Positions 1-64,000 of a stretch of 64,000 nt of DNA are shown here, piece by piece (the first letter of the stretch is position 1; every line of letters starts with the position of its first letter). The DNA comes from Lactiplantibacillus brownii (GTDB lineage: Bacteria; Bacillota; Bacilli; Lactobacillales; Lactobacillaceae): assembly GCF_031085375.1 (NCBI RefSeq), contig NZ_JAVCWF010000001.1, positions 682,001-746,000 of the forward strand. The letters are read 5' to 3'. Made by a program: the position numbers and the translations under genes. The notes beneath the pieces were generated by a model. That model was not told the origin of the DNA, did no database searches, and was given only the letters and a program-made list of their open reading frames with translations.

Positions 1-234
1 AAAGTTGCCGAGAAGGATGCAAAAGTTGGTGAAATGTTCGATAAAATTAACGAAAAAGGCATTTCTAAGATGGAGCGTCATCCGGAAACGGTGATTGGGT
101 CAACCGACTATTTAAACGTGGCGAGCTATTTAATGCGTATCGGCGCATTAGTCACAAATATTGGTGAATGGATTGTCTATTTGAATACGGGACAAATTAT
201 CGAATTAAATCCCGAAAGCTCAAATTTGGTCTAG
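1..234 (+). CDS. phoU: Phosphate transport regulator PhoU, C-terminal part (5' end outside window)
   Basis: The reading frame is open from base 1 to TAG at 232-234, giving the last 77 residues. The segment YLMRIGALVTNIGEWIVYLN matches the conserved PhoU helix pattern (ERIGDHATNIAE followed by a 'TG..IEL' tail). PhoU is a helical-bundle protein that represses the Pho regulon through the Pst phosphate transporter. Two positions of the usual metal-binding ERIGD motif are changed here (RIGAL). An ATG at 34 is internal and not the start. A terminator follows at once. Confidence 0.75.
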   Translation, partial: KVAEKDAKVGEMFDKINEKGISKMERHPETVIGSTDYLNVASYLMRIGALVTNIGEWIVYLNTGQIIELNPESSNLV

Positions 235-253
235 ATAAACCTAAATAATCTCT

Positions 254-286
254 AAAGCTGGTTCGTGAAGTTTGCAACCAGCTTTT
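254..286 (+). terminator. Intrinsic terminator after phoU
   Basis: Stem AAAGCTGGTT / AACCAGCTTT with a 12-nt loop, followed by a short T run, 20 bp after the phoU stop. Confidence 0.7.
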
Positions 287-333
287 ATAATTAGTAAGAT
301 ATAATTAGACTAAACTTATTGAGGTGTCTAATT

Positions 334-657
334 ATGAAAACTAAAACTAATCGTAAACTAACTAAATCTAATAATCGTGTCATTGCTGGCGTCTTGGGCG
401 GTATTGCGGAATATCTGCAATGGAATGCTAATGTCTTACGGGTCTTGTTTGTTTTGTTGACCATTGCCTCCCATGGCTTTGGAATTTTGTTGTACTTGGT
501 CTTGATGACCATTATTCCTAGCAAGCCTGAAAATACTGGTTTCTTTGAACAAATGCGCCAAGCGAGTCAACAGGAAAAACCGCGGACTCAGCATTCTGAA
601 GGTCGTAAAGAGATTCATAACGTGCATGAGGAAGATGAACCGCGCCACCAAGATTAA
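334..657 (+). CDS. PspC-domain membrane protein
   Basis: 107-residue protein. Residues 10-65 carry the PspC signature (RVIAGVLGGIAEYL, then an aliphatic membrane segment ending in IIPSKP). The C-terminal ~40 residues are charged and hydrophilic. PspC-family proteins sense envelope stress at the membrane. The ATG at 334 is chosen over the in-frame TTG at 319 because GAGG sits at 321-324, nine bases upstream of it. The holin-family gene follows after 14 bp, so the two are probably co-transcribed. Function in lactobacilli is not established. Confidence 0.8.
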   Translation: MKTKTNRKLTKSNNRVIAGVLGGIAEYLQWNANVLRVLFVLLTIASHGFGILLYLVLMTIIPSKPENTGFFEQMRQASQQEKPRTQHSEGRKEIHNVHEEDEPRHQD

Positions 658-671
658 TGGAGTGATAGTGA

Positions 672-1028
672 GTGGGTTTTTGGAAACGAATTTTAATTAA
701 TACAATTTTATTTATCGCGATTGCTGGCTTCTTTCAGAGCGGTTTCCATGTGGCAAACTTATGGGTCGCACTGATTGCCAGTTTCGTGTTGGCGGTTTTA
801 AACGCCGCAGTTAAACCAATCTTGATTTTACTAACCTTGCCAATCACGTTAATTACGATTGGTTTGTTTAGTATTGTGATCAATGGGTTTATGTTGCAAA
901 TGACGTCGTATTTTGTCGGTAAAGCTAATTTTGGCTTCTCAAGTTTTGGGATGGCCGTCTTAGTCTCAATCTTAATGTCATTGGCCAACGTGATTGTTTC
1001 TAATTTTTTCGCAAAGTCAGCGGAGTAA
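672..1028 (+). CDS. Phage-holin-family (holin superfamily IV) membrane protein
   Basis: 118 residues with four predicted hydrophobic segments and the conserved polar PIT..T.G motif (VKPILILLTLPITLITIGLF). This family (Pfam phage_holin_4) is widespread in Firmicutes next to pspC genes and is usually chromosomal rather than phage-borne. The start is GTG at 672 behind GGAG (659-662). It pairs with the upstream pspC gene; a joint envelope role is inferred from that pairing only. Confidence 0.75.
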   Translation: MGFWKRILINTILFIAIAGFFQSGFHVANLWVALIASFVLAVLNAAVKPILILLTLPITLITIGLFSIVINGFMLQMTSYFVGKANFGFSSFGMAVLVSILMSLANVIVSNFFAKSAE

Positions 1029-1090
1029 ATGGTGAATAAAGCGCTTTAAAGTGCTAAGATTAACAGATAGGAATGATCCGTTTTCGGTCC

Positions 1091-1158
1091 AAAAAGTGTG
1101 GAAGGCTTGAAAGATGATTGCAATAGTAATCATGGACAATGCCGACCGCACTTTTTTT
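1091..1158 (+). terminator. Structured terminator-like RNA element before hprK
   Basis: Collinear helices GTGTGG/CCGCAC (1096-1101/1146-1151), GGC/GCC (1104-1106/1141-1143) and ATGATT/AATCAT (1114-1119/1128-1133) are separated by symmetric internal loops of 2+2 and 7+7 nt. Seven Ts follow. The U-tract and stem ends make it an intrinsic terminator for the pspC pair, but the architecture is more elaborate than a simple hairpin. It sits 30 bp before hprK. Confidence 0.6.
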
Positions 1159-1187
1159 AATAACTGATTGATTTGGGAGGGATTAAC

Positions 1188-2138
1188 TTGGCAGGAAGCG
1201 TAACAGTTGCCGATTTAGTAAAAAACACCCGTTTGGATGTCTACCACGGCGCCAAGCTATTGGCAGATAAAGAGATTACAACAAGTGATATTTCACGACC
1301 TGGGCTGGCACTTACGGGTTACTTTAATTATTACCCGCGTGAACGGGTACAGCTTTTAGGAAAAACTGAAACCGCTTATTCAAAAAATATGAGTCATGAT
1401 GAACGGTTGATGATTTTTCGCAAAATGTGTCAAATGACGACACCGGCGTTTGTGGTTTCAACCGGTTTGCCTGTGCCTGATGAACTTGTACAGGCGGGTG
1501 AGGAAAATAGTGTGCCAATCTTAGGCACTAAAATGACGTCATCGCGAATTTTGAGTAATATGACGAACTACTTGGAAGGTAAATTAGCGGAACGTCAGTC
1601 TGTTCATGGGGTCTTAGTAGATATTTATGGACTCGGTGTCTTGATTACGGGTGACTCCGGTGTTGGTAAAAGTGAAACCGCATTGGAACTTGTTAAACGT
1701 GGTCACCGTTTGATTGCGGATGATCGAGTAGATGTTTATCAACAAGATGAACAGACACTGGTTGGTGAAGCACCTAAAATTTTAAATCATTTGCTGGAAA
1801 TCCGTGGTATTGGGATTATTGATGTGATGAATCTCTTTGGTGCTGGGGCTGTTCGGCAAGATACGGACATTGACCTTATTGTACACTTAGAGAGTTGGAC
1901 GCCAGATAAGCAATTTGATAGACTAGGAAATGGAGAACAGTCGCGGAAGTTCTTTGATGTTGAAGTTCCTGAAATTTCGATTCCAGTTAAGACTGGTCGA
2001 AACTTAGCCATTATCATTGAAGCCGCTGCCATGAACTTCCGTGCGGAAAGCATGGGTTATGATGCAACTAAAGTCTTTGATGATAATTTGAACTCCTTAA
2101 TTAAAGAAAATTCGGCACATGATTCTCACAAGCATTAA
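1188..2138 (+). CDS. hprK: HPr kinase/phosphorylase
   Basis: Bifunctional enzyme that phosphorylates HPr on Ser46 and removes that phosphate, setting CcpA-dependent carbon catabolite control. The protein is 316 residues (family ~310). It shows a Walker A loop GDSGVGKSE near residue 155, the catalytic region LIADDRVDV, and the HPrK signature EIRGIGIIDVMNLFGAGAV. TTG at 1188 is preferred over the in-frame TTG at 1173 because GGGAGG (1175-1180) precedes it with a 7-nt spacing. First gene of the hprK-lgt-gpsA-galU cluster; lgt starts 15 bp downstream. Confidence 0.95.
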   Translation: MAGSVTVADLVKNTRLDVYHGAKLLADKEITTSDISRPGLALTGYFNYYPRERVQLLGKTETAYSKNMSHDERLMIFRKMCQMTTPAFVVSTGLPVPDELVQAGEENSVPILGTKMTSSRILSNMTNYLEGKLAERQSVHGVLVDIYGLGVLITGDSGVGKSETALELVKRGHRLIADDRVDVYQQDEQTLVGEAPKILNHLLEIRGIGIIDVMNLFGAGAVRQDTDIDLIVHLESWTPDKQFDRLGNGEQSRKFFDVEVPEISIPVKTGRNLAIIIEAAAMNFRAESMGYDATKVFDDNLNSLIKENSAHDSHKH

Positions 2139-2153
2139 GGAGATGGCAACAGC

Positions 2154-3002
2154 GTGAAACTCGTCTTGGGGGCGTTAAACCCAATTGCCTTACGATTAGG
2201 GCCAATTGAGGTACATTGGTATGGGGTCATTATCGCGACGGCCGTAGTAATTGCGGTCGCTTTGGCTGTTCGTGAAGGTAGTCAACGTGGTATTCGACCA
2301 GATGATATTTATGACATGATTCTATGGGCATTACCATTTACGCTTATTGCGGCTCGGACGTATTATGTGGCTTTTCAATGGTCGTATTACAGTCAGAATC
2401 CCGGTGAGATCATTCGCATTTGGGATGGGGGCATTGCCATTTATGGTGGCCTCATTGGGGCTGCGATTGTCGTGATTCTCTTTTGTCGACACCGGTTTAT
2501 TCCGGTTTGGTTAATGCTCGATGTGGCGGCGCCAACCGTCATTATGGGGCAAGGAATTGGCCGCTGGGGTAATTTCATGAACCAAGAAGCTTATGGTCGG
2601 GTAACGAGCTTAAGCTTCTTACAAGGGCTGCATTTGCCGCAATGGTTGATTTCACAAATGAATATCAACGGTGCTTACCGACAACCAACTTTCTTATATG
2701 AATCGATTTGGGATTTATTAGGATTTGTGGTCTTGATGGTGACTCGGCACCGAACGGGTCTTTATAAGCAAGGTGAAGTATTCTTAGCTTACGTGGCGTG
2801 GTACTCCTTCGGGCGCTTCTTTACTGAAGGCATGCGAACGGATTCACTGATGCTATTTCATATAATTCGAATTTCACAAGCACTATCTGTGGTATTATTT
2901 GTTGGGAGCATCGGCCTCATTATTTGGCGCCGACGTCACCTGACGCAGAACCGTTGGTATTTGGACGGTTCTGGTCAAAAATTTGCCACAGAAAATAAGT
3001 AG
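2154..3002 (+). CDS. lgt: Prolipoprotein diacylglyceryl transferase
   Basis: Integral membrane enzyme that moves diacylglycerol from phosphatidylglycerol to the lipobox cysteine of prelipoproteins. 282 residues with about seven hydrophobic segments. The Lgt signature [13 protein letters not shown] lies near residue 140, and the essential HWYG..I motif is near the N-terminus. GTG start behind AAGGAG. It would modify lipoproteins such as the oligopeptide-binding protein at 32862. Confidence 0.95.
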
Positions 3003-3019
3003 ATAAGAGGTTTATTTGG

Positions 3020-4036
3020 ATGACAGAAAAAATTGCTGTTTTGGGTGCTGGCTCATGGGGCAGTATCTTAGCGAATTTATTGGATGAAAATGGGAATGAA
3101 GTGCGGCTATGGTCGAATTCTGCGGCCCAAGTAGCCGAATTAAATGATCAACACACGAATGAACGCTACGTCCATGATTTTCATTATTCCGAATCACTAA
3201 CGGCCTATACGGACTTAGCAGCTGCTTTGGACGGGGTCGCGGCAATCTTGTTTGTTGTGCCAACCAAAGCGATCCGTAGTGTTGCCCAACAAGTGACAAC
3301 CGTTTTACAAGCGAGTCATCAGCGGCCCATTATCATTCATGCTAGCAAAGGGCTCGAATTGGAGACGCATAAACGTTTGTCACAAGTCTTAGCAGAAGAA
3401 ATTCCGGCTAAGCTACGCCAAGCCATTGTCGTATTATCCGGTCCTAGTCACGCTGAAGAAGTGGCGAAAAAAGATATTACGTTGATTACTGCAGCCAGTG
3501 CGGACACTACTGCGGCTGAGTTTGTTCAGCACTTATTTATGAATGATTACTTTCGAATTTATACCAATCATGATGTGATTGGGGTTGAGCTTGGTGCGGC
3601 GTTGAAAAACATTATTGCGCTAGGTGCCGGGGCCTTGCATGGCCTTGGTTACGGCGATGATGCCAAAGCTGCCCTAATGACTCGGGGACTAGCGGAAATT
3701 AGCCGTTTAGGAGTTGCTTTAGGTGCGGAACCGTTAACCTTTATCGGGTTGTCGGGTGTTGGCGATTTAATCGTTACCGCCACAAGTGTTCATTCACGTA
3801 ATTGGCGTGCCGGTAATGAACTGGGTGCTGGGCAAGATTTGAAGACGGTCATTGCGACGATGGGGATGGTCATTGAAGGTATCCCATCGACTAAAGCTGC
3901 TTATGAATTAGCCCAACAGCATCACATTGACATGCCAATTACGAGTGCCATTTATGATGTTTTATATAACGGTGCTGATATCAAACAGGTGATTCCACAA
4001 TTAATGCGTCGTGAGGGTAAGCCTGAAATTCAATAG
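3020..4036 (+). CDS. gpsA: NAD(P)-dependent glycerol-3-phosphate dehydrogenase
   Basis: Makes sn-glycerol-3-phosphate from dihydroxyacetone phosphate for phospholipid synthesis. 338 residues. Rossmann GAGSWGS near residues 9-15, SGPSHAEEV, and the catalytic-lysine segment [13 protein letters not shown] are all present. Follows lgt by 17 bp and precedes galU by 39 bp, so lipid, lipoprotein and UDP-sugar precursors are made from one cluster. Confidence 0.95.
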
Positions 4037-4075
4037 GTTATCATTTAATTTCATTATATTTAGGAGGATTATCAT

Positions 4076-4993
4076 ATGTCTAGAGTTAAAAAAGCAGTGA
4101 TCCCTGCTGCCGGTTTAGGAACCCGCTTTTTACCTGCTACCAAAGCAATGCCAAAGGAAATGTTACCAATCGTCGACAAGCCAACTATCCAATTTATCGT
4201 GGATGAAGCCCGCAAGTCTGGTATCGAAGATATTGTCATTGTGACTGGGAAGAGCAAACGTAGTATTGAAGATTATTACGATTCCAATCCAGAACTAGAA
4301 GATAATTTACGAGCTAAGCACAAGGATGAAATGTTGAAGTTGGTCCAAGAAACGACTGATGTTAACTTATACTTCATTCGTCAATCTCATCCACGTGGCT
4401 TAGGTGATGCCGTTTTAACGGCGAAAGCTTTTGTTGGGGATGAACCATTTGTCGTCATGTTAGGTGATGACTTGATGGAAGACAAAGTGCCGTTAACTAA
4501 ACAATTAATGGATAGTTATGATAAGACCCATGCGTCAACTTTGGCTGTAATGAAGGTTCCTCACGAAGACGTTTCGAAGTATGGCGTGATCAATCCTGAA
4601 AGTGAAAAAGAACCTGGTTTGTACAATGTGAATAACTTTGTTGAAAAGCCAAGTCCTGAAGATGCACCCAGCGATTTAGCAATCATCGGTCGCTACTTGT
4701 TAACACCAGAGATTTTTGACGTGTTGGAACATCAAAAACCTGGTAAGGGCAATGAAATCCAATTGACGGATGCCATTGACACCTTGAACAAGACTCAGCG
4801 CGTTTTTGCCCATGAATTCAAAGGGACTCGCCATGATGTTGGTTATAAGTTTGGTTACTTGAAGACGACCATTGAATATGGCTTGACTCATCCAGATGTT
4901 AAGGATGATCTACGGGCTTATATCAAGGATTTAGGCGCCAAGTTAACTAAAGCAGACGCCGGCAAAACGACGACCAAAAAGACGACTAAGTAA
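4076..4993 (+). CDS. galU: UTP-glucose-1-phosphate uridylyltransferase
   Basis: Forms UDP-glucose from UTP and glucose-1-phosphate for polysaccharides, glycolipids and teichoic acid decoration. 305 residues. The nucleotidyltransferase motif [19 protein letters not shown] starts near residue 14; GDD and VEKP motifs follow. The last ~20 residues are Lys/Thr-rich. AGGAGG lies 9 bp before ATG. It works with the phosphoglucomutase encoded at 14134. Confidence 0.95.
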
Positions 4994-4998
4994 TGACT

Positions 4999-5040
4999 AA
5001 AAAACGTTGCCAACTGAAATCAGTTGTGCAACGTTTTTTT
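4999..5040. terminator. Bidirectional terminator between galU and the EAL gene
   Basis: AAAAAACGTTGC / GCAACGTTTTTT arms, with a second nested stem CAACTGAAATCAGTTG. T runs occur on both strands, serving the convergent genes galU (+) and the EAL gene (-). Confidence 0.85.
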
Positions 5041-5719
5041 AACGATCACTTTTTAATTTAAATAGGTGAGGCTTACCGTAGTAATACCCTTGACGAAGTG
5101 GAATCTCTAAGTCATCCGCGAGCTGATCCTCGGCATCATTCTCAACACCTTCTAGGATCAAACGCATATCATGCTCACGGGCCACTTGTCGCCAAAATTT
5201 AAGTTGGGTTGGAATCTCATCTGCACGTTCCTCATTGCGGAAATTCTGCATGGCAAATTTGATTTCTTCGGCATACCCCAAAAGTGGTTTAATGTGGTCA
5301 TAGACGTTAATCCCCGTACCAACGTCATCTAAACTAAACTGTAGACCATGTGATTTAATCAATTCGATTTGCTTTTGCATGGCAGTTAACGAATAGTTAT
5401 CTTCACCAGGTTCTTCAGTGACTTCGACAATCACTTTAGTTGGAAATAGCTTCATTTGCGCCGCAATCACGGCAGCCGTGATCTCTGGATTAAGGAATTG
5501 CTTACGGTTAAAATTAATCGAAACTGATCCAATTTTTAGGGATAACTCACTGGCAGTCGCCTTTAGCAGGTCGATCTGAACGTCAATGGGAATCGCTTCA
5601 AAGTTTTCTGGCAAAGTCCAGCGATCATTTTCGGTTTCACGATAACGGATGAGCATTTCATAGCCAATTAATGAATTGTTGAATTTATCTAACTGTGGCT
5701 GAATAAAATAACGGTACAT
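5039..5719 (-). CDS. EAL-domain protein, probable c-di-GMP phosphodiesterase
   Basis: A stand-alone EAL domain of 226 residues with no sensor or GGDEF domain. Residues normally needed for c-di-GMP hydrolysis are visible: ExLxR as EMLIR (21-25), SINFN, the Glu of VEVTEE, the DD pair in LDDVGTG, the Lys in EIKFA, LEGVEN, and RQGYYYG. It is therefore likely active, cleaving c-di-GMP to pGpG in the cytoplasm. It contrasts with the degenerate, membrane-anchored EAL protein encoded 2 kb away at 7713. No diguanylate cyclase is in this window. Confidence 0.8.
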   Translation of the reverse strand: MYRYFIQPQLDKFNNSLIGYEMLIRYRETENDRWTLPENFEAIPIDVQIDLLKATASELSLKIGSVSINFNRKQFLNPEITAAVIAAQMKLFPTKVIVEVTEEPGEDNYSLTAMQKQIELIKSHGLQFSLDDVGTGINVYDHIKPLLGYAEEIKFAMQNFRNEERADEIPTQLKFWRQVAREHDMRLILEGVENDAEDQLADDLEIPLRQGYYYGKPHLFKLKSDR

Positions 5720-5885
5720 AGCGTGCTCCTCGCATATAAATTATGTTTAAAAATATTACCCTGTAAGCTACAGTTTAACCCAAAACGACTTAGAACGAAA
5801 CGATAAACCACTGTTTGCCGGAATTATTCGTTCCCCTAAATAATAAATTGCCCAATAATTAACGATTTTGGATATAAATTAATTC

Positions 5886-5899
5886 CGAAAGCGTTTATA
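5886..5899 (+). promoter_or_regulatory. cre-like site overlapping the nox promoter
   Basis: CGAAAGCGTTTATA differs at two positions from the catabolite-responsive element consensus TGAAANCGNTTNCA. It overlaps a consensus -10 TATAAT (5896-5901), which suggests CcpA repression of the NADH oxidase gene. No convincing -35 is seen. Confidence 0.45.
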
Positions 5900-5951
5900 A
5901 TGGTAAATGACTTTGTTAATGCATTTGAACATAAAATGGAGGATGTTAGAT

Positions 5952-7373
5952 ATGAAAATTGTTATCGTGGGTTGTACCCATGCAGGAACTGCGGCAGCGG
6001 CTCAGATCTTGAAAAATCATCCAGAAGCAAAAGTAACAATCTATGAACGAAATGATAATATTTCGTTTTTGTCCTGTGGGATTTATTTGTATTTAGGTGG
6101 CAAAGTTCAACGGCTGGAGGACATGTTCTATTCGTCACCAGCAGCGCTTGAGAAGTTGGGGGCCACCGTTAAAACTAAACATAATGTCTTAAAAATCGAT
6201 GCCAAGGCAAAAACGATGCAAGTTGCAGATATGGCAACAGGGCGTGTTTTTGCAGATGACTATGACAAATTGATTATGACAACCGGCTCATCAGTAGCCG
6301 TCCCACCAATTTTTGGGATTGATGAATCGAAAGTCTTACTCTGCAAAACTTACGAGCAAGCTCAAGAAATTTATAAAACGGCCAAAGATAACCGCCGTAT
6401 TGCCATCGTTGGGGCTGGTTATATCGGGACCGAATTATCCGAAAGTTATGCCAACACGGATCATGACGTGACCTTATTCCAGTCACATGATCAAATCTTG
6501 AATCATTACATCAGTAAAGATATGTCTGATCGGGCCGTTGGTGTTTTAAAGGAACATGGAGTCAATGTCCTCTTGAGTCATCGAGTGACCGGATTTACGG
6601 GCAATGAAGATGGTGAACTAGTCATTGAAACCAATCAAGGTGATTTCACCGCGGACTTAGCCATTGTCGGAACAGGGTTTGTGCCTACAACGGAACTGTT
6701 ACGGGGACAAGTTGACATGGATAAACATGGCGCAATCATTATTAATGATTACGTCCAAACGTCGAACCCTGACATTTATGCCGCTGGGGATTCTTGTGTC
6801 GTTAACTTTAATCCAACGGGTCGTTCTGCTTACACCCCGTTAGCGACGAATGCGGTTCGGCAAGGTGCTTTAGCTGGGTTGAACGTTTTTGGCGATATTC
6901 AGCGTTATATGGGGACACAAGCTACCTCAGCAATGCAGTTGTTTAACTATACGTTGGCCACGACAGGATTGACTTATGAGGTAGCTAAGCAGAGCCATGT
7001 ACCTGTTAAACGAGTAGTCTTTGAAGGAACTTGGCGGCCAAGCTACATGCCATCAACGGATCCTTTAACGATTGAATTGACCTATAATCCTGAAAATCGA
7101 CAAATCTTAGGCGCTCAATTTTGGAGTCCACACGAAGTGGCTCAATCGGCGAATACCGTTTCGGTTGCGATTCAAAACGGCAACACCATCGATGATTTAG
7201 CGTTTGTTGATATGTTATTCTCACCAAACTTTGATGATCCATTCAACTACTTGAATCTGGTAGCTCAAATGGCCGTAGATCAAGAAGAACAAGCGGGTCA
7301 TGGTAAGAGTCGATTCACTGCGGTTGGTGATTGGGCTAAGCAAAATGATCAAAGTTTGAAGGATCAAAAATAA
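5952..7373 (+). CDS. nox: FAD-dependent NADH oxidase (Nox family)
   Basis: 473 residues. N-terminal FAD-binding fold (IVIVGCTHAGTAAA), redox-active Cys42 in SFLSCGIYLY, NADH-binding IVGAGYIGTELSES near 155-170, and FAD-contact motif YAAGDS. A single active-site Cys of this type is used by water-forming NADH oxidases and by CoA-disulfide reductases; the IYLYLGG context favours NADH oxidase. It regenerates NAD+ and removes oxygen. ATG at 5952 is chosen because TGGAGGA (5937-5943) precedes it by 8 nt; an earlier in-frame start at 5907 has no such site. Confidence 0.88.
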   Translation: MKIVIVGCTHAGTAAAAQILKNHPEAKVTIYERNDNISFLSCGIYLYLGGKVQRLEDMFYSSPAALEKLGATVKTKHNVLKIDAKAKTMQVADMATGRVFADDYDKLIMTTGSSVAVPPIFGIDESKVLLCKTYEQAQEIYKTAKDNRRIAIVGAGYIGTELSESYANTDHDVTLFQSHDQILNHYISKDMSDRAVGVLKEHGVNVLLSHRVTGFTGNEDGELVIETNQGDFTADLAIVGTGFVPTTELLRGQVDMDKHGAIIINDYVQTSNPDIYAAGDSCVVNFNPTGRSAYTPLATNAVRQGALAGLNVFGDIQRYMGTQATSAMQLFNYTLATTGLTYEVAKQSHVPVKRVVFEGTWRPSYMPSTDPLTIELTYNPENRQILGAQFWSPHEVAQSANTVSVAIQNGNTIDDLAFVDMLFSPNFDDPFNYLNLVAQMAVDQEEQAGHGKSRFTAVGDWAKQNDQSLKDQK

Positions 7374-7609
7374 TAAAGCTACGTTATGGTATAGTTATAA
7401 CGTAACAATTGTTAAATGATAAAAGCAATTTTTATTTCGAATCATAGTAGTTATAGCATGAGCCGCTTCTTGTAGGTTAGTTTTAGACAACTAAATTATA
7501 CGAGTCGTGTTGGCTTATGCTTTCTTTGTTTCAATTAATATATTATTCAAGCCGGGAGACAGAGTAACTGCTTTTTGGTCAAAGTTTACCTTATAATCAT
7601 TAATCAAGG
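7374..7609 (+). other. Intergenic region with a long-range hairpin
   Basis: No gene seen. CGTTATggtatagtTATAACG lies right after nox. AGCATGAGCC (about 7456-7465) pairs over its full length, with one G-U, with GGCTTATGCT (about 7512-7521). The ~46-nt apical region contains TAGTTttagacAACTA. A T-rich stretch follows. It could be a terminator or an RNA leader. Confidence 0.4.
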
Positions 7610-7638
7610 TTGAGATTAAATAAGCATAACGCTATACT
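7610..7638 (+). promoter_or_regulatory. Promoter of the degenerate-EAL/glycosyltransferase operon
   Basis: TTGAGA (7610-7615), 17-bp spacer, TATACT (7633-7638), about 70 bp before the first gene of the operon. Confidence 0.6.
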
Positions 7639-7712
7639 TTCAATATAAATTGATTATGTTAACGCTGTAGAATTTAAATACTTTTAATTCGATACTCAGT
7701 ATGAGGAAAATA

Positions 7713-8537
7713 ATGATGACACTCAATCAGCTGGAAACTTTTTTGTTATGGATCACGTTAATACTAGCAGTGGCTTTTTTTGCAACGATTATTATTTATT
7801 ATTGGTATTCTCGTAAAAACACTAATAATTACTTGGAAAATAGCGCTATTGAGCTACGTTACTTTATTCAAAAACAAGTGAACTATCATGGTGAATTGAC
7901 AGGTTATGAGTGTTTATTGCGGCAACATAACGTAGATGGCTCATGGTCGTTACCACAAAGGCTAGATTCATTGCCGTTGCAACGAGTCATTTTTTTGTTG
8001 CGAACGACTTTTAAAGCACTGCCATCAACTCCGATTACGTTATCGATTAATTTAGAGTATGACCAAATTATTAGTCCTGACTTCCGTTATTTTGTTCGTT
8101 GGGCGATTGCCAATATTGATCCGATGCATTTGGCAATCGAATACACCCCCAAATACCAGCCTAAGCGAATTAATAAATGGTTGTTTCGGCGGCGGATTCG
8201 ACAGGCGCGACAATATGGGATGACATTTGGAATTGATAATGTTGGTTCCAGCTTGAGCGATTTAAAAAGTATTGAATGGTTATTACCAGAAATTGATGTA
8301 TTAAAGTGTTCAATGCGTGATTTTCGTAAAGAAGACTCATCCGTTTGGTTAGATTTAAATCTACAATTTTGGTACAAACTTTCTAGAGAACATCATATTA
8401 ACTTAATTTTAATGGGTGTAGAGAATGCTGAGGATGAGCGACTCGCGGAACAGTTGAAAATTGGTATTCGTCAAGGTTACTTATTCGGTCGACCGATAGA
8501 CCCAGATATGAAGGAGACAAAACATGGCAAAAAATAA
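7713..8537 (+). CDS. Membrane-anchored degenerate EAL-domain protein (probable c-di-GMP receptor)
   Basis: 274 residues: one N-terminal transmembrane segment (about residues 8-32), then an EAL domain. It keeps ECLLR (ExLxR), SINLEY, VLKCSMR and RQGYLFG. It has IDNVG where active enzymes have DDxG, LMGVEN where they have LEGVEN, and IEYTP for ExTE, so metal-binding acidic residues are lost. Hydrolysis is unlikely; binding of c-di-GMP to control the downstream glycosyltransferase is inferred, as for LapD-type degenerate EAL proteins. GAGG at 7703-7706 places the start at ATG 7713. Overlaps the next gene by 14 bp. Confidence 0.7.
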   Translation: MMTLNQLETFLLWITLILAVAFFATIIIYYWYSRKNTNNYLENSAIELRYFIQKQVNYHGELTGYECLLRQHNVDGSWSLPQRLDSLPLQRVIFLLRTTFKALPSTPITLSINLEYDQIISPDFRYFVRWAIANIDPMHLAIEYTPKYQPKRINKWLFRRRIRQARQYGMTFGIDNVGSSLSDLKSIEWLLPEIDVLKCSMRDFRKEDSSVWLDLNLQFWYKLSREHHINLILMGVENAEDERLAEQLKIGIRQGYLFGRPIDPDMKETKHGKK

Positions 8538-9042
8538 GCCAACTAAGGCAGTAACGTCACAATTATATACGGATGCTTTTTTTAGTAAGGGACATTGGCT
8601 ATTAAAAATTTGGCAGAGCTTAATTGCGATACTTGGTTGGCTTGCGGCAATTTTGCCAATGCTGTGTACAATATTGTCATTATTGCATAGTATTAATCCT
8701 AAAATCCCTGGATTGTGGCATTATCATGAAGGAATCTTTGAAATTAAATTTATTGGCATATTACTGTTATTTATGTTTGTATTAGCTTCGCTATTTGCGG
8801 TGACTATGACGATTATTCAGAACCGTAAACGTGACCGAGTTGTCGAGCAGTGGCCAACTTTCAATCCAATTAATCAGAATAAGCGAACTAAATTGTTGGC
8901 TAAGTTTATGGATGACCGATTTGGCAGTACCGACTTTCGGGAAAATGTTCGGGACTATCATGTTAAGCCAGAGCAAAATTTAGATACTGATACATTCCAA
9001 AAATTGTACGAAGAACATGATATTAATGATTTGGATTCATGA
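8524..9042 (+). CDS. Two-TM accessory protein of a glycosyltransferase operon (PgaD-like in layout)
   Basis: 172 residues with two strong transmembrane segments (about 31-55 and 75-97) and a charged cytoplasmic C-terminal tail of ~70 residues. I do not recognise a named family. Its size, topology and position between a c-di-GMP-type receptor and a processive GT2 enzyme resemble the PgaD-type partner subunits of poly-GlcNAc synthases. It overlaps the EAL gene and ends 8 bp before the glycosyltransferase start, so the three proteins are probably one complex. Confidence 0.55.
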   Translation: MAKNKPTKAVTSQLYTDAFFSKGHWLLKIWQSLIAILGWLAAILPMLCTILSLLHSINPKIPGLWHYHEGIFEIKFIGILLLFMFVLASLFAVTMTIIQNRKRDRVVEQWPTFNPINQNKRTKLLAKFMDDRFGSTDFRENVRDYHVKPEQNLDTDTFQKLYEEHDINDLDS

Positions 9043-9050
9043 GGTGAGCT

Positions 9051-9128
9051 ATGTTCAATATTTTTATCGATCATTTATTAGCGGCAACCTGGGGACAGAC
9101 GCTATTAAATGTTTGTTTGTTAATATTA
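9051..9128 (+). pseudogene. 5' fragment of the IS-split glycosyltransferase gene
   Basis: ATG at 9051 behind GAGGTGAG encodes the first 26 residues (MFNIFIDHLLAATWGQ..., start of a transmembrane segment). The element inserted at 9129 cuts the gene. Removing the element and one 8-bp repeat rejoins this frame exactly to the codons from 10190. Confidence 0.85.
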
Positions 9129-10181
9129 ACGCGTAGTGCTAGTTCCGTAATATTTCTAGTGAAGCACTAATTTATGCTAAGTCCGCTTTTACCTTGAGCT
9201 AGATTGCTATGAACCTTGATAATGTTCCATAAAAATAGTGCCGCTAATCGGCTACCTAGGCCGATTAGCGTTCGGGTTCCAGGATGTTCAAAATGGCCAA
9301 CGATATTCAAATTATTAAAACCTGTTTCAATATATCGTCGTTGATTTTTTAGAAATGAGGAATTTATATGATCTGTTTTCCTCATGTTCTTTCGCAGTGG
9401 AAACCAGAAGTTGATTCCTTGTGATTTTAATCGTTCTTGAAGCTTCCGGCTCAAGTATCCGCCGTCTGCTAAGACTTGATGAGCCGGTGCTTCTCGTAAA
9501 AGCTCTTCAACTGGTTTTCTATCATCAACGTTTGCTGGTGTCAGTTCCCAGTTCACAAAATAACCGTCATTATCCATCACCGCATGTAGCTTGAAGCCAT
9601 AATAATATAGTTGCTTGGTTGCGTTATAGCCTTTATGAGCTACACCTCGTAAGACTTTTGCTTGATTACTTCGTCTTGCTGAGACCAAAGTGATTGGGGC
9701 ACTATCAATGATTTCATAAGTGCTGCCATGCCGATATCGCTTCAATAGATACTGACGGATCAACTTCATTATTTGAAGAAGGTCGCGACACCGACGATTG
9801 TAACGACTTCGTTCTGGAACAACCACTCCGGAAGCCGCCAAAGTTTGATGGAAGTGGGTTTCTGAAGGGTCACGTAACGCTATTCGCGCAAGCATACAAG
9901 CGATAATCGTGACGTCATTAACTTTTAGTTGACGATAATTTTGACGAAAACGAAATCTTTTTGGCAATAGTTGGTAAATTGGTGTAATTATTTTGATGAA
10001 TTCTTGGACGGTTGCTTGAATTAAATTGAATTTTGGGATAGCTTTAAGGAGGCCTTGCATTTACGGTTCTTCTTTCTGGGTTTAGTCACCTTAGAAGCTA
10101 CCGCAAATGCGGGCTTTTTGCATATAATTTGATTTAATCAATGAACTATCCGACAAATGTTACAAGACTAGCACTACGCGT
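9129..10181 (-). mobile_element. IS982-family-like insertion sequence (1053 bp)
   Basis: Inverted ends ACGCGTAGTGCTAGT are identical for 15 bp and similar for about 27 bp (9129-9155 and 10155-10181). An 8-bp target duplication TAATATTA lies at 9121-9128 and 10182-10189. One transposase gene is inside on the minus strand. The duplication may be 9 bp if the first T of TTAATATTA is included, because the target is nearly palindromic. The perfect repeat of the ends suggests a recent insertion. Confidence 0.9.
9167..10060 (-). CDS. DDE transposase, IS982-like
   Basis: 297 residues. Signature blocks are IIDSAPITL (first Asp), KGYNATKQLYYYGFKLHAV, LTPANVDD, LADGGYLS (second Asp) and RRYIETGFNNL (Glu). 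The 'GYNATK..YYGFK' block and the spacing fit IS982-family transposases. It fills nearly the whole element and appears intact. IS5-superfamily assignment in a broader sense is the alternative. Confidence 0.8.
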   Translation of the reverse strand: MQGLLKAIPKFNLIQATVQEFIKIITPIYQLLPKRFRFRQNYRQLKVNDVTIIACMLARIALRDPSETHFHQTLAASGVVVPERSRYNRRCRDLLQIMKLIRQYLLKRYRHGSTYEIIDSAPITLVSARRSNQAKVLRGVAHKGYNATKQLYYYGFKLHAVMDNDGYFVNWELTPANVDDRKPVEELLREAPAHQVLADGGYLSRKLQERLKSQGINFWFPLRKNMRKTDHINSSFLKNQRRYIETGFNNLNIVGHFEHPGTRTLIGLGSRLAALFLWNIIKVHSNLAQGKSGLSIN

Positions 10182-10189
10182 TAATATTA

Positions 10190-11434
10190 TGTCTTTATCC
10201 GGTTACGGGTTCTTTTTTTTGGTTCGCAGGGGCTTTGTCATATCGTTTTTTTAAAACTAATAAACGTGATGACGACTGGGTAAATCTGCCAGTAGAAAAG
10301 CAACCAATGATTACGATCATGATTCCAGCCCATAATGAGGAAGTCATGATTGAAGAAACGATCACGTATCTTTTTGAAAACCTAAATTATGAAAATTATG
10401 AAGTGTTGGTCATGAATGACGGTTCAACAGATAAGACTGCGGCTATTATTCATCGATTGCAAGCTAAATATCCCCGCTTACGGACGATTGAAATTGAAAA
10501 AAACAAAGGCAAAGCACATGCTTTTAATATTGGTATGTATTTTGCAAAGGGTGAGTATATACTGAGCAACGATGCAGATACAATTCCTGAAGAGGATGCA
10601 TTGATGAAATATATGAATTTCTTTATCCATGATCGTGATATGAATACTTCAGCAGTGACAGCCAATATGGATGTGCAGAATAGAACGAAATTACTTGGTA
10701 AGTCACAAACCGTTGAATTTACGAGTATTGTTGGTGTTATCAAACGGAGTCAAACGGCAATCAATGATTCAATGTATGCTTATAGTGGTGCAAATACGTT
10801 ATACCGCAAGCAATTTTTGATTGATGTCGGTGGGTTCCGACAAAATCGGGCGACCGAAGATATTAGCATTGCTTGGGATCATCAAATGGTTGGTGCAGTG
10901 CCGCGCTTTGCACCAAATGTTGTTTTTCATATGAATGTCCCTGAAACGATACCCGATCTGTATAAACAGCGTAAGCGGTGGGCACAAGGTGGCACTGAAG
11001 TTTGGTTAACAAATATTAAGAAATTTATTTTCCATCCATGGCGTCGTCGATATCAATTATCGATGTTCATTGATTCAACGTTATCAATTATTTGGTCGTT
11101 CTTCTTCATGATTACGTCCGCCATGTTCATTCTTTTAATGCTTTATTTTTTAGTTGTTGGTGAGTTTGAACGAATTTATCATGGTATTATGATTTCATTC
11201 ATTTTTGTCACTTTTGAAATGATTGCGGGTTTCATGCAGTTACTAGCGGCGTTAATATTGGATCATCATGGTGCAAAGCTGAAATATCTTTGGTTTGCAC
11301 CCTTGTATATGTTATTTTATTGGATGGTCAATCCAGTCACTGTGGTGATGACCTTTATTCCAGCCTGCAAAACGATTTTGGGATGGGGTTCAGGAACTTG
11401 GACTAGTCCTAAACGAAAATCTTTACAGAAATAA
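10190..11434 (+). pseudogene. Processive GT2 glycosyltransferase (PgaC/BcsA type), 3' part of IS-split gene
   Basis: With the 26 codons at 9051-9128 this gives an intact product of about 440 residues. Motifs: PAHNEE, NDGSTDKT, DADT (D,D), TED in ATEDISIAWDHQ, and QRKRW (QxxRW), followed by several C-terminal TM segments. This is the plan of processive cellulose/poly-GlcNAc-type exopolysaccharide synthases. The catalytic domain is complete. A TTG at 10235 could restart translation, but AGGGG lies only 2 nt before it and the first TM segment would be lost. Probably inactive in this strain. Confidence 0.8.
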
Positions 11435-11578
11435 AATGAGTTTCGTTGCTGTTAAATTTTAGTGAAACTCGTTGTCTTTGAATTTGATTAGTTAGGTCTA
11501 AATACAACTATCAAAGCTACCGAATATGATGTCGCACAGTCCTAAATCAACCTTTTCAGTTGTGTACAAACAACTTAG

Positions 11579-11607
11579 TCGACAAATGTAAATTTTGGGG
11601 GTATATT
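11579..11607 (+). promoter_or_regulatory. Probable trxB promoter
   Basis: TCGACA, 17-bp spacer, TATATT; 38 bp before the trxB start codon. Confidence 0.5.
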
Positions 11608-11645
11608 AAGCCACATAGTATTTTTAGTGGAAGGGGTCTTTTGAA

Positions 11646-12584
11646 ATGGCAAAAAGTTACGACGTGATTATTATTGGTGCTGGTCCTGCAGGGATGACTG
11701 CGGCCCTCTATGCTTCACGAGCCAACTTATCAGTGTTACTGTTAGATCGCGGTATCTACGGTGGCCAAATGAATAATACCGCCGCAATTGAAAACTACCC
11801 TGGTTTTAAATCAGTTTTAGGACCAGACTTAGCGAAGGACATGTATGAATCGGCGACACAATTCGGTGCGGAATATGCCTATGGTAGTGTCGAATCTGTT
11901 GAAGACAAAGGCGACGTTAAGATCGTCAAGACGGACTCAGATACTTTTGAGACCAAAGCCTTAGTCATCGGGACTGGTTCTGAATATCGGAAGCTGGGTG
12001 TCCCAGGTGAAGATACGTATGGTGGCCGTGGGGTTTCTTACTGTGCGGTCTGCGATGGCGCATTCTTCCGTAACAAGCATGTTGTCGTGATTGGTGGCGG
12101 TGATTCAGCCATTGAAGAAAGCACTTATTTGACCCAATTAGTGGCTAAAGTGACGGTCATTCATCGTCGTGATCAACTACGGGCTCAACAGATTCTCCAA
12201 AAGCGGGCGTTTGCGAATGACAAGATTGACTTTGTCTGGAACAGTAACGTGACCGAAATCGTGGGTGACGGTAAAAAAGTCACTGGCGTCAAAGTTAACA
12301 ACAATCAAACTGGTGAAAACAGTGAAATCGTCGTTGACGGGGTCTTCATTTATGTCGGGATCAACCCAATTACGAAGCCATTTAGTAATCTTGGGATTAC
12401 GGATGAAAATGGTTGGATTGAAACCAACGATCACATGGAAACCAAAGTTCCTGGAATCTTTGCGATTGGTGATGTTCGTAAGAAAGATTTACGTCAAGTT
12501 GCCACTGCTGTTGGTGAAGGCGGGACTGCTGGCCAACAAGTTTACAATTACTTGACCGCTTTGGGCGATAAAGTTAAAAACTAA
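11646..12584 (+). CDS. trxB: Thioredoxin reductase (NADPH)
   Basis: Keeps thioredoxin reduced using NADPH and FAD; a main thiol-redox system in bacteria lacking glutathione reductase. 312 residues: FAD loop IGAGPAGMTAALYA near residue 10, redox pair CAVC in SYCAVCDGAFF near 135, NADPH loop VIGGGDSAIEE, and C-terminal FAD motif GIFAIGDV. Monocistronic, between its own promoter and a strong terminator. RBS GGAAGGGG. Confidence 0.96.
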   Translation: MAKSYDVIIIGAGPAGMTAALYASRANLSVLLLDRGIYGGQMNNTAAIENYPGFKSVLGPDLAKDMYESATQFGAEYAYGSVESVEDKGDVKIVKTDSDTFETKALVIGTGSEYRKLGVPGEDTYGGRGVSYCAVCDGAFFRNKHVVVIGGGDSAIEESTYLTQLVAKVTVIHRRDQLRAQQILQKRAFANDKIDFVWNSNVTEIVGDGKKVTGVKVNNNQTGENSEIVVDGVFIYVGINPITKPFSNLGITDENGWIETNDHMETKVPGIFAIGDVRKKDLRQVATAVGEGGTAGQQVYNYLTALGDKVKN

Positions 12585-12592
12585 ATTCAGTA

Positions 12593-12639
12593 AAAAAATG
12601 AGGTTGAATTCACATTGAAGAATTCAACCTCATTTTTTT
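12593..12639. terminator. Terminator after trxB
   Basis: AAAAAAATGAGGTTGAATTC pairs with GAATTCAACCTCATTTTTTT; T runs on both strands. The following ~190 bp to 12827 hold only a short imperfect direct repeat (AATTGGCCC twice) and no convincing gene. Confidence 0.9.
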
Positions 12640-12827
12640 GTGCGCCCAATTGGCCCCTAATTAATCTCAAATTGGCCCTTGGAATATATTGTGGCAACCT
12701 CATAAAATAGAAGTTGTTCAGCAGGTATGAAGTTGCCGGATAACAGTTGTGATCTGATCGTCATCAACTTGTGCAGCCATGGCGATTAGGGTCGTCACGT
12801 TTGTTGCTGATGGTGGCGTTAATTTGA

Positions 12828-13460
12828 TTAGTGTTGATAAGGAAATAAGCGCAATTGTTTATGTGTATAAGTCGCGAGATAGATCTCACTGATATCATAA
12901 TGTTGCGCGTCTAACTGGTTTTGTAACCAAGCTAAATCATGGTCACTCGTTTCGAGCGCATCCGCATTCAGTTGACCATCCACGATAATGGGGTATTTAA
13001 TGGTATCATCGCCGACTTGGGCAATCGTCAGCTGGCCATTTTGCTCCAGAATGGTCCGTTTGACTAAGCGAATATCTGTGATGCCTTCCGTTCGCAACCG
13101 AAAAGTCAGGTCGTTAGCACTCATGCCATTTTTCAACGCTGTGGCGACTAATAATTCACCGTTTTTAATGAGTAACTGTGGTTTACCATCGATCAATTGT
13201 TTAATATGACGATTATGATGAGTCAAGAAGCGCAACGTCAACACGAGGAGCGTCCAAATCAGTAAAACGAGAATATATTGCAAGACGGTGACACTGGTGC
13301 TGTAGATCATGCCACCAACAATTGCACCGAGAACATAGTTTTGAACCTGGTCGAGCGCGCTAATAGGGGCCAAGTTACTCTTACCAGATAAATTGATTTG
13401 TAAAATAATGGTTAATAAGCCTAAGGCCAGTTTCAGCGAAACATCCCAGTAAGAGAACAT
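12828..13460 (-). CDS. DUF421 (YetF-family) membrane protein
   Basis: 210 residues: three N-terminal TM helices followed by a soluble domain with the family's typical 'LIKNGELLVATALKNGMSANDL...LR..GI.D....ILE.NG' pattern. YetF/DUF421 proteins are common in Firmicutes, often in pairs with DUF3290 as here; their role is not established (germination or stress links in bacilli). Directly abuts the upstream DUF3290 gene with no gap. Confidence 0.8.
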   Translation of the reverse strand: MFSYWDVSLKLALGLLTIILQINLSGKSNLAPISALDQVQNYVLGAIVGGMIYSTSVTVLQYILVLLIWTLLVLTLRFLTHHNRHIKQLIDGKPQLLIKNGELLVATALKNGMSANDLTFRLRTEGITDIRLVKRTILEQNGQLTIAQVGDDTIKYPIIVDGQLNADALETSDHDLAWLQNQLDAQHYDISEIYLATYTHKQLRLFPYQH

Positions 13461-13913
13461 TTAGTTGCCTTCTTTCACGTAATTAAGTTGTGTACTGATG
13501 GGAGTGGCTTTAGTCAAGGTATAACTATTGCCATCGGGGTTGACCGTGACGTTATAAATTTGGTGTTTGACCTTGATCAGCATGCCACTGCTGACCGTTG
13601 TGGTATTCGACCAAATGTCAGATTGCCGGACGCCTTTTTCACGGGCCACCCGTTGCATAATCTGTGTGACCTGTGATTTCTGTGAGAAACTTGATTGTAA
13701 ACTTTGCCACTCATTAACTTGAATGCCAACGAGTAATAATAATAACAACACCATGATGATGAACAAATCTCGATATTTGAGGTCTGATTTATGGCGATAC
13801 CAGAGCCAACTGACACCGGCGATAACAAGAATAATGATACCGATAACGACTAGTTGGAAGAGCGTATGGTTGCTATTTTGATGCGTTAAATAAGCGTATG
13901 AATAAAAAGTCAT
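13461..13913 (-). CDS. DUF3290 membrane protein
   Basis: 150 residues: two N-terminal TM segments (about 17-35 and 48-65) and an extracellular-type C-terminal domain. Start ATG behind GGAGG. It is immediately followed by the DUF421 gene, a recurrent partner pair in lactobacilli, so they likely act together at the membrane. Function unknown. Confidence 0.75.
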   Translation of the reverse strand: MTFYSYAYLTHQNSNHTLFQLVVIGIIILVIAGVSWLWYRHKSDLKYRDLFIIMVLLLLLLVGIQVNEWQSLQSSFSQKSQVTQIMQRVAREKGVRQSDIWSNTTTVSSGMLIKVKHQIYNVTVNPDGNSYTLTKATPISTQLNYVKEGN

Positions 13914-14133
13914 GACAACCTCCCTTTATTAACATAATTATACCAAGTTTGATTGGTGAATTAACGAATTCGCGCTGATTAAATTGTAAAGGTAATCAAT
14001 TAATGTGCACTTAAAATTGACAAGAAATCTGCGTTTTAACGGGATTTTTAGTAAATTTTAGGTTACGAGCCACGTGCATGTTGTATACTATTTTTGTAAG
14101 CACTCACAACAATAAGAATTGGGGATGGTCTAC

Positions 14134-15861
14134 TTGAATTGGAAAGACACCTATGCAACTTGGAAGAACCAAGCAACGCTTGAATCAAGCCTTAAACAAG
14201 AATTAGCCGCCAGTGCTGGCGACGATGCGACTTTGGAGGATGCATTTTATCAGCCAATGGAGTTCGGAACCGCTGGGATGCGCGGTGTACTCGGACCTGG
14301 TATTAATCGGATGAATATCTATACGGTTCGCCAAGCCACAGAAGGTTTAGCAACCTTTATGGATACTTTGGATGCTGACGTGAAAGAACGTGGTGTGGCG
14401 ATTAGTTTTGATTCGCGTCATCACTCAGAAGATTTTGCGCATGAATCTGCCCGAGTTTTAGGGGAACATGGGATTAAGTCATTTGTTTTTGAAAGTTTGC
14501 GGCCAACGCCCGAATTATCCTTTACTGTTCGGCATTTACACACTTATGCCGGAATTATGATCACCGCAAGTCATAATCCTAAGCAATATAATGGTTACAA
14601 GATTTATGGTGAAGATGGTGGTCAAATGCCACCAAAGGAATCTGACTTAATTACGTCTTACATTCGAAAAGTTACGGATTTATTTGCGATCAAAGTTGCG
14701 GATGAAGCCCAATTATTAGCGAATAAGACGATGACCATCATTGGTGACGATGTTGATCAAGCTTATTTGGCTAAAGTTAAAACGGTTAACATTAATCAGA
14801 AGTTAATCGATGAAGTCGGTAAGAACATGAAGTTAGTCTTCACGCCGCTACATGGAACGGGCCGGATGTTAGGTGAAAAAGCCTTACGGAATGCTGGGTT
14901 TAAAAACTTCAGTGTGGTTAAAGAACAAGCCGTTGCCGATCCTGAATTTTCAACGGTTAAGTTTCCAAACCCAGAATTTCCAGAAGCCTTCAAAATGGCG
15001 ATTGATTTAGGCAAAAAGGAAGGCGCCGATGTGTTGATCGCCGTTGATCCTGATGCTGATCGGTTAGGAACGGCAGTCCGTCAACCAAACGGCGAATATG
15101 TGCTCTTAACTGGGAATCAAATTGCAGCATTGTTGTTGCATTATATCTTGCAAGCTAACAAGGATGCTGGTACCTTGCCTGCCAATGCTGCCGCAGTTAA
15201 ATCAATTGTTTCGAGTGAGTTTGCAACGAAGGTCGCAGCTTCATATCATGTGGCGATGATCAACGTTTTGACTGGCTTTAAGTATATCGCTGAGCAGATT
15301 GAACATTTCCAAGAAACTGGCGAACATACTTATATGTTTGGTTTCGAAGAAAGTTACGGTTACTTAATCAAGCCATTCGTGCATGATAAAGATGCGATCC
15401 AAACGACTGTTTTATTAGCCGAAGTCGCTGCTTACTATAAGCAACAAGGCAAGAACCTGTACGATGGGTTGCAAGAATTATTTGCGGAATACGGTTACTT
15501 CCGTGAGAAGACGACTTCCGAAGAATTTGACGGCGTTGGTGGTGGTGATAAGATCACTGCTTTGATGACTAAGTTCCGGAATGAAGCGCCCGTTGATTTT
15601 GCAGGCTACGAGGTTGTGTCAACTGAAGACTTTGCTTCACAGACAGAAACCTTTGCAGATGGTCACACGGCACCAATCGCGTTGCCAACCGCTAATGTTT
15701 TGAAATACAAATTAAAAGATGGCACTTGGATCGCCATTCGCCCATCTGGGACGGAACCTAAGATCAAGTTCTATATTGGGACTTTAGGTGACAGCTTGGA
15801 CGAGGCTAATTCGAAGCTTGATCAATTTGACCAAGCCATTCAGGCATTCATCAAAGAATAA
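14134..15861 (+). CDS. pgm: Phosphoglucomutase / phosphomannomutase
   Basis: Interconverts glucose-6-P and glucose-1-P, feeding GalU. 575 residues, alpha-D-phosphohexomutase family: catalytic serine loop TASHNP (GIMITASHNPKQYNGYK), metal loop DPDADR, sugar loop GFEESYG, and phosphate-binding loop RPSGTEPK near the C-terminus. TTG at 14134 is preferred, with GGGATGG (14121-14127) as its ribosome site; in-frame ATG 14125 and TTG 14119 upstream have none. Own terminator. Confidence 0.93.
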   Translation: MNWKDTYATWKNQATLESSLKQELAASAGDDATLEDAFYQPMEFGTAGMRGVLGPGINRMNIYTVRQATEGLATFMDTLDADVKERGVAISFDSRHHSEDFAHESARVLGEHGIKSFVFESLRPTPELSFTVRHLHTYAGIMITASHNPKQYNGYKIYGEDGGQMPPKESDLITSYIRKVTDLFAIKVADEAQLLANKTMTIIGDDVDQAYLAKVKTVNINQKLIDEVGKNMKLVFTPLHGTGRMLGEKALRNAGFKNFSVVKEQAVADPEFSTVKFPNPEFPEAFKMAIDLGKKEGADVLIAVDPDADRLGTAVRQPNGEYVLLTGNQIAALLLHYILQANKDAGTLPANAAAVKSIVSSEFATKVAASYHVAMINVLTGFKYIAEQIEHFQETGEHTYMFGFEESYGYLIKPFVHDKDAIQTTVLLAEVAAYYKQQGKNLYDGLQELFAEYGYFREKTTSEEFDGVGGGDKITALMTKFRNEAPVDFAGYEVVSTEDFASQTETFADGHTAPIALPTANVLKYKLKDGTWIAIRPSGTEPKIKFYIGTLGDSLDEANSKLDQFDQAIQAFIKE

Positions 15862-15875
15862 GTGGGTTAAAAATA

Positions 15876-15915
15876 AAGCTAGGCCTCAGAAAATTCTGTG
15901 GTCTAGCTTTTTTTA
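15876..15915 (+). terminator. Terminator after pgm
   Basis: AAGCTAGGCCTCAG / CTGTGGTCTAGCTT with G-U pairs, then T7. Confidence 0.8.
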
Positions 15916-15990
15916 GCGCCTTGAAAATGGCAATCACGATGTTCTAGGGTCATTTCAGAATATGATGGCACCACTCAAGCACCAGTTCGA

Positions 15991-16548
15991 CTATTGGTAA
16001 TCATTGGGATCAGCAGTAGCGGGTTGGTAGTCGTCCATGTCAGCATCGCGGTAATCCCACCATTCATTTTCGTAGCCGACAAAACCAGCTTTTAACATTG
16101 CAGTGTTCAGGATTTGGTAATAATGATCTTGAATCTTGGTCCGGGGAGCTTCACGATGAGCTAACGGGCTGAAATTATCGAATGGTGTCGGTAATGGGCA
16201 TTCCTTCCCGGCCATATCCGTCAATGTTAGGTCGAGCGTGACCCCCTTTTGATGACTAAAATTAGGGTTGGGCCTAGCAACGAATTCAGGATCTGGATAA
16301 ACGTCAAACAACCGCTTTTGGGCGCTGACTGGTCGATAAGCATCCCAAACTTTTAACCGATAGCCTTGCTGGTTCAAATCGGCACTTGCAATGGCTAGCT
16401 TCTGGGCGGTACCTGTGCGGACAATGGCGGTTGTGAAATCATAGATCACTTGGTGAGTGAAATTAGTCGTTGTCGCATAACGTAAATCCACAATAATCGC
16501 CGGGGCTAATTTTTGAATGTTGGTGAAACCAGTTAATTCAGGTGACAT
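15991..16548 (-). CDS. D-Ala-D-Ala dipeptidase-like protein (VanX/Aad, peptidase M15D)
   Basis: 185 residues from an ATG 8 nt after GGAGG (an in-frame ATG at 16596 upstream has no such site). VanX-family landmarks: DLRYAT, DAYRPVSAQ (Arg of the oxyanion site), SHQKGVTLDL (the HxxxxxxD zinc pair) and NEWWDYRD. In VanX the last motif is EWWH, whose His is the third zinc ligand; here Asp replaces it. Cytoplasmic (no signal peptide). D-Ala-D-Ala hydrolysis fits bacteria with D-Ala-D-Lac peptidoglycan, but the altered ligand makes activity less sure. Confidence 0.75.
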   Translation of the reverse strand: MSPELTGFTNIQKLAPAIIVDLRYATTTNFTHQVIYDFTTAIVRTGTAQKLAIASADLNQQGYRLKVWDAYRPVSAQKRLFDVYPDPEFVARPNPNFSHQKGVTLDLTLTDMAGKECPLPTPFDNFSPLAHREAPRTKIQDHYYQILNTAMLKAGFVGYENEWWDYRDADMDDYQPATADPNDYQ

Positions 16549-16645
16549 GTCATGACCCTCCTTGGGTTCAATTAGCTTTATTGTACGCATTATCACTATT
16601 TTTGTCTGGTGAAATGAATTTAACGGATAAAAATAATCTTAAAAG

Positions 16646-16675
16646 TAGACAATTATTGTTATCACTTGTTATGAT
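16646..16675 (+). promoter_or_regulatory. Promoter of the MFS efflux gene
   Basis: TAGACA, 18-bp spacer, TATGAT with an extended -10 TGT; 43 bp before the start. Confidence 0.5.
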
Positions 16676-16717
16676 GTACAGTATTGCGTGAAAAAGGGAA
16701 AGATAGAGGTGAAGCTA

Positions 16718-17923
16718 ATGACTCGTCAAACGAAACGTGCCATTTTTATTTTAATCTTCAGTGAATTTTTAGTGTGTTTAGGAATCAGTTTAGTGATTCC
16801 AGTGATGCCGTTTATCAAGAACGATTTAAAGTTAACCGCGACCGATATGGGGATTATGAATGCGTTGTTTGCGTTGGCGCAGTTCGTGGCCTCACCGATT
16901 ATTGGCCGAATTTCAGACCGGATTGGCCGTAAACCAGTCTTAACTGCCGGGTTATTCTTGTTTATGGTTTCTGAATTCTTGTTTGCGATGACCAATCATT
17001 TATGGATGTTCAATATTTCTCGTCTGATTGGCGGGTTATCCGCCGCGATGGTCGTCCCGACGGCCATGGCCTTGGCTTCCGACATCACGACTAAACGTCA
17101 GCGGGCCAAGGTGATTGGCTGGTTGTCAGCGGCTTTTAGTGGTGGGTTGATCTTAGGGCCGGGAATTGGTGGGATTCTGGCTGGTATCAGTTATAAGACG
17201 CCCTTTTGGGTTGCGGGGGCGCTCGGACTCATTTCGGCAATTGTCCTCATCAGCTTGTTGCCAAATGATGCGGAAACGTTGGCTAAAACAGACCTTGAAC
17301 CAGTTGAGCAGGCACAATCGCAACATCATCCGATGACGCGCGCCTTTTGGACGGTGCCAATCATTATCTTATTTACCATGATTCTAGTGTCGTCATTTGG
17401 TCTTCAAGGTTTTGAAAGTATTTACAGTATTTATGTTAATGAAGTCTTTCATTTTAGTTTAAACAACATCGCGTTAGTTCTGACACTTAACGGACTAATC
17501 TCATTATTCCTACAAGTGGCGTTATTTGATACCTTTGTCCAACGATTTGGTGAGCGTCGGGTGATTCGTGTTTGTTTCGCTTCGGCGGCGATTTGTACGA
17601 TTTGGATCACACAAGCCCATTCTAAAATAGCGGTTATGATCGCCACGTTGGTCATCTTTTCAGCGTTTGACTTGTTACGGCCGGCCATTACGACCTTGCT
17701 AACTAAGGCGAGTGAAGCCAATCAAGGTTTGATCAATGGTTTAAATATGTCTTTGACAAGTGTCGGCAATATTGTTGGGCCAATCATGTCTGGGATGTTA
17801 TTAGATTTGAATACGCACTATCCTTACATGGTGGTGGCGGTCTTTCTAATTGTGTCCTATTTGATGGCCTTCATGTTGCGAGAACCGGGGACACAGGCTA
17901 AAGGCGGCTTGAAACAGTCTTAA
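16718..17923 (+). CDS. MFS multidrug efflux transporter (NorA/Bmr type)
   Basis: 401 residues, 12 hydrophobic segments. Motif A as GRISDRIGRKPVL between TM2 and TM3, and the drug:H+ antiporter-1 motif C as GLILGPGIGG in TM5. It likely exports hydrophobic cationic drugs with proton influx. ATG at 16718 is chosen because AGAGGTGA (16705-16712) precedes it; GTG at 16688 is in frame but unsupported. Divergent from the dipeptidase gene. Confidence 0.85.
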   Translation: MTRQTKRAIFILIFSEFLVCLGISLVIPVMPFIKNDLKLTATDMGIMNALFALAQFVASPIIGRISDRIGRKPVLTAGLFLFMVSEFLFAMTNHLWMFNISRLIGGLSAAMVVPTAMALASDITTKRQRAKVIGWLSAAFSGGLILGPGIGGILAGISYKTPFWVAGALGLISAIVLISLLPNDAETLAKTDLEPVEQAQSQHHPMTRAFWTVPIIILFTMILVSSFGLQGFESIYSIYVNEVFHFSLNNIALVLTLNGLISLFLQVALFDTFVQRFGERRVIRVCFASAAICTIWITQAHSKIAVMIATLVIFSAFDLLRPAITTLLTKASEANQGLINGLNMSLTSVGNIVGPIMSGMLLDLNTHYPYMVVAVFLIVSYLMAFMLREPGTQAKGGLKQS

Positions 17924-17935
17924 TTAGGGCTCATT

Positions 17936-17978
17936 AAAAAGAGGTTGGCTGACTTGGCTATTTCAAGTGAGTCAACCG
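17936..17978 (+). terminator. Weak terminator after the MFS gene
   Basis: GGTTGGCTGACTTG / CAAGTGAGTCAACC with two mismatches, followed by a short CTTTT tail. Confidence 0.45.
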
Positions 17979-18049
17979 CTTTTGTTGCTCATGGCGATTG
18001 GTTTTGTTACACTAAGGCCAAATTAAGGCCAGCCAGGAAGGTGATTTAG

Positions 18050-18697
18050 ATGGGAATGCATCAATATTTACAAAGCTTGAGTAACTTAGAAACGATTCAA
18101 CGCGCACCGGGGTTCTTTAAGTATCAAAATCACTCCGTGGCGGCTCATTCGTTTAAAGTTGCGGAAACCGCACAATTTTTGGGGGACGTCGAAGAAAATG
18201 CCGGGAATCAAGTTAATTGGCGCTCTTTGTATGAAAAGGCGCTCAATCACGATTATAATGAACGATTTATTGGCGATATCAAGACGCCCGTCAAATACGC
18301 CACGGCTACCTTACGCGAGATGCTCGCGGATGTTGAACATAAGTTGTCACAAAACTTTGTTCAAAATGAAATTCCAACTGAGTTTCAGGCCGCCTATTCA
18401 CGGCGCTTGTCTGAAGGCAAAGATACCACTTTAGAAGGGCAAATCTTATCGGTCGCTGATAAGATCGACCTGTTGTATGAATCATTTGGTGAAATTCAAA
18501 AAGGTAATCCCGAACCTGTTTTTACGGATATTTATCAAGAGAGTTTGAAGACAATCGTGGCGTTCAAGCAACTCGCGAGTGTGCAATATTTCTTACAATC
18601 GGTCTTACCAGAAATGCTGGCAGAACCGTTTACGAACCAAGATAAACTGCAAGCACTGACGACCCAGATTTTAACGCCAAGCTCACAATCCGATTAA
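18050..18697 (+). CDS. HD-domain hydrolase (YfbR-like)
   Basis: 215 residues. The HD superfamily pattern is visible: H in HSVAAHSFKVA, paired HD in NHDYNERFIGDIKTPVK, and a later D in VADKIDLLYE. The 'GDIKTPVK' block is typical of YfbR-type 5'-deoxynucleotidases, though substrate cannot be set from sequence. AGGAAGGTGA lies 7 nt before ATG. Stands alone upstream of uvrB. Confidence 0.75.
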   Translation: MGMHQYLQSLSNLETIQRAPGFFKYQNHSVAAHSFKVAETAQFLGDVEENAGNQVNWRSLYEKALNHDYNERFIGDIKTPVKYATATLREMLADVEHKLSQNFVQNEIPTEFQAAYSRRLSEGKDTTLEGQILSVADKIDLLYESFGEIQKGNPEPVFTDIYQESLKTIVAFKQLASVQYFLQSVLPEMLAEPFTNQDKLQALTTQILTPSSQSD

Positions 18698-18700
18698 TGG

Positions 18701-18714
18701 CGAAAGTATGTTCG
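18701..18714 (+). promoter_or_regulatory. LexA (DinR) box upstream of uvrB
   Basis: CGAAAGTATGTTCG matches the Gram-positive SOS box CGAACNNNNGTTCG with one mismatch. It sits in the spacer/-35 region of an extended -10 promoter, TGC-TAAAAT (18718-18726). Confidence 0.65.
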
Positions 18715-18744
18715 ATGTGCTAAAATGAATAGCGATTTGTAGTT

Positions 18745-18774
18745 GATAGGGAAGCGTGCGCTTGCCTATTTTTT
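18745..18774 (+). terminator. Hairpin with T-run between the SOS promoter and uvrB
   Basis: ATAGG-g-AAGCG tg CGCTT-g-CCTAT followed by T6. It lies about 20 bp downstream of the putative SOS promoter and 55 bp before uvrB, so it either ends the HD gene transcript or attenuates uvrB. Confidence 0.65.
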
Positions 18775-18828
18775 ATGCCGCTTCAGGACTAATAAGAAAA
18801 TTTAAACGCTTCAAAGGAGGAGTCGCTT

Positions 18829-20832
18829 TTGATCGATCGAGTTGATGATAACAAGTTTGACCTAGTTTCAGACTATCAGCCAACGGGGGACCAACCCCAA
18901 GCTATCCAAAAATTAACGGCAGGCTTAGATGCTGGCGAAAAGGAACAGATTTTGCTAGGCGCAACGGGGACTGGGAAAACGTTTACGATTTCCAATGTGA
19001 TTGCCCAGGAAAATAAACCGACGTTGATTTTATCGCATAACAAGACGTTAGCCGGCCAATTATATGGTGAATTTAAGAAGTTTTTCCCCAATAACGCCGT
19101 TGAATACTTTGTCAGTTACTATGATTATTATCAACCGGAAGCGTACGTGCCTTCGAGTGATACTTATATTGAAAAAGACTCAGCCATCAATGATGAAATT
19201 GATAAGTTACGACATTCGGCAACGAGTTCATTGTTGGAACGTAATGATGTGATTGTGGTGGCGTCTGTTTCCAGTATATTCGGTTTAGGTGATCCTACCG
19301 AATATAAGAACCACGTGGTATCACTACGTGTTGGGATGGAAATTGACCGTAATGAGTTATTACGTAAATTAGTGGATATTCAGTTTGACCGCAATGATAT
19401 TGATTTTCAACGGGGCCGCTTTCGTGTCCATGGTGACGTGGTTGAAATCTTCCCCGCGTCACGTGATGATCACGCGTTACGTGTTGAATTTTTCGGCGAT
19501 GAGATCGACCGGATTCGTGAAATTGATGCGTTGACAGGTGAAGTCGTGGCTGACCGCGATCATGTCGCAATTTTCCCAGCCACCCACTTTATGACTAACG
19601 ATGACATTATGGAACATGCCATTAATGGCATTGAAGATGAATTAACTCATCGTCTGAAAGAACTTGACGATGACGGTAAGTTGCTAGAAGCGCAACGGCT
19701 CAAGCAACGGACGACCTATGATATTGAAATGCTCCGTGAAATGGGTTATACCAGTGGGATCGAAAACTATTCACGTTTTATGGATGGTCGTAAGCCAGGT
19801 GAACCACCGTATACCTTAATGGATTTCTTCCCGAAAGACTTTTTAATGGTCGTGGATGAATCACATGTAACGATGCCCCAAGTCCGGGGGATGTACAATG
19901 GTGACCGGGCACGGAAACAAATGTTGGTGGATTATGGTTTCCGGTTGCCAAGTGCATTGGATAACCGACCATTAAAGCTTGAAGAAGTAGAGCAACATAT
20001 CAATCAAGTTGTCTACATGTCTGCGACGCCAGGCCCATATGAAATGGGTCGGACGAAGCATGTCGTGCAACAAATTATTCGACCAACCGGATTGTTGGAT
20101 CCTACTATTGAAATTCGGCCAATTATGGGTCAAATTGATGATTTAGTTGGTGAAATCAATAAGCGTATTGACCGCAATGAACGGGTCTTTATTACGACCT
20201 TGACGAAGAAAATGTCGGAAGATTTGACGGACTACCTTAAAGATTTAGGGATCAAGGTTCAATATCTACACAGTGATATTAAGACGCTAGAACGAACTAA
20301 GATTATTCGTGATCTACGATTAGGGAAGTTTGATGTCTTAGTCGGGATTAACCTCTTGCGTGAAGGGATCGATGTGCCGGAAGTTTCATTAGTCGCGATT
20401 TTGGATGCGGACAAGGAAGGCTTCTTGCGTAATGAACGTTCCTTGATTCAAACCATTGGTCGGGCGGCCAGAAACGAACATGGGGCCGTGATCATGTATG
20501 CGGACTCAACGACTGACTCGATGCAAGCTGCGATTGATGAGACCGCGCGTCGACGTCAGATTCAGGAAAAGTACAATGAAGTTCATCATATTACACCGCA
20601 TACGATCAAAAAGGCGATTCCAGACTTAATTGCCTCGACTAAGAACACGTCTGATGCGGGTAAAAAGGATGATTTCTTGGAAACCGACTTTGATGATATG
20701 ACGCATGAACAACAATTAGATATGATCAGTAAATTAGAAGAACAGATGAAGACCGCGGCCAAGAAGCTCGACTTCGAACAAGCCGCGACGTTACGGGATA
20801 CCGTAATGGAATTGAAAGCACAGATTAGCTAG
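18829..20832 (+). CDS. uvrB: Excinuclease ABC subunit B
   Basis: Damage-verification helicase of nucleotide excision repair; it is loaded by UvrA and recruits UvrC. 667 residues: Walker [11 protein letters not shown] near 45, beta-hairpin region [16 protein letters not shown]-type box VVDESH, helicase motif VI (QTIGRAARN), and C-terminal UVR domain ([20 protein letters not shown]). TTG start behind AAAGGAGG. Forms an operon with uvrA (12-bp gap). Confidence 0.97.
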
Positions 20833-20844
20833 GAGGTCCTTTTT

Positions 20845-23700
20845 TTGGCAAACGATAAGATTGTCATCCATGGCGCCCGCGCCCATAATTTAAAGAATAT
20901 TGATGTCACGATTCCACGTAATAAACTGGTCGTCGTGACCGGGCTGTCCGGTTCCGGTAAGAGTTCGTTGGCTTTTGATACGCTGTATGCGGAGGGTCAA
21001 CGGCGCTACGTTGAAAGTTTGTCGGCGTATGCGCGACAATTCTTAGGTCAAATGCAGAAGCCCGATGTTGATTCAATTGATGGGCTGAGTCCCGCAATCT
21101 CGATTGATCAGAAGACGACCTCTAAGAACCCGCGTTCAACGGTCGGGACGGTTACCGAAATTAATGATTACTTGCGGTTATTGTGGGCTCGTGTGGGGCA
21201 ACCAATTTGTCCTAACGATGGGACCTTGATTGCCAGTCAGACGGTTGAACAAATGGTTGACCGGGTCCAGAAACTACCTGAACGCACCAAACTTCAAATC
21301 TTGTCACCTATTGTGCGTGAGAAGAAGGGTGAACATAAGAAGATTTTTGAAAAGATCAAACGTGAAGGCTTTGTTCGAATCCGTGTTGACGGTGAAACGC
21401 ATGACATTAGTGAAACTTTTGACTTAAATAAAAATCAAAAACACACGATTCAGATCGTCATCGACCGAATCGTGGTTAAACCTGGAGACCGTTCACGGTT
21501 ATTTGATTCCTTTGAAGCAGCTCTACGGTTAAGTGGGGGTTATGCGATCGCGGATGTTATCGGCGGTGACCCTATTCTGTTTTCTGAACACTACGCTTGC
21601 CCAGTCTGTGGTTTTACAGTTGGCGAACTTGAACCACGTTTGTTCTCATTTAATGCCCCCCAAGGCGCTTGCCCAGATTGTGAAGGCTTAGGCGTGAAGT
21701 TGGAAGTTGATGAAGATTTAGTCGTTCCCGATAAGAGTTTGACCTTGGGCGAAGGCGCGTTGTTGCCATGGAACCCAATCAGCTCGCAATATTATCCTGA
21801 AATGTTGAAACAAGCTTGTGAGCAGTTGAAGATTCCACTGGATGTGCCATATGAAGACTTATCCAAGGCTGACCAACAAACGGTTTTATACGGGTCCAAT
21901 GGCAAAAAGTTCCATTTTCATTATCAGAATGATTTTGGTGGTGTGCGTGATGTTGACGCTGTCTTTGAAGGTGTCATTAATAACGTTGACCGTCGTTATC
22001 ATGAAACAAATAGTGACTTCACTCGCGACGTGATGCGGAAATACATGACGGAATTAACTTGTCAGACTTGTCATGGGTTCCGATTAAACCGCAAAGCCTT
22101 GGCAGTTAAAGTGGGTGGCGAACACATTGGGACGATTTCTGATGAAGCCATCGGTGACGAATTAGCCTTCTTTACGGGATTGAAATTGTCAGAACAAGAG
22201 CTGGTGATTGCTAAGCCGATTTTGAAGGAAATTCATGATCGACTGACTTTCTTACAAAATGTTGGGCTGGCATACTTGACGTTAAGTCGGGCGGCACGGA
22301 CGCTATCTGGTGGGGAAGCCCAACGGATTCGGTTAGCGACGCAGATTGGCTCGAATTTATCTGGGGTGCTCTATATCCTAGATGAACCTTCGATTGGGTT
22401 ACATCAACGTGATAATGACCGCTTGATCAGTTCACTCAAAAAGATGCGTGATCTTGGAAATACCTTGATTGTCGTTGAACATGATGAAGATACGATGCGG
22501 GCAGCGGATTATATCATTGATATTGGTCCGGGTGCCGGTGAAAATGGTGGCGAAGTAATGGCTGCCGGAACACCAAAACAAGTCGCACGGTCACGCAAAT
22601 CATTAACTGGTCAGTATTTAGCTGGCAAGAAGTTTATTCCAGTACCGACTAAACGCCGCGCTGGCAATGGTAAGAAGATTCGCATCACGGGCGCTGCTGA
22701 AAACAACTTAAAGCAGATCGATGTTGATTTCCCATTGGGTGAATTTGTTGTGGTCACCGGGGTCTCCGGTTCCGGTAAATCAACCTTAGTCAACGATATT
22801 TTGAAGCGTGCGTTAGCACAGAAATTGAATCATAACTCGGAAAAACCTGGTAAATACAAGTCAATCAGTGGAGTCAAGAATATTGAACGACTTGTAAACA
22901 TTGATCAGAGCCCAATTGGCCGGACACCACGGAGTAATCCAGCGACTTATACCGGCGTTTTCGATAATATTCGGGATCTCTTTGCCCAAACCAACGAAGC
23001 TAAATTACGTGGTTATCAAAAGGGTCGTTTCAGTTTCAACATCAAGGGTGGCCGTTGCGAAGCCTGTCATGGTGATGGGATTCTAAAGATTGAAATGAAC
23101 TTTTTACCCGATGTTTTTGTGCCATGTGAGGTTTGTCATGGCAAGCAATATAATTCAGAAACTTTGGAAGTGGAATATAAAGGCAAAAACATTGCGGATG
23201 TCTTAAAGATGACGGCTTCAGAAGCCTTGAAATTCTTTGAACCGATTCCAAAAATTCGTCGTAAGTTGCAGACGTTGGTTGATGTGGGGCTCGGTTATGT
23301 CAAGCTTGGCCAACCAGCCACGACCTTATCTGGTGGTGAAGCCCAACGGATGAAGTTGGCCTCAGAATTGCACAAGCAACAGTCTGGGAAGAATTTCTAT
23401 ATTTTGGACGAACCAACAACTGGGTTGCATACGGAAGATATTCGCCGTTTGATTGGCGTACTGGAACGTCTCGTGGATGCGGGCAATACGGTTTTGATTA
23501 TTGAACATAATCTCGATGTCGTGAAGTCGGCAGATCACCTGATCGATCTCGGTCCAGAAGGTGGCGCGGGTGGCGGTCAAGTCGTCGCAACTGGGACGCC
23601 TGAAGAAATTGCCGCGGTGCCAGAAAGCTATACCGGTCAGTATTTGAAGCCAGTCTTGGAACGTGATAAGGCACGTGAAGCCGCAGCGACTGCCAAATAA
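20845..23700 (+). CDS. uvrA: Excinuclease ABC subunit A
   Basis: ABC-type ATPase that scans DNA for lesions as a UvrA2B complex. 951 residues with two ATPase halves: Walker [10 protein letters not shown] near 31 and GVSGSGKST near 640, two signature motifs (TLSGGEAQR) and Walker B ILDEP. Zinc-finger Cys pairs CPVC...CPDC and CEAC...CEVC are intact, as is CQTC. TTG start behind AGGAGG. Confidence 0.97.
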
Positions 23701-23760
23701 TCTTTAGATTGTGCTACACTAAGATTGTTATGAGAATTTAAATAGAGGAGTGTTTTAGAT

Positions 23761-24237
23761 ATGGCTAAAGTTGAAAGTTTTACATTAGATCATACGAAAG
23801 TTTTAGCACCATACGTGCGCAAAATTACGGTCGAACATGGCGAAAAAGGTGACGCCATCACTAACTTTGATCTACGGTTAGTTCAACCCAATAAAACAGC
23901 GATCGATACGGCTGGGTTACACACGATTGAACACATGTTGGCTGGCTTATTGCGTGATCGCATGAGCGGCGTGATTGACTGTTCACCATTTGGTTGCCGG
24001 ACTGGTTTCCATTTGATCACTTGGGGTGAACACAGCACGGAAGAGGTTGCTAAAGCTTTGAAGTTCTCGTTAGAATTCATTGCCGGTCCTGCTGAATGGA
24101 AAGACGTTCAAGGGACGACCATTGACAGTTGTGGGAACTACAAGGATCATTCTTTGTTCTCAGCGAAGGAATGGGCTAAATTGATCTTGTCACAAGGCAT
24201 TTCATCTGACCCATTTGTGCGTAAAGTCGTAGAATAA
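23761..24237 (+). CDS. luxS: S-ribosylhomocysteine lyase (AI-2 synthase)
   Basis: Cleaves S-ribosylhomocysteine to homocysteine and DPD, the AI-2 precursor, in the activated methyl cycle. 158 residues, full length. Metal ligands His54 and His58 in LHTIEHML and Cys124 in DSCGNYKDH; catalytic Cys79 in FGCRTGF. Monocistronic with its own terminator. Confidence 0.97.
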
Positions 24238-24257
24238 CGTTTAACTTGTTTTTGATA

Positions 24258-24303
24258 AAAGATGTGTTGATCAACATTTTGTTGGCCAACGCATCTTTTT
24301 TTA
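24258..24303 (+). terminator. Terminator after luxS
   Basis: AAAAGATGTGTTG / CAACGCATCTTTT with one G-U, T-rich tail. Confidence 0.8.
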
Positions 24304-24344
24304 TGCTTTGAAAATGAGACTGAAAATACATAATACGATGAATA

Positions 24345-24402
24345 AGTGTATAAATATTCTCAAATTAACTGAATATTTGAAAAATAACGAATATTTTATA
24401 AA
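24345..24402 (+). promoter_or_regulatory. Tandem ARG-box-like operators upstream of argGH
   Basis: Three AT-rich segments resemble ArgR half-sites (TGAAT-W4-ATTCA): GTGTATAAATATTCTC (24346-24361), ACTGAATATTTGAAAA (24368-24383) and AACGAATATTTTATAA (24386-24401). They lie just upstream of the argG promoter, as expected for arginine repression. Confidence 0.5.
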
Positions 24403-24407
24403 AATCG

Positions 24408-24436
24408 TTGCATAAAGTTAAATCAGGTGGTACGAT
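24408..24436 (+). promoter_or_regulatory. argGH promoter
   Basis: TTGCAT (24408-24413), 17-bp spacer, TACGAT (24431-24436) with extended -10 TGG; 45 bp before argG. Confidence 0.6.
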
Positions 24437-24480
24437 ACTGTCATTGATAAATAAGACATTAATTTTGGAGGTACAACGCA

Positions 24481-25716
24481 ATGGTCAAACAAAATGATAA
24501 AATTATTCTCGCTTATTCAGGTGGTCTGGATACGTCAGTCGCAATTAGTTGGTTAAAGGACAAGGGCTACGATGTGGTTGCTTGCTGTATTGATGTTGGT
24601 GAAGGTAAAGATATGGCTGCCATCAAAAACAAAGCCTTACAATTAGGCGCGGTCTCATCATATATGATCGATGCAAAACAAGAATTCGCTGAAGAATATG
24701 CCTTGATTGCTTTACAAGGCCACACCTTGTATGAAGGCGAATATCCGTTAGTTTCAGCGTTGTCACGGCCATTAATTGCTAAGAAGTTAGTCACCTTAGC
24801 TAAAAAAGAACAAGCAGTTGCGATTGCCCATGGCTGTACCGGCAAGGGTAATGACCAAGTTCGTTTTGAAGTGGCAATTCATGCTTTGGCACCAGATATT
24901 AAGATTGAAGCGCCGGTTCGTGACTGGCACTGGTCACGTGAAGAAGAAATTGATTATGCTAAAAAGCACAATATTCCAGTACCAATTAATTTGGACAGCC
25001 CTTACTCGATTGATGAAAACCTTTGGGGTCGAGCCAACGAATGTGGCATCTTGGAAGATCCATGGGAAGGGGCACCAGCCGATGCCTTTGATCGGACTAA
25101 AGCGTTAGCCGACACACCTGACAAGCCAACTGTTCTCGAAATTACGTTTGAAGCTGGGGTGCCAGTTGCCTTAGATGGCGAAAACTTGAACTTAGCTGAT
25201 TTAATCGTTAAGTTGGATAAAATTGCGGGTGAACATGGGATTGGCCGAATCGATCATATCGAAAACCGGTTAGTCGGGATCAAATCACGTGAAGTTTATG
25301 AAGCACCTGCAGCGACTGTTTTATTAAAGGCGCACAAAGATTTGGAAGATTTGACTTTTGAACGTGAGTTAGCACATTTTAAACCAATCATTGAACAAAA
25401 GCTCGCCGATACCATTTATAATGGCCTTTGGTTCTCACCTTTGATGGATGCCATGATGGCCTTCTTAAAGGAGACGCAACAAGTTGTAAATGGCGTTGTT
25501 CGGGTTCAGTTATTCAAAGGTAACGTGATTACTGAAGGTCGGAAGTCACCAAATTCTTTATATGACAAGAATTTGGCAACTTACACAGCCGCTGACGAAT
25601 TTGATCAACAAGCTGCTGTTGGTTTTATCAAGCTTTGGGGCCTACCAACGCAAGTTAATGCGCAAGTTCAAGCCAAGGCCCAAGCTGAAGCCAAAGCCAC
25701 TAAGGAACATGCCTAA
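24481..25716 (+). CDS. argG: Argininosuccinate synthase
   Basis: Joins citrulline and aspartate using ATP in arginine biosynthesis. 411 residues. P-loop-like pyrophosphatase motif [11 protein letters not shown] near residue 10, and the family block [12 protein letters not shown]. The last ~20 residues are an Ala/Lys/Gln-rich tail beyond the usual ~400-residue length. Overlaps argH (ATGA type) for translational coupling. Confidence 0.96.
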
Positions 25717-27122
25717 TGAGTACCAAAAAGCTTTGGGGCGGCCGGTTCACTGAAACGGGCGCCAAGTATGTGGATGATTTTGGTGCTTCAATCGGGTTTG
25801 ATCAGTTGTTGGCCGCAGAAGATATTACCGGGTCATTAGCACATGTTAAAATGCTCAAGAAAACGGGTATTTTGGACGCGGGCGATGTTGACCAAATTGT
25901 GGCCGGCCTAGAAAAACTCGCACAGAAATTGCAAAAAGGTGAACTTGAATTCTCGACGGTCAACGAAGACATTCATATGAACATTGAATCGTTATTGACA
26001 GCTGAGATTGGCCCCGTTGCGGGTAAATTGCATACGGCACGTTCACGTAATGACCAAGTTGCCACGGATTTTCATTTATACATGAAACATCAATTGCCAA
26101 AAATTTTGGATCGGTTGCATGACTTGGAAACCGTCCTCGTGGAAAAAGCGAGCGAGAACGTAGAAACGATTATGCCAGGTTACACACACTTGCAACACGC
26201 ACAACCCATCTCATATGCGCATTATTTACTGGCTTATTATCAGATGTTCAAGCGGGACATGGAACGTTTTGAATTCAATATGCAGCATACTGATATTTCA
26301 CCTTTGGGTGCGGCGGCCTTGGCAGGGACAACTTTCCCAATTGATCGGGAATATAGCGCGAAACTATTAGGGTTCAGTGCGGTTTATCATAACAGTTTGG
26401 ACGCGGTTTCTGATCGAGATTTCGTTTTGGAATTTTTGAGTAATGCTTCAATTTTGATGATGCACCTCTCACGCTTCTGCGAAGAAATCGTTTCTTGGAG
26501 CAGTTATGAATTTAACTATTTGAGCTTGAGCGATCAGTTCTCAACCGGTAGTTCGATCATGCCACAAAAGAAGAACCCGGATATGGCTGAATTAATTCGG
26601 GGTAAATCTGGTCGGGTCTACGGCAACTTAATGGGGTTATTGACCGTTATGAAAGCTATTCCACTCGCGTATAACAAGGATCTGCAAGAAGATAAAGAGG
26701 GCGCCTTTGATACGGTCAACACGGTGTTGACGAGTTTACATGTGTTTACTGGCATGCTGGCGACCCTAACCGTTAATGAAGCCCGGATGGCACATGCTAC
26801 CACCAACGATTTCTCAAATGCGACTGAGTTGGCAGATTATCTTGCTAACAAGGGGATTCCGTTCCGCCAAGCCCATGCGATTGTGGGCAAGCTGGTCTTG
26901 GATGGATTGAAAAAGAATCGACCGTTGCAGGATATTCCGTTAGCGGAATATAAGGAAATTTCACCATTAATTGATGAGGATGTCTATCATGATTTAGACG
27001 CCAAAGTTGCGGTTGAACGGCGACACTCCTTAGGCGGTACCGGTTTTGATCAAATTAAAGCAGAACTCAAGCGTGCCAATCAACAACTGGCAGCGTACCA
27101 ATCGCCTGATCGCGATAATTAA
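25716..27122 (+). CDS. argH: Argininosuccinate lyase
   Basis: Splits argininosuccinate to arginine and fumarate, the last step of the pathway. 468 residues. Fumarase-superfamily signature [12 protein letters not shown] near 282, [13 protein letters not shown], and the catalytic-His region [10 protein letters not shown]. Its start overlaps the argG stop by one base. argGH is separate from the rest of the arginine genes, so citrulline is supplied elsewhere. Confidence 0.97.
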
Positions 27123-27152
27123 AATTGTTTATCAATTTGACCATTGATAGCG

Positions 27153-27184
27153 AAAAGGTCTGGGAAGTTTTCCCAGGCCTTTTC
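27153..27184. terminator. Terminator after argH
   Basis: AAAAGGTCTGGGAA / TTCCCAGGCCTTTT. Confidence 0.8.
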
Positions 27185-27264
27185 ATTTCGCTGAAAACAG
27201 TTGAAAACGATTGCAAGTGTGCGTGATTACCGGTATATTAAAAGCACTGAAGGAGTGATTTTTA

Positions 27265-27591
27265 ATGCCAAAAATGTTAGTAACGACTACGGAACAAGTT
27301 CCGGGTCAAACTTATGAAATTATTGGAGAAGTTTTCGGTGTCACGACGCAATCAAAAAACGTTTTCCGTAATATTGGTGCTTCCATGAAAAATATTGTAG
27401 GTGGCGAAGTCAAAGATTATACGAAAATGCTGGATGAAGCACGGGAAGCCGCGGTAGACCGGCTACGGACCAACGCGGCAGCACTCGGTGCGGATGCCGT
27501 CGTGATGATGCGCTTTGACTCTGGTTCGATCGGCACGGATATCCAATCTGTTGCGGCCTATGGGACTGCGGTGAAGTTTAAAGAAGTTTAA
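27265..27591 (+). CDS. YbjQ family (UPF0145, 'heavy-metal-binding' domain) protein
   Basis: 108 residues matching the small pentamer-forming YbjQ fold: [20 protein letters not shown] at the start, a Lys/Gly-rich loop ([12 protein letters not shown]), and [14 protein letters not shown]. These proteins are widespread, and despite the domain name no metal function is proven. RBS AAGGAG. Single gene. Confidence 0.8.
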
Positions 27592-27595
27592 GTCG

Positions 27596-27644
27596 GTTCA
27601 TGGACTTCCAAAAAATTGGAAACTCTTTCATGAACTGGTATGAT
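27596..27644 (+). promoter_or_regulatory. Promoter with overlapping inverted repeat (DUF308 gene)
   Basis: TTGGAA (27616-27621), 17-bp spacer, TATGAT (27639-27644) with extended TGG. A nested dyad, GTTCATG...TTCCAA-AAAA-TTGGAA...CATGAAC (27596-27635), covers the -35 and spacer and looks like a repressor operator. Confidence 0.5.
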
Positions 27645-27676
27645 GGTACTAAAGAATATTGGAGATGTTATTTCGT

Positions 27677-28213
27677 ATGTTTAATGATCATCGTTGGGGC
27701 TTTGATTGGACCGAGTTCATGACGGGTATCGTGTTCCTAATCGCGGCCTATTTTGTCATGAAACAACCTAAAGCCGCGTTACTTAGTTTAGTTTTCTTAT
27801 TTGCGATTGCAGCCATTATTAGTGGGATTACTACGATTGGCGGTTATACTAAATTACGACGGGAGACCGGCCTCCGTGCCAATTTTGCACTCGTTTTTGC
27901 CGTCATTGATCTCTTAGTCGGGCTATTGTTCTTGTTCCATGCACCAACCGGTATCGTTGTTTTAGGTTATGTGTTTGCGTTCTGGTTCTTAATTGACTCA
28001 ATTGAACGCTTAGTCGTCGTCTCGCATTTACGTGTGCTCGGGATGGGCTACTACATCTTGTCATTGATTTTAGATATTTTAAGTTTAGCCATTGGGATTA
28101 TGTTGATCTTTAATCCACTTGTGGCGGCATTCTCATTTAATATCTTAGTCAGTGTTTACTTTGCCATTTTCGGGATTAACGCGATTTTAATTGCCTTTGC
28201 CCGGCGTAATTAG
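27677..28213 (+). CDS. DUF308 (HdeD-like) membrane protein
   Basis: 178 residues, six hydrophobic segments arranged as repeated pairs, with the DUF308 turn pattern (GI...A..F.FW.....I). HdeD-type proteins are linked to acid stress in enterobacteria; the role in lactobacilli is unknown. ATG at 27677 is used because GGAG (27661-27664) precedes it by 12 nt; TTG 27659 and ATG 27665 are upstream in frame without a usable site. Confidence 0.7.
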   Translation: MFNDHRWGFDWTEFMTGIVFLIAAYFVMKQPKAALLSLVFLFAIAAIISGITTIGGYTKLRRETGLRANFALVFAVIDLLVGLLFLFHAPTGIVVLGYVFAFWFLIDSIERLVVVSHLRVLGMGYYILSLILDILSLAIGIMLIFNPLVAAFSFNILVSVYFAIFGINAILIAFARRN

Positions 28214-28225
28214 GCTTAAATGGTT

Positions 28226-28264
28226 AAGCGGTTAGGCCAAAAGGTGGTCTAACCGCTTTATTTT
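28226..28264 (+). terminator. Terminator after the DUF308 gene
   Basis: AAGCGGTTAGGCC / GGTCTAACCGCTT with one G-U, T-rich tail. Confidence 0.75.
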
Positions 28265-28280
28265 AAAGTCATTCCGGGGC

Positions 28281-28310
28281 TTAGTGTAGAAATGACACGC
28301 CCGGTATGAT
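28281..28310 (+). promoter_or_regulatory. Probable promoter of rapZ-yvcK-whiA
   Basis: TTAGTG, 18-bp spacer, TATGAT (28305-28310); 36 bp before rapZ. Confidence 0.4.
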
Positions 28311-28345
28311 ATACTACCACCAATATGGATTGAAGGGGTTTTGTT

Positions 28346-29230
28346 ATGGCAGACTCATTACAATTAGTGATTGTCTCTGGAATGAGCGGTGCTGGTAAAA
28401 CAGTGGCCGTCCAGAGTTTCGAAGATTTAGGTTATTTTTGTATTGATAATATGCCGCCAGCCTTATTGCCAAAATTTTCCGAGTTAGTCGAAGAATCTGG
28501 GAAAATCAAAAAGGTCGCGTTGGTGATTGATTTACGATCACGCGCGTTTTATGACGAAATTATTGATATGTTGGCAAATTTGGATAATACCGATTTTGTA
28601 TCAACCAAGATTATCTTTTTAGACGCTTCTAATGAGGAATTAGTCTCACGTTATAAGGAAACGCGGCGGTCACATCCATTAGCAATGGAAGGCCGTATTA
28701 TGGATGGGGTGCGCAAAGAGCGGTCGTTATTAGGACCATTGAAGGATCGGGCGTCATATATTATTGATACGACGACGCTCACGCCACGTGAATTGCGTGA
28801 ATCAATCTTTGACAAGTTTGAAACGAGTGCGGATGAGACTTTTCACATTGAAGTCTTATCATTTGGGTTCAAGTATGGCTTGCCAATCGATGCCGATATC
28901 GTGATGGATGTCCGCTTCTTACCAAATCCATATTATTTACCAGAATTAAAAAATCAGACCGGTTTGGACAAGCCAGTCTATGATTACGTGATGCAACAAC
29001 CTGCGACTGAAAAGTTTTATCAACAATTTTTAGGCATGCTAGAAAGTATCATGCCAGGCTATGAAGCCGAAGGGAAAACTAGTTTGACGATTGCGATTGG
29101 TTGTACTGGTGGGCAACACCGTTCTGTGGCGTTAGCGAAGCGCATTGGTGAAGCCTTGGGGAAAACGTATAAGGTGCACATCAGTCATCGTGATATCGGC
29201 AAACGGAAGGAAACCGTTAATCGCTCATGA
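28346..29230 (+). CDS. rapZ: RapZ/YvcJ-family nucleotide-binding protein
   Basis: 294 residues. P-loop GMSGAGKT near residue 12 and the conserved C-terminal block [20 protein letters not shown]. coli RapZ is an RNase adaptor for GlmZ sRNA; B. subtilis YvcJ is a GTPase affecting competence. Which role applies here is unknown. Forms the conserved rapZ-yvcK-whiA operon; overlaps yvcK by four bases. Confidence 0.93.
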
Positions 29231-30228
29231 GAAAATATACGTTTAAAACGCAACGGCCTAAGATTGTCGTGATCGGTGGGGGAACTGGTTTGCCAGTTGT
29301 CTTGAATGGGTTACGAAAACAAGCCGTTGATATTACCGCTGTTGTCACGGTGGCCGATGATGGGGGATCTTCCGGGATCATTCGGAATTATGTCAACGTT
29401 GTGCCACCTGGTGATATTCGGAATGTCATGGTAGCCTTATCGAATTTACCACACCTTTACAAAGACATTTTCCAATATCGTTTCCAAGGTGATGACCAAT
29501 TTTTTGCGGGCCATGCGATTGGAAACTTGATTATTGCTGCTCTGACAGAAATGAAGTCAGGGGTCTTTGATGCGGTCCAAGAACTCTCCCACATGATGCA
29601 AGTTGACGGCCACGTTTATCCCGCAGCCAATGAAGCCTTAACTTTGCATGGTCGTTTTAAGGACGGTTCAGAGCTTGTGGGTGAGGCGGAAATTACCGCT
29701 GCTCATAAGTCACTGGATCGGGTTTGGGTGACCGACAAAGATGGCAATAATCCCGAAGCCGTTCAACCCGTGATTGATGCCATCATGCAGGCCGATCAGA
29801 TTGTCTTAGGCCCAGGGAGTTTGTTTACAAGTATTTTACCTAATTTGACGATTGATAATATCGGCCGGGCGGTCTGTGAAACGGATGCCGAAGTCGTGTA
29901 TATTTGTAATATTATGACGCAAAAGGGTGAAACCGATAACTTTTCGGATGCAGATCATGTGCGCGTCTTGAATCGACATCTTGGTGATAACTTTATTAAT
30001 ACAGTCTTAGTTAATACCGAAAAAGTTCCAGATGATTACATGGATTTCCATAAGTTCAACGAAGTTTCTCGCCAAGTTAGTCATGATTTTCGCGGGTTAC
30101 GGGATCAAGGTTGCAAGGTGATCTCAGCTAATTTCTTAAAGTTACGGGACAATGGGGCCTTCCATGATGGCGACCAAGTTGTGACGGAACTGATGAATTT
30201 AGTGGGACACTCCGACGTTTTAAGATAG
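29227..30228 (+). CDS. yvcK: YvcK family protein (gluconeogenesis factor, CofD-like)
   Basis: 333 residues with the CofD/YvcK fold: [16 protein letters not shown] near residue 15, VADDGGSSG, the [13 protein letters not shown] motif, and [14 protein letters not shown]. In bacilli it is needed for growth on gluconeogenic carbon and affects cell wall synthesis; it binds UDP-sugars. ATGA overlap with rapZ; whiA follows after 12 bp. Confidence 0.93.
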
Positions 30229-30240
30229 GAGGACGCTTAG

Positions 30241-31173
30241 ATGTCATACGCCAGTGAAGTTAAAAAAGAACTAACCAACCTCGCTGTCCATCGCGAGAAT
30301 GCGAAGGCTGAACTAATGGCCTTGATTCGAATGAACGGGACGATTAGTTTAGCTAATCATCACTTTATTTTGAATATTCAGACGGAAAATCCGGCCATCG
30401 CGCGGCGTATTTATCGGTTATTGAAGCAATTTTATGATGTGGCCAGTGAGTTGATCGTACGTCGCAAAATGAAATTGAATAAGAATAACTTATATATCGT
30501 GCGCCTAAAAACGGGGACGGACATGGTTTTGGCAGATCTGGGGATTCTCAAAGATCTGCAGATTGTGGAAGTCGCCCCGACTGAGGTTTTGACGGATGAT
30601 GCAGCTGTTCGTTCGTATTTACGCGGCGCATTTTTAGCTGGTGGCTCGGTCAACAATCCGGAAACTTCACGATATCATTTGGAAATCTATTCACTGTATG
30701 AAGAACATAACAAAATGATTTCCCAAATGATGAACAATTATGGGCTGAACTCACGTACGACGGATCGTCGTGGTGGGTTTATCACCTATATCAAGGAAGC
30801 CGAAAAAATTGCAGATTTCTTATCGTTAATTGGCGCGACAACGGGAATGTTAAAATTCGAAGATGTCCGTATCATGCGTGACATGCGAAACTCGGTGAAC
30901 CGGTTAGTGAATTGCGAAAATGCGAATATGGATAAGGTTGCCAATGCGTCCAGTCAGCAGATTGAAAATATCATGTTGATTGATGCTACGGTGGGCTTAA
31001 AACAATTGCCAATCAAGTTACAAGAGGTTGCGATTGCGCGTTTAGCCCATCGGGAAGTTAGCCTGAAAGAGCTTGGGACTTTAGTGCCGGGTGGGCCAAT
31101 TTCCAAGTCGGGAATCAATCACCGGTTACGGAAAATCAACCAATTTGCTGCCCAGCTACAAAAGGATGCCTAG
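30241..31173 (+). CDS. whiA: WhiA, sporulation-regulator-family DNA-binding protein
   Basis: 310 residues: LAGLIDADG-homing-endonuclease-like N-terminal domain ([12 protein letters not shown]) and C-terminal helix-turn-helix ([13 protein letters not shown]). In Firmicutes WhiA acts in cell division and chromosome segregation. Last gene of the operon, ended by a strong terminator. Confidence 0.95.
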
Positions 31174-31188
31174 TGCTAAAATAGTTTT

Positions 31189-31222
31189 AAAAAAAGTTTG
31201 GACCAATTGTCCAAACTTTTTT
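31189..31222. terminator. Terminator after whiA
   Basis: AAAAAGTTTGGAC-caatt-GTCCAAACTTTTTT, strong and usable on both strands. Confidence 0.88.
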
Positions 31223-31232
31223 AGTTACCCGT

Positions 31233-31773
31233 CTAAAGGTTGAAAGACTCAAAAGCATCACAAATGTTGTAGTACCGGTAACCCATAAGTAAAGTAGACT
31301 CACCTAAATTTAGTGCTCCGTCAGTCAAAATCGGTGTGCTGTGGGGGACGGCGCCAGCCAAGGTACGGTCTGACGCCTCAATTCCAAGCCGACAAAACAC
31401 GTCTTTGAATTGCCCCGCGAGATTAGTCAGCAAAGAACGCCGATTAATCTCGCCGACACTGCACACCGATTTTGACTGACTCCGCTAAGCATAAATAACT
31501 ACTGACTTAGCTGGAGGTTGTTGCTGATAGCATCGGACGTGCAGGTAGTGTTTGACCGGCGTTCTTTTGCCGGCCTTACACCACGGACGGTCCGGGAGAT
31601 TTGCGGCTTTGGCAAAGTTTCCGGGCGAGGTTCAAGACGTTTCTATGGCTTGAACCGGTCCCTCGTCCGCATGTTATCGGCAACAACCGGAAGCGGCAGT
31701 AGTCGACTAGTTTTCATTACCGGATTGTTGAGGTAGTGGTGCAGACCGGCAATTTTTAACTTTCAACCTTTAG
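31233..31773 (+). ncRNA. Large, ornate structured noncoding RNA candidate (~540 nt)
   Basis: No credible gene lies here, but nested complementary segments do. Closing helix P1 is CTAAAGGTTGAAAG/CTTTCAACCTTTAG (31233-31246/31760-31773). Inside it P2 is CCGGTAA/TTACCGG (31275-31281/31717-31723). Inside P2, domain 1 has a perfect 20-bp helix (31320-31339/31461-31480) extended by GTG/CAC and CGGCG/CGCCG, and domain 2 has a 24-bp helix with one bulge (31516-31539/31664-31688). Many local hairpins occur, e.g. GGTTCAAG/CTTGAACC and CCGGC/GCCGG. Two T-G pairs in domain 2 pair only if the plus strand is transcribed. Size and plan resemble the ROOL/GOLLD class; membership is unproven. Confidence 0.6.
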
Positions 31774-31783
31774 TTACTCGTGA

Positions 31784-32455
31784 TTAATGGGCTAGTTCAT
31801 AACTTGTTTGTAAAAATTGCAATAAGTCAGTGTCGGGGATACTGCCGTCTAGGATGACGGTGAACCAATGTTGTTTGTTCATGTGGTAACCGGGGAAAAA
31901 GGTTTGATTATCAATGAGTTGGTCGTGTTGTTTGGCGGTTAACCGAAAATCGACGATGGTTACGAGATCGTCGCTGTCTAAACCAAGCTTACGTTTAGAG
32001 ATCTTCATCAATAACGCATACCATTTTTTGGTGTCACTACGACGCCAAATTGCGTTCTCTGGGAATTTTTGCCAGAGAAATTCGAGTTCGTCGCCATAGT
32101 TTTTGCGACAAGTCTGGATGAGTAAATGTGCTTGCGTCGTTTGAAAAATATCGGTCTCAAAACTCTCAGTAGCGATAGTCTTTAGTACGTTAGTATAAGC
32201 TTCACGAACTTTGGCCACAAAGTCCCCGGTATTGTTGGCATTGAGGTGCAACGTGTAAGGTTGTTTGGTTTCGTTGTCAATCAGCTCAGTGAGAATCGTG
32301 TCAGGTAAGGTGACGGTAACAGTCAAGGTAAAGGCTTGGTTTAATAATGGTTGCTGCCGGACAAACTGCTGACCTCGTTTTTGAAAACCAGTTTTGAGCA
32401 AGTTTTCAGTTTTAGCACGCTTGTTTTTGAAAATTAATTTAGCAATATTATCCAT
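31784..32455 (-). CDS. MmcQ/YjbR family protein
   Basis: 223 residues. The C-terminal half shows the MmcQ/YjbR (CyaY-like fold) pattern: WRRSDTKKWYALLMKI, LTAKQHDQLI, and FPGYHMNKQHWFTVILDGSIPD. The N-terminal ~100 residues form an extra domain of unknown role. ATG at 32455 (6 nt after GGAGGA) is preferred over the ATG at 32461, which touches the site. Ends 10 bp from the structured RNA region, convergent to it. Confidence 0.7.
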   Translation of the reverse strand: MDNIAKLIFKNKRAKTENLLKTGFQKRGQQFVRQQPLLNQAFTLTVTVTLPDTILTELIDNETKQPYTLHLNANNTGDFVAKVREAYTNVLKTIATESFETDIFQTTQAHLLIQTCRKNYGDELEFLWQKFPENAIWRRSDTKKWYALLMKISKRKLGLDSDDLVTIVDFRLTAKQHDQLIDNQTFFPGYHMNKQHWFTVILDGSIPDTDLLQFLQTSYELAH

Positions 32456-32562
32456 TTTCATTCCTCCAATGAATGGTACTTTAGGTCTAGTCTAGACGCT
32501 ATAGTGGTCAGAATTCAACTGGATTTTTTGGAATTAATTTAATTGTGTCCCAAATAAATCAC

Positions 32563-32592
32563 TTGACAAAAGTAAGTGGCAATCTCTATACT
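32563..32592 (+). promoter_or_regulatory. Strong promoter of the leader peptide/oppA unit
   Basis: Consensus TTGACA (32563-32568), 18-bp spacer, TATACT (32587-32592). Confidence 0.75.
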
Positions 32593-32626
32593 GAAACCAT
32601 CTTATGAAATCGGAGTGACGTTAATC

Positions 32627-32731
32627 ATGCAAAATAATTCTACGCAAATGATGATGTGCTGTCCATGTTGTGAATCTAACAACATGGCTATTTGCGTTGA
32701 ATTACAAGCGTCACTAGTGCATCAAAGTTAA
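32627..32731 (+). CDS. 34-residue Cys-rich leader peptide
   Basis: ATG at 32627, 8 nt after GGAGTGA (32612-32618), opens a 34-codon frame with the run MMMCCPCCE at residues 8-16 and another Cys at 23. Four Cys and three Met codons in nine suggest ribosome stalling when charged tRNA-Cys (or Met) is scarce. The Cys codons overlap a perfect 9-bp hairpin, CCATGTTGT/ACAACATGG (32663-32671/32679-32687). A terminator follows, then oppA. The peptide itself probably has no other function. Confidence 0.65.
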   Translation: MQNNSTQMMMCCPCCESNNMAICVELQASLVHQS

Positions 32732-32762
32732 CGAGATTGAGCTCAAAATCGTTATTTTGAAA

Positions 32763-32804
32763 CGCCTGCTTGGAATCTGACGAGATTCTAAGTGGGCGTT
32801 TTTT
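32763..32804 (+). terminator. Attenuator terminator in the oppA leader
   Basis: Stem of 15 bp with three G-U pairs (CGCCTGCTTGGAATC / GATTCTAAGTGGGCG), then T6. It lies between the leader peptide and oppA. AGATTC in its 3' arm is also complementary to GAATCT (32672-32677) in the loop of the leader hairpin, giving a possible antiterminator. Confidence 0.75.
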
Positions 32805-32861
32805 GTTTCCGATCGGGGTAAGTAAAGTTTAAAAAAGTGAAAATTAAAGGGGCGAAAAGGT

Positions 32862-34514
32862 TTGAAAAAGCGATCAGTGTTAGCAGTTATTTTTAGTTTA
32901 TTATTAGTGACGGTGTTGGCCGCTTGTGGCAAGCAAAGTAGCCAAACGAGTGGTTCTGGCAAGTACGCCGCTAAACAAGTTTTGAATTTATCTTACCCAA
33001 GTACCTTGGATTCGATTGATATTTCCAAGTCGTCTGGTTTTGGAACGACGGGTAATATTTTTGAAAGTTTGTATCGGTTAGGTAAAAACGGGAGTATTAC
33101 CCCCGGCTTGGCAAGTAAAACCAGTGTTTCAAAAGATGGGCTAACTTATAAATTTACGATTCGGGATGCTAAATGGAGTGATGGTTCCGCGATTACGGCT
33201 CAAGATTTTGTTTATTCTTGGCAACGGGCCGTAACACCTAAAACAAAATCACAATACGCCTATTTATTCTCAGGAGTCAAAAATGCCGATGAAATCGTCG
33301 CTGGTAAGAAGTCACCTGAGTCGTTGGGGGTTAGTGCGGTGGGCAAGCACACGTTTGTCGTCACGCTATCAACGCCAATCAAGTATTTTAAGAAGTTGAT
33401 GACTTATCCGTTGTTTGGACCGGTTAGTGAAGCTGCCGTTAAAAAGTGGGGGAGCAAGTATGCGACTAAAGCGCAGTACATGCTCTACAGTGGGCCTTTT
33501 AAATTGGTTGGCTGGACTGGGACTAATAATAGTTGGCAATTTGTGAAAAACAACGACTATTGGGATAAAAAATCAGTACATTTGACTAAGATTAATTACA
33601 CCGTTAATGAAAGTACGACAACGACACTCAATTTGTTCCAAGATAAAAAGCTGGATCTGACGCAGCTCTCCAGTGAACAAGTTAAGAACCTGAAAAGTAA
33701 TGCGGACTATAAGACCTATCCGTATTCAATTACGCAATTCTTATCCTATAACTTCAATGCCTCTAACAGTACAGTCAAAAAAGCGTTGAACAATAAAGAT
33801 ATTCGGCGGGCAATCTCGTTAGCAATTAACCGTAAGCAGTTGGTGACAAAAGTTATTGGTGATGATTCGAGCACGGCCAAAGGGTTAGTTGCTAAGGATT
33901 TGGCCAATAACCCTAAAACTGGGCAAGATTTTGCAACACAGGCTTACTTGAAAAATACGGTCGATTACAATCCGACCTTGGCAAAGAAACTGTGGGCGAA
34001 GGGATTGAAAGAAACTGGAATAAAGAAGCTGACCTTGCGGATGGTTTCGTCTAATGAAGAACCGAATAAGCCAGTTTCACAGTATTACAAAGGTCAATTA
34101 GAAAAAGAACTTGATGGCCTAACCGTTGATCTAGCTAATATTCCGGCTTCTGTCATGAGTCAACGTCGTGAATCTGGAGACTTTGATATTTACCTTGGGA
34201 TGTGGGGCGCTGATTTCAACGATCCAATTTCTTATCTGCAGATTTTCAAAAAGAATAGCGGGTATAATTTTGGTAAATATAGTAGTGCTAAATATGACGC
34301 TCTAGTTGATAAAGCCTCAAATCAGGATGCCAACAATGCGGATGCACGTTGGCAAGATATGGTTGAAGCTGAGCAAATCTTGATGAAGGATCAAGCAATT
34401 GCACCGGTTTATCAAACGGTCTATTCATTCCTAGTTAATCCTAAGGTGAAAGGCATTATCCATAATACTGCTGGGACCCAATGGAATTACAAATACACTT
34501 ATATCGCAAAGTAA
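32862..34514 (+). CDS. oppA: Oligopeptide-binding lipoprotein (OppA type)
   Basis: 550 residues. Lipoprotein signal with lipobox LAAC (Cys ~24), then an SBP_bac_5 fold: SISKSSGFGTTGNIFESLYR..., WSDGSAITAQDFVYSWQRA, and PVYQTVYSF near the end. It captures peptides outside the membrane for an Opp-type ABC importer. No permease or ATPase genes adjoin it, so it serves a transporter encoded elsewhere. TTG start behind AAGGGGCG. Expression is probably controlled by the upstream attenuator; peptides would be a source of cysteine or methionine. Confidence 0.88.
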   Translation: MKKRSVLAVIFSLLLVTVLAACGKQSSQTSGSGKYAAKQVLNLSYPSTLDSIDISKSSGFGTTGNIFESLYRLGKNGSITPGLASKTSVSKDGLTYKFTIRDAKWSDGSAITAQDFVYSWQRAVTPKTKSQYAYLFSGVKNADEIVAGKKSPESLGVSAVGKHTFVVTLSTPIKYFKKLMTYPLFGPVSEAAVKKWGSKYATKAQYMLYSGPFKLVGWTGTNNSWQFVKNNDYWDKKSVHLTKINYTVNESTTTTLNLFQDKKLDLTQLSSEQVKNLKSNADYKTYPYSITQFLSYNFNASNSTVKKALNNKDIRRAISLAINRKQLVTKVIGDDSSTAKGLVAKDLANNPKTGQDFATQAYLKNTVDYNPTLAKKLWAKGLKETGIKKLTLRMVSSNEEPNKPVSQYYKGQLEKELDGLTVDLANIPASVMSQRRESGDFDIYLGMWGADFNDPISYLQIFKKNSGYNFGKYSSAKYDALVDKASNQDANNADARWQDMVEAEQILMKDQAIAPVYQTVYSFLVNPKVKGIIHNTAGTQWNYKYTYIAK

Positions 34515-34539
34515 CTTTGTGGTGGCTAGTGTGAAGATA

Positions 34540-34593
34540 TAAAAAACGGTCGATAATTATTCAGAATTTTCCGAATAATTATCGACCGTTTTT
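34540..34593. terminator. Terminator after oppA
   Basis: AAAAAACGGTCGATAATTATTC pairs perfectly with GAATAATTATCGACCGTTTTTT. Confidence 0.9.
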
Positions 34594-34692
34594 TGTCGTT
34601 AGCCTGTGCTGATTTTAATTAAAAGAGCCGACCGCAGTGAAGTGCCCTACAATTGTTAGACAGATGAGTCTAACGATTGTGGGGTTTTTATT

Positions 34693-35220
34693 ATGACTAA
34701 ATATAGCAGTAAATTTAAAGCTAAGGTGGTTCATGAATATTTGGATGGGGGGATTGGATTAAATGAATTACAACAAAAGTATCAGATTGCCCGGCATAGT
34801 ACTGTTTCTTCATGGGTAAAACGTGCTCAAGTTCATGGTATGAGTTCACTAAAAGTAAGTCATCATCGTAACAAGTATTCACAGGATTATAAGATAAGCG
34901 TGGTAGACTATATTCAAACTCACGAGATCAGTCGTAACCAAGCCGCAATTCACTTTGGAATTTCCAGTAGCCAGGCTAATAGTTGGATGAAAATTTACCA
35001 GGAACAAGGTGTGGCTGGATTGCGTCCTAAACCTCGTGGAAGAAGGTCAACCATGAGTAAACATAAGAATCAAAACCGCTCCCCAAAACGATTAACCGCA
35101 ACTAAAGAGGAAAAATACAAACAACAAATCACTGAATTAAAGCGGCAACTGCACAACGCTGAATTGGATCGTGACATTTTAAAAACACTAGCGACCATAA
35201 CCAGGAAACAACCAAAGTAA
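34693..35220 (+). CDS. IS3-family transposase OrfA (helix-turn-helix subunit)
   Basis: 175 residues with two helix-turn-helix repeats (YSSKFKAKVVHEYLDGG and YSQDYKISVVDYIQTHE starts) and a C-terminal Leu-zipper-like helix (KQQITELKRQLHNAELDRDILKTL). A slippery heptamer T-TTA-AAA at 35178-35184 would allow -1 frameshifting into the orfB frame, which is open from about 35177, to give the OrfAB transposase. Confidence 0.85.
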   Translation: MTKYSSKFKAKVVHEYLDGGIGLNELQQKYQIARHSTVSSWVKRAQVHGMSSLKVSHHRNKYSQDYKISVVDYIQTHEISRNQAAIHFGISSSQANSWMKIYQEQGVAGLRPKPRGRRSTMSKHKNQNRSPKRLTATKEEKYKQQITELKRQLHNAELDRDILKTLATITRKQPK

Positions 35221-35258
35221 AAGCTAATATTGTCTCTAAGTTACGGTCGCGATATCCG

Positions 35259-36080
35259 TTGAAGGAACTACTACGCAAGCTTAAATTGCCTAGAGCGACT
35301 TATTATGACCGTTTAAAGCGTAACCACAAACCTGATAAATACGCTAAGGTCAAACATTTTATTCGACAGGAATATGTTAATTCTGGAGCCAGCTATGGTT
35401 ATCGACGTATGCATAAAGAGGCCATCGATGCTGGATTCACGTATTCCGAAGAAACAATTCGAAAAATCATGACCGATATGGATCTTAAAGTGACCTTATT
35501 CTCCAAACATACTGGCAAATATAGCTCCTATAAGGGGACCGTTGGTAAGATTGCGCCGAACTTGCTCAAACAAAAGTTCAACGCCACCAAGCCTTTAACT
35601 GTCTTGCACACTGATGTAACCCAAGTGGCACTATATAATGGTAAATGGAGCTATATCTCAGTCATTATTGACGAAGCCAGTAAGGAAGTGCTCTCAGCAG
35701 TGACAAGTTATTCACCTAATAAGAAGCTAATCAAAGCGACCTTAAGGACAGCCCAAAAGCATATTCCAAATGATCTTCACCCAATCCTCCATTCCGACCA
35801 AGGATGGCAATATCAAATTCCTGGTTATCAATCAAAGCTCAAAGAAATGGGCATTATTCAAAGCATGTCCCGAAAAGGGAATTGTCATGATAACGCACCC
35901 GTAGAGAGTTTCTTTAGTCTACTTAAGCGGGAGTGTTTGAACCAATACAAGATCAAGAATATTACCGAATTACGCGGTATCCTAAACGCTTATATTGAAT
36001 GGTTTAATCATGATCGAATTTCAATGAAGACAAAAGGCTTAAGCCCTATAAGTTACAGGACTCAAGCCTTAGCAGCATAA
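35259..36080 (+). CDS. IS3-family transposase OrfB (DDE catalytic subunit)
   Basis: 273 residues from the first ATG; in the frameshift product the frame is entered upstream. HTH_21-like N-terminus (PRATYYDRLKR), then the rve integrase core with DDE residues in VLHTDVTQV, HSDQGWQY and PVESFFSLLKRE. Appears intact, so the element may be active. Confidence 0.88.
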   Translation: MKELLRKLKLPRATYYDRLKRNHKPDKYAKVKHFIRQEYVNSGASYGYRRMHKEAIDAGFTYSEETIRKIMTDMDLKVTLFSKHTGKYSSYKGTVGKIAPNLLKQKFNATKPLTVLHTDVTQVALYNGKWSYISVIIDEASKEVLSAVTSYSPNKKLIKATLRTAQKHIPNDLHPILHSDQGWQYQIPGYQSKLKEMGIIQSMSRKGNCHDNAPVESFFSLLKRECLNQYKIKNITELRGILNAYIEWFNHDRISMKTKGLSPISYRTQALAA

Positions 36081-36141
36081 ATTAAATTACCATTTGTCTA
36101 ACTTTTCTATTGCACTTCACAGTCAGCTCAATTCATTTAAC

Positions 36142-36732
36142 TTATTTCAAACTGTTGTTTTCCATGATATCATCGATCAAACCGTAATCTTTAGCTTCTT
36201 GAGCTGTTAAGTAGTTATCACGTTCAGTATCGTGGTTCAATTTTTCAATTGATTGACCAGAATTGTTAGCCAAGATTTCGTTGATCTTCTTACGAGTCTT
36301 CAAAATTTCTTCGGCAACAATTTCGATTTCAGTTTGTTGACCTTGAGCACCACCAGATGGTTGGTGAATCAAGATTTCTGAATTAGGTAAAGCAAACCGC
36401 TTGCCCTTAGTTCCGGATGATGCCAAGACACTGGCCATTGAAGCTGCCATCCCCATGACGATCGTTTGAACATCAGATTTGATGAAGTTCATGGTGTCAT
36501 AGATAGCTAAGCCAGCGGTAACGACGCCACCGGGTGAGTTGATATAAAGGTAGATGTCTTTATCAGAATCTTGGGCATCCAAGAAGAGTAATTGGGCAAT
36601 GATCGCATTCGCCATATTGTCTTCAATGGGACCAGATAACATGATGATACGGTCCTTTAAAAGTCGTGAATAAATGTCATAAGCACGTTCGCCACGTGAT
36701 GACTGTTCGATAACTGTAGGCACTGGATACAT
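36142..36732 (-). CDS. clpP: ATP-dependent Clp protease proteolytic subunit
   Basis: Self-compartmentalised serine protease that works with ClpC/E/X ATPases on misfolded and regulatory proteins. 196 residues with catalytic triad Ser98 (GMAASMAS), His123 (LIHQPSGG) and Asp172. Single gene under a CtsR-type promoter. Confidence 0.97.
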
Positions 36733-36790
36733 AACTTGTTAGCCTCCTAAGGTTTCAATAGATTAATTAGCTGCTTGCTAATATAAATGT

Positions 36791-36820
36791 AGTTTACCGC
36801 TAAGGTCAGTAAAGGTCAAA
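36791..36820 (-). promoter_or_regulatory. clpP promoter with CtsR operator
   Basis: On the plus strand GGTCAGTAAAGGTCAAA (36804-36820) matches the CtsR heptad repeat GGTCAAANANGGTCAAA closely. On the minus strand it overlaps the -35 TTGACC, followed by a 17-bp spacer and TAAACT. Heat/stress derepression is expected. Confidence 0.8.
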
Positions 36821-36841
36821 AGAAAAACCTCAAAAACAAAA

Positions 36842-36922
36842 TTCCGTTTTGCGTGGTTTCATGGTATACTTAGGCTTCTATCATATACGGCTTGAGATTG
36901 GGTGATCCCAATCTCTTTTTTT
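36842..36922 (+). ncRNA. Short transcription unit (possible ~45-nt sRNA) divergent from clpP
   Basis: Promoter-like TTCCGT, 17-bp spacer, extended -10 TGG-TATACT (36862-36870). A strong terminator, GAGATTGGG-tgat-CCCAATCTC-T7 (36894-36922), follows only ~25 bp after the expected start. No open frame with a ribosome site lies between them. Confidence 0.4.
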
Positions 36923-37027
36923 CGGTCTAAAATTATTGACCAACTTGCGAGCTCAGGTGTTGGTGAGCGGTTGGAGTATGGTATGATGAAAGCGGTGCAT
37001 TTGTGACTATTCCGTAAAAGTAAGTAT

Positions 37028-37052
37028 AAAAAAAGCTGAGAATAATCTCAGC
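37028..37052 (-). terminator. Terminator of tRNA-Arg
   Basis: On the minus strand GCTGAGA-ttat-TCTCAGC-T7, directly after the tRNA 3' end. Confidence 0.88.
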
Positions 37053-37058
37053 AACTGA

Positions 37059-37130
37059 TGCGCCCGGAGGGAATCGAACCCCCATTTCAAGAACCGGAAT
37101 CTTACGTGCGATCCATTACACTACGGGCGC
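37059..37130 (-). tRNA. tRNA-Arg (anticodon CCG)
   Basis: Minus-strand cloverleaf: acceptor GCGCCCG/CGGGCGC, D stem GTGT/GCAC, anticodon stem TAAGA/TCTTG with loop TTCCGGT (anticodon CCG, reads CGG), T arm GGGGG-TTCGATT-CCCTC, discriminator A. CCA is not encoded. A TATAAT lies on the minus strand at 37142-37147. Confidence 0.92.
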
Positions 37131-37211
37131 CTAAACAACATATTATAGTTTAGCGGATTATGGATAAAAACACAAGGGTTATTAATAAAAATGTTTTGGG
37201 AGGAATTAATG

Positions 37212-38549
37212 ATGGCATTAGGACCAGGCTTTCGTCAGCAGCAACGTCAAAGTCAAAAGTTAGCCATGACGCAACGGTTACAGCAGTCAATTCAGATGCT
37301 GCAATTTAATGTCGAGGAATTGCGGGATTTTCTGACCCAAAAGGCGCTTGAAAATCCCTTGATTGACGTCGACACTAATTGGAATGCGAATCATGCGAGT
37401 TTAAGTGCAGCTAAAAATACGACGGCCCATGCAGATTTTATCGAGCGGGTGTCAACCACGAACCAGCATTCATTATTTGAATACTTATTAGATCAGATTC
37501 ATTTGACAATGCGGGATACTAAGCTCCGTAAAATCGTTTTGGCGCTGATTGAATATGTCGATGTGAATGGTTATTTAAAAGTCGATGATCAACAAGTGAT
37601 GGCTGAAACTGAGGCAACTCCGGTAGAACTATTAGATGCCGTTACCTTGTTACAGCAACTTGATCCACCGGGTGTTGGGGCACGCAGTTTACAGCAAGCA
37701 TTAATGCTACAAACTGAAAATGATGAAAGCGCGCCAAATTTAGCTTACATTATATTAGAAGAAAACTTTGATGCTTTAGTCAATCGGCAGTGGTCGATTT
37801 TGGCTAAAAAATATCAAGTTGAACTATCTGATATTTCGAGTGTCTACGACTACGTTCGCACCTTGAGTCCAACTCCGGGTGCGGCAATTGGGCAAGAAAC
37901 AACGGGGTACATTTTTCCTGATCTCGTTGTGACAAAACAACGAGGTCAGTTAGCACTGAAGACCGCCTCAATGGCGCAACCCGTTGTGAAGTTTCAAGGA
38001 AATTATTATCAACAGATGAGCCAACATGATGACCAAGAAGTGACCGAGTATTTAAAAGAGAAAAAATCTGAGTATGACTGGATTGCTAGCAGTCTACAAC
38101 AACGCGAAGCCACGATTTTTCGAGTTGGGACGGCAATCATCGAACGTCAAGCAGACTTCTTCCTTGAAAAGACGACCGACCTGAAGCCATTATTGTTACG
38201 TGACGTGGCGCAACAGTTGAAAGTTCATGAGTCGACGATCAGTCGGAGCATCAATGGCAAATATATTCAAACTGACTTTGGGATGTTTGAACTTAAACGT
38301 TTCTTTACCAAGGCGGTCAGCAAACGTCCCACAGATGGCAAATTAGTTTCTGCAGACAACGTTCAGCACCGAATTGTGGCACTGATTGATGGCGAAAATA
38401 AAGAAAAACCGCTTTCAGACCAGAAAATAGTTCAGATTCTTAAGTCAGAAAATGTCGAACTTTCTCGTCGGACAGTTGCCAAATATCGGGAAAATCTTAA
38501 CATTCCGGCATCTTCGAAACGAAAACAATATTTAAAAACCGAACAGTAA
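37212..38549 (+). CDS. rpoN: RNA polymerase sigma-54 factor
   Basis: 445 residues. N-terminal Gln-rich activator region (QKLAMTQRLQQSIQMLQ), central core-binding part (LDPPGVGARSLQQAL), and helix-turn-helix plus RpoN box SRRTVAKYRE near the C-terminus. Sigma-54 in lactobacilli serves few promoters, classically the mannose PTS with a LevR/ManR activator; none is in this window. ATG 37212 is 7 nt after GGGAGGA; ATG 37209 is an alternative, ATG 37191 lies before the site. Confidence 0.93.
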   Translation: MALGPGFRQQQRQSQKLAMTQRLQQSIQMLQFNVEELRDFLTQKALENPLIDVDTNWNANHASLSAAKNTTAHADFIERVSTTNQHSLFEYLLDQIHLTMRDTKLRKIVLALIEYVDVNGYLKVDDQQVMAETEATPVELLDAVTLLQQLDPPGVGARSLQQALMLQTENDESAPNLAYIILEENFDALVNRQWSILAKKYQVELSDISSVYDYVRTLSPTPGAAIGQETTGYIFPDLVVTKQRGQLALKTASMAQPVVKFQGNYYQQMSQHDDQEVTEYLKEKKSEYDWIASSLQQREATIFRVGTAIIERQADFFLEKTTDLKPLLLRDVAQQLKVHESTISRSINGKYIQTDFGMFELKRFFTKAVSKRPTDGKLVSADNVQHRIVALIDGENKEKPLSDQKIVQILKSENVELSRRTVAKYRENLNIPASSKRKQYLKTEQ

Positions 38550-38599
38550 CAAATGCGGTGACTTTAAGCAATCGGTTATAAGCACCTCATTGTTCTGAT

Positions 38600-38628
38600 T
38601 TGCAACGACCCCATGAACCTGTTATAAT
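38600..38628 (+). promoter_or_regulatory. cggR-gap operon promoter
   Basis: TTGCAA (38600-38605), 17-bp spacer, consensus TATAAT (38623-38628). Confidence 0.75.
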
Positions 38629-38707
38629 TCATGTTGTGGTTAAGAGAGGTATGCAACGTCAATTTCGTAGTAAATTATGGTTGTGTGCTTTGTTTTTTGA
38701 AGTCTTT

Positions 38708-38744
38708 GGGTCGTTATTCGACATAGCTGGACTGAATCCGTCCC
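38708..38744 (+). promoter_or_regulatory. CggR operator candidate
   Basis: Two dyads in tandem, GGGTC-N7-GACA and GGAC-N7-GTCCC, are related to the B. subtilis CggR site (CGGGACN6TGTCN4 repeated). They lie downstream of the promoter and before cggR, the same layout as in Bacillus autoregulation. Confidence 0.55.
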
Positions 38745-38766
38745 ACTAGAGAGCAGGTTGAATGCC

Positions 38767-39795
38767 ATGCATTCAGATATTCAATGGATTGAGGCAATTG
38801 CCCCAGACATGGTTGAAATGCTGAGTCGTCGTTACTTAGTATTAAGAACCATTAATTGGATGGCCCCAGTTGGACGTCGGTTATTAGCTCAAACCTTAGA
38901 CGTTAGTGAACGGACGCTGCGTACCGAAACAGATACGTTACGAAAGTTAGATTTAATTATCGCTAATAAGTCTGGGATGCAAGTGACACAGCAAGGTAAA
39001 GATGTTTTACTGGGACTGAGTCAGTTCATGGACGAGCTAATGGGGATTCGTCAGAAAGAACGACAATTGGCACAACGGTTCAATATTAAACGTTGTATCA
39101 TTGTTTCTGGCGATTCTGACCGACAGTTAAAAGTTATCGGGTCCATGGGTGAAGAAGTTAACCAATTGCTGCAACGGTTGTTGCCAGAAGGCGATAACGT
39201 TATTGCGGTAATGGGTGGCCATACAATGGAACACGTTGCAAATAACTTAACGAACAAACTCGCCAGAAAACGGCAGTTGTTATTTGTTCCAGCACGCGGT
39301 GGCGTGGGTGAATCGGTTGCGATTCAGGCTAACACCATCGCGTCACAAATGGCCGAACACACCGGTGGTAAATTCCGGTCGTTGTTCGTCCCAGAACAGG
39401 TCAGTGAACGAACGTATGAACCACTCCTCAAGGAACCAAGTATCCAAGAGGTGTTGGGAATCATTCAGCAAGCTAATGTGGTGATTCACAGTGTGGGAGA
39501 TGCAGTTTCGATGGCGCATCGCCGTAACATGTCAGAGGATCAAATCAAAGTTTTGAGGCAGCGCTCAGCTGTTGGCGAAGCTTTCGGTTACTTCTTTGAT
39601 CAAGACGGTAATGTTGTTTATCGCATTCCACGCATTGGTTTGCAAATCGGAGAACTGGCCAATATGGAGATTATACTCGCGGTTGCAGGTGGCGCATCTA
39701 AAGCTACCGCAATTGAGGCGTATATGAAGATCGCACCGAAACGGACGTGTTTAATCACGGACGAAGGTGCAGCTAACTTGATTTTAAAAAAGTAA
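38767..39795 (+). CDS. cggR: Central glycolytic genes regulator
   Basis: SorC/DeoR-type repressor of the gap operon; fructose-1,6-bisphosphate relieves it. 342 residues: N-terminal winged helix (LAQTLDVSERTLRTETDTLRK), then the sugar-phosphate-binding domain with VMGGHTMEHVANN, ARGGVGESVAIQAN, and GGASKATAIEAY. ATG 38767 is used (AGCAGG nine bases upstream); TTG 38758 is in frame. First gene of cggR-gap-pgk-tpi-eno. Confidence 0.95.
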   Translation: MHSDIQWIEAIAPDMVEMLSRRYLVLRTINWMAPVGRRLLAQTLDVSERTLRTETDTLRKLDLIIANKSGMQVTQQGKDVLLGLSQFMDELMGIRQKERQLAQRFNIKRCIIVSGDSDRQLKVIGSMGEEVNQLLQRLLPEGDNVIAVMGGHTMEHVANNLTNKLARKRQLLFVPARGGVGESVAIQANTIASQMAEHTGGKFRSLFVPEQVSERTYEPLLKEPSIQEVLGIIQQANVVIHSVGDAVSMAHRRNMSEDQIKVLRQRSAVGEAFGYFFDQDGNVVYRIPRIGLQIGELANMEIILAVAGGASKATAIEAYMKIAPKRTCLITDEGAANLILKK

Positions 39796-39861
39796 TCTTC
39801 TACACTGAAGTTGCTTTTTAAAATAAAAATATTTTTATTTCCACAAGGAGGAAATTCTAGT

Positions 39862-40884
39862 ATGTCTGTAAAAATTGGTATTAATGGTTTCGGACGTATC
39901 GGTCGTTTAGCATTCCGTCGTATCTTAGAACTTGGTGCAAAATCAAGTGATATCGAAGTTGTTGCTATTAACGATTTAACTTCACCTGCATTGTTGGCTC
40001 ATCTTTTGAAGTATGACTCAACTCATGGTACTTTGGATGCTGATGTTTCAGCTACCGACGATTCAATCGTTGTTAACGGTAAGAGCTACCGTGTATATGC
40101 TGAACCAAAGGCTCAAAACATTCCTTGGGTAAAGAACGACGGTGTTGACTTCGTTCTCGAATGTACTGGTTTCTACACATCAAAGGCTAAGTCACAAGCT
40201 CATTTGGACGCCGGCGCAAAGCGTGTCTTGATTTCTGCACCAGCTGGTTCAGACTTGAAGACTATCGTTTACAACGTTAACGATGACATCTTAACTTCAG
40301 ATGACCGTATCGTTTCTGCTGGTTCATGTACTACTAACTGTCTTGCACCTCTTGCATTCTTTGAAAACAAAGAATTCGGTGTTAAGGTTGGTACCATGAC
40401 TACTATCCATGCTTACACTTCAACTCAAATGTTGTTAGACGGCCCTGTACGTGGCGGTAACTTCCGTGCTGCTCGTGCTGCCGGTGTAAACACTATTCCT
40501 CATTCAACTGGTGCTGCTAAAGCTCTTGGCTTAGTTATCCCAGAATTGAAGGGTAAGTTACAAGGCCATGCACAACGTGTTGGTGTTGTTGACGGTTCAT
40601 TAACTGAATTAGTTGCTATCTTAGACAAGAAAGTTACTGCTGACGAAGTTAACGCTGCTATCAAGAAGCATACTGAAGGTAACGAATCATTCGGTTACAA
40701 CGCAGACGAAATTGTTTCATCTGACGTTATCGGTACGACTTTCGGCTCAATCTTCGATCCTACCCAAACTGAAGTTACTTCAGATGGCGAAAACCAATTG
40801 GTTAAGACTGTTGCTTGGTACGATAACGAATACGGCTTCACTTGCCAAATGGTACGTACTTTATTGAAGTTCGCTACTCTCTAA
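39862..40884 (+). CDS. gap: Glyceraldehyde-3-phosphate dehydrogenase
   Basis: NAD-dependent glycolytic enzyme. 340 residues: NAD fold [12 protein letters not shown], catalytic Cys in [12 protein letters not shown], and substrate loop HAYTSTQ. ATG at 39862 follows AAGGAGG; an earlier in-frame ATG (39811) lies upstream of this site. Codon use is strongly biased (GGT, GCT, CGT, AAC), as for very highly expressed genes. Confidence 0.97.
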
Positions 40885-40926
40885 TCTAAATTAGTTTGTT
40901 AGAACTTTAAAACCGCATACGGTTTA

Positions 40927-40964
40927 GACGGCGGGGGGAGGCAAACTCTCTCTGCCGTTTTTTT
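40927..40964 (+). terminator. Partial terminator between gap and pgk
   Basis: GACGGCGGGGGGAG / CTCTCTCTGCCGT stem with several G-U pairs and T7. It likely trims transcription so gap message exceeds that of pgk-tpi-eno. A small AAACCG-cata-CGGTTT hairpin precedes it. Confidence 0.65.
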
Positions 40965-40997
40965 ATACGAGTCACGAATTCTAGGAGGATTTTAACA

Positions 40998-42985
<1,988 letters not shown>

Positions 42986-43003
42986 TTATTATTGCAAGTT
43001 CTA

Positions 43004-43029
43004 TCACAACCTCTTACAATAGGTTGTGA
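43004..43029 (+). other. Stable hairpin in the tpi-eno spacer
   Basis: TCACAACCT-cttacaat-AGGTTGTGA, perfect 9-bp stem without a T run; more likely an mRNA processing or stability element than a terminator. Confidence 0.5.
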
Positions 43030-43050
43030 ACCAATTACAAGCAAAATTAA

Positions 43051-44391
<1,341 letters not shown>

Positions 44392-44405
44392 TTGGTAAGT
44401 TCTAC

Positions 44406-44439
44406 TAAAAGAGTCGTTCATTGATGAGCGGCTCTTTTT
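44406..44439 (+). terminator. Terminator of the glycolytic operon
   Basis: AAAAGAGTCGTTCAT / ATGAGCGGCTCTTTTT with G-U pairs. Confidence 0.85.
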
Positions 44440-44536
44440 GTGTCCAATCTTTTTTGACTCGGGTTTATTCCGGTTAGGATAGGCTTGTCGTGGTAAAATA
44501 AGAACACGAGTAATTTTAAAGGAGTCGTCAAGAGGA

Positions 44537-45439
44537 ATGGATTATTTCAAAAATCAGCTTAATCAATGGACTGACTGGCAGGCTGCGATTGCAGAACCAG
44601 GAGCCTTCGAACCATTAATTCAACAAATCTATCGTAGTGAAAATGAACCATTTAAGACGCCTGAACTCGTGCCAGACTCATTGGCAGCAGTCTTTGCCGT
44701 GGGGGCGACTCAAATTGCGATTTTTCCACCTACATCAATAGCCACCCATCCGCGTGACCGTTACCAAACCGAACGCTTTAGTTTAACGCGATTGGCACGC
44801 TTGCAAGTAACTGCACCAATCTTGTTACACTCAGGGTTCATTTTTGACACTTATCAGTTTTATTATGTGATTTATCAACCCTTAGTCGGGATTTCGTTAA
44901 CTGAATTTGCGAACACTGCTGAACCGTTGGCGAAGTCGACATTGGGACGCCAAATTGGGACCGCGTTGCGGAAAATTAATCGTGAGGTTGCCAGTTTTAA
45001 TCAGGTTGACGTCCAAGTACTAGCCTCACAAGCCGATTGGAATCAACTCGGGGCAACGTTTGCAGCTGAACGACAAGCTTATTTGGCAGCCCATCCGGTT
45101 GCGATGAATCGTTTCGTCCATGGACAATTGAACGGCACCAATGTCATTGTCACGACTGGAACCGTGGGCTTTCAACATTTTCAAACGGCTTTACAAGGAC
45201 CGTGGCAAATGGAACTTGTCCCGTTGGTGTTGCAAGCCTTTGGTGGTGATCCAGACTTTTTAGCTGGATTGCAAACAACGTTACAGTCGCCTGATTTAGC
45301 CACTGATTTGTTGATTGGGCTTTTGTGGCGAGCAGATGGACCGGCTCAAATTAAAGCTTGGCTGGGTGTTGACACAGTGACGTTGACAACGCTAGCACAA
45401 AAGCTTACTAGACTGGTGAAAAATGAAAGTGAGGGCTAA
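44537..45439 (+). CDS. Aminoglycoside-phosphotransferase-fold protein, probably non-canonical
   Basis: 300 residues. The C-terminal half resembles APH/choline-kinase folds: FVHGQLNGTNVIV stands where active enzymes have HGDLxxxNvl, and GFQHFQTALQGPWQMELVPL where they have iDfe.a..GdP..Dla. The catalytic Asp is Gln and the Asp of the DFG-like motif is absent, so classical kinase activity is doubtful. GGAG-containing leader before ATG. It is 3 bp before the ClC channel gene, implying coupled expression. Family assignment is by pattern only. Confidence 0.5.
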   Translation: MDYFKNQLNQWTDWQAAIAEPGAFEPLIQQIYRSENEPFKTPELVPDSLAAVFAVGATQIAIFPPTSIATHPRDRYQTERFSLTRLARLQVTAPILLHSGFIFDTYQFYYVIYQPLVGISLTEFANTAEPLAKSTLGRQIGTALRKINREVASFNQVDVQVLASQADWNQLGATFAAERQAYLAAHPVAMNRFVHGQLNGTNVIVTTGTVGFQHFQTALQGPWQMELVPLVLQAFGGDPDFLAGLQTTLQSPDLATDLLIGLLWRADGPAQIKAWLGVDTVTLTTLAQKLTRLVKNESEG

Positions 45440-45442
45440 TTT

Positions 45443-46993
45443 TTGAAAATCCAACAGCAACCAAAACAGCATCATTTTGATTTGACCCGTTTGGGATTGA
45501 TTGGTCGGGGATTGCTGGTTGGGCTATTAACCGGCGTGGTTGTCAGTGTTTTTCGTTTTTGTATTGAACGCGGTTTAAAGGTCGTTCAATGGATTTATGG
45601 TCAGATTGCGCAAACCCCTTGGTTGATCGTTCCGTGGATTGGGCTTAGTTTGATTGTGGCGGTTTTTGTCGGCTTACTAGTAAAAAAAGTTCCAGATATT
45701 AAAGGATCTGGGATTCCGCAAGTTGAAGGTCAATTGGCCGGCGAACTCGATTATGCTTGGTGGCCAGTGCTCTGGCGCAAATTTGTCGGGGGTATTTTAG
45801 GTATCGGTTCAGGCTTATTTCTGGGTCGTGAAGGACCATCGATTCAATTAGGGGCGACGATTGGTCAAGGGTTCGCCGAAAAGACGCATCAAACGGGTGC
45901 GGATCGACGGTCACTGATTGCTGGTGGCGCCGCGGGTGGTTTGTCAGCGGCTTTTAATGCGCCCATCGCCAGTACGCTATTTGTTCTGGAAGAAGTTTAT
46001 CATAACTTTTCGCCGATTATTTGGACGACGGCTTTGACTAGTGCGATTGCGAGTAACTTTGTGTCGCTTAATTTCTTTGGCTTGGTGCCGGTGTTACATA
46101 TTCCTTATGGGACGAACTTACCGCTGAGTCAATATGGTAATTTAGTTGGTTTAGGTGTTTTTCTGGGTGTCTTTGGCTATCTGTATCAAAATGTCACCCT
46201 GACCATGCCAAGTTGGTACGCTAAATTACGTTTGCCAAGTTGGTTAGATGGCATCGTGCCATTTTTACTGATTATTCCAATTGGCTTGTTCTGGCCTAAA
46301 TTATTAGGTGGTGGTAATGCGGTCATCTTAAATATTGCCGCAATTACCCCGGCTTTATTGCCATTGATCGGTATTTTTGTGTTACGGTTTGTCTTTTCGA
46401 CGTTGTCCTATGGATCGGGCTTGCCCGGTGGGATTTTCTTGCCGATCTTGTCATTGGGCGCCATTTTAGGTGCCATCTATGCTCAGGTGATGGTCGCTGT
46501 AGGCTGGATGCCGGCTAATTTTGTGCCTAACTTCATTATTTTTGCGATGGCGGGTTACTTTGCCGGTATTGGGAAAGCGCCGTTTACGGCCATTCTATTG
46601 ATTACTGAGATGGTCGGCACGTTGCATCATTTGATGCCATTAGCGGTAGTTTCAATGACGGCTTACCTGGTTGTTGATTTACTCGGTGGGGCGCCAATTT
46701 ATGAAGCCTTGCTGGAAAAGTTGACTTTGCCCAAATTACCAGAACATAGTGGGATTCAAGATCGTTTAGAAATCCCCATCTTTGAGGGCGCTACTTTTGA
46801 AGGCCATCAAGTTCGTGATTTCAAATGGCCCAAAGAATCTTTGTTGATTGCGATTCGGCGTGGTGAACGTCAAGTGATTCCGCACGGTGATACGTTAATG
46901 CGTGCTGGTGACACGCTCATCATCTTAACGGATCGTAGTAATCGCGCTTGGGTGCGACATCAAATCGATAAGTTAAATGTCAGTCCAACCTGA
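45443..46993 (+). CDS. ClC-family chloride channel/antiporter with C-terminal TrkA-C domain
   Basis: 516 residues. The three ClC anion-selectivity motifs are present: GSGIPQV, GREGPSIQ (the Glu is the gating residue) and GSGLPGGIF. About residue 435 onward is a TrkA-C/RCK_C-like domain (FEGATFEGHQVRDF ... LIAIRRGERQVIPHGDTLMRAGDTLIIL). Whether it is a channel or Cl-/H+ or F-/H+ antiporter is not certain. TTG start. Co-transcribed with the kinase-fold gene. Confidence 0.85.
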   Translation: MKIQQQPKQHHFDLTRLGLIGRGLLVGLLTGVVVSVFRFCIERGLKVVQWIYGQIAQTPWLIVPWIGLSLIVAVFVGLLVKKVPDIKGSGIPQVEGQLAGELDYAWWPVLWRKFVGGILGIGSGLFLGREGPSIQLGATIGQGFAEKTHQTGADRRSLIAGGAAGGLSAAFNAPIASTLFVLEEVYHNFSPIIWTTALTSAIASNFVSLNFFGLVPVLHIPYGTNLPLSQYGNLVGLGVFLGVFGYLYQNVTLTMPSWYAKLRLPSWLDGIVPFLLIIPIGLFWPKLLGGGNAVILNIAAITPALLPLIGIFVLRFVFSTLSYGSGLPGGIFLPILSLGAILGAIYAQVMVAVGWMPANFVPNFIIFAMAGYFAGIGKAPFTAILLITEMVGTLHHLMPLAVVSMTAYLVVDLLGGAPIYEALLEKLTLPKLPEHSGIQDRLEIPIFEGATFEGHQVRDFKWPKESLLIAIRRGERQVIPHGDTLMRAGDTLIILTDRSNRAWVRHQIDKLNVSPT

Positions 46994-47093
46994 TTGGCTT
47001 TAGAATGTAACAAATTCGGCGCGATACTGGAAAAATAACGCTAAATATGTTAAATTGTTATAGACATAGCGGACTCTTTAGGAGGCACTTTTA

Positions 47094-47330
47094 TTGTATA
47101 ATATACTGATGACGTTAATATTGGTCATTTCCGTACTGATTATCATTGCGGTGATGATGCAACCGTCCAAAACAAATGATGCCATGTCTTCATTGACTGG
47201 TGGCGCTGACGACTTGTTCGCCAAGCAGAAACCCCGTGGCTTTGAAGCCTTCATGCAAAAGGTGACCGTCGTACTTGGAATTATTTTCTTTGTTGCGGCC
47301 CTCGCTTTAGCTTGGTATTCATCGAAGTAA
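47094..47330 (+). CDS. secG: Preprotein translocase subunit SecG
   Basis: 78 residues, two TM helices with the conserved cytoplasmic loop (TGGADDLFAKQKPRGFEAFMQKVT). Auxiliary subunit of SecYEG. TTG start 8 nt after AGGAGG. Followed by a terminator, then the est-rnr-smpB group as is typical in Firmicutes. Confidence 0.93.
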   Translation: MYNILMTLILVISVLIIIAVMMQPSKTNDAMSSLTGGADDLFAKQKPRGFEAFMQKVTVVLGIIFFVAALALAWYSSK

Positions 47331-47338
47331 ACGACCGT

Positions 47339-47367
47339 CCTCCTGTGATTTCAGGAGGCTTTTTTTT
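47339..47367 (+). terminator. Terminator after secG
   Basis: CCTCCTG-tgatt-TCAGGAGG followed by T8. It ends just before the esterase ribosome site, so read-through probably feeds est-rnr-smpB. Confidence 0.8.
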
Positions 47368-47382
47368 AAGAAGGTGCAATTT

Positions 47383-48135
47383 GTGTTAAAACGACCAGAA
47401 CCTTTTTTCTTTGAACATGGGGACTGTGCGGTGATTTTACTGCATGCCTATTCGGGAAGTGCGAATGATGTGCGGTTATTGGCACGAAGCCTGGAACGCG
47501 AAAATTATAGTATCTATGCGCCACAGTTTAGTGGTCATGGGACGGGGGACCTCCGTGATGTTTTACGGCAAGGTTCACCGGCGCAATGGTGGCAAGATAC
47601 GCAACAGGCAATATCATTTGTGCGCCAAAAAGGCTATACTAAAATTAGTATCTTTGGGTTGTCATTAGGTGGTATCTTTGCAACGATGGCCTTGGAAAAT
47701 GACCCAGCTCTGCTTGGCGGCGGTGTTTTCAGCTCGCCAATTTTGCCTAGCGCCCACACACAGGTGCCAGAAATGTTTATGGCGCTATGTGCACGTCAGT
47801 TCAAGCAGCAAGGCTTATCGAGTGAGGCTCAAAAGCAGGCCTTAGCGGCAATCAAACCCGACTCACAAGCGCAATTACAGGCAATCACGCAGTTTACCAT
47901 AACTCAGGTTCAGGCGCTGTTAACACAATTGACACGGCCATTTTTCATTGGTCAAGGTGGTCAAGATGAATTGATTGATGCCACAGTAGCACCACGATTA
48001 CGTGATCAATTGATGACTCAAGGCTTAACTGTTGATTACCATTGGTTTGCGGATGCCGGCCATGTTATTACGGTTAATCAAGCGCATCATGCATTAGAAC
48101 AAGCTGTCTTAACGTATTTAAAAACTATTTATTAA
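47383..48135 (+). CDS. est: Carboxylesterase (Est30-like alpha/beta hydrolase)
   Basis: 250 residues. Nucleophile elbow GLSLGG, oxyanion region LLHAYSGSANDV, acid in GGQDELID and the catalytic His in DAGHVI. Est30-type monoacyl esterases commonly sit between secG and rnr. GTG 47383 is chosen (GAAGGTG 6-8 nt upstream); GTG 47374 overlaps that site. Confidence 0.88.
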   Translation: MLKRPEPFFFEHGDCAVILLHAYSGSANDVRLLARSLERENYSIYAPQFSGHGTGDLRDVLRQGSPAQWWQDTQQAISFVRQKGYTKISIFGLSLGGIFATMALENDPALLGGGVFSSPILPSAHTQVPEMFMALCARQFKQQGLSSEAQKQALAAIKPDSQAQLQAITQFTITQVQALLTQLTRPFFIGQGGQDELIDATVAPRLRDQLMTQGLTVDYHWFADAGHVITVNQAHHALEQAVLTYLKTIY

Positions 48136-48150
48136 AAAATGAGGTAAATA

Positions 48151-50580
48151 ATGTCAGAATCTAACTTAAAAGAACAAATCCTGACCTTTTTGCAAGCTCA
48201 TCCCGACCGTAGCTATAGTGTTGAACGGTTAAGTGATGAATTGCATTTTTCAGGTGCAACCGCGTTCACATTTCTTGTTAAAGAACTTGCAACGATGGAA
48301 CGCAAAAAATTAGTGACCACCGATGATCATGACCAATTCAAGTTGGTTCAAGAAACCAAACTTGTGGATGGGTCATTTCATGGAAACGACAAGGGCTTTG
48401 GCTTCGTACGTTACGATCCAGATTTGCCAGATATTTATATCAATCCCGATAACACCATGTTTGCGTTTACCGGCGACGATGTGCAAGTTGAAATTATTCG
48501 ACCAGCTCGTCCTGGTTCAGATCGGGGTCCAGAAGGTAAAGTTGTCCGCGTCACGCAACGCAACTATTCTCAGATTGTTGGGGCGTTTGTTCCAAGTACT
48601 GAAAATGCCGGTTTTATCGGTAAAGTTGAGATCAAAGAAAAGAAACTTTCTAAGTATGAACTCTTAATTACTGAACAAGGGATTCACCCAACTGAAGGTG
48701 AAGTCATTATTGCGGAAGTTTCAGCTTACCCAGATGCGCAACATCCGACACGAATCGTGGGGATTGCAAAGCAGGTCATTGGGAGTGTCGATGATCCTGG
48801 GATGGATGTCTTACAAGTTGTTTATCAACATGAAGTGCCATCAGTCTTCCCTGAAGAAGTCACGGATGAAGCCAATCGAATTCCAGACTATGTGACAGAA
48901 GACGATAAAAAAGGTCGTGTGGATATCACCGACCAACCATTAGTGACCATTGATGGGGCTGAATCAAAAGACTTGGATGATGCCGTTGTTGCTTGGCGGT
49001 TACCTAATGGTAATTTCCATTTAGGGGTCCACATTGCGGATGTCAGTCATTATGTGACTGAAAATTCTGAATTGGATCGTGAAGCGTTCAAACGCGGGAC
49101 TTCCGTTTATTTGACTGACCGGGTTATTCCAATGTTGCCACGACGGTTATCAAACGGGATCTGTTCATTAAATCCAGATGTTGAACGACTCGCCATGAGT
49201 TGCGAAATGGAAATTGACCAAGAAGGCAATATCATTAATCATAAGATTTTCCAAAGTGTGATCAAGTCACATGCTCGGATGACTTATGATGGCGTGAATC
49301 AGATCTTGGAAGCTCATGATCCAAAGACGCGTGAAAAGTATGCGGATTTGGTGGACATGTTTGATACGATGGGTGACTTACATCGTATTCTTTACAAGCA
49401 TCGTCGTCATCGTGGCGCCATTGACTTTGATGATAACGAAGCTAAAATCATCGTCGACGAAACTGGGCACCCAATTGATATTCAATTACGGGTTCGTGGT
49501 TTAGCTGAACGAATGATTGAAAGTTTCATGTTAGCGGCCAATGAAACGGTTGCCAAGCACTACAGTATGTTAAAAGTACCATTTATCTATCGGGTGCATG
49601 AAACGCCAGATGCTGATCGGATGCTTAGTTTCTTCGAATTTGTCACCACTTTTGGGGTCAATGTCACGGGCTCATCCAAAGATGTTAAGCCAAAAATGTT
49701 GCAAGATGTTTTGAAGAAAGTTGCGGGCAAACCGGAAGAAGCGATGGTTTCCGTGATGATGTTACGGAGCATGAAGCAAGCACGGTATGCCGATCAATCC
49801 TTGGGACACTTTGGCTTGGCTGCACCATACTATACCCACTTTACTTCACCAATTCGACGTTATCCGGATATGATGGTGCATCGTTTGATTCGTCATTATG
49901 CCGAAAACGGGACGGGTGAAGAAGCGCGTGCGAAGTATCGGGATAATTTGCCAAACATTGCTGAAACGACTTCTGATAATGAACGTCGTGGGATTGACAC
50001 GGAACGCGATGTTGATTCAATGAAGAAAGCTGAATACATGGCTGATCACGTTGGCGAGAAGTTTGACGCCGTCATTGACTCTGTCATGAAGTTTGGCCTG
50101 TTCGTTGAATTGGAAAACACTGTTGAAGGATTAGTTCATATTAGTGTGATGGATGACGATTACTACGAATATGTTGAAAAACAACTCGCCTTAGTCGGTC
50201 GCAAGACCCATCGGACTTTCAGAATTGGGCAACCGGTTAAAGTACAATTGATGCGGGTTGATAAAGATCAACGTGAAGTAGACTTTAAGTTGTTGAATCC
50301 TGAAGAGGCACCAAAGACCGATTTATTGCCAAAACGGGAACATCACGATAACTATCGTGGTAATAATCGTCGCGGTGGTAACGGAAACTATAAGCGAAAT
50401 GGTAGTAATAACAATAGTCGTAATGGTAACCGGAACGGTGGCAATGGTAATCGCAGCAGCAACAGTAATGGCGGCGGTTATCGTGGCAACAACAATAATC
50501 GTAATCACAGTAACAATAATAACAATCATAGCAATAACACTAGTCGGCGGTCGACGAACAGTAGCAACAATCGCCACTAA
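48151..50580 (+). CDS. rnr: Ribonuclease R
   Basis: 3'-5' exoribonuclease for structured RNAs; partner of SmpB-tmRNA in trans-translation. 809 residues: N-terminal winged helix, two cold-shock domains, RNB catalytic domain with DGAESKDLDDAV (metal Asps) and HFTSPIRRYPDMMVHR, and an S1 domain (FDAVIDSVMKFGLFVELENTVEGLVHI). The last ~75 residues are a low-complexity Asn/Gly/Arg/Ser/His tail, unusually long. Start 15 bp after est. Confidence 0.95.
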   Translation: MSESNLKEQILTFLQAHPDRSYSVERLSDELHFSGATAFTFLVKELATMERKKLVTTDDHDQFKLVQETKLVDGSFHGNDKGFGFVRYDPDLPDIYINPDNTMFAFTGDDVQVEIIRPARPGSDRGPEGKVVRVTQRNYSQIVGAFVPSTENAGFIGKVEIKEKKLSKYELLITEQGIHPTEGEVIIAEVSAYPDAQHPTRIVGIAKQVIGSVDDPGMDVLQVVYQHEVPSVFPEEVTDEANRIPDYVTEDDKKGRVDITDQPLVTIDGAESKDLDDAVVAWRLPNGNFHLGVHIADVSHYVTENSELDREAFKRGTSVYLTDRVIPMLPRRLSNGICSLNPDVERLAMSCEMEIDQEGNIINHKIFQSVIKSHARMTYDGVNQILEAHDPKTREKYADLVDMFDTMGDLHRILYKHRRHRGAIDFDDNEAKIIVDETGHPIDIQLRVRGLAERMIESFMLAANETVAKHYSMLKVPFIYRVHETPDADRMLSFFEFVTTFGVNVTGSSKDVKPKMLQDVLKKVAGKPEEAMVSVMMLRSMKQARYADQSLGHFGLAAPYYTHFTSPIRRYPDMMVHRLIRHYAENGTGEEARAKYRDNLPNIAETTSDNERRGIDTERDVDSMKKAEYMADHVGEKFDAVIDSVMKFGLFVELENTVEGLVHISVMDDDYYEYVEKQLALVGRKTHRTFRIGQPVKVQLMRVDKDQREVDFKLLNPEEAPKTDLLPKREHHDNYRGNNRRGGNGNYKRNGSNNNSRNGNRNGGNGNRSSNSNGGGYRGNNNNRNHSNNNNNHSNNTSRRSTNSSNNRH

Positions 50581-50610
50581 GACTAGTTAGACGTTAGGGG
50601 TGCGCGAAGG

Positions 50611-51081
50611 ATGGCCAAACAAAAAGGTAAACATCAAGACAGCGCCCTCGCACAAAACCGGAAGGCCCGACATGACTATGCCGTCGAGGAAACTTATGAA
50701 GCGGGAATCGCTTTAACGGGGACAGAAATCAAATCGGTGCGTGACCGGCGTGTGAACTTGAAGGATGGCTATGTGCAAATTCGAAATGGTGAAGCAATCA
50801 TGATGAATGTGCATATCAGTCCCTTTGCCGAGGGTAATCGGTTTAACGTTGACCCATTGCGCAATCGTAAGTTATTACTTCATAAAAAGGAAATTCGTAA
50901 AATTGGCGCGGCAACCACGACTAAAGGGGTTACCATTATTCCACTAAAAATGTATCTCAAGCATGGTTTTGCGAAGGTCCTTATTGGAGTCGCGCATGGG
51001 AAGCGTGAATACGATAAGCGTCAAGATATTAAGAAACGCGAACAACAACGTCAAATTGATCGCGTTATGAAACATTATTAA
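50611..51081 (+). CDS. smpB: SsrA-binding protein
   Basis: Delivers tmRNA to stalled ribosomes. 156 residues with [21 protein letters not shown], the EIKSVR core motif, and the basic C-terminal helix [19 protein letters not shown]. Follows rnr by 30 bp. The tmRNA gene itself is not in the window. Confidence 0.97.
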
Positions 51082-51085
51082 ACTA

Positions 51086-51126
51086 AAATACGCGCCAACC
51101 AGAAATTGGTTGGGGCGTATTTTTTT
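51086..51126 (+). terminator. Terminator after smpB
   Basis: AAATACGCGCCAACCA / TGGTTGGGGCGTATTTTTTT. The next 110 bp to 51237 hold nothing recognisable. Confidence 0.88.
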
Positions 51127-51237
51127 GGCTTAAAGTCATTATGTTCTAGCTGGGCGGGCTTGTCTAAATTATTTAAGTAGAACGGTCTCGCGGTAAAAAG
51201 GTGATTCTTTGCCGTGTGAGCCTATTAGAATTAGCCG

Positions 51238-52101
51238 TTAGTATTTTGAGCGAAAATAATGTGCTAGTTGAGGTTCGTGCTTACTTTGTAAATAACGTTC
51301 TGGAACAGATTCATAGGGGATAAATTGCCGATAATCGACGCCTACTTCAGAAGTGAGTAAGCGAGCGATTGGGACCATTAAATCTTGTAACAAGCGGAGT
51401 GACTCGTTGAGTGCGCGCGGCGAACTGGTGTCAAATGTCGCCAGTAATTGAGCACGGTCATGTGACGGGAGCTGACTGATTAGATCGGTGTTTTGCTTTC
51501 CATAGGAGCGCTCAAAGCCATCTGGATAAGCTAGTAACCAAGTCCAGAGCTGGACGAGTTCAGTGCGCGTTAGATTTAGATAAAATTGAGCCAATAGAAA
51601 GTCATGACGACAGTTTGCTTTGAGGGTATTTAAAAATTGCCACCAAAACTCACGGACCGTGGCGCTGTATTGAGCGGTTGTGGGTGGAAGCGTCCAGTAA
51701 TCCCGATCACTGGGAGTCGGTGGCTGAGGCAAACACTGGTCCTTATCAGCCATGATTTTAGTTAGCTGGTCACTAGCCAGGCAGTTGGCTAGCTGATCTA
51801 AGGCATAAAATTGAAAGTCGATTCGTAAGCCACTAGTATATTGAACGAGGTAAGTGCAGCCCTGTGTCGGCTGACTCACATGGGGTGTGGGTGGTTCAGT
51901 TTGAAGCAAGACTTCACCAAATTGCGTCAGAAAATGGTCATCTTGACGGTAAGGGGTGACATCGGTTGTAAAGAAGGCCACATCGTAATCTGTGAACTTA
52001 TCGCGCGTGCGTCGGGGATTGACTAGGGAACCAGTCATCGCCCAGAGACGGCAATCAGCTTGGTTTTCGAAAAAATGTGTTAAGGGGTCTAAGGGGGTCA
52101 T
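51238..52101 (-). CDS. AadE-family nucleotidyltransferase (aminoglycoside 6-adenylyltransferase-like)
   Basis: 287 residues. N-terminal polymerase-beta-like motif GSLVNPRRTRDKFTDYDVAFFT (the GS...DxD type: DYDV) and the alpha-helical AadE/AadK C-terminal domain (YLNLTRTELVQLWTWLLAY; YGKQNTDL). Chromosomal relatives in Bacillus (AadK) give low-level streptomycin modification. Activity or resistance cannot be read from the sequence. Convergent with smpB; weak ribosome site (GGACGAGA). Confidence 0.75.
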   Translation of the reverse strand: MTPLDPLTHFFENQADCRLWAMTGSLVNPRRTRDKFTDYDVAFFTTDVTPYRQDDHFLTQFGEVLLQTEPPTPHVSQPTQGCTYLVQYTSGLRIDFQFYALDQLANCLASDQLTKIMADKDQCLPQPPTPSDRDYWTLPPTTAQYSATVREFWWQFLNTLKANCRHDFLLAQFYLNLTRTELVQLWTWLLAYPDGFERSYGKQNTDLISQLPSHDRAQLLATFDTSSPRALNESLRLLQDLMVPIARLLTSEVGVDYRQFIPYESVPERYLQSKHEPQLAHYFRSKY

Positions 52102-52238
52102 GCTATCTCGTCCTTTCCAATATAAACAAACTTTTACACTTGATATGGTGATGTTAGCTTTGCTAATTTGTTAATTCAAAACAAAAAACTTTATAAAAGC
52201 AAAAATTGGCTGGATTCCTTAATTTCTTTGCCCAAAAG

Positions 52239-52271
52239 TGTATTTCACTTAAGATAATTAAGTGAAATACA
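52239..52271. repeat. Perfect 14-bp inverted repeat upstream of glnPQ
   Basis: TGTATTTCACTTAA-gataa-TTAAGTGAAATACA, about 75 bp upstream of the glnP -35. Without a T-run, so an operator is more likely than a terminator. Confidence 0.5.
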
Positions 52272-52321
52272 AAAGATAGCGCAATCATTAAATTGAAATT
52301 AGAATATTATTACAGCTTGAG

Positions 52322-52351
52322 TTGGTGAGAACAATCAATCTATGTTATATT
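52322..52351 (+). promoter_or_regulatory. glnPQ promoter
   Basis: TTGGTG, 18-bp spacer, TATATT with extended -10 TGT. Confidence 0.5.
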
Positions 52352-52394
52352 TTATGACATACCGTTCAGGTAGAATGAATTAGGAGGTCTCATC

Positions 52395-53831
52395 ATGAAG
52401 AAATGGCAAGTTGCTGTTGTCATGGTGTTAGCCACACTCGGTAGCTGGTTCGCATTTGGGTCAACTGCTCAAGCCAAGACTTACACCATCGCGACGGATA
52501 CCACGTTTGCCCCGTTTGAATTTCAGGCAAAAGGTGGTAAGTATAAAGGAATCGATATTGATATTTTAAAAGCGATTGCTAAAAAAGAAAATATCAATTA
52601 TAAACTCAAAGCAATTAGTTTCGGTGCCGCCGTTCAGCAGCTAAGTGCTAACCAAGTTGATGGGGTCATCGCGGGGATGAACATTACCCCTGAACGGAAG
52701 CAGACTTTTGACTTCTCTGATGCTTATTATACGTCAGGAGTGGTTATGGCGGTTGCTAAAGGTAGCTCAGTCAAGAACTTCAAGGATTTGAAGGGCAAGA
52801 CGGTTGCGTTGAAGACTGGGACCGCTGGATCGACTTATGCGAAGTCCGTTCAAAGCAAGTATGGCTTTAAAATTAAGTATTTCAATGATTCTAATAATAT
52901 GTATAACGATGTCAAAGTCGGGAATTCTGCAGCCTGTTTCGAAGATTACCCAGTCATGTCTTATGGGATCAAAAATGGGATTGCATTGAAGATTGTCTCT
53001 AAGCAATATGAAGCTGGGGATTATGGCTTTGCCGTTAAAAAAGGTAAAAATGCTGCTCTGTTGAAGAAATTCAATGCGGGTTTGAAGGCAATCAAGGCGG
53101 ATGGTCAATATAAAAAGATCGTTGATAAATATTTACATTCCAGTGAATCATCCTTAACTGGTGAAACTGCCAGCAGTCGGACCTTCATCGGGTTATTCAC
53201 CCAAAACCTAAGCACCATTGGTAGTGGGCTCTGGATGACCATGGAATTAACAGTTATTTCAATTATTTTAGCGACAGTTTTAGGGATGATCTTAGGGGTC
53301 TTAGGTGTGATGCCTGGGAAGATTGGCCCAGCCATCTCTAGTACGATTATTTATATTTTTCGGGGGATGCCATTAATGGTTCTGGCGTTCTTCATCTACA
53401 TTGGTTTCCCAGACTTGATTGGACATGGCTTCAAGATACCCGCGTTCATTGCCGGGATGATTACCCTGATGCTTAACGAAGGGGCGTATACGGGGGCCTT
53501 TGTCAAAGGGGGCTTCCAAGCCGTCGACGCTGGTCAAATGGAAGCCGCTCGGTCATTGGGCTTACCTTATTGGACGGCAATGCGTAAGGTGATTATGCCA
53601 CAAGGGATTCGAATTATGGTACCGTCATTTATTAACCAATTTATTATTACCTTGAAGGATACGTCAATTCTATCCGTGATTGGGATCGTTGAATTGACTC
53701 AAACTGGGACATTAATTATTGCTCGGAACTTTGAAGGGTTCAAGATTTGGCTAATGATTGCGATTATTTATCTGATTATCATTACTATTTTAACCTGGGT
53801 TTCAAATTGGGTTCAAAGGAGGATGAATTAG
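52395..53831 (+). CDS. glnP: Glutamine/glutamate-type ABC transporter, fused binding protein-permease (GlnP)
   Basis: 478 residues. Signal peptide (1-27, cut near QAKT), one SBP_bac_3 domain (~28-245: [23 protein letters not shown]), then a permease domain with ~5 TM helices and the EAA-type loop ([25 protein letters not shown]). This tandem layout is that of lactococcal GlnP, here with a single binding domain. It imports polar amino acids, probably glutamine; specificity is inferred. RBS AGGAGG. glnQ starts 2 bp after its stop. Confidence 0.9.
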
Positions 53832-53832
53832 C

Positions 53833-54567
53833 ATGGCTAAAGTGATCGTGAAAGATTTACACAAAAGTTATGGTGACAACGAAGTCTTAAAAGGGCTGAA
53901 CTTAGAAGTTCAAGATAATGAAGTTGTTTGTATGATTGGTCCTTCCGGCTCCGGTAAAAGTACCTTTTTACGCTGCTTGAATGATTTGGAAGTGCCTACT
54001 AAAGGCCAAATTATTATTAGTGGCTATGATTTATCTGATAAGGGGACGAACATTAACTTAGTTCGCGAAAATATTGGGATGGTATTTCAACATTTTAATC
54101 TCTTTCCACATCTGAGTGTCATGCAAAATATTACTTTGGCACCGGTACAACTCAATAAAGAATCTAAAGAGACTGCCGATGAAACGGCACACGCCTTATT
54201 GAAAACTGTTGGACTTGCTGACAAAGCGGATGCCATGCCGAATTCGTTATCTGGTGGACAACAACAACGGGTTGCGATTGCCCGTGCGTTAGCCATGAAG
54301 CCCAATATCATGTTGTTTGATGAACCAACCTCGGCCTTGGACCCAGAAATGGTTGGCGATGTCTTGGATGTCATGAAGAAGCTGGCGGCTGGTGGGATGA
54401 CCATGATCGTTGTGACCCATGAAATGGGCTTCGCCAAAGAAGTCGCGGATCGCGTCGTCTTCATGGCGGATGGTCAGATTCAGGAAAGTGGCAAGCCGGA
54501 TGATGTCTTTGATCACCCTAAGAGTCCACGATTACAAGACTTCTTGAATAAAGTGATCAACGTTTAA
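53833..54567 (+). CDS. glnQ: Amino-acid ABC transporter ATP-binding protein (GlnQ)
   Basis: 244 residues: Walker [10 protein letters not shown] near 36, signature LSGGQQQR, Walker [13 protein letters not shown], switch His in VVTHEMGF. Energises the GlnP permease encoded immediately upstream (AAAGGAGG lies in the glnP end). PAAT-family ATPase. Confidence 0.95.
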
Positions 54568-54627
54568 GGCTTACGAAATAACTAGAATTGACTTAGCAAT
54601 TAGGACATCGTAGTGATTAAAATAATG

Positions 54628-54732
54628 TCCGTCTCCGCATAACAGCACGTTTGCTGTGAGGCAGGTTTGCAGCCAAAGAACAGTCTGCAGGGCGTTTTCA
54701 AGCCAGACCAACTGGAACGGTAAGCTAAGTGT
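54628..54732 (+). ncRNA. Structured RNA element, copy 1 (left border of shikimate island)
   Basis: Conserved with 62244-62370. Starts TCCGTCTCCG; hairpin ACAGCA-cgt-TGCTGT; second stem TTTGCAG/CTGCAGG around an invariant loop CCAAAGAACRGT; then CCAGAC...CTGG and GGTAAGCT...AAGTGT. Where copy 2 has CC-GG pairs this copy has TT-GG, so pairing is kept through G-U on the plus strand. A strong terminator follows at 54737. Confidence 0.65.
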
Positions 54733-54736
54733 AACC

Positions 54737-54770
54737 AAAAATGAGTCCTCAAATTTGAGGGCTCATTTTT
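54737..54770. terminator. Bidirectional terminator (structured RNA / MFS gene)
   Basis: AAAAATGAGTCCTCAAA / TTTGAGGGCTCATTTTT; usable for the upstream RNA (+) and the convergent MFS gene (-). Confidence 0.85.
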
Positions 54771-54775
54771 ATGGC

Positions 54776-55990
54776 TTAAAGATCAAATTTTCGATTTCGA
54801 ATGAATAAAATAATGATAATAATCAGACTGAATAGGGTAACCCCAGTGTCGATTTCAAAAACATGTAACACACTGGCGGCGGTGTCATCAATAATGAGAC
54901 TGGAGACGAGTGGCCCAACGAAGAAAGTCAGGGAAGTCGCAAAACTGTAATAGCCGGTAACTTTGCCTTTTTCAGCAGGAAAATATTGACTTAACAAGGT
55001 CAAGCCTAGTTGCCAAATACCCCCAGCAGCGAAGAATCCAATCAAAACGGCGGTTAGGCGCGCACCATCGGCATTAGGAAAAGTAACCATTTGGACTAAC
55101 CCCAAAAATGAAATTAAGGTATAAGTAAAAATAAGCTTGATTGGTTTGAGACGAGTGACTAAGGACGAAGTGATAAACACCGAAATTAAGGAGGCCATGG
55201 CATACCATGAAATCAATGATTTTGCGCCGTTAGCACTCATGTGTAGAACACTACTCCCAAAATTGGGTGCATATTGTGAGAAGACATAAAACGTGAAAGA
55301 TAAGGTAAACCCAACGACGATTAGCAAGCTACCATCAATTAACATTGAAGGTTGAGCACCACTTTTGACAGCGACCTTTTCAGGGGCTTGTGTTGGTGCT
55401 GATTTGAGTGTTTGGGGGGCAAAACGGGTCATTCCAATGAGTGCAATATCCAAAGCCATGATGACGACCATGACGATTAAGGTGAACTTGGCATTAGGTT
55501 GGACGGCAACGATAAATGGCAAGGCAAATTGTGCCAGTGACATCGCAGCTTTGACCAATGAATTCATACTGGCGGCATTTTCTTTGAAGGCGTCAGTTAA
55601 GGCCGGGTAGCTTGAGGTGTCACCGAAAGAGTTAGTTGCGCCCATAAATAAAGCGGCAACGCAGGCACTGATCAAATTGGTGCTGAAGACTAGTCCGAGT
55701 AAAAATAGAATTTGTGCGAGCATTCCAATTAACATGGTTTTCCGACGTCCTAGGCGATCGGAGAGGTAACCGGCAACTAGAATGGTTAATAAGCGACCAA
55801 TCCCAATCATGGCAATCACAGTAGAAAGCCCTTTCATATCGGTGTGCCAAAGTGCTTGGAATTGCGTGCCATATTGAGAAATAATAATCGTGGCCATTCC
55901 TAAAATCGCATAATTTAAGTAAATCCCAGTCGCCAGCGGCAAATAGGTTCGATGTTTCATCGTCATAGGTTGTTTTTCTTTGAGTTCCAT
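54776..55990 (-). CDS. MFS transporter (aromatic/hydroaromatic acid type, inferred)
   Basis: 404 residues, 12 hydrophobic segments; motif A GYLSDRLGRRKTML. Paralogous to the carrier at 60980: shared starts ...FAYFILG/LNYAILG..., QYGTQF/QYKTAF and a common 'ANSF.DT..P' block. Its place next to shikimate genes suggests import of quinate, shikimate or a related acid. ATG at 55990 is used (GGTGAG just upstream); an in-frame TTG at 56005 lies before it. Confidence 0.75.
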   Translation of the reverse strand: MELKEKQPMTMKHRTYLPLATGIYLNYAILGMATIIISQYGTQFQALWHTDMKGLSTVIAMIGIGRLLTILVAGYLSDRLGRRKTMLIGMLAQILFLLGLVFSTNLISACVAALFMGATNSFGDTSSYPALTDAFKENAASMNSLVKAAMSLAQFALPFIVAVQPNAKFTLIVMVVIMALDIALIGMTRFAPQTLKSAPTQAPEKVAVKSGAQPSMLIDGSLLIVVGFTLSFTFYVFSQYAPNFGSSVLHMSANGAKSLISWYAMASLISVFITSSLVTRLKPIKLIFTYTLISFLGLVQMVTFPNADGARLTAVLIGFFAAGGIWQLGLTLLSQYFPAEKGKVTGYYSFATSLTFFVGPLVSSLIIDDTAASVLHVFEIDTGVTLFSLIIIIILFIRNRKFDL

Positions 55991-56194
55991 AATCTCACCC
56001 ACCAATTATATTTTTCACAAGATTAATCAAAATAATCGTTTAGCAATCAAAAGTAACTAGCATATAATCTTGCTGAACTGCCAGAACGTTAGGCTAGCCG
56101 GGCGTTGTCAATTGATATTGTTTTATTTGATATCTAATTCACAATCCTTGAGTCAACTTAAATTTTAACACGAGTCTTAAAAGTGTCTAATGAC

Positions 56195-56246
56195 AAAATT
56201 GCATTCAATCAATAACCTCAGACTATTGATTGAATGCAATTTTTTT
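56195..56246. terminator. Long bidirectional terminator after the LysR gene
   Basis: A 19-bp perfect stem (AAATTGCATTCAATCAATA and its complement) with a 9-nt loop and T7 on the plus strand, T4 on the minus. Between 55991 and 56195 (205 bp) nothing else clear was seen; the minus-strand MFS promoter must lie there. Confidence 0.8.
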
Positions 56247-56254
56247 GACTAGAT

Positions 56255-57160
56255 TTAAATATTGTTGATAGAGAGCGTTTTACTTTGTTCGCGGACGAAG
56301 GTAATGAATTCTTCAACGGCCGGCTGTGGCGTGCGATGTTTGAGGACACCCATGTATAGGATACGTTGCCACGTCGGAAAAGATAGCGGAATAATTTTAA
56401 CTGGCATGGTTTGTAAAATGGACATATTAGGGACAATGGCAATTCCAAAACCACTCGCAACTAAACCAGCGATAGCTTGATCTTCTTCCACGGAATAGGC
56501 ACTGATGGGTTGATCACCACAATCATCAAAAAGTTTTTGCATAATGGGATATAACCCACTACGTTTTGAAAAAGTGATTTGGGGATAGGCTAGTGTTTCC
56601 GTTAAGTTAATGCTGGAACGATTAGCCAAGGGATGGGTCATTGGGGTAATACAAACCATGTTTTGTTCGGCAACCGGGAAAAATTCAATATCACTAAAGT
56701 AATCTAGTTTGGAACAAAAGGCGACATCGTATTTGTGGTTACGGATGCCCTTTAAAATATCTGGGGAGAGACCGGTATCTGTATTGAATTGAAACTGCAC
56801 CGCAGCGTGAGCGCCAAGTTGTAAAAAGCGTTGCGCCATGTCGGGTAACCACTTAATGGTTAGTGTTCGCAATGACGCGACACGAATCGGGGCTTTTTGT
56901 TCATTAAACCGTTTAACGTTAGTCACACTCTTGTCAATCAGTAGCAAGGCAGAGGCAATATCATTTGAAAAGACCTTGCCAGCAGGCGTTAGTGTGACGC
57001 TACGACCAGACTTCTGGAAGAGCGCAATATTTAATTCGGCCTCTAAGGTGTGGATGGCCTTGGTTAAACTAGGCTGTGTAATATGTAACAGCTTGGCAGT
57101 TTGAGTATAGTTTTCAGTACGGGACAATGCGACAAAATAGCGCAAATGATCCAAATTCAT
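56255..57160 (-). CDS. LysR-family transcriptional regulator
   Basis: 301 residues: N-terminal winged helix MNLDHLRYFVALSRTENYTQTAKLLHITQPSLTKAI (typical LTTR, positions 1-36 of the domain), then a periplasmic-binding-like effector domain. Divergent from the catabolic operon at 57383 with a 222-bp shared upstream region, the usual layout for an LTTR controlling its neighbours. Effector likely a hydroaromatic acid (inferred). RBS AGGAGG. Confidence 0.88.
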   Translation of the reverse strand: MNLDHLRYFVALSRTENYTQTAKLLHITQPSLTKAIHTLEAELNIALFQKSGRSVTLTPAGKVFSNDIASALLLIDKSVTNVKRFNEQKAPIRVASLRTLTIKWLPDMAQRFLQLGAHAAVQFQFNTDTGLSPDILKGIRNHKYDVAFCSKLDYFSDIEFFPVAEQNMVCITPMTHPLANRSSINLTETLAYPQITFSKRSGLYPIMQKLFDDCGDQPISAYSVEEDQAIAGLVASGFGIAIVPNMSILQTMPVKIIPLSFPTWQRILYMGVLKHRTPQPAVEEFITFVREQSKTLSINNI

Positions 57161-57382
57161 AATAATAAAAGCCTCCTAATGGCTTATTTTTGGCATAGAC
57201 GATTAGGGCTGTGACAAGTCGCTAGGCCTAATATAACAGAATTGATAACTTTTGGCTATGGCTGATACCGGCTAAAAGCAATTGGACGTCGTCGGTGATA
57301 GCGATTACATTAGACGTGTTAAATAAATTATGTGAAATACAAAACATGCATGTTATGAATCCACTATTTGGAGGAAATTATT

Positions 57383-58234
57383 ATGACAAAATTACATCCA
57401 ATTACTGTTAGTTCCTGGACACTTGGTGATCAATGCACTTTCGAAGATCGTTGTAAGGCAGCAAGTGCTGCTGGTTATGATGGTATCGGGCTACGGGCTG
57501 AAACCTATGTCGATGCGTTGAATGAAGGCTTAACTGATGAAGATATTTTAGCAATTTTAGCCAAATACAACATTCGTTGCACTGAAGTTGAATATATTGT
57601 TCAGTGGTGTGAACCAACCCGTTCCTATGAACAGAAGTATAAGGAACAAGCTTGTTTCCACATGTGTGAACTCTTCGGTGTTAAACATATCAACACTGGG
57701 TTGATGGAAGATTACAGCATTGCGTATACCGCCAAGAAATTGCAAGAATTGGCAGCGCGTGCGGGCGACTTAATTATTGCGCTAGAACCAATGCCATATA
57801 GTGGTTTACCAAACTTGGACAAGACTTGGCAGATCATGCAACAAGCTGACTGCGATAATGTTTACATGTTATTAGATATGTGGCACTGGGTACGCGCAAA
57901 TCAACCATATGATCTATTAACCAAGGAACAAGCTAAGCGCGTTATTTCTATTCAGATTGACGATGCCTACACCCGACCATATGCCATGTCCATTTTGCGT
58001 GACGAGTCGATGCACGATCGTTTAGCACCAGGTGCTGGTGATTTGGATACGGTTGGCTTCGTTAAAATGATCAAGGATGCCGGTGTTGATCCAAAGGTCA
58101 TTGGTGTCGAAGTAATTTCTGATCAATATATGGCCAAAGGAATTGATTATGTGGCCGATTATACTTACAAGCAGACGGTTTCAGTTTTGAAGCAAGCTTG
58201 GCCTGAAATTTTAAAAGAACCGGTCAAAGCTTAA
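57383..58234 (+). CDS. TIM-barrel isomerase/epimerase-family protein, possible 3-dehydroshikimate dehydratase
   Basis: 283 residues of the xylose-isomerase-like AP_endonuc_2 family. Likely metal-site motifs: IALEPMP (Glu), MLLDMWHWVRA (Asp/His), QIDDAYTR, and GVEVIS (Glu). The same fold is used by IolE and by QuiC/AsbF-type 3-dehydroshikimate dehydratases. With two shikimate dehydrogenases and hydroaromatic-type carriers in the operon, dehydratase (making protocatechuate) is the favoured but unproven reading. ATG 57383 follows GGAGGAAA by 8 nt. First gene of the operon. Confidence 0.6.
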   Translation: MTKLHPITVSSWTLGDQCTFEDRCKAASAAGYDGIGLRAETYVDALNEGLTDEDILAILAKYNIRCTEVEYIVQWCEPTRSYEQKYKEQACFHMCELFGVKHINTGLMEDYSIAYTAKKLQELAARAGDLIIALEPMPYSGLPNLDKTWQIMQQADCDNVYMLLDMWHWVRANQPYDLLTKEQAKRVISIQIDDAYTRPYAMSILRDESMHDRLAPGAGDLDTVGFVKMIKDAGVDPKVIGVEVISDQYMAKGIDYVADYTYKQTVSVLKQAWPEILKEPVKA

Positions 58235-58267
58235 ATAACAAGGTAAATAACGAGGGAGCGAATAGTT

Positions 58268-59107
58268 ATGACGAATAGTTGGTTAGGATTAACGGATAAA
58301 GTTGTTGCGATTACAGGTGCTGTTGGCGGTATGGGAACAAAATTTTGTGAGGAATTTGCAAAACAAGGTGCCAAAATTGTCTTGATTGATATGATTGCCG
58401 ATAAAACACAAATCTATGCTGAAGAATTAACGAAAAAGTACGGTGTGGAAACGTTAGCGGTGCAATGTAATACCACGGATGAAGCAGAAGTTGACGCAAC
58501 CGTTAAAGCGGTGATCGATAAATTTGGGAAAATTGACGTGTTAGTCAATACGGCGGCGATTCTACGTTTTTCACCACTTGAAGCCTTACGCTTGGACGAA
58601 TGGCAAACTGCTTTAAATGTTAATTTGACGGGTTACTTCCTAATGTCACAACGGTTCGGCCGCGTCATGATTCAGCAAAAACATGGCACGATGGTTCACA
58701 TTTCAACTGTCGCTTCACGTTCGCCTGAAACCTACAGTGGTGCCTACAGTACGACCAAAGCAGCTGTAAACATGATGTCAAAGCAAATGGCTGCTGAATG
58801 GGGTCAATATGGTGTTCGGAGCAACTGTGTTTTACCTTGCTTGGTTAAGACACCGTTATCCGCCAACTTCTATAGTGATCCAGCTGTTGAAAATGGCCGC
58901 AAACGGTTAGTCGCTAGTCGGCGTATCGGAACCTTGGATGATATCGCTAATACCGTTTTATTCATGGCCAGTGACCGTTCTGATTATACTAATGGCGATG
59001 AAGTGACTGTTGATGGTGGCTTACACATGATGATGTCAGACATGATTCCTAAGCCAGGCGGCCGTCGTCAATATGCCATCGATCATCATCAACCAGCTAA
59101 AAAATAA
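58268..59107 (+). CDS. Short-chain dehydrogenase/reductase
   Basis: 279 residues, classical SDR: cofactor loop TGAVGGMG near residue 17, NTAA (NNAG equivalent), catalytic Ser in HISTVASRSPE and YxxxK in YSTTK. Acidic LIDM after beta-2 favours NAD(H). Second gene of the hydroaromatic operon; it may oxidise or reduce a ring hydroxyl/carbonyl of quinate/shikimate derivatives. Substrate not identifiable. Confidence 0.8.
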   Translation: MTNSWLGLTDKVVAITGAVGGMGTKFCEEFAKQGAKIVLIDMIADKTQIYAEELTKKYGVETLAVQCNTTDEAEVDATVKAVIDKFGKIDVLVNTAAILRFSPLEALRLDEWQTALNVNLTGYFLMSQRFGRVMIQQKHGTMVHISTVASRSPETYSGAYSTTKAAVNMMSKQMAAEWGQYGVRSNCVLPCLVKTPLSANFYSDPAVENGRKRLVASRRIGTLDDIANTVLFMASDRSDYTNGDEVTVDGGLHMMMSDMIPKPGGRRQYAIDHHQPAKK

Positions 59108-59190
59108 CGATTATTTTATCAGACAAATTGACGAAGGAGACTGGGACGACTGTCTCGGTCTCTTTCACGCTTGAGGAAACGGAGATTTTT

Positions 59191-60078
59191 ATGATGGAGA
59201 AACGAATTTCAGGTACGACAGGCTTATTTACACTACTCGGTTCACCAGTGGGGCATTCGGGCTCACCCGCGATGTATAATTTTAGCTTTCAACAGCAAGG
59301 CTTAGACTATGCCTACTTAGCATTTGATGTGAAAAAGGACCAAATGCCAGAAGCAATTGACGCATTGAGATTATTCAAAGTTCGTGGCAGTAACGTGACC
59401 ATGCCATGTAAGAGTGTCGCGGCAACGTTAGCGGATGAGTTGTCACCAGCTGCCAAGATTGTTGGCGCAATTAATGTCATCGTTAACGATAATGGGAAGC
59501 TGACTGGGCATATTACGGATGGTATCGGGTTTGTCCGTAACTTGAAAGAAAATGGCGTTGAAGTTGCCGGTAAAAAGCTTGTTATTTTAGGAGCTGGTGG
59601 TGCGGCAACCGCTGTGCAAGTTCAATGTGCCTTAGATGGGGCCAAAGCGATAACGATCTTTAATCAAGATGATGCATTTTATGCGAATGCCGAAAAGACG
59701 CAACAAAAACTCAAGGCTGTTAAGCCAGACGTTGAAGTTAAAGTTTATCCATTAGCTGACCAAGCGCGATTGACTGCAGAAATTAAAAAGGCTGATATTT
59801 TAGTCAATGCGACGATTGTTGGGATGAAACCTTTAGATCACCAATCATTAGTCGATCCGAGTGAGTTACGGCCAGACTTAGTCGTTGCGGATACCGTCTA
59901 TAATCCACTTAAAACCAAACTGATTGAAGATGCCGAAGCGCTAGGCTGTACGGTAGCCCCCGGCAAAGGCATGTTGTTATGGCAAGGTGATGCAGCATAC
60001 ACGCTGTTCACGGGTAAAGCAATGCCAACCGCGGAATATCAAGCCTATGAAGCACGGCAAGCGGCTAAGACACACTAG
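59191..60078 (+). CDS. Shikimate/quinate dehydrogenase family protein, paralog 1 (variant)
   Basis: 295 residues. Substrate-binding SPVGHSGSPAMYN (Ser pair), catalytic Lys in NVTMPCKS, catalytic Asp in HITDGIGF, dinucleotide loop GAGGAATAV. The usual NTDG is ITDG and GAVNT is GAINV, changes beside the ring-binding pocket that paralog 2 largely lacks. So it may act on quinate or another relative rather than shikimate. ATG 59191 is 6 nt after GGAG; ATG 59194 equally possible; earlier start 59128 lacks a site. Confidence 0.85.
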   Translation: MMEKRISGTTGLFTLLGSPVGHSGSPAMYNFSFQQQGLDYAYLAFDVKKDQMPEAIDALRLFKVRGSNVTMPCKSVAATLADELSPAAKIVGAINVIVNDNGKLTGHITDGIGFVRNLKENGVEVAGKKLVILGAGGAATAVQVQCALDGAKAITIFNQDDAFYANAEKTQQKLKAVKPDVEVKVYPLADQARLTAEIKKADILVNATIVGMKPLDHQSLVDPSELRPDLVVADTVYNPLKTKLIEDAEALGCTVAPGKGMLLWQGDAAYTLFTGKAMPTAEYQAYEARQAAKTH

Positions 60079-60093
60079 AAAGGGGTGGCAGTT

Positions 60094-60978
60094 ATGGAAG
60101 CAAGAATTGATGGTCATACAACCATGTTAGGACTGTTTGGGTCACCAGTAGGCCATTCAGGTTCACCAGCAATGTATAATTATAGTTTTGAAAAAAAGGG
60201 AATCAATGCCGCTTATCTAGCTTTTGATGTACAAGCCGATGACATGGCGAGCGCGTTAACTAAAATGCGCGTCTTGAACATGCGTGGTGCGAACGTTACG
60301 ATGCCGTGCAAGAAAATTGCGGCAAAGCTGGTTGATGAACTGTCACCAGCTGCGGAATTGATCGGAGCGGTCAACACGATTGTTAATAATGATGGTGTCT
60401 TAGTGGGTCACAACACAGATGGGGTGGGGTTCGTCGAAAATCTGCGCCATCATGGCGTTGAACCTCAAGGAAAAAAGGTCACTATCTTGGGTGCTGGTGG
60501 TGCGGCTACTGCGATTGCCGTTCAACTAGCTTTGGATGGCGCGACCACGATTCATATTTTTAATCCACGAGACGATTTTTACAAAAATGCTGAATTAACC
60601 GCTCAAAAAATCATGCAAAAAGTACCCACTTGTCAAGTAACCGTTGGGGATATTAATGATCAATCCGCGCTTGCTCAAGCTATCGCACAAAGTGACATTT
60701 TATCGAACGCGACGAAAGCTGGGATGGCGCCAAATATTGAGCAGACGAATATCAAAGATATGAACGTTTTTCGCGATGATTTAGTTGTTACTGATACTGT
60801 TTATAACCCAGCCGTGACTAAAATGTTGGCGGATGCTGCTGAGCATGGCAGTCAGACCATTGGCGGTAAGGGGATGCTCGTTTGGCAAGGTGCCGCGGCC
60901 TTTAAACTGTATTCTGGTCAAGATATGCCGGTTGCAGAAGTGACGCAATTGTTCTTCTCGGCTAGTGGAGGACATTGA
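60094..60978 (+). CDS. Shikimate dehydrogenase, paralog 2 (canonical motifs)
   Basis: 294 residues, paralogous to the previous gene along its whole length (tandem duplication). Motifs: SPVGHSGSPAMYN, NVTMPCKK, GAVNTIV, GHNTDGVGF, GAGGAATAI, and a C-terminal GKGMLVWQGAAAF. Interconverts 3-dehydroshikimate and shikimate; in this context probably catabolic, since it is not beside other aro genes. AGGGGTGG precedes ATG 60094. The next gene's ribosome site lies within its end. Confidence 0.88.
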   Translation: MEARIDGHTTMLGLFGSPVGHSGSPAMYNYSFEKKGINAAYLAFDVQADDMASALTKMRVLNMRGANVTMPCKKIAAKLVDELSPAAELIGAVNTIVNNDGVLVGHNTDGVGFVENLRHHGVEPQGKKVTILGAGGAATAIAVQLALDGATTIHIFNPRDDFYKNAELTAQKIMQKVPTCQVTVGDINDQSALAQAIAQSDILSNATKAGMAPNIEQTNIKDMNVFRDDLVVTDTVYNPAVTKMLADAAEHGSQTIGGKGMLVWQGAAAFKLYSGQDMPVAEVTQLFFSASGGH

Positions 60979-60979
60979 A

Positions 60980-62215
60980 ATGGCGACTAATTCTAACAAA
61001 AAGTATTACATTACGGCATTTGCCCTTTACTTTGCTTACTTTATCTTAGGAATTGCTTCTTCAATTATGGGTCAATATAAAACGGCTTTTGCAAAGGCCT
61101 GGGGGGCTGGCACCTTAGCTAATGGCACGGTCGATGTGAGTATGGTTGTGTCGGTCATCGCAGCATATGGCTTAGGACGATTGATTGCCTATCCATTTGC
61201 AGGGCCAGTTTCCGATAAAATTGGTCGGCGAATTAGTGGCTTCATTGGCATTTCGTTATACGCGGTCTTCTTCTTCTGTATGATCAGTGTTCATAGTCTG
61301 TGGTGGGCTTATGCCATTGGGATTGTCAATGGGATTGCAAACTCATTCTTAGACACTTGTGTTTCGCCAAGCGTGATGGAAATTTTTCCAAAATCAGCTT
61401 CAATTGCGAATTTATTTACCAAGTTTGCCATTACTTTGGCCCAATTTATTTTACCGTTTGTCATTGGCTTAGTTGCTAGTGCACAGCTGTCATATCAGGT
61501 CATCTTCATTGGTTGCGGTATTTTGATGATTATTGACGCGATTTTAATTTTGATTCTGCCATTTCCTGCTCAAAAGTCAGCGACAACGACGACTAAAACG
61601 ACCGATTCACAACCTAAGCATCGTTTTAGTCCGGCCGCAATTGCTTCAATTTTAATTGGTTTTACGAGTTCGGCTACTTTTATGATTTGGCTGAATTGTA
61701 ATCAAGAATTAGGGCTTAGTTATGGTATTAAGAATCCTAGTACGTTGCAATCATTTTATGCGGTGGGTGCTACGGTAGCAGTACTGTTAACGGCGCAATT
61801 TATCCATATGGGTTTGAAAGAAACCACTGTGCTGATCTTGTACCCAAGTATTTCAATTATCATGTTATTGCTTTGCTACTTTATCGAACAGCCAATCATT
61901 TTATATATCGGTAGCTTTGTCATCGGTTATGCCGCAGCTGGCGGGGTCTTACAATTGGCGACTTCGACGACTATCGGGTTCTTTCCTGATAGTAAAGGCT
62001 TGGCGACTTCGTTGGTGATGATTGCTTCAAGTATTGCCAATTATGTGGTCTTGTCGGTGGCAGCCTATTTGACAAAAGTTACGGGTACCGGGGCACCACG
62101 GATGATTATTCTAATGAATATCGTGATTACGTTAGTTGGGGTCGGTTTAGCGATCATCGTTAAACGTCATGGCGCCTCAGCAGCTACTGTCCCTGGTGTA
62201 GAAGCCGAAAGCTAG
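60980..62215 (+). CDS. MFS transporter (hydroaromatic acid type, inferred), paralog 2
   Basis: 411 residues, 12 hydrophobic segments, motif A GPVSDKIGRRISG between TM2 and TM3. Paralogous to the carrier at 54776. Last gene of the five-gene operon (57383-62215) and almost overlapping the dehydrogenase, so it likely imports the pathway substrate. ATG 60980 lies 8 nt after GGAGG. The Ser/Thr-rich loop after TM6 is typical of MFS. Confidence 0.8.
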   Translation: MATNSNKKYYITAFALYFAYFILGIASSIMGQYKTAFAKAWGAGTLANGTVDVSMVVSVIAAYGLGRLIAYPFAGPVSDKIGRRISGFIGISLYAVFFFCMISVHSLWWAYAIGIVNGIANSFLDTCVSPSVMEIFPKSASIANLFTKFAITLAQFILPFVIGLVASAQLSYQVIFIGCGILMIIDAILILILPFPAQKSATTTTKTTDSQPKHRFSPAAIASILIGFTSSATFMIWLNCNQELGLSYGIKNPSTLQSFYAVGATVAVLLTAQFIHMGLKETTVLILYPSISIIMLLLCYFIEQPIILYIGSFVIGYAAAGGVLQLATSTTIGFFPDSKGLATSLVMIASSIANYVVLSVAAYLTKVTGTGAPRMIILMNIVITLVGVGLAIIVKRHGASAATVPGVEAES

Positions 62216-62243
62216 CCCATCGTAGCTAGTTCATAGCGCATTA

Positions 62244-62370
62244 TCCGTCTCCGTGAACCAGCACGTTTGCTGCGAGGCAACCCTGCAGCCAAAGAACGGT
62301 CTGCAGGGCGAAATCCACGTTTTAAAAGTCAGCCAGACATTAACCTGGGTAAGCTCACCCAGCTAAGTGT
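62244..62370 (+). ncRNA. Structured RNA element, copy 2 (right border of shikimate island)
   Basis: Same order of motifs as copy 1 (54628-54732): TCCGTCTCCG, CAGCA-cgtt-TGCTG, CCCTGCAG/CTGCAGGG around loop CCAAAGAACGGT, then AGCCAGAC, a CTGGGT-aagct-c-ACCCAG hairpin and CTAAGTGT. About 22 nt longer because of inserts in the 3' half. Starts 29 bp after the MFS stop. CAGCAAACG (62378-62386) could re-pair with CGTTTGCTG (62264-62272). Confidence 0.65.
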
Positions 62371-62487
62371 CTCGACACAGCAAACGAGCTGGTCCACTCC
62401 GACGTTAAATCGCAATTTAACAAAGAAACAGTGATAAATCTAGTATCAACGAAAGCTCGATTGATATTGGGCTTATTGATTAATTCA

Positions 62488-62525
62488 GGCGTCATTAATA
62501 CGGAGAGGTATTAGTGACGTTTTTT
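62488..62525 (+). terminator. Terminator downstream of structured RNA copy 2
   Basis: CGTCATTAATAC-ggagag-GTATTAGTGACG with one G-U, then T6. Between 62371 and 62487 a GTTAAAT-cgca-ATTTAAC hairpin and TATCAA/TTGATA are visible but no gene. Confidence 0.85.
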
Positions 62526-62603
62526 GATATTTGGAAATGAGTACCAAGTTTGACTGGAGGCTTGCTAGCAATCAATGTTAGGAAGGATTAATTAGCGCAG
62601 GGC

Positions 62604-62733
62604 GGGCTGGAAGAGGCTCAGTGGTGAAATTTCTCTTGGCTGGTGGGATTTTCCAGCCTAGAAGAAAGCTCGGCTTGTGAGACCGACCTTTGGCTCACAA
62701 ACGTGGCCACCACGTTCCAGCGTCTTCCAGCCC
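62604..62733. repeat. Inverted-repeat-rich, three-way-junction-like segment
   Basis: Closing stem GGGCTGGAAGA/TCTTCCAGCCC (62604-62614/62723-62733), inner GTGGTG/CACCAC (62621-62626/62708-62713), hairpins GGCTGG/CCAGCC (62638-62643/62653-62658) and TTGTGAG/CTCACAA (62675-62681/62694-62700). No credible coding frame. Could be a structured RNA of either strand or a small non-autonomous repeat (MITE-like). Confidence 0.5.
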
Positions 62734-62799
62734 AACCGAAGCGGGAATCGGAACAGCTCTTGCAACTATTGGTACGATGCTGGAATTAATCAATGGCAC

Positions 62800-62834
62800 A
62801 AAAAAGCTATCAGCGATTAACGCACTGATAGCTT
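62800..62834 (-). terminator. Terminator of the LURP-one gene
   Basis: On the minus strand AAGCTATCAG / CTGATAGCTT followed by T5, just after the stop codon. Confidence 0.85.
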
Positions 62835-62841
62835 ATAATCA

Positions 62842-63405
62842 TTATGTTTGTGGTAATTTGTTATGCGGATGCAACGTATAGTTACTTTCGCCGAAGGTCA
62901 TGTTATAGCCTTCTTGTGGGGATTGCGATCGTTCACGGTTGGTTGGCTTTTGCCAGTGATCCAGAATCGCGGCGATACAAATACAAATTGGTTCGGTTGT
63001 TTCATCACTAATTGCGAGTTCAAAAGCTTCGCCGTTTGTTGTGACGACCGGTCGCATTGTCATGACTAGTTCAGTCCCGTGATAGATGCGGTAATTTTCA
63101 TTGCTGAGACTTCCCATGATGATCCAGCGGAGTTTACGAACATAGATCATTTCATGCCAAAAGCCCAAAGTCTTACTAATTGAGCCGACGTTTTGACGGT
63201 TGTAGTACAAATCAAACTTCGGCAATAGGCCGAGTGAGGTTTGTTTTATTTCGGCAAGTAGTTCGCCTTGAATCGCATAGAGGCTGAGCGCATCTTGACG
63301 TCGACCCCAACGACCGACGAGTAAGTAGTGTGACTGACCGTGCTCATCACGAACGATGCGAGCGCCCTTAGCAAAACTATTGCGACTGAAATATAATTTA
63401 CGCAT
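62842..63405 (-). CDS. LURP-one-related (tubby-like fold) family protein
   Basis: 187 residues. The LURP-one/YxjI pattern is seen: LYAIQGELLAEIKQTSLGLLPKFDLYYNRQNVGSISKTL with repeated beta-strand units, and YRIYHGTELVMTM. The family adopts a phospholipid-scramblase/tubby-like barrel; its role in bacteria is unknown. The C-terminal ~35 residues are polar and disordered-looking. RBS GAGGG. Confidence 0.65.
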   Translation of the reverse strand: MRKLYFSRNSFAKGARIVRDEHGQSHYLLVGRWGRRQDALSLYAIQGELLAEIKQTSLGLLPKFDLYYNRQNVGSISKTLGFWHEMIYVRKLRWIIMGSLSNENYRIYHGTELVMTMRPVVTTNGEAFELAISDETTEPICICIAAILDHWQKPTNRERSQSPQEGYNMTFGESNYTLHPHNKLPQT

Positions 63406-63429
63406 GTCAAACCCTCATTTCCCGGTTAA

Positions 63430-64000
63430 CTATTGATTAGCTAACACTTCCAAAATGGCTTTACCGACACCATCGTTCACATTAGTTTCTGTCACGTGGT
63501 TCGCGAGCTGTTTAACTTCGGCCGTAGCGTTACCCATGGCGTAGCTCGTGCCAGCGAGTTTCAACATGGAAACGTCGTTGTTGTTGTCGCCAATTGCCAT
63601 AACGTTACTCATAGGTGTGTTGAGCATATTGGCATACCGCTCAACGGCGATCCCTTTTTGGGCGTTAATATTATTGATTTCAATATTCGAGCGCGCCGAA
63701 GAGGTGATCTTAATGGAAGAATGTTTGGCTAATAATTCAGTTGATAATGGTTTTAATTTTTCCGGACCAGCTTGGCTGAACGTAATGATCTTCATGACGT
63801 GATTCTTAGGATCGTCAAGGAGTTCATTGTAATCAGTTACATAGTTGATATCCATTAATTCTAGCCGAGCGGTTGCTAACGTTACGGCAATTTTAAAGGA
63901 AGTATCCGGATTTAAATTTGTTAATAAGTGGGCAATTTGTTCAACCCGCTTAGCTTTGCTATTAGAGTAGACGCCGTCGTTACCAACGACTTCGTAGTAG
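63430..64000 (-). CDS. Cof-type HAD hydrolase, C-terminal part (5' end outside window)
   Basis: The minus-strand frame is open from 64000 to the stop at 63430, so the ATG at 63855 is internal. HAD motifs III/IV are present: the Lys in NAQKGIAVERY and GDNNNDVSMLKLAG. The cap region is type C2 (Cof/YidA group). These enzymes dephosphorylate sugar phosphates, flavin or pyridoxal phosphates; substrate unknown. 24 bp upstream of the LURP-one gene on the same strand, so likely co-transcribed. Confidence 0.85.
   Translation of the reverse strand, partial: YYEVVGNDGVYSNSKAKRVEQIAHLLTNLNPDTSFKIAVTLATARLELMDINYVTDYNELLDDPKNHVMKIITFSQAGPEKLKPLSTELLAKHSSIKITSSARSNIEINNINAQKGIAVERYANMLNTPMSNVMAIGDNNNDVSMLKLAGTSYAMGNATAEVKQLANHVTETNVNDGVGKAILEVLANQ

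Follow-up and report, generated by a model that had tools for sequence, protein, structure and literature searches.

In the 64,000-nt stretch of Lactiplantibacillus brownii DNA analysed here (the window), a 541-bp element to which no strand was assigned (positions 31233–31773) lies between whiA (30241–31173, plus strand; Pfam WhiA_N, LAGLIDADG_WhiA and HTH_WhiA) upstream and a YjbR-family gene (31784–32461, minus strand; Pfam YjbR), named MmcQ in the original prediction, whose end is 10 nt from the element. The limits of the element were evident from its repetition in blastn comparisons and from its terminal inverted repeats (TIRs), CTAAAGGTTGAAAG at 31233–31246 on the plus strand and the repeat that pairs with it at 31760–31773 on the minus strand, and target-site duplications of 8 bp, differing at one position, were noted on the left (TTACCCGT, 31225–31232) and on the right (TTACTCGT, 31774–31781). 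Enclosed are two structured units, unit A of 177 nt (31313–31489), whose own strand is minus, and unit B of 189 nt (31507–31695), whose own strand is plus, both indicated by covariation and by covariance model R3, which scored them at 130.9 bits (E 3.9e-38) and 176.7 bits (E 5.8e-52), respectively. The ends of an inner element were located on the plus strand at 31311–31324, a diverged counterpart of the TGCCGC..CGGTT end near which likeness stops in other genera, and at 31685–31698, the position of the right end motif AACCGGAAGCGGCA. A hairpin with a 14-bp perfect stem and A and T tracts (31190–31222) stands 3' of whiA with the element just beyond it; judged by eye it is a possible bidirectional terminator. 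A consensus scan did not call this hairpin a terminator and returned neither a promoter-like site nor a terminator from 31150 to 31850. The window also contains a second, diverged pair of units, the left at 62246–62406 on the minus strand (64.9 bits, E 3.8e-18) and the right at 62591–62744 on the plus strand (53.7 bits, E 9.4e-15), and, roughly 2.2 kb past the YjbR gene, a two-ORF insertion sequence (34693–36080; HTH_28/HTH_Tnp_1 and rve) that we take to be of the IS3 type.

The helices described in the original prediction, in which this region was read as one giant noncoding RNA, were all found in the sequence: a perfect 14-bp closing helix (31233–31246/31760–31773), a 7-bp P2 (31275–31281/31717–31723), a domain A helix with arms at 31320–31343 and 31457–31480 (96% over 24 nt) and a domain B helix, ungapped at 31516–31533/31671–31688 and with one bulge in the full fold, together with the T-G pairs 31525/31679 and 31530/31674. 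RNA folding gave –233.7 kcal/mol (z –9.9) for the plus strand and –229.5 kcal/mol (z –8.9) for the minus strand, values reached by 0 of 100 shuffles in either case. Since folding was about equal on both strands, energy alone cannot choose the plus strand. Two small ORFs inside the element, of 77 aa on the minus strand and 72 aa on the plus strand, were open in only 3 of 17 and 13 of 24 copies, respectively, when copies aligning over at least 80% were counted from 36 loci. The region is thus apparently non-protein-coding, as had been proposed, and a protein gene at 31233–31773 was rejected because the small ORFs are not conserved.

Blastn comparison of the element with its own genome returned 27 matching pieces corresponding to 19 places, 11 of them near full length; the other 8 persist as partial or internally deleted copies. 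The 14-bp TIR pair, allowing up to two mismatches, was present at 17 of the 19 places; target duplications were therefore counted over these 17 copies, two places being without a TIR pair. A scripted comparison of flanks indicated exact duplications of 7–9 bp at 10 of the 17, duplications with one mismatch over 7–8 bp at four, the window copy included, and none at the remaining three. The TIR pairs and flanking duplications at these copies identify the closing helix as a terminal inverted repeat, and the element is assigned with high confidence to the non-autonomous transposable elements of the MITE kind. By a crude call that left out ORFs overlapping an element, the nearest ORFs around 18 copies were convergent in 6 cases, tandem in 10 and divergent in 2.

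A search of the same genome with the end sequences returned one pair 1567 bp apart (C1:64426–65992), enclosing a gene for an intact 457-aa DDE transposase (NF049925, IS4 family, E 5.9e-138; Pfam DDE_5). The ends of this insertion sequence, CTAAAGGTTGAAAC and CTAAAGGTTGAAAG, agreed with the TIR of the element at 14 of 14 bases at one end and 13 of 14 at the other, and a flanking 7-bp repeat, ATAGGAG, was noted by eye. The IS4-family insertion sequence is thus very close to the outer ends of the element in its TIR and in its duplication length, but differs from it in carrying a transposase and in lacking the structured unit. Relatives of the transposase, down to weak and broken matches, were present in 7 of 21 genomes of the genus, that of L. 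brownii included. In four genomes (G008, G018, G020 and G011) the relatives had these ends on both sides, with no more than a few mismatches, and on one side the likeness to the window element extended a few bases past the TIR; the transposase gene was broken in G018 and G011 and contained a stop in G020. A second relative of the transposase in the L. brownii genome (L338) had no such ends, and no transposase match was found in three unit-rich genomes of the genus (G009, G014 and G017). From this anatomy we infer that the element would be mobilised in trans by the IS4-family transposase.

When the site downstream of whiA was compared among 21 genomes of the genus, the element was found only in that of L. 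brownii, which indicates a lineage-specific insertion. At the same site, one genome (G011) carried another element, of 330 bp, with a single unit and similar ends (L313), and a second genome (G008) carried a sequence that by eye resembled a remnant and fell below the model threshold, while a third (G015) had a unit pair elsewhere in its locus.

The relationship between the two domains was evident from a covariance model of domain B, which matched domain A on the opposite strand with 65.8–83.3 bits in six copies from the genus. A and B are therefore homologous units, lying on the minus and the plus strand of the element, respectively. A long helix closes each unit, which further comprises a hairpin at the side and a short helix with two hairpins; an AGAC/GGCU motif common to both inner hairpins was seen directly, and fixed letters recur in the junctions and loops. 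The cores of 36 copies, 11 from the L. brownii genome and 25 from other genomes, were aligned. When 20 chosen sequences were aligned without structure for each of the two domains, compensatory changes were noted at 28 of 62 and 33 of 58 pairs. The covariation scores were 0.289 and 0.275, as opposed to shuffle means of 0.141 and 0.116, and slid partners reached no more than 0.085 and 0.067, the structures tested having come from these same alignments. An alignment of 41 units from 30 loci in five genera, which was fitted to the model, showed compensatory changes at 59 of 62 pairs, pairing in 93.6% of cells and a score of 0.703, against 0.197 for shuffled alignments and at most 0.121 for slid partners. 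The expectation that homologs would covary was thus borne out at many pairs, and with it the view of the region as a structured element with strong covariation. A pseudoknot suspected to join the third hairpin loop to the 3' flank was discarded, complementarity being 10.92 for matched and 11.29 for shuffled partners in the 143 usable units of 149. We regard the unit, with medium to high confidence, as a conserved fold, a structured element so far unlisted and unusual in its twin arrangement.

The arrangement of units was examined in 71 of 80 loci among the matches listed, nine loci from outside Lactobacillales having been dropped, namely seven from Pseudomonas and two others without a match. 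The Pseudomonas loci, which came from a pattern scan, gave weak matches of about 90–120 nt in six of seven cases; in three of the six both strands matched over a single stretch, and in a fourth nearly so. These loci were judged to be unrelated palindromes. In the 71 named loci, 149 units were recognised among the matches listed at E values up to 1e-8. Of these listed units, neighbours less than 700 nt apart were divergent in 52 of 53 cases, the exception being a same-direction pair, and none was convergent; removal of one near-duplicate left 51 of 52 distinct neighbouring pairs divergent. Again among the matches listed, the gap between paired units was between 14 and 540 nt long, 45 units lacked a divergent partner within 700 nt, and in the L. 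brownii genome 18 of 19 pairs were divergent.

In Furfurilactobacillus, Companilactobacillus and Secundilactobacillus, likeness was seen by eye to end close to TGCCGCTTCCGGTT and to the complement of this sequence, immediately beyond the units. This boundary in three other genera identifies the IS4-type ends of Lactiplantibacillus as an outer layer around an inner element, which also occurs in other genera without those outer ends. No target duplication longer than 2 bp was detected for the inner element of other genera in the 22 usable of 64 pairs, and no autonomous form of it was found at the few places examined. Among the candidates for such a form that were rejected, units 2–2.4 kb apart enclosed host-type genes or, between a minus and a plus unit in Companilactobacillus nantensis (L233, 5801–7850), a reverse transcriptase ORF presumably of the group II intron type, and two same-direction units enclosed an ORF that we take to be Fic-like.

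The unit is conserved as a structure with fixed loop letters across the Lactobacillaceae genomes sampled, matches to model R1 having been obtained in 59 of 301 genomes and 10 of 40 genera. Model R3 matched 39 of 395 genomes of the order, spread over 17 of 80 genera. Of these genomes, 17 belong to other families, their best scores being about 23–55 bits; several of these other-family sequences visibly shared the core of the unit, and from such weak matches it is probable that the unit occurs in more of Lactobacillales. In a sample of the class, R3 matched 2 of 398 genomes, both within the order and one of them that of L. brownii. These large samples were searched with strict filters and only 6–8 candidates scored per genome. 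Among the matches listed (80 of 120), the hosts were species of Lactiplantibacillus, Furfurilactobacillus, Secundilactobacillus, Companilactobacillus and Levilactobacillus. Counts per genome in ten chosen genomes, which are lower bounds because 150 candidates were scored in each, ran from 1 to at least 150, the latter in four genomes. The L. brownii genome held at least 108 units, a figure that is too low since the second window pair (62246–62744) was absent from the whole-genome list. A second subfamily in this genome (L170–L189) comprised several dozen R3 matches of about 73–99 bits; by eye, its aligned copies had a second unit-like sequence to the left in opposite orientation, and they occurred with or without an insert of about 130 nt, reminiscent of BOX modules. 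In a genome from another family (G392; locus L160, 1501–1701), where six candidates were scored, five relatives of 201 nt had equal scores and one more was present, which suggests recent mobility in that genome.

If only double-stranded DNA mattered, G-U and A-C cells would be expected in equal numbers. Counted on the outward strand of each of the 149 units among the matches listed, they stood at 414 to 226, in an alignment that was fitted to structure and may thereby add to the lean towards G-U. Within these matches the ratio was 151:70 for left units, 148:90 for right units and 115:66 for unpaired units; distinct units alone (148) gave 412 against 224, and 99 units leaned to G-U as opposed to 19 to A-C. 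In single-stranded DNA, G-T is likewise better than A-C, so that the strand bias is no proof of RNA. Taken together, covariation, divergent pairing and the G-U excess on the units' own strands suggest that the folded molecule is probably a single strand of about 185 nt, most likely RNA, and not one giant plus-strand RNA. Each unit seems to fold independently on its own outward strand, a reading that these data support short of proof. The plus-strand preference that had been proposed on the basis of the T-G pairs is supported for domain B, whose own strand is plus, but not for domain A, whose own strand is minus.

The proposed kinship with ROOL and GOLLD as a giant single-copy RNA was not upheld, the element being a dispersed repeat with TIR ends in which domain A repeats domain B on the minus strand. 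An Rfam search, ROOL, GOLLD, OLE and raiA included, returned no family at gathering score except tRNAs; the unit is absent from Rfam 15, and the seven sub-threshold matches, none of them to these four families and all far below the cut-offs, were mostly on or near the whiA hairpin. A further search gave no match. As far as the available part of one account goes, ROOL, GOLLD and OLE share with this element a large elaborate fold, and GOLLD was named for Lactobacillales (PMC12286853); they are each one large RNA, whereas the present element is repeated and mobile, has two units of about 180–190 nt and lacks an Rfam match. A link to phages was rejected, since the window copy had no blastn match in phage records and viral contigs had no match to exact patterns, tests that cover close relatives; a plasmid origin was rejected for want of a blastn match.

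Bacterial MITEs mobilised in trans by an insertion sequence (PMC10969869) resemble the element in having a TIR, a 7–9 bp duplication, several copies and a partner insertion sequence with nearly the same TIR but no transposase gene. The body of the present element differs in being not an internally deleted insertion sequence but a pair of multi-branched, covarying units common to several genera. The BOX repeats of Streptococcus pneumoniae and S. suis are likewise high-copy, modular and folded, with a TIR and target duplication, some being co-transcribed with genes and some variants bearing inserts, while a multi-branched unit and divergent pairing are absent from the available part of the BOX description (PMC3049150). 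Homology to BOX, suspected from motifs, gained no support from model R3, which had no match in the 13 genomes of genus g43 (probably Streptococcus) among those listed. The Efa-1 repeat of Enterococcus faecalis is also named EFAR. It is an intergenic repeat of 163 bp with 65 copies and folds predicted on both strands and, in contrast to the unit, is described as a pair of adjacent stem-loops (PMC2267715). In open-access literature, covered through titles and the openings of abstracts, no such repeat was described in Lactobacillaceae. Elements of the REP or IS200-IS605 type have a Y1 transposase, single-strand hairpin ends and no target duplication. This type was ruled out for the window element by the target duplications and the DDE partner; unlike the window type, the inner elements of other genera showed no target duplication in the 22 usable pairs.

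As an explanation of the whole, we consider it likely that the locus holds a non-autonomous transposable element with IS4-type TIRs, the body of which consists of two divergent units that each seem to fold as a single strand, most likely RNA. The 14-bp TIRs would let the separate IS4-family transposase, encoded in the same genome, mobilise the element with target duplications of 7–9 bp. The divergent pair would make the element blind to direction, such that whichever strand is transcribed across the whole of it, the later half of the transcript would contain one unit in the sense orientation. The element and the end of the minus-strand YjbR gene are 10 nt apart, so that transcription of this gene probably runs into the element in the minus direction; as the nearest terminator-like hairpin, identified by eye, lies on the far side of the element, the YjbR message probably includes the element with unit A in sense. 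At the window site, therefore, the strand most likely transcribed would be the minus strand, as a 3' UTR of the YjbR gene. The sense unit may form a compact domain able to bind a factor or to shield the end of the transcript, or it may serve transposition; as a folding unit it would allow intergenic insertions to be tolerated, and the fold would be maintained by selection. Any stated function for the unit is held with low to medium confidence.

A single plus-strand RNA of about 540 nt, for which the nested helices and the strong plus-strand fold speak, is very improbable given that domain A is a minus-strand unit, that the closing helix is a TIR, that the unit occurs alone in a 330-bp element and that the gap between paired units among the matches listed varies from 14 to 540 nt. 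The folds might instead act as single-stranded or cruciform DNA, the units being large hairpin ends recognised in transposition or replication and RNA being irrelevant. The short motifs just outside the units at which likeness ends in three other genera, the divergent orientation typical of transposon ends and the good folding of both strands are consistent with this, yet in Lactiplantibacillus the units lie inside the TIR, which is that of an insertion sequence whose ends show no unit, and the one-unit 330-bp element (L313) has similar ends. Cruciforms alone would, moreover, give no bias of G-U over A-C, and the conserved letters of junctions and loops are more like a folded RNA than a DNA end, so that we judge a role as DNA ends unlikely.

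Also unlikely, in our estimate, is that the element is a plain selfish MITE, the fold being a palindromic by-product, the folded strand functionless and the covariation the outcome of hairpin-templated repair or of a few diverging sources. Internal deletions in copies of the L. brownii genome would fit such an origin, as would the strong folding of MITEs and BOX repeats, the latter being called parasitic by their authors in the part of their report available (PMC3049150). Against it, units from the five genera aligned all retain a multi-branched fold with fixed loop letters, and matches extend to 10 of 40 genera; templated repair perfects single hairpins, and would leave the kept junction letters and the strand bias unexplained. 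It is a serious though still tentative possibility that the unit represents a new class of structured RNA with a molecular partner of its own, a divergent twin carried on unrelated transposon ends and spread through Lactobacillales as a mobile RNA module, not a degraded transposon.

The rule that neighbouring units are divergent (51 of 52 distinct pairs among the matches listed) provides a sharp, testable prediction. A covarying unit present in 59 of 301 sampled family genomes, some of which have over 100 copies, was missing from both Rfam 15 and the literature searched. Either a high-copy RNA, together with whatever partner it has, has escaped notice in bacteria of industrial importance, or folded strands help small transposons to persist in compact genomes.
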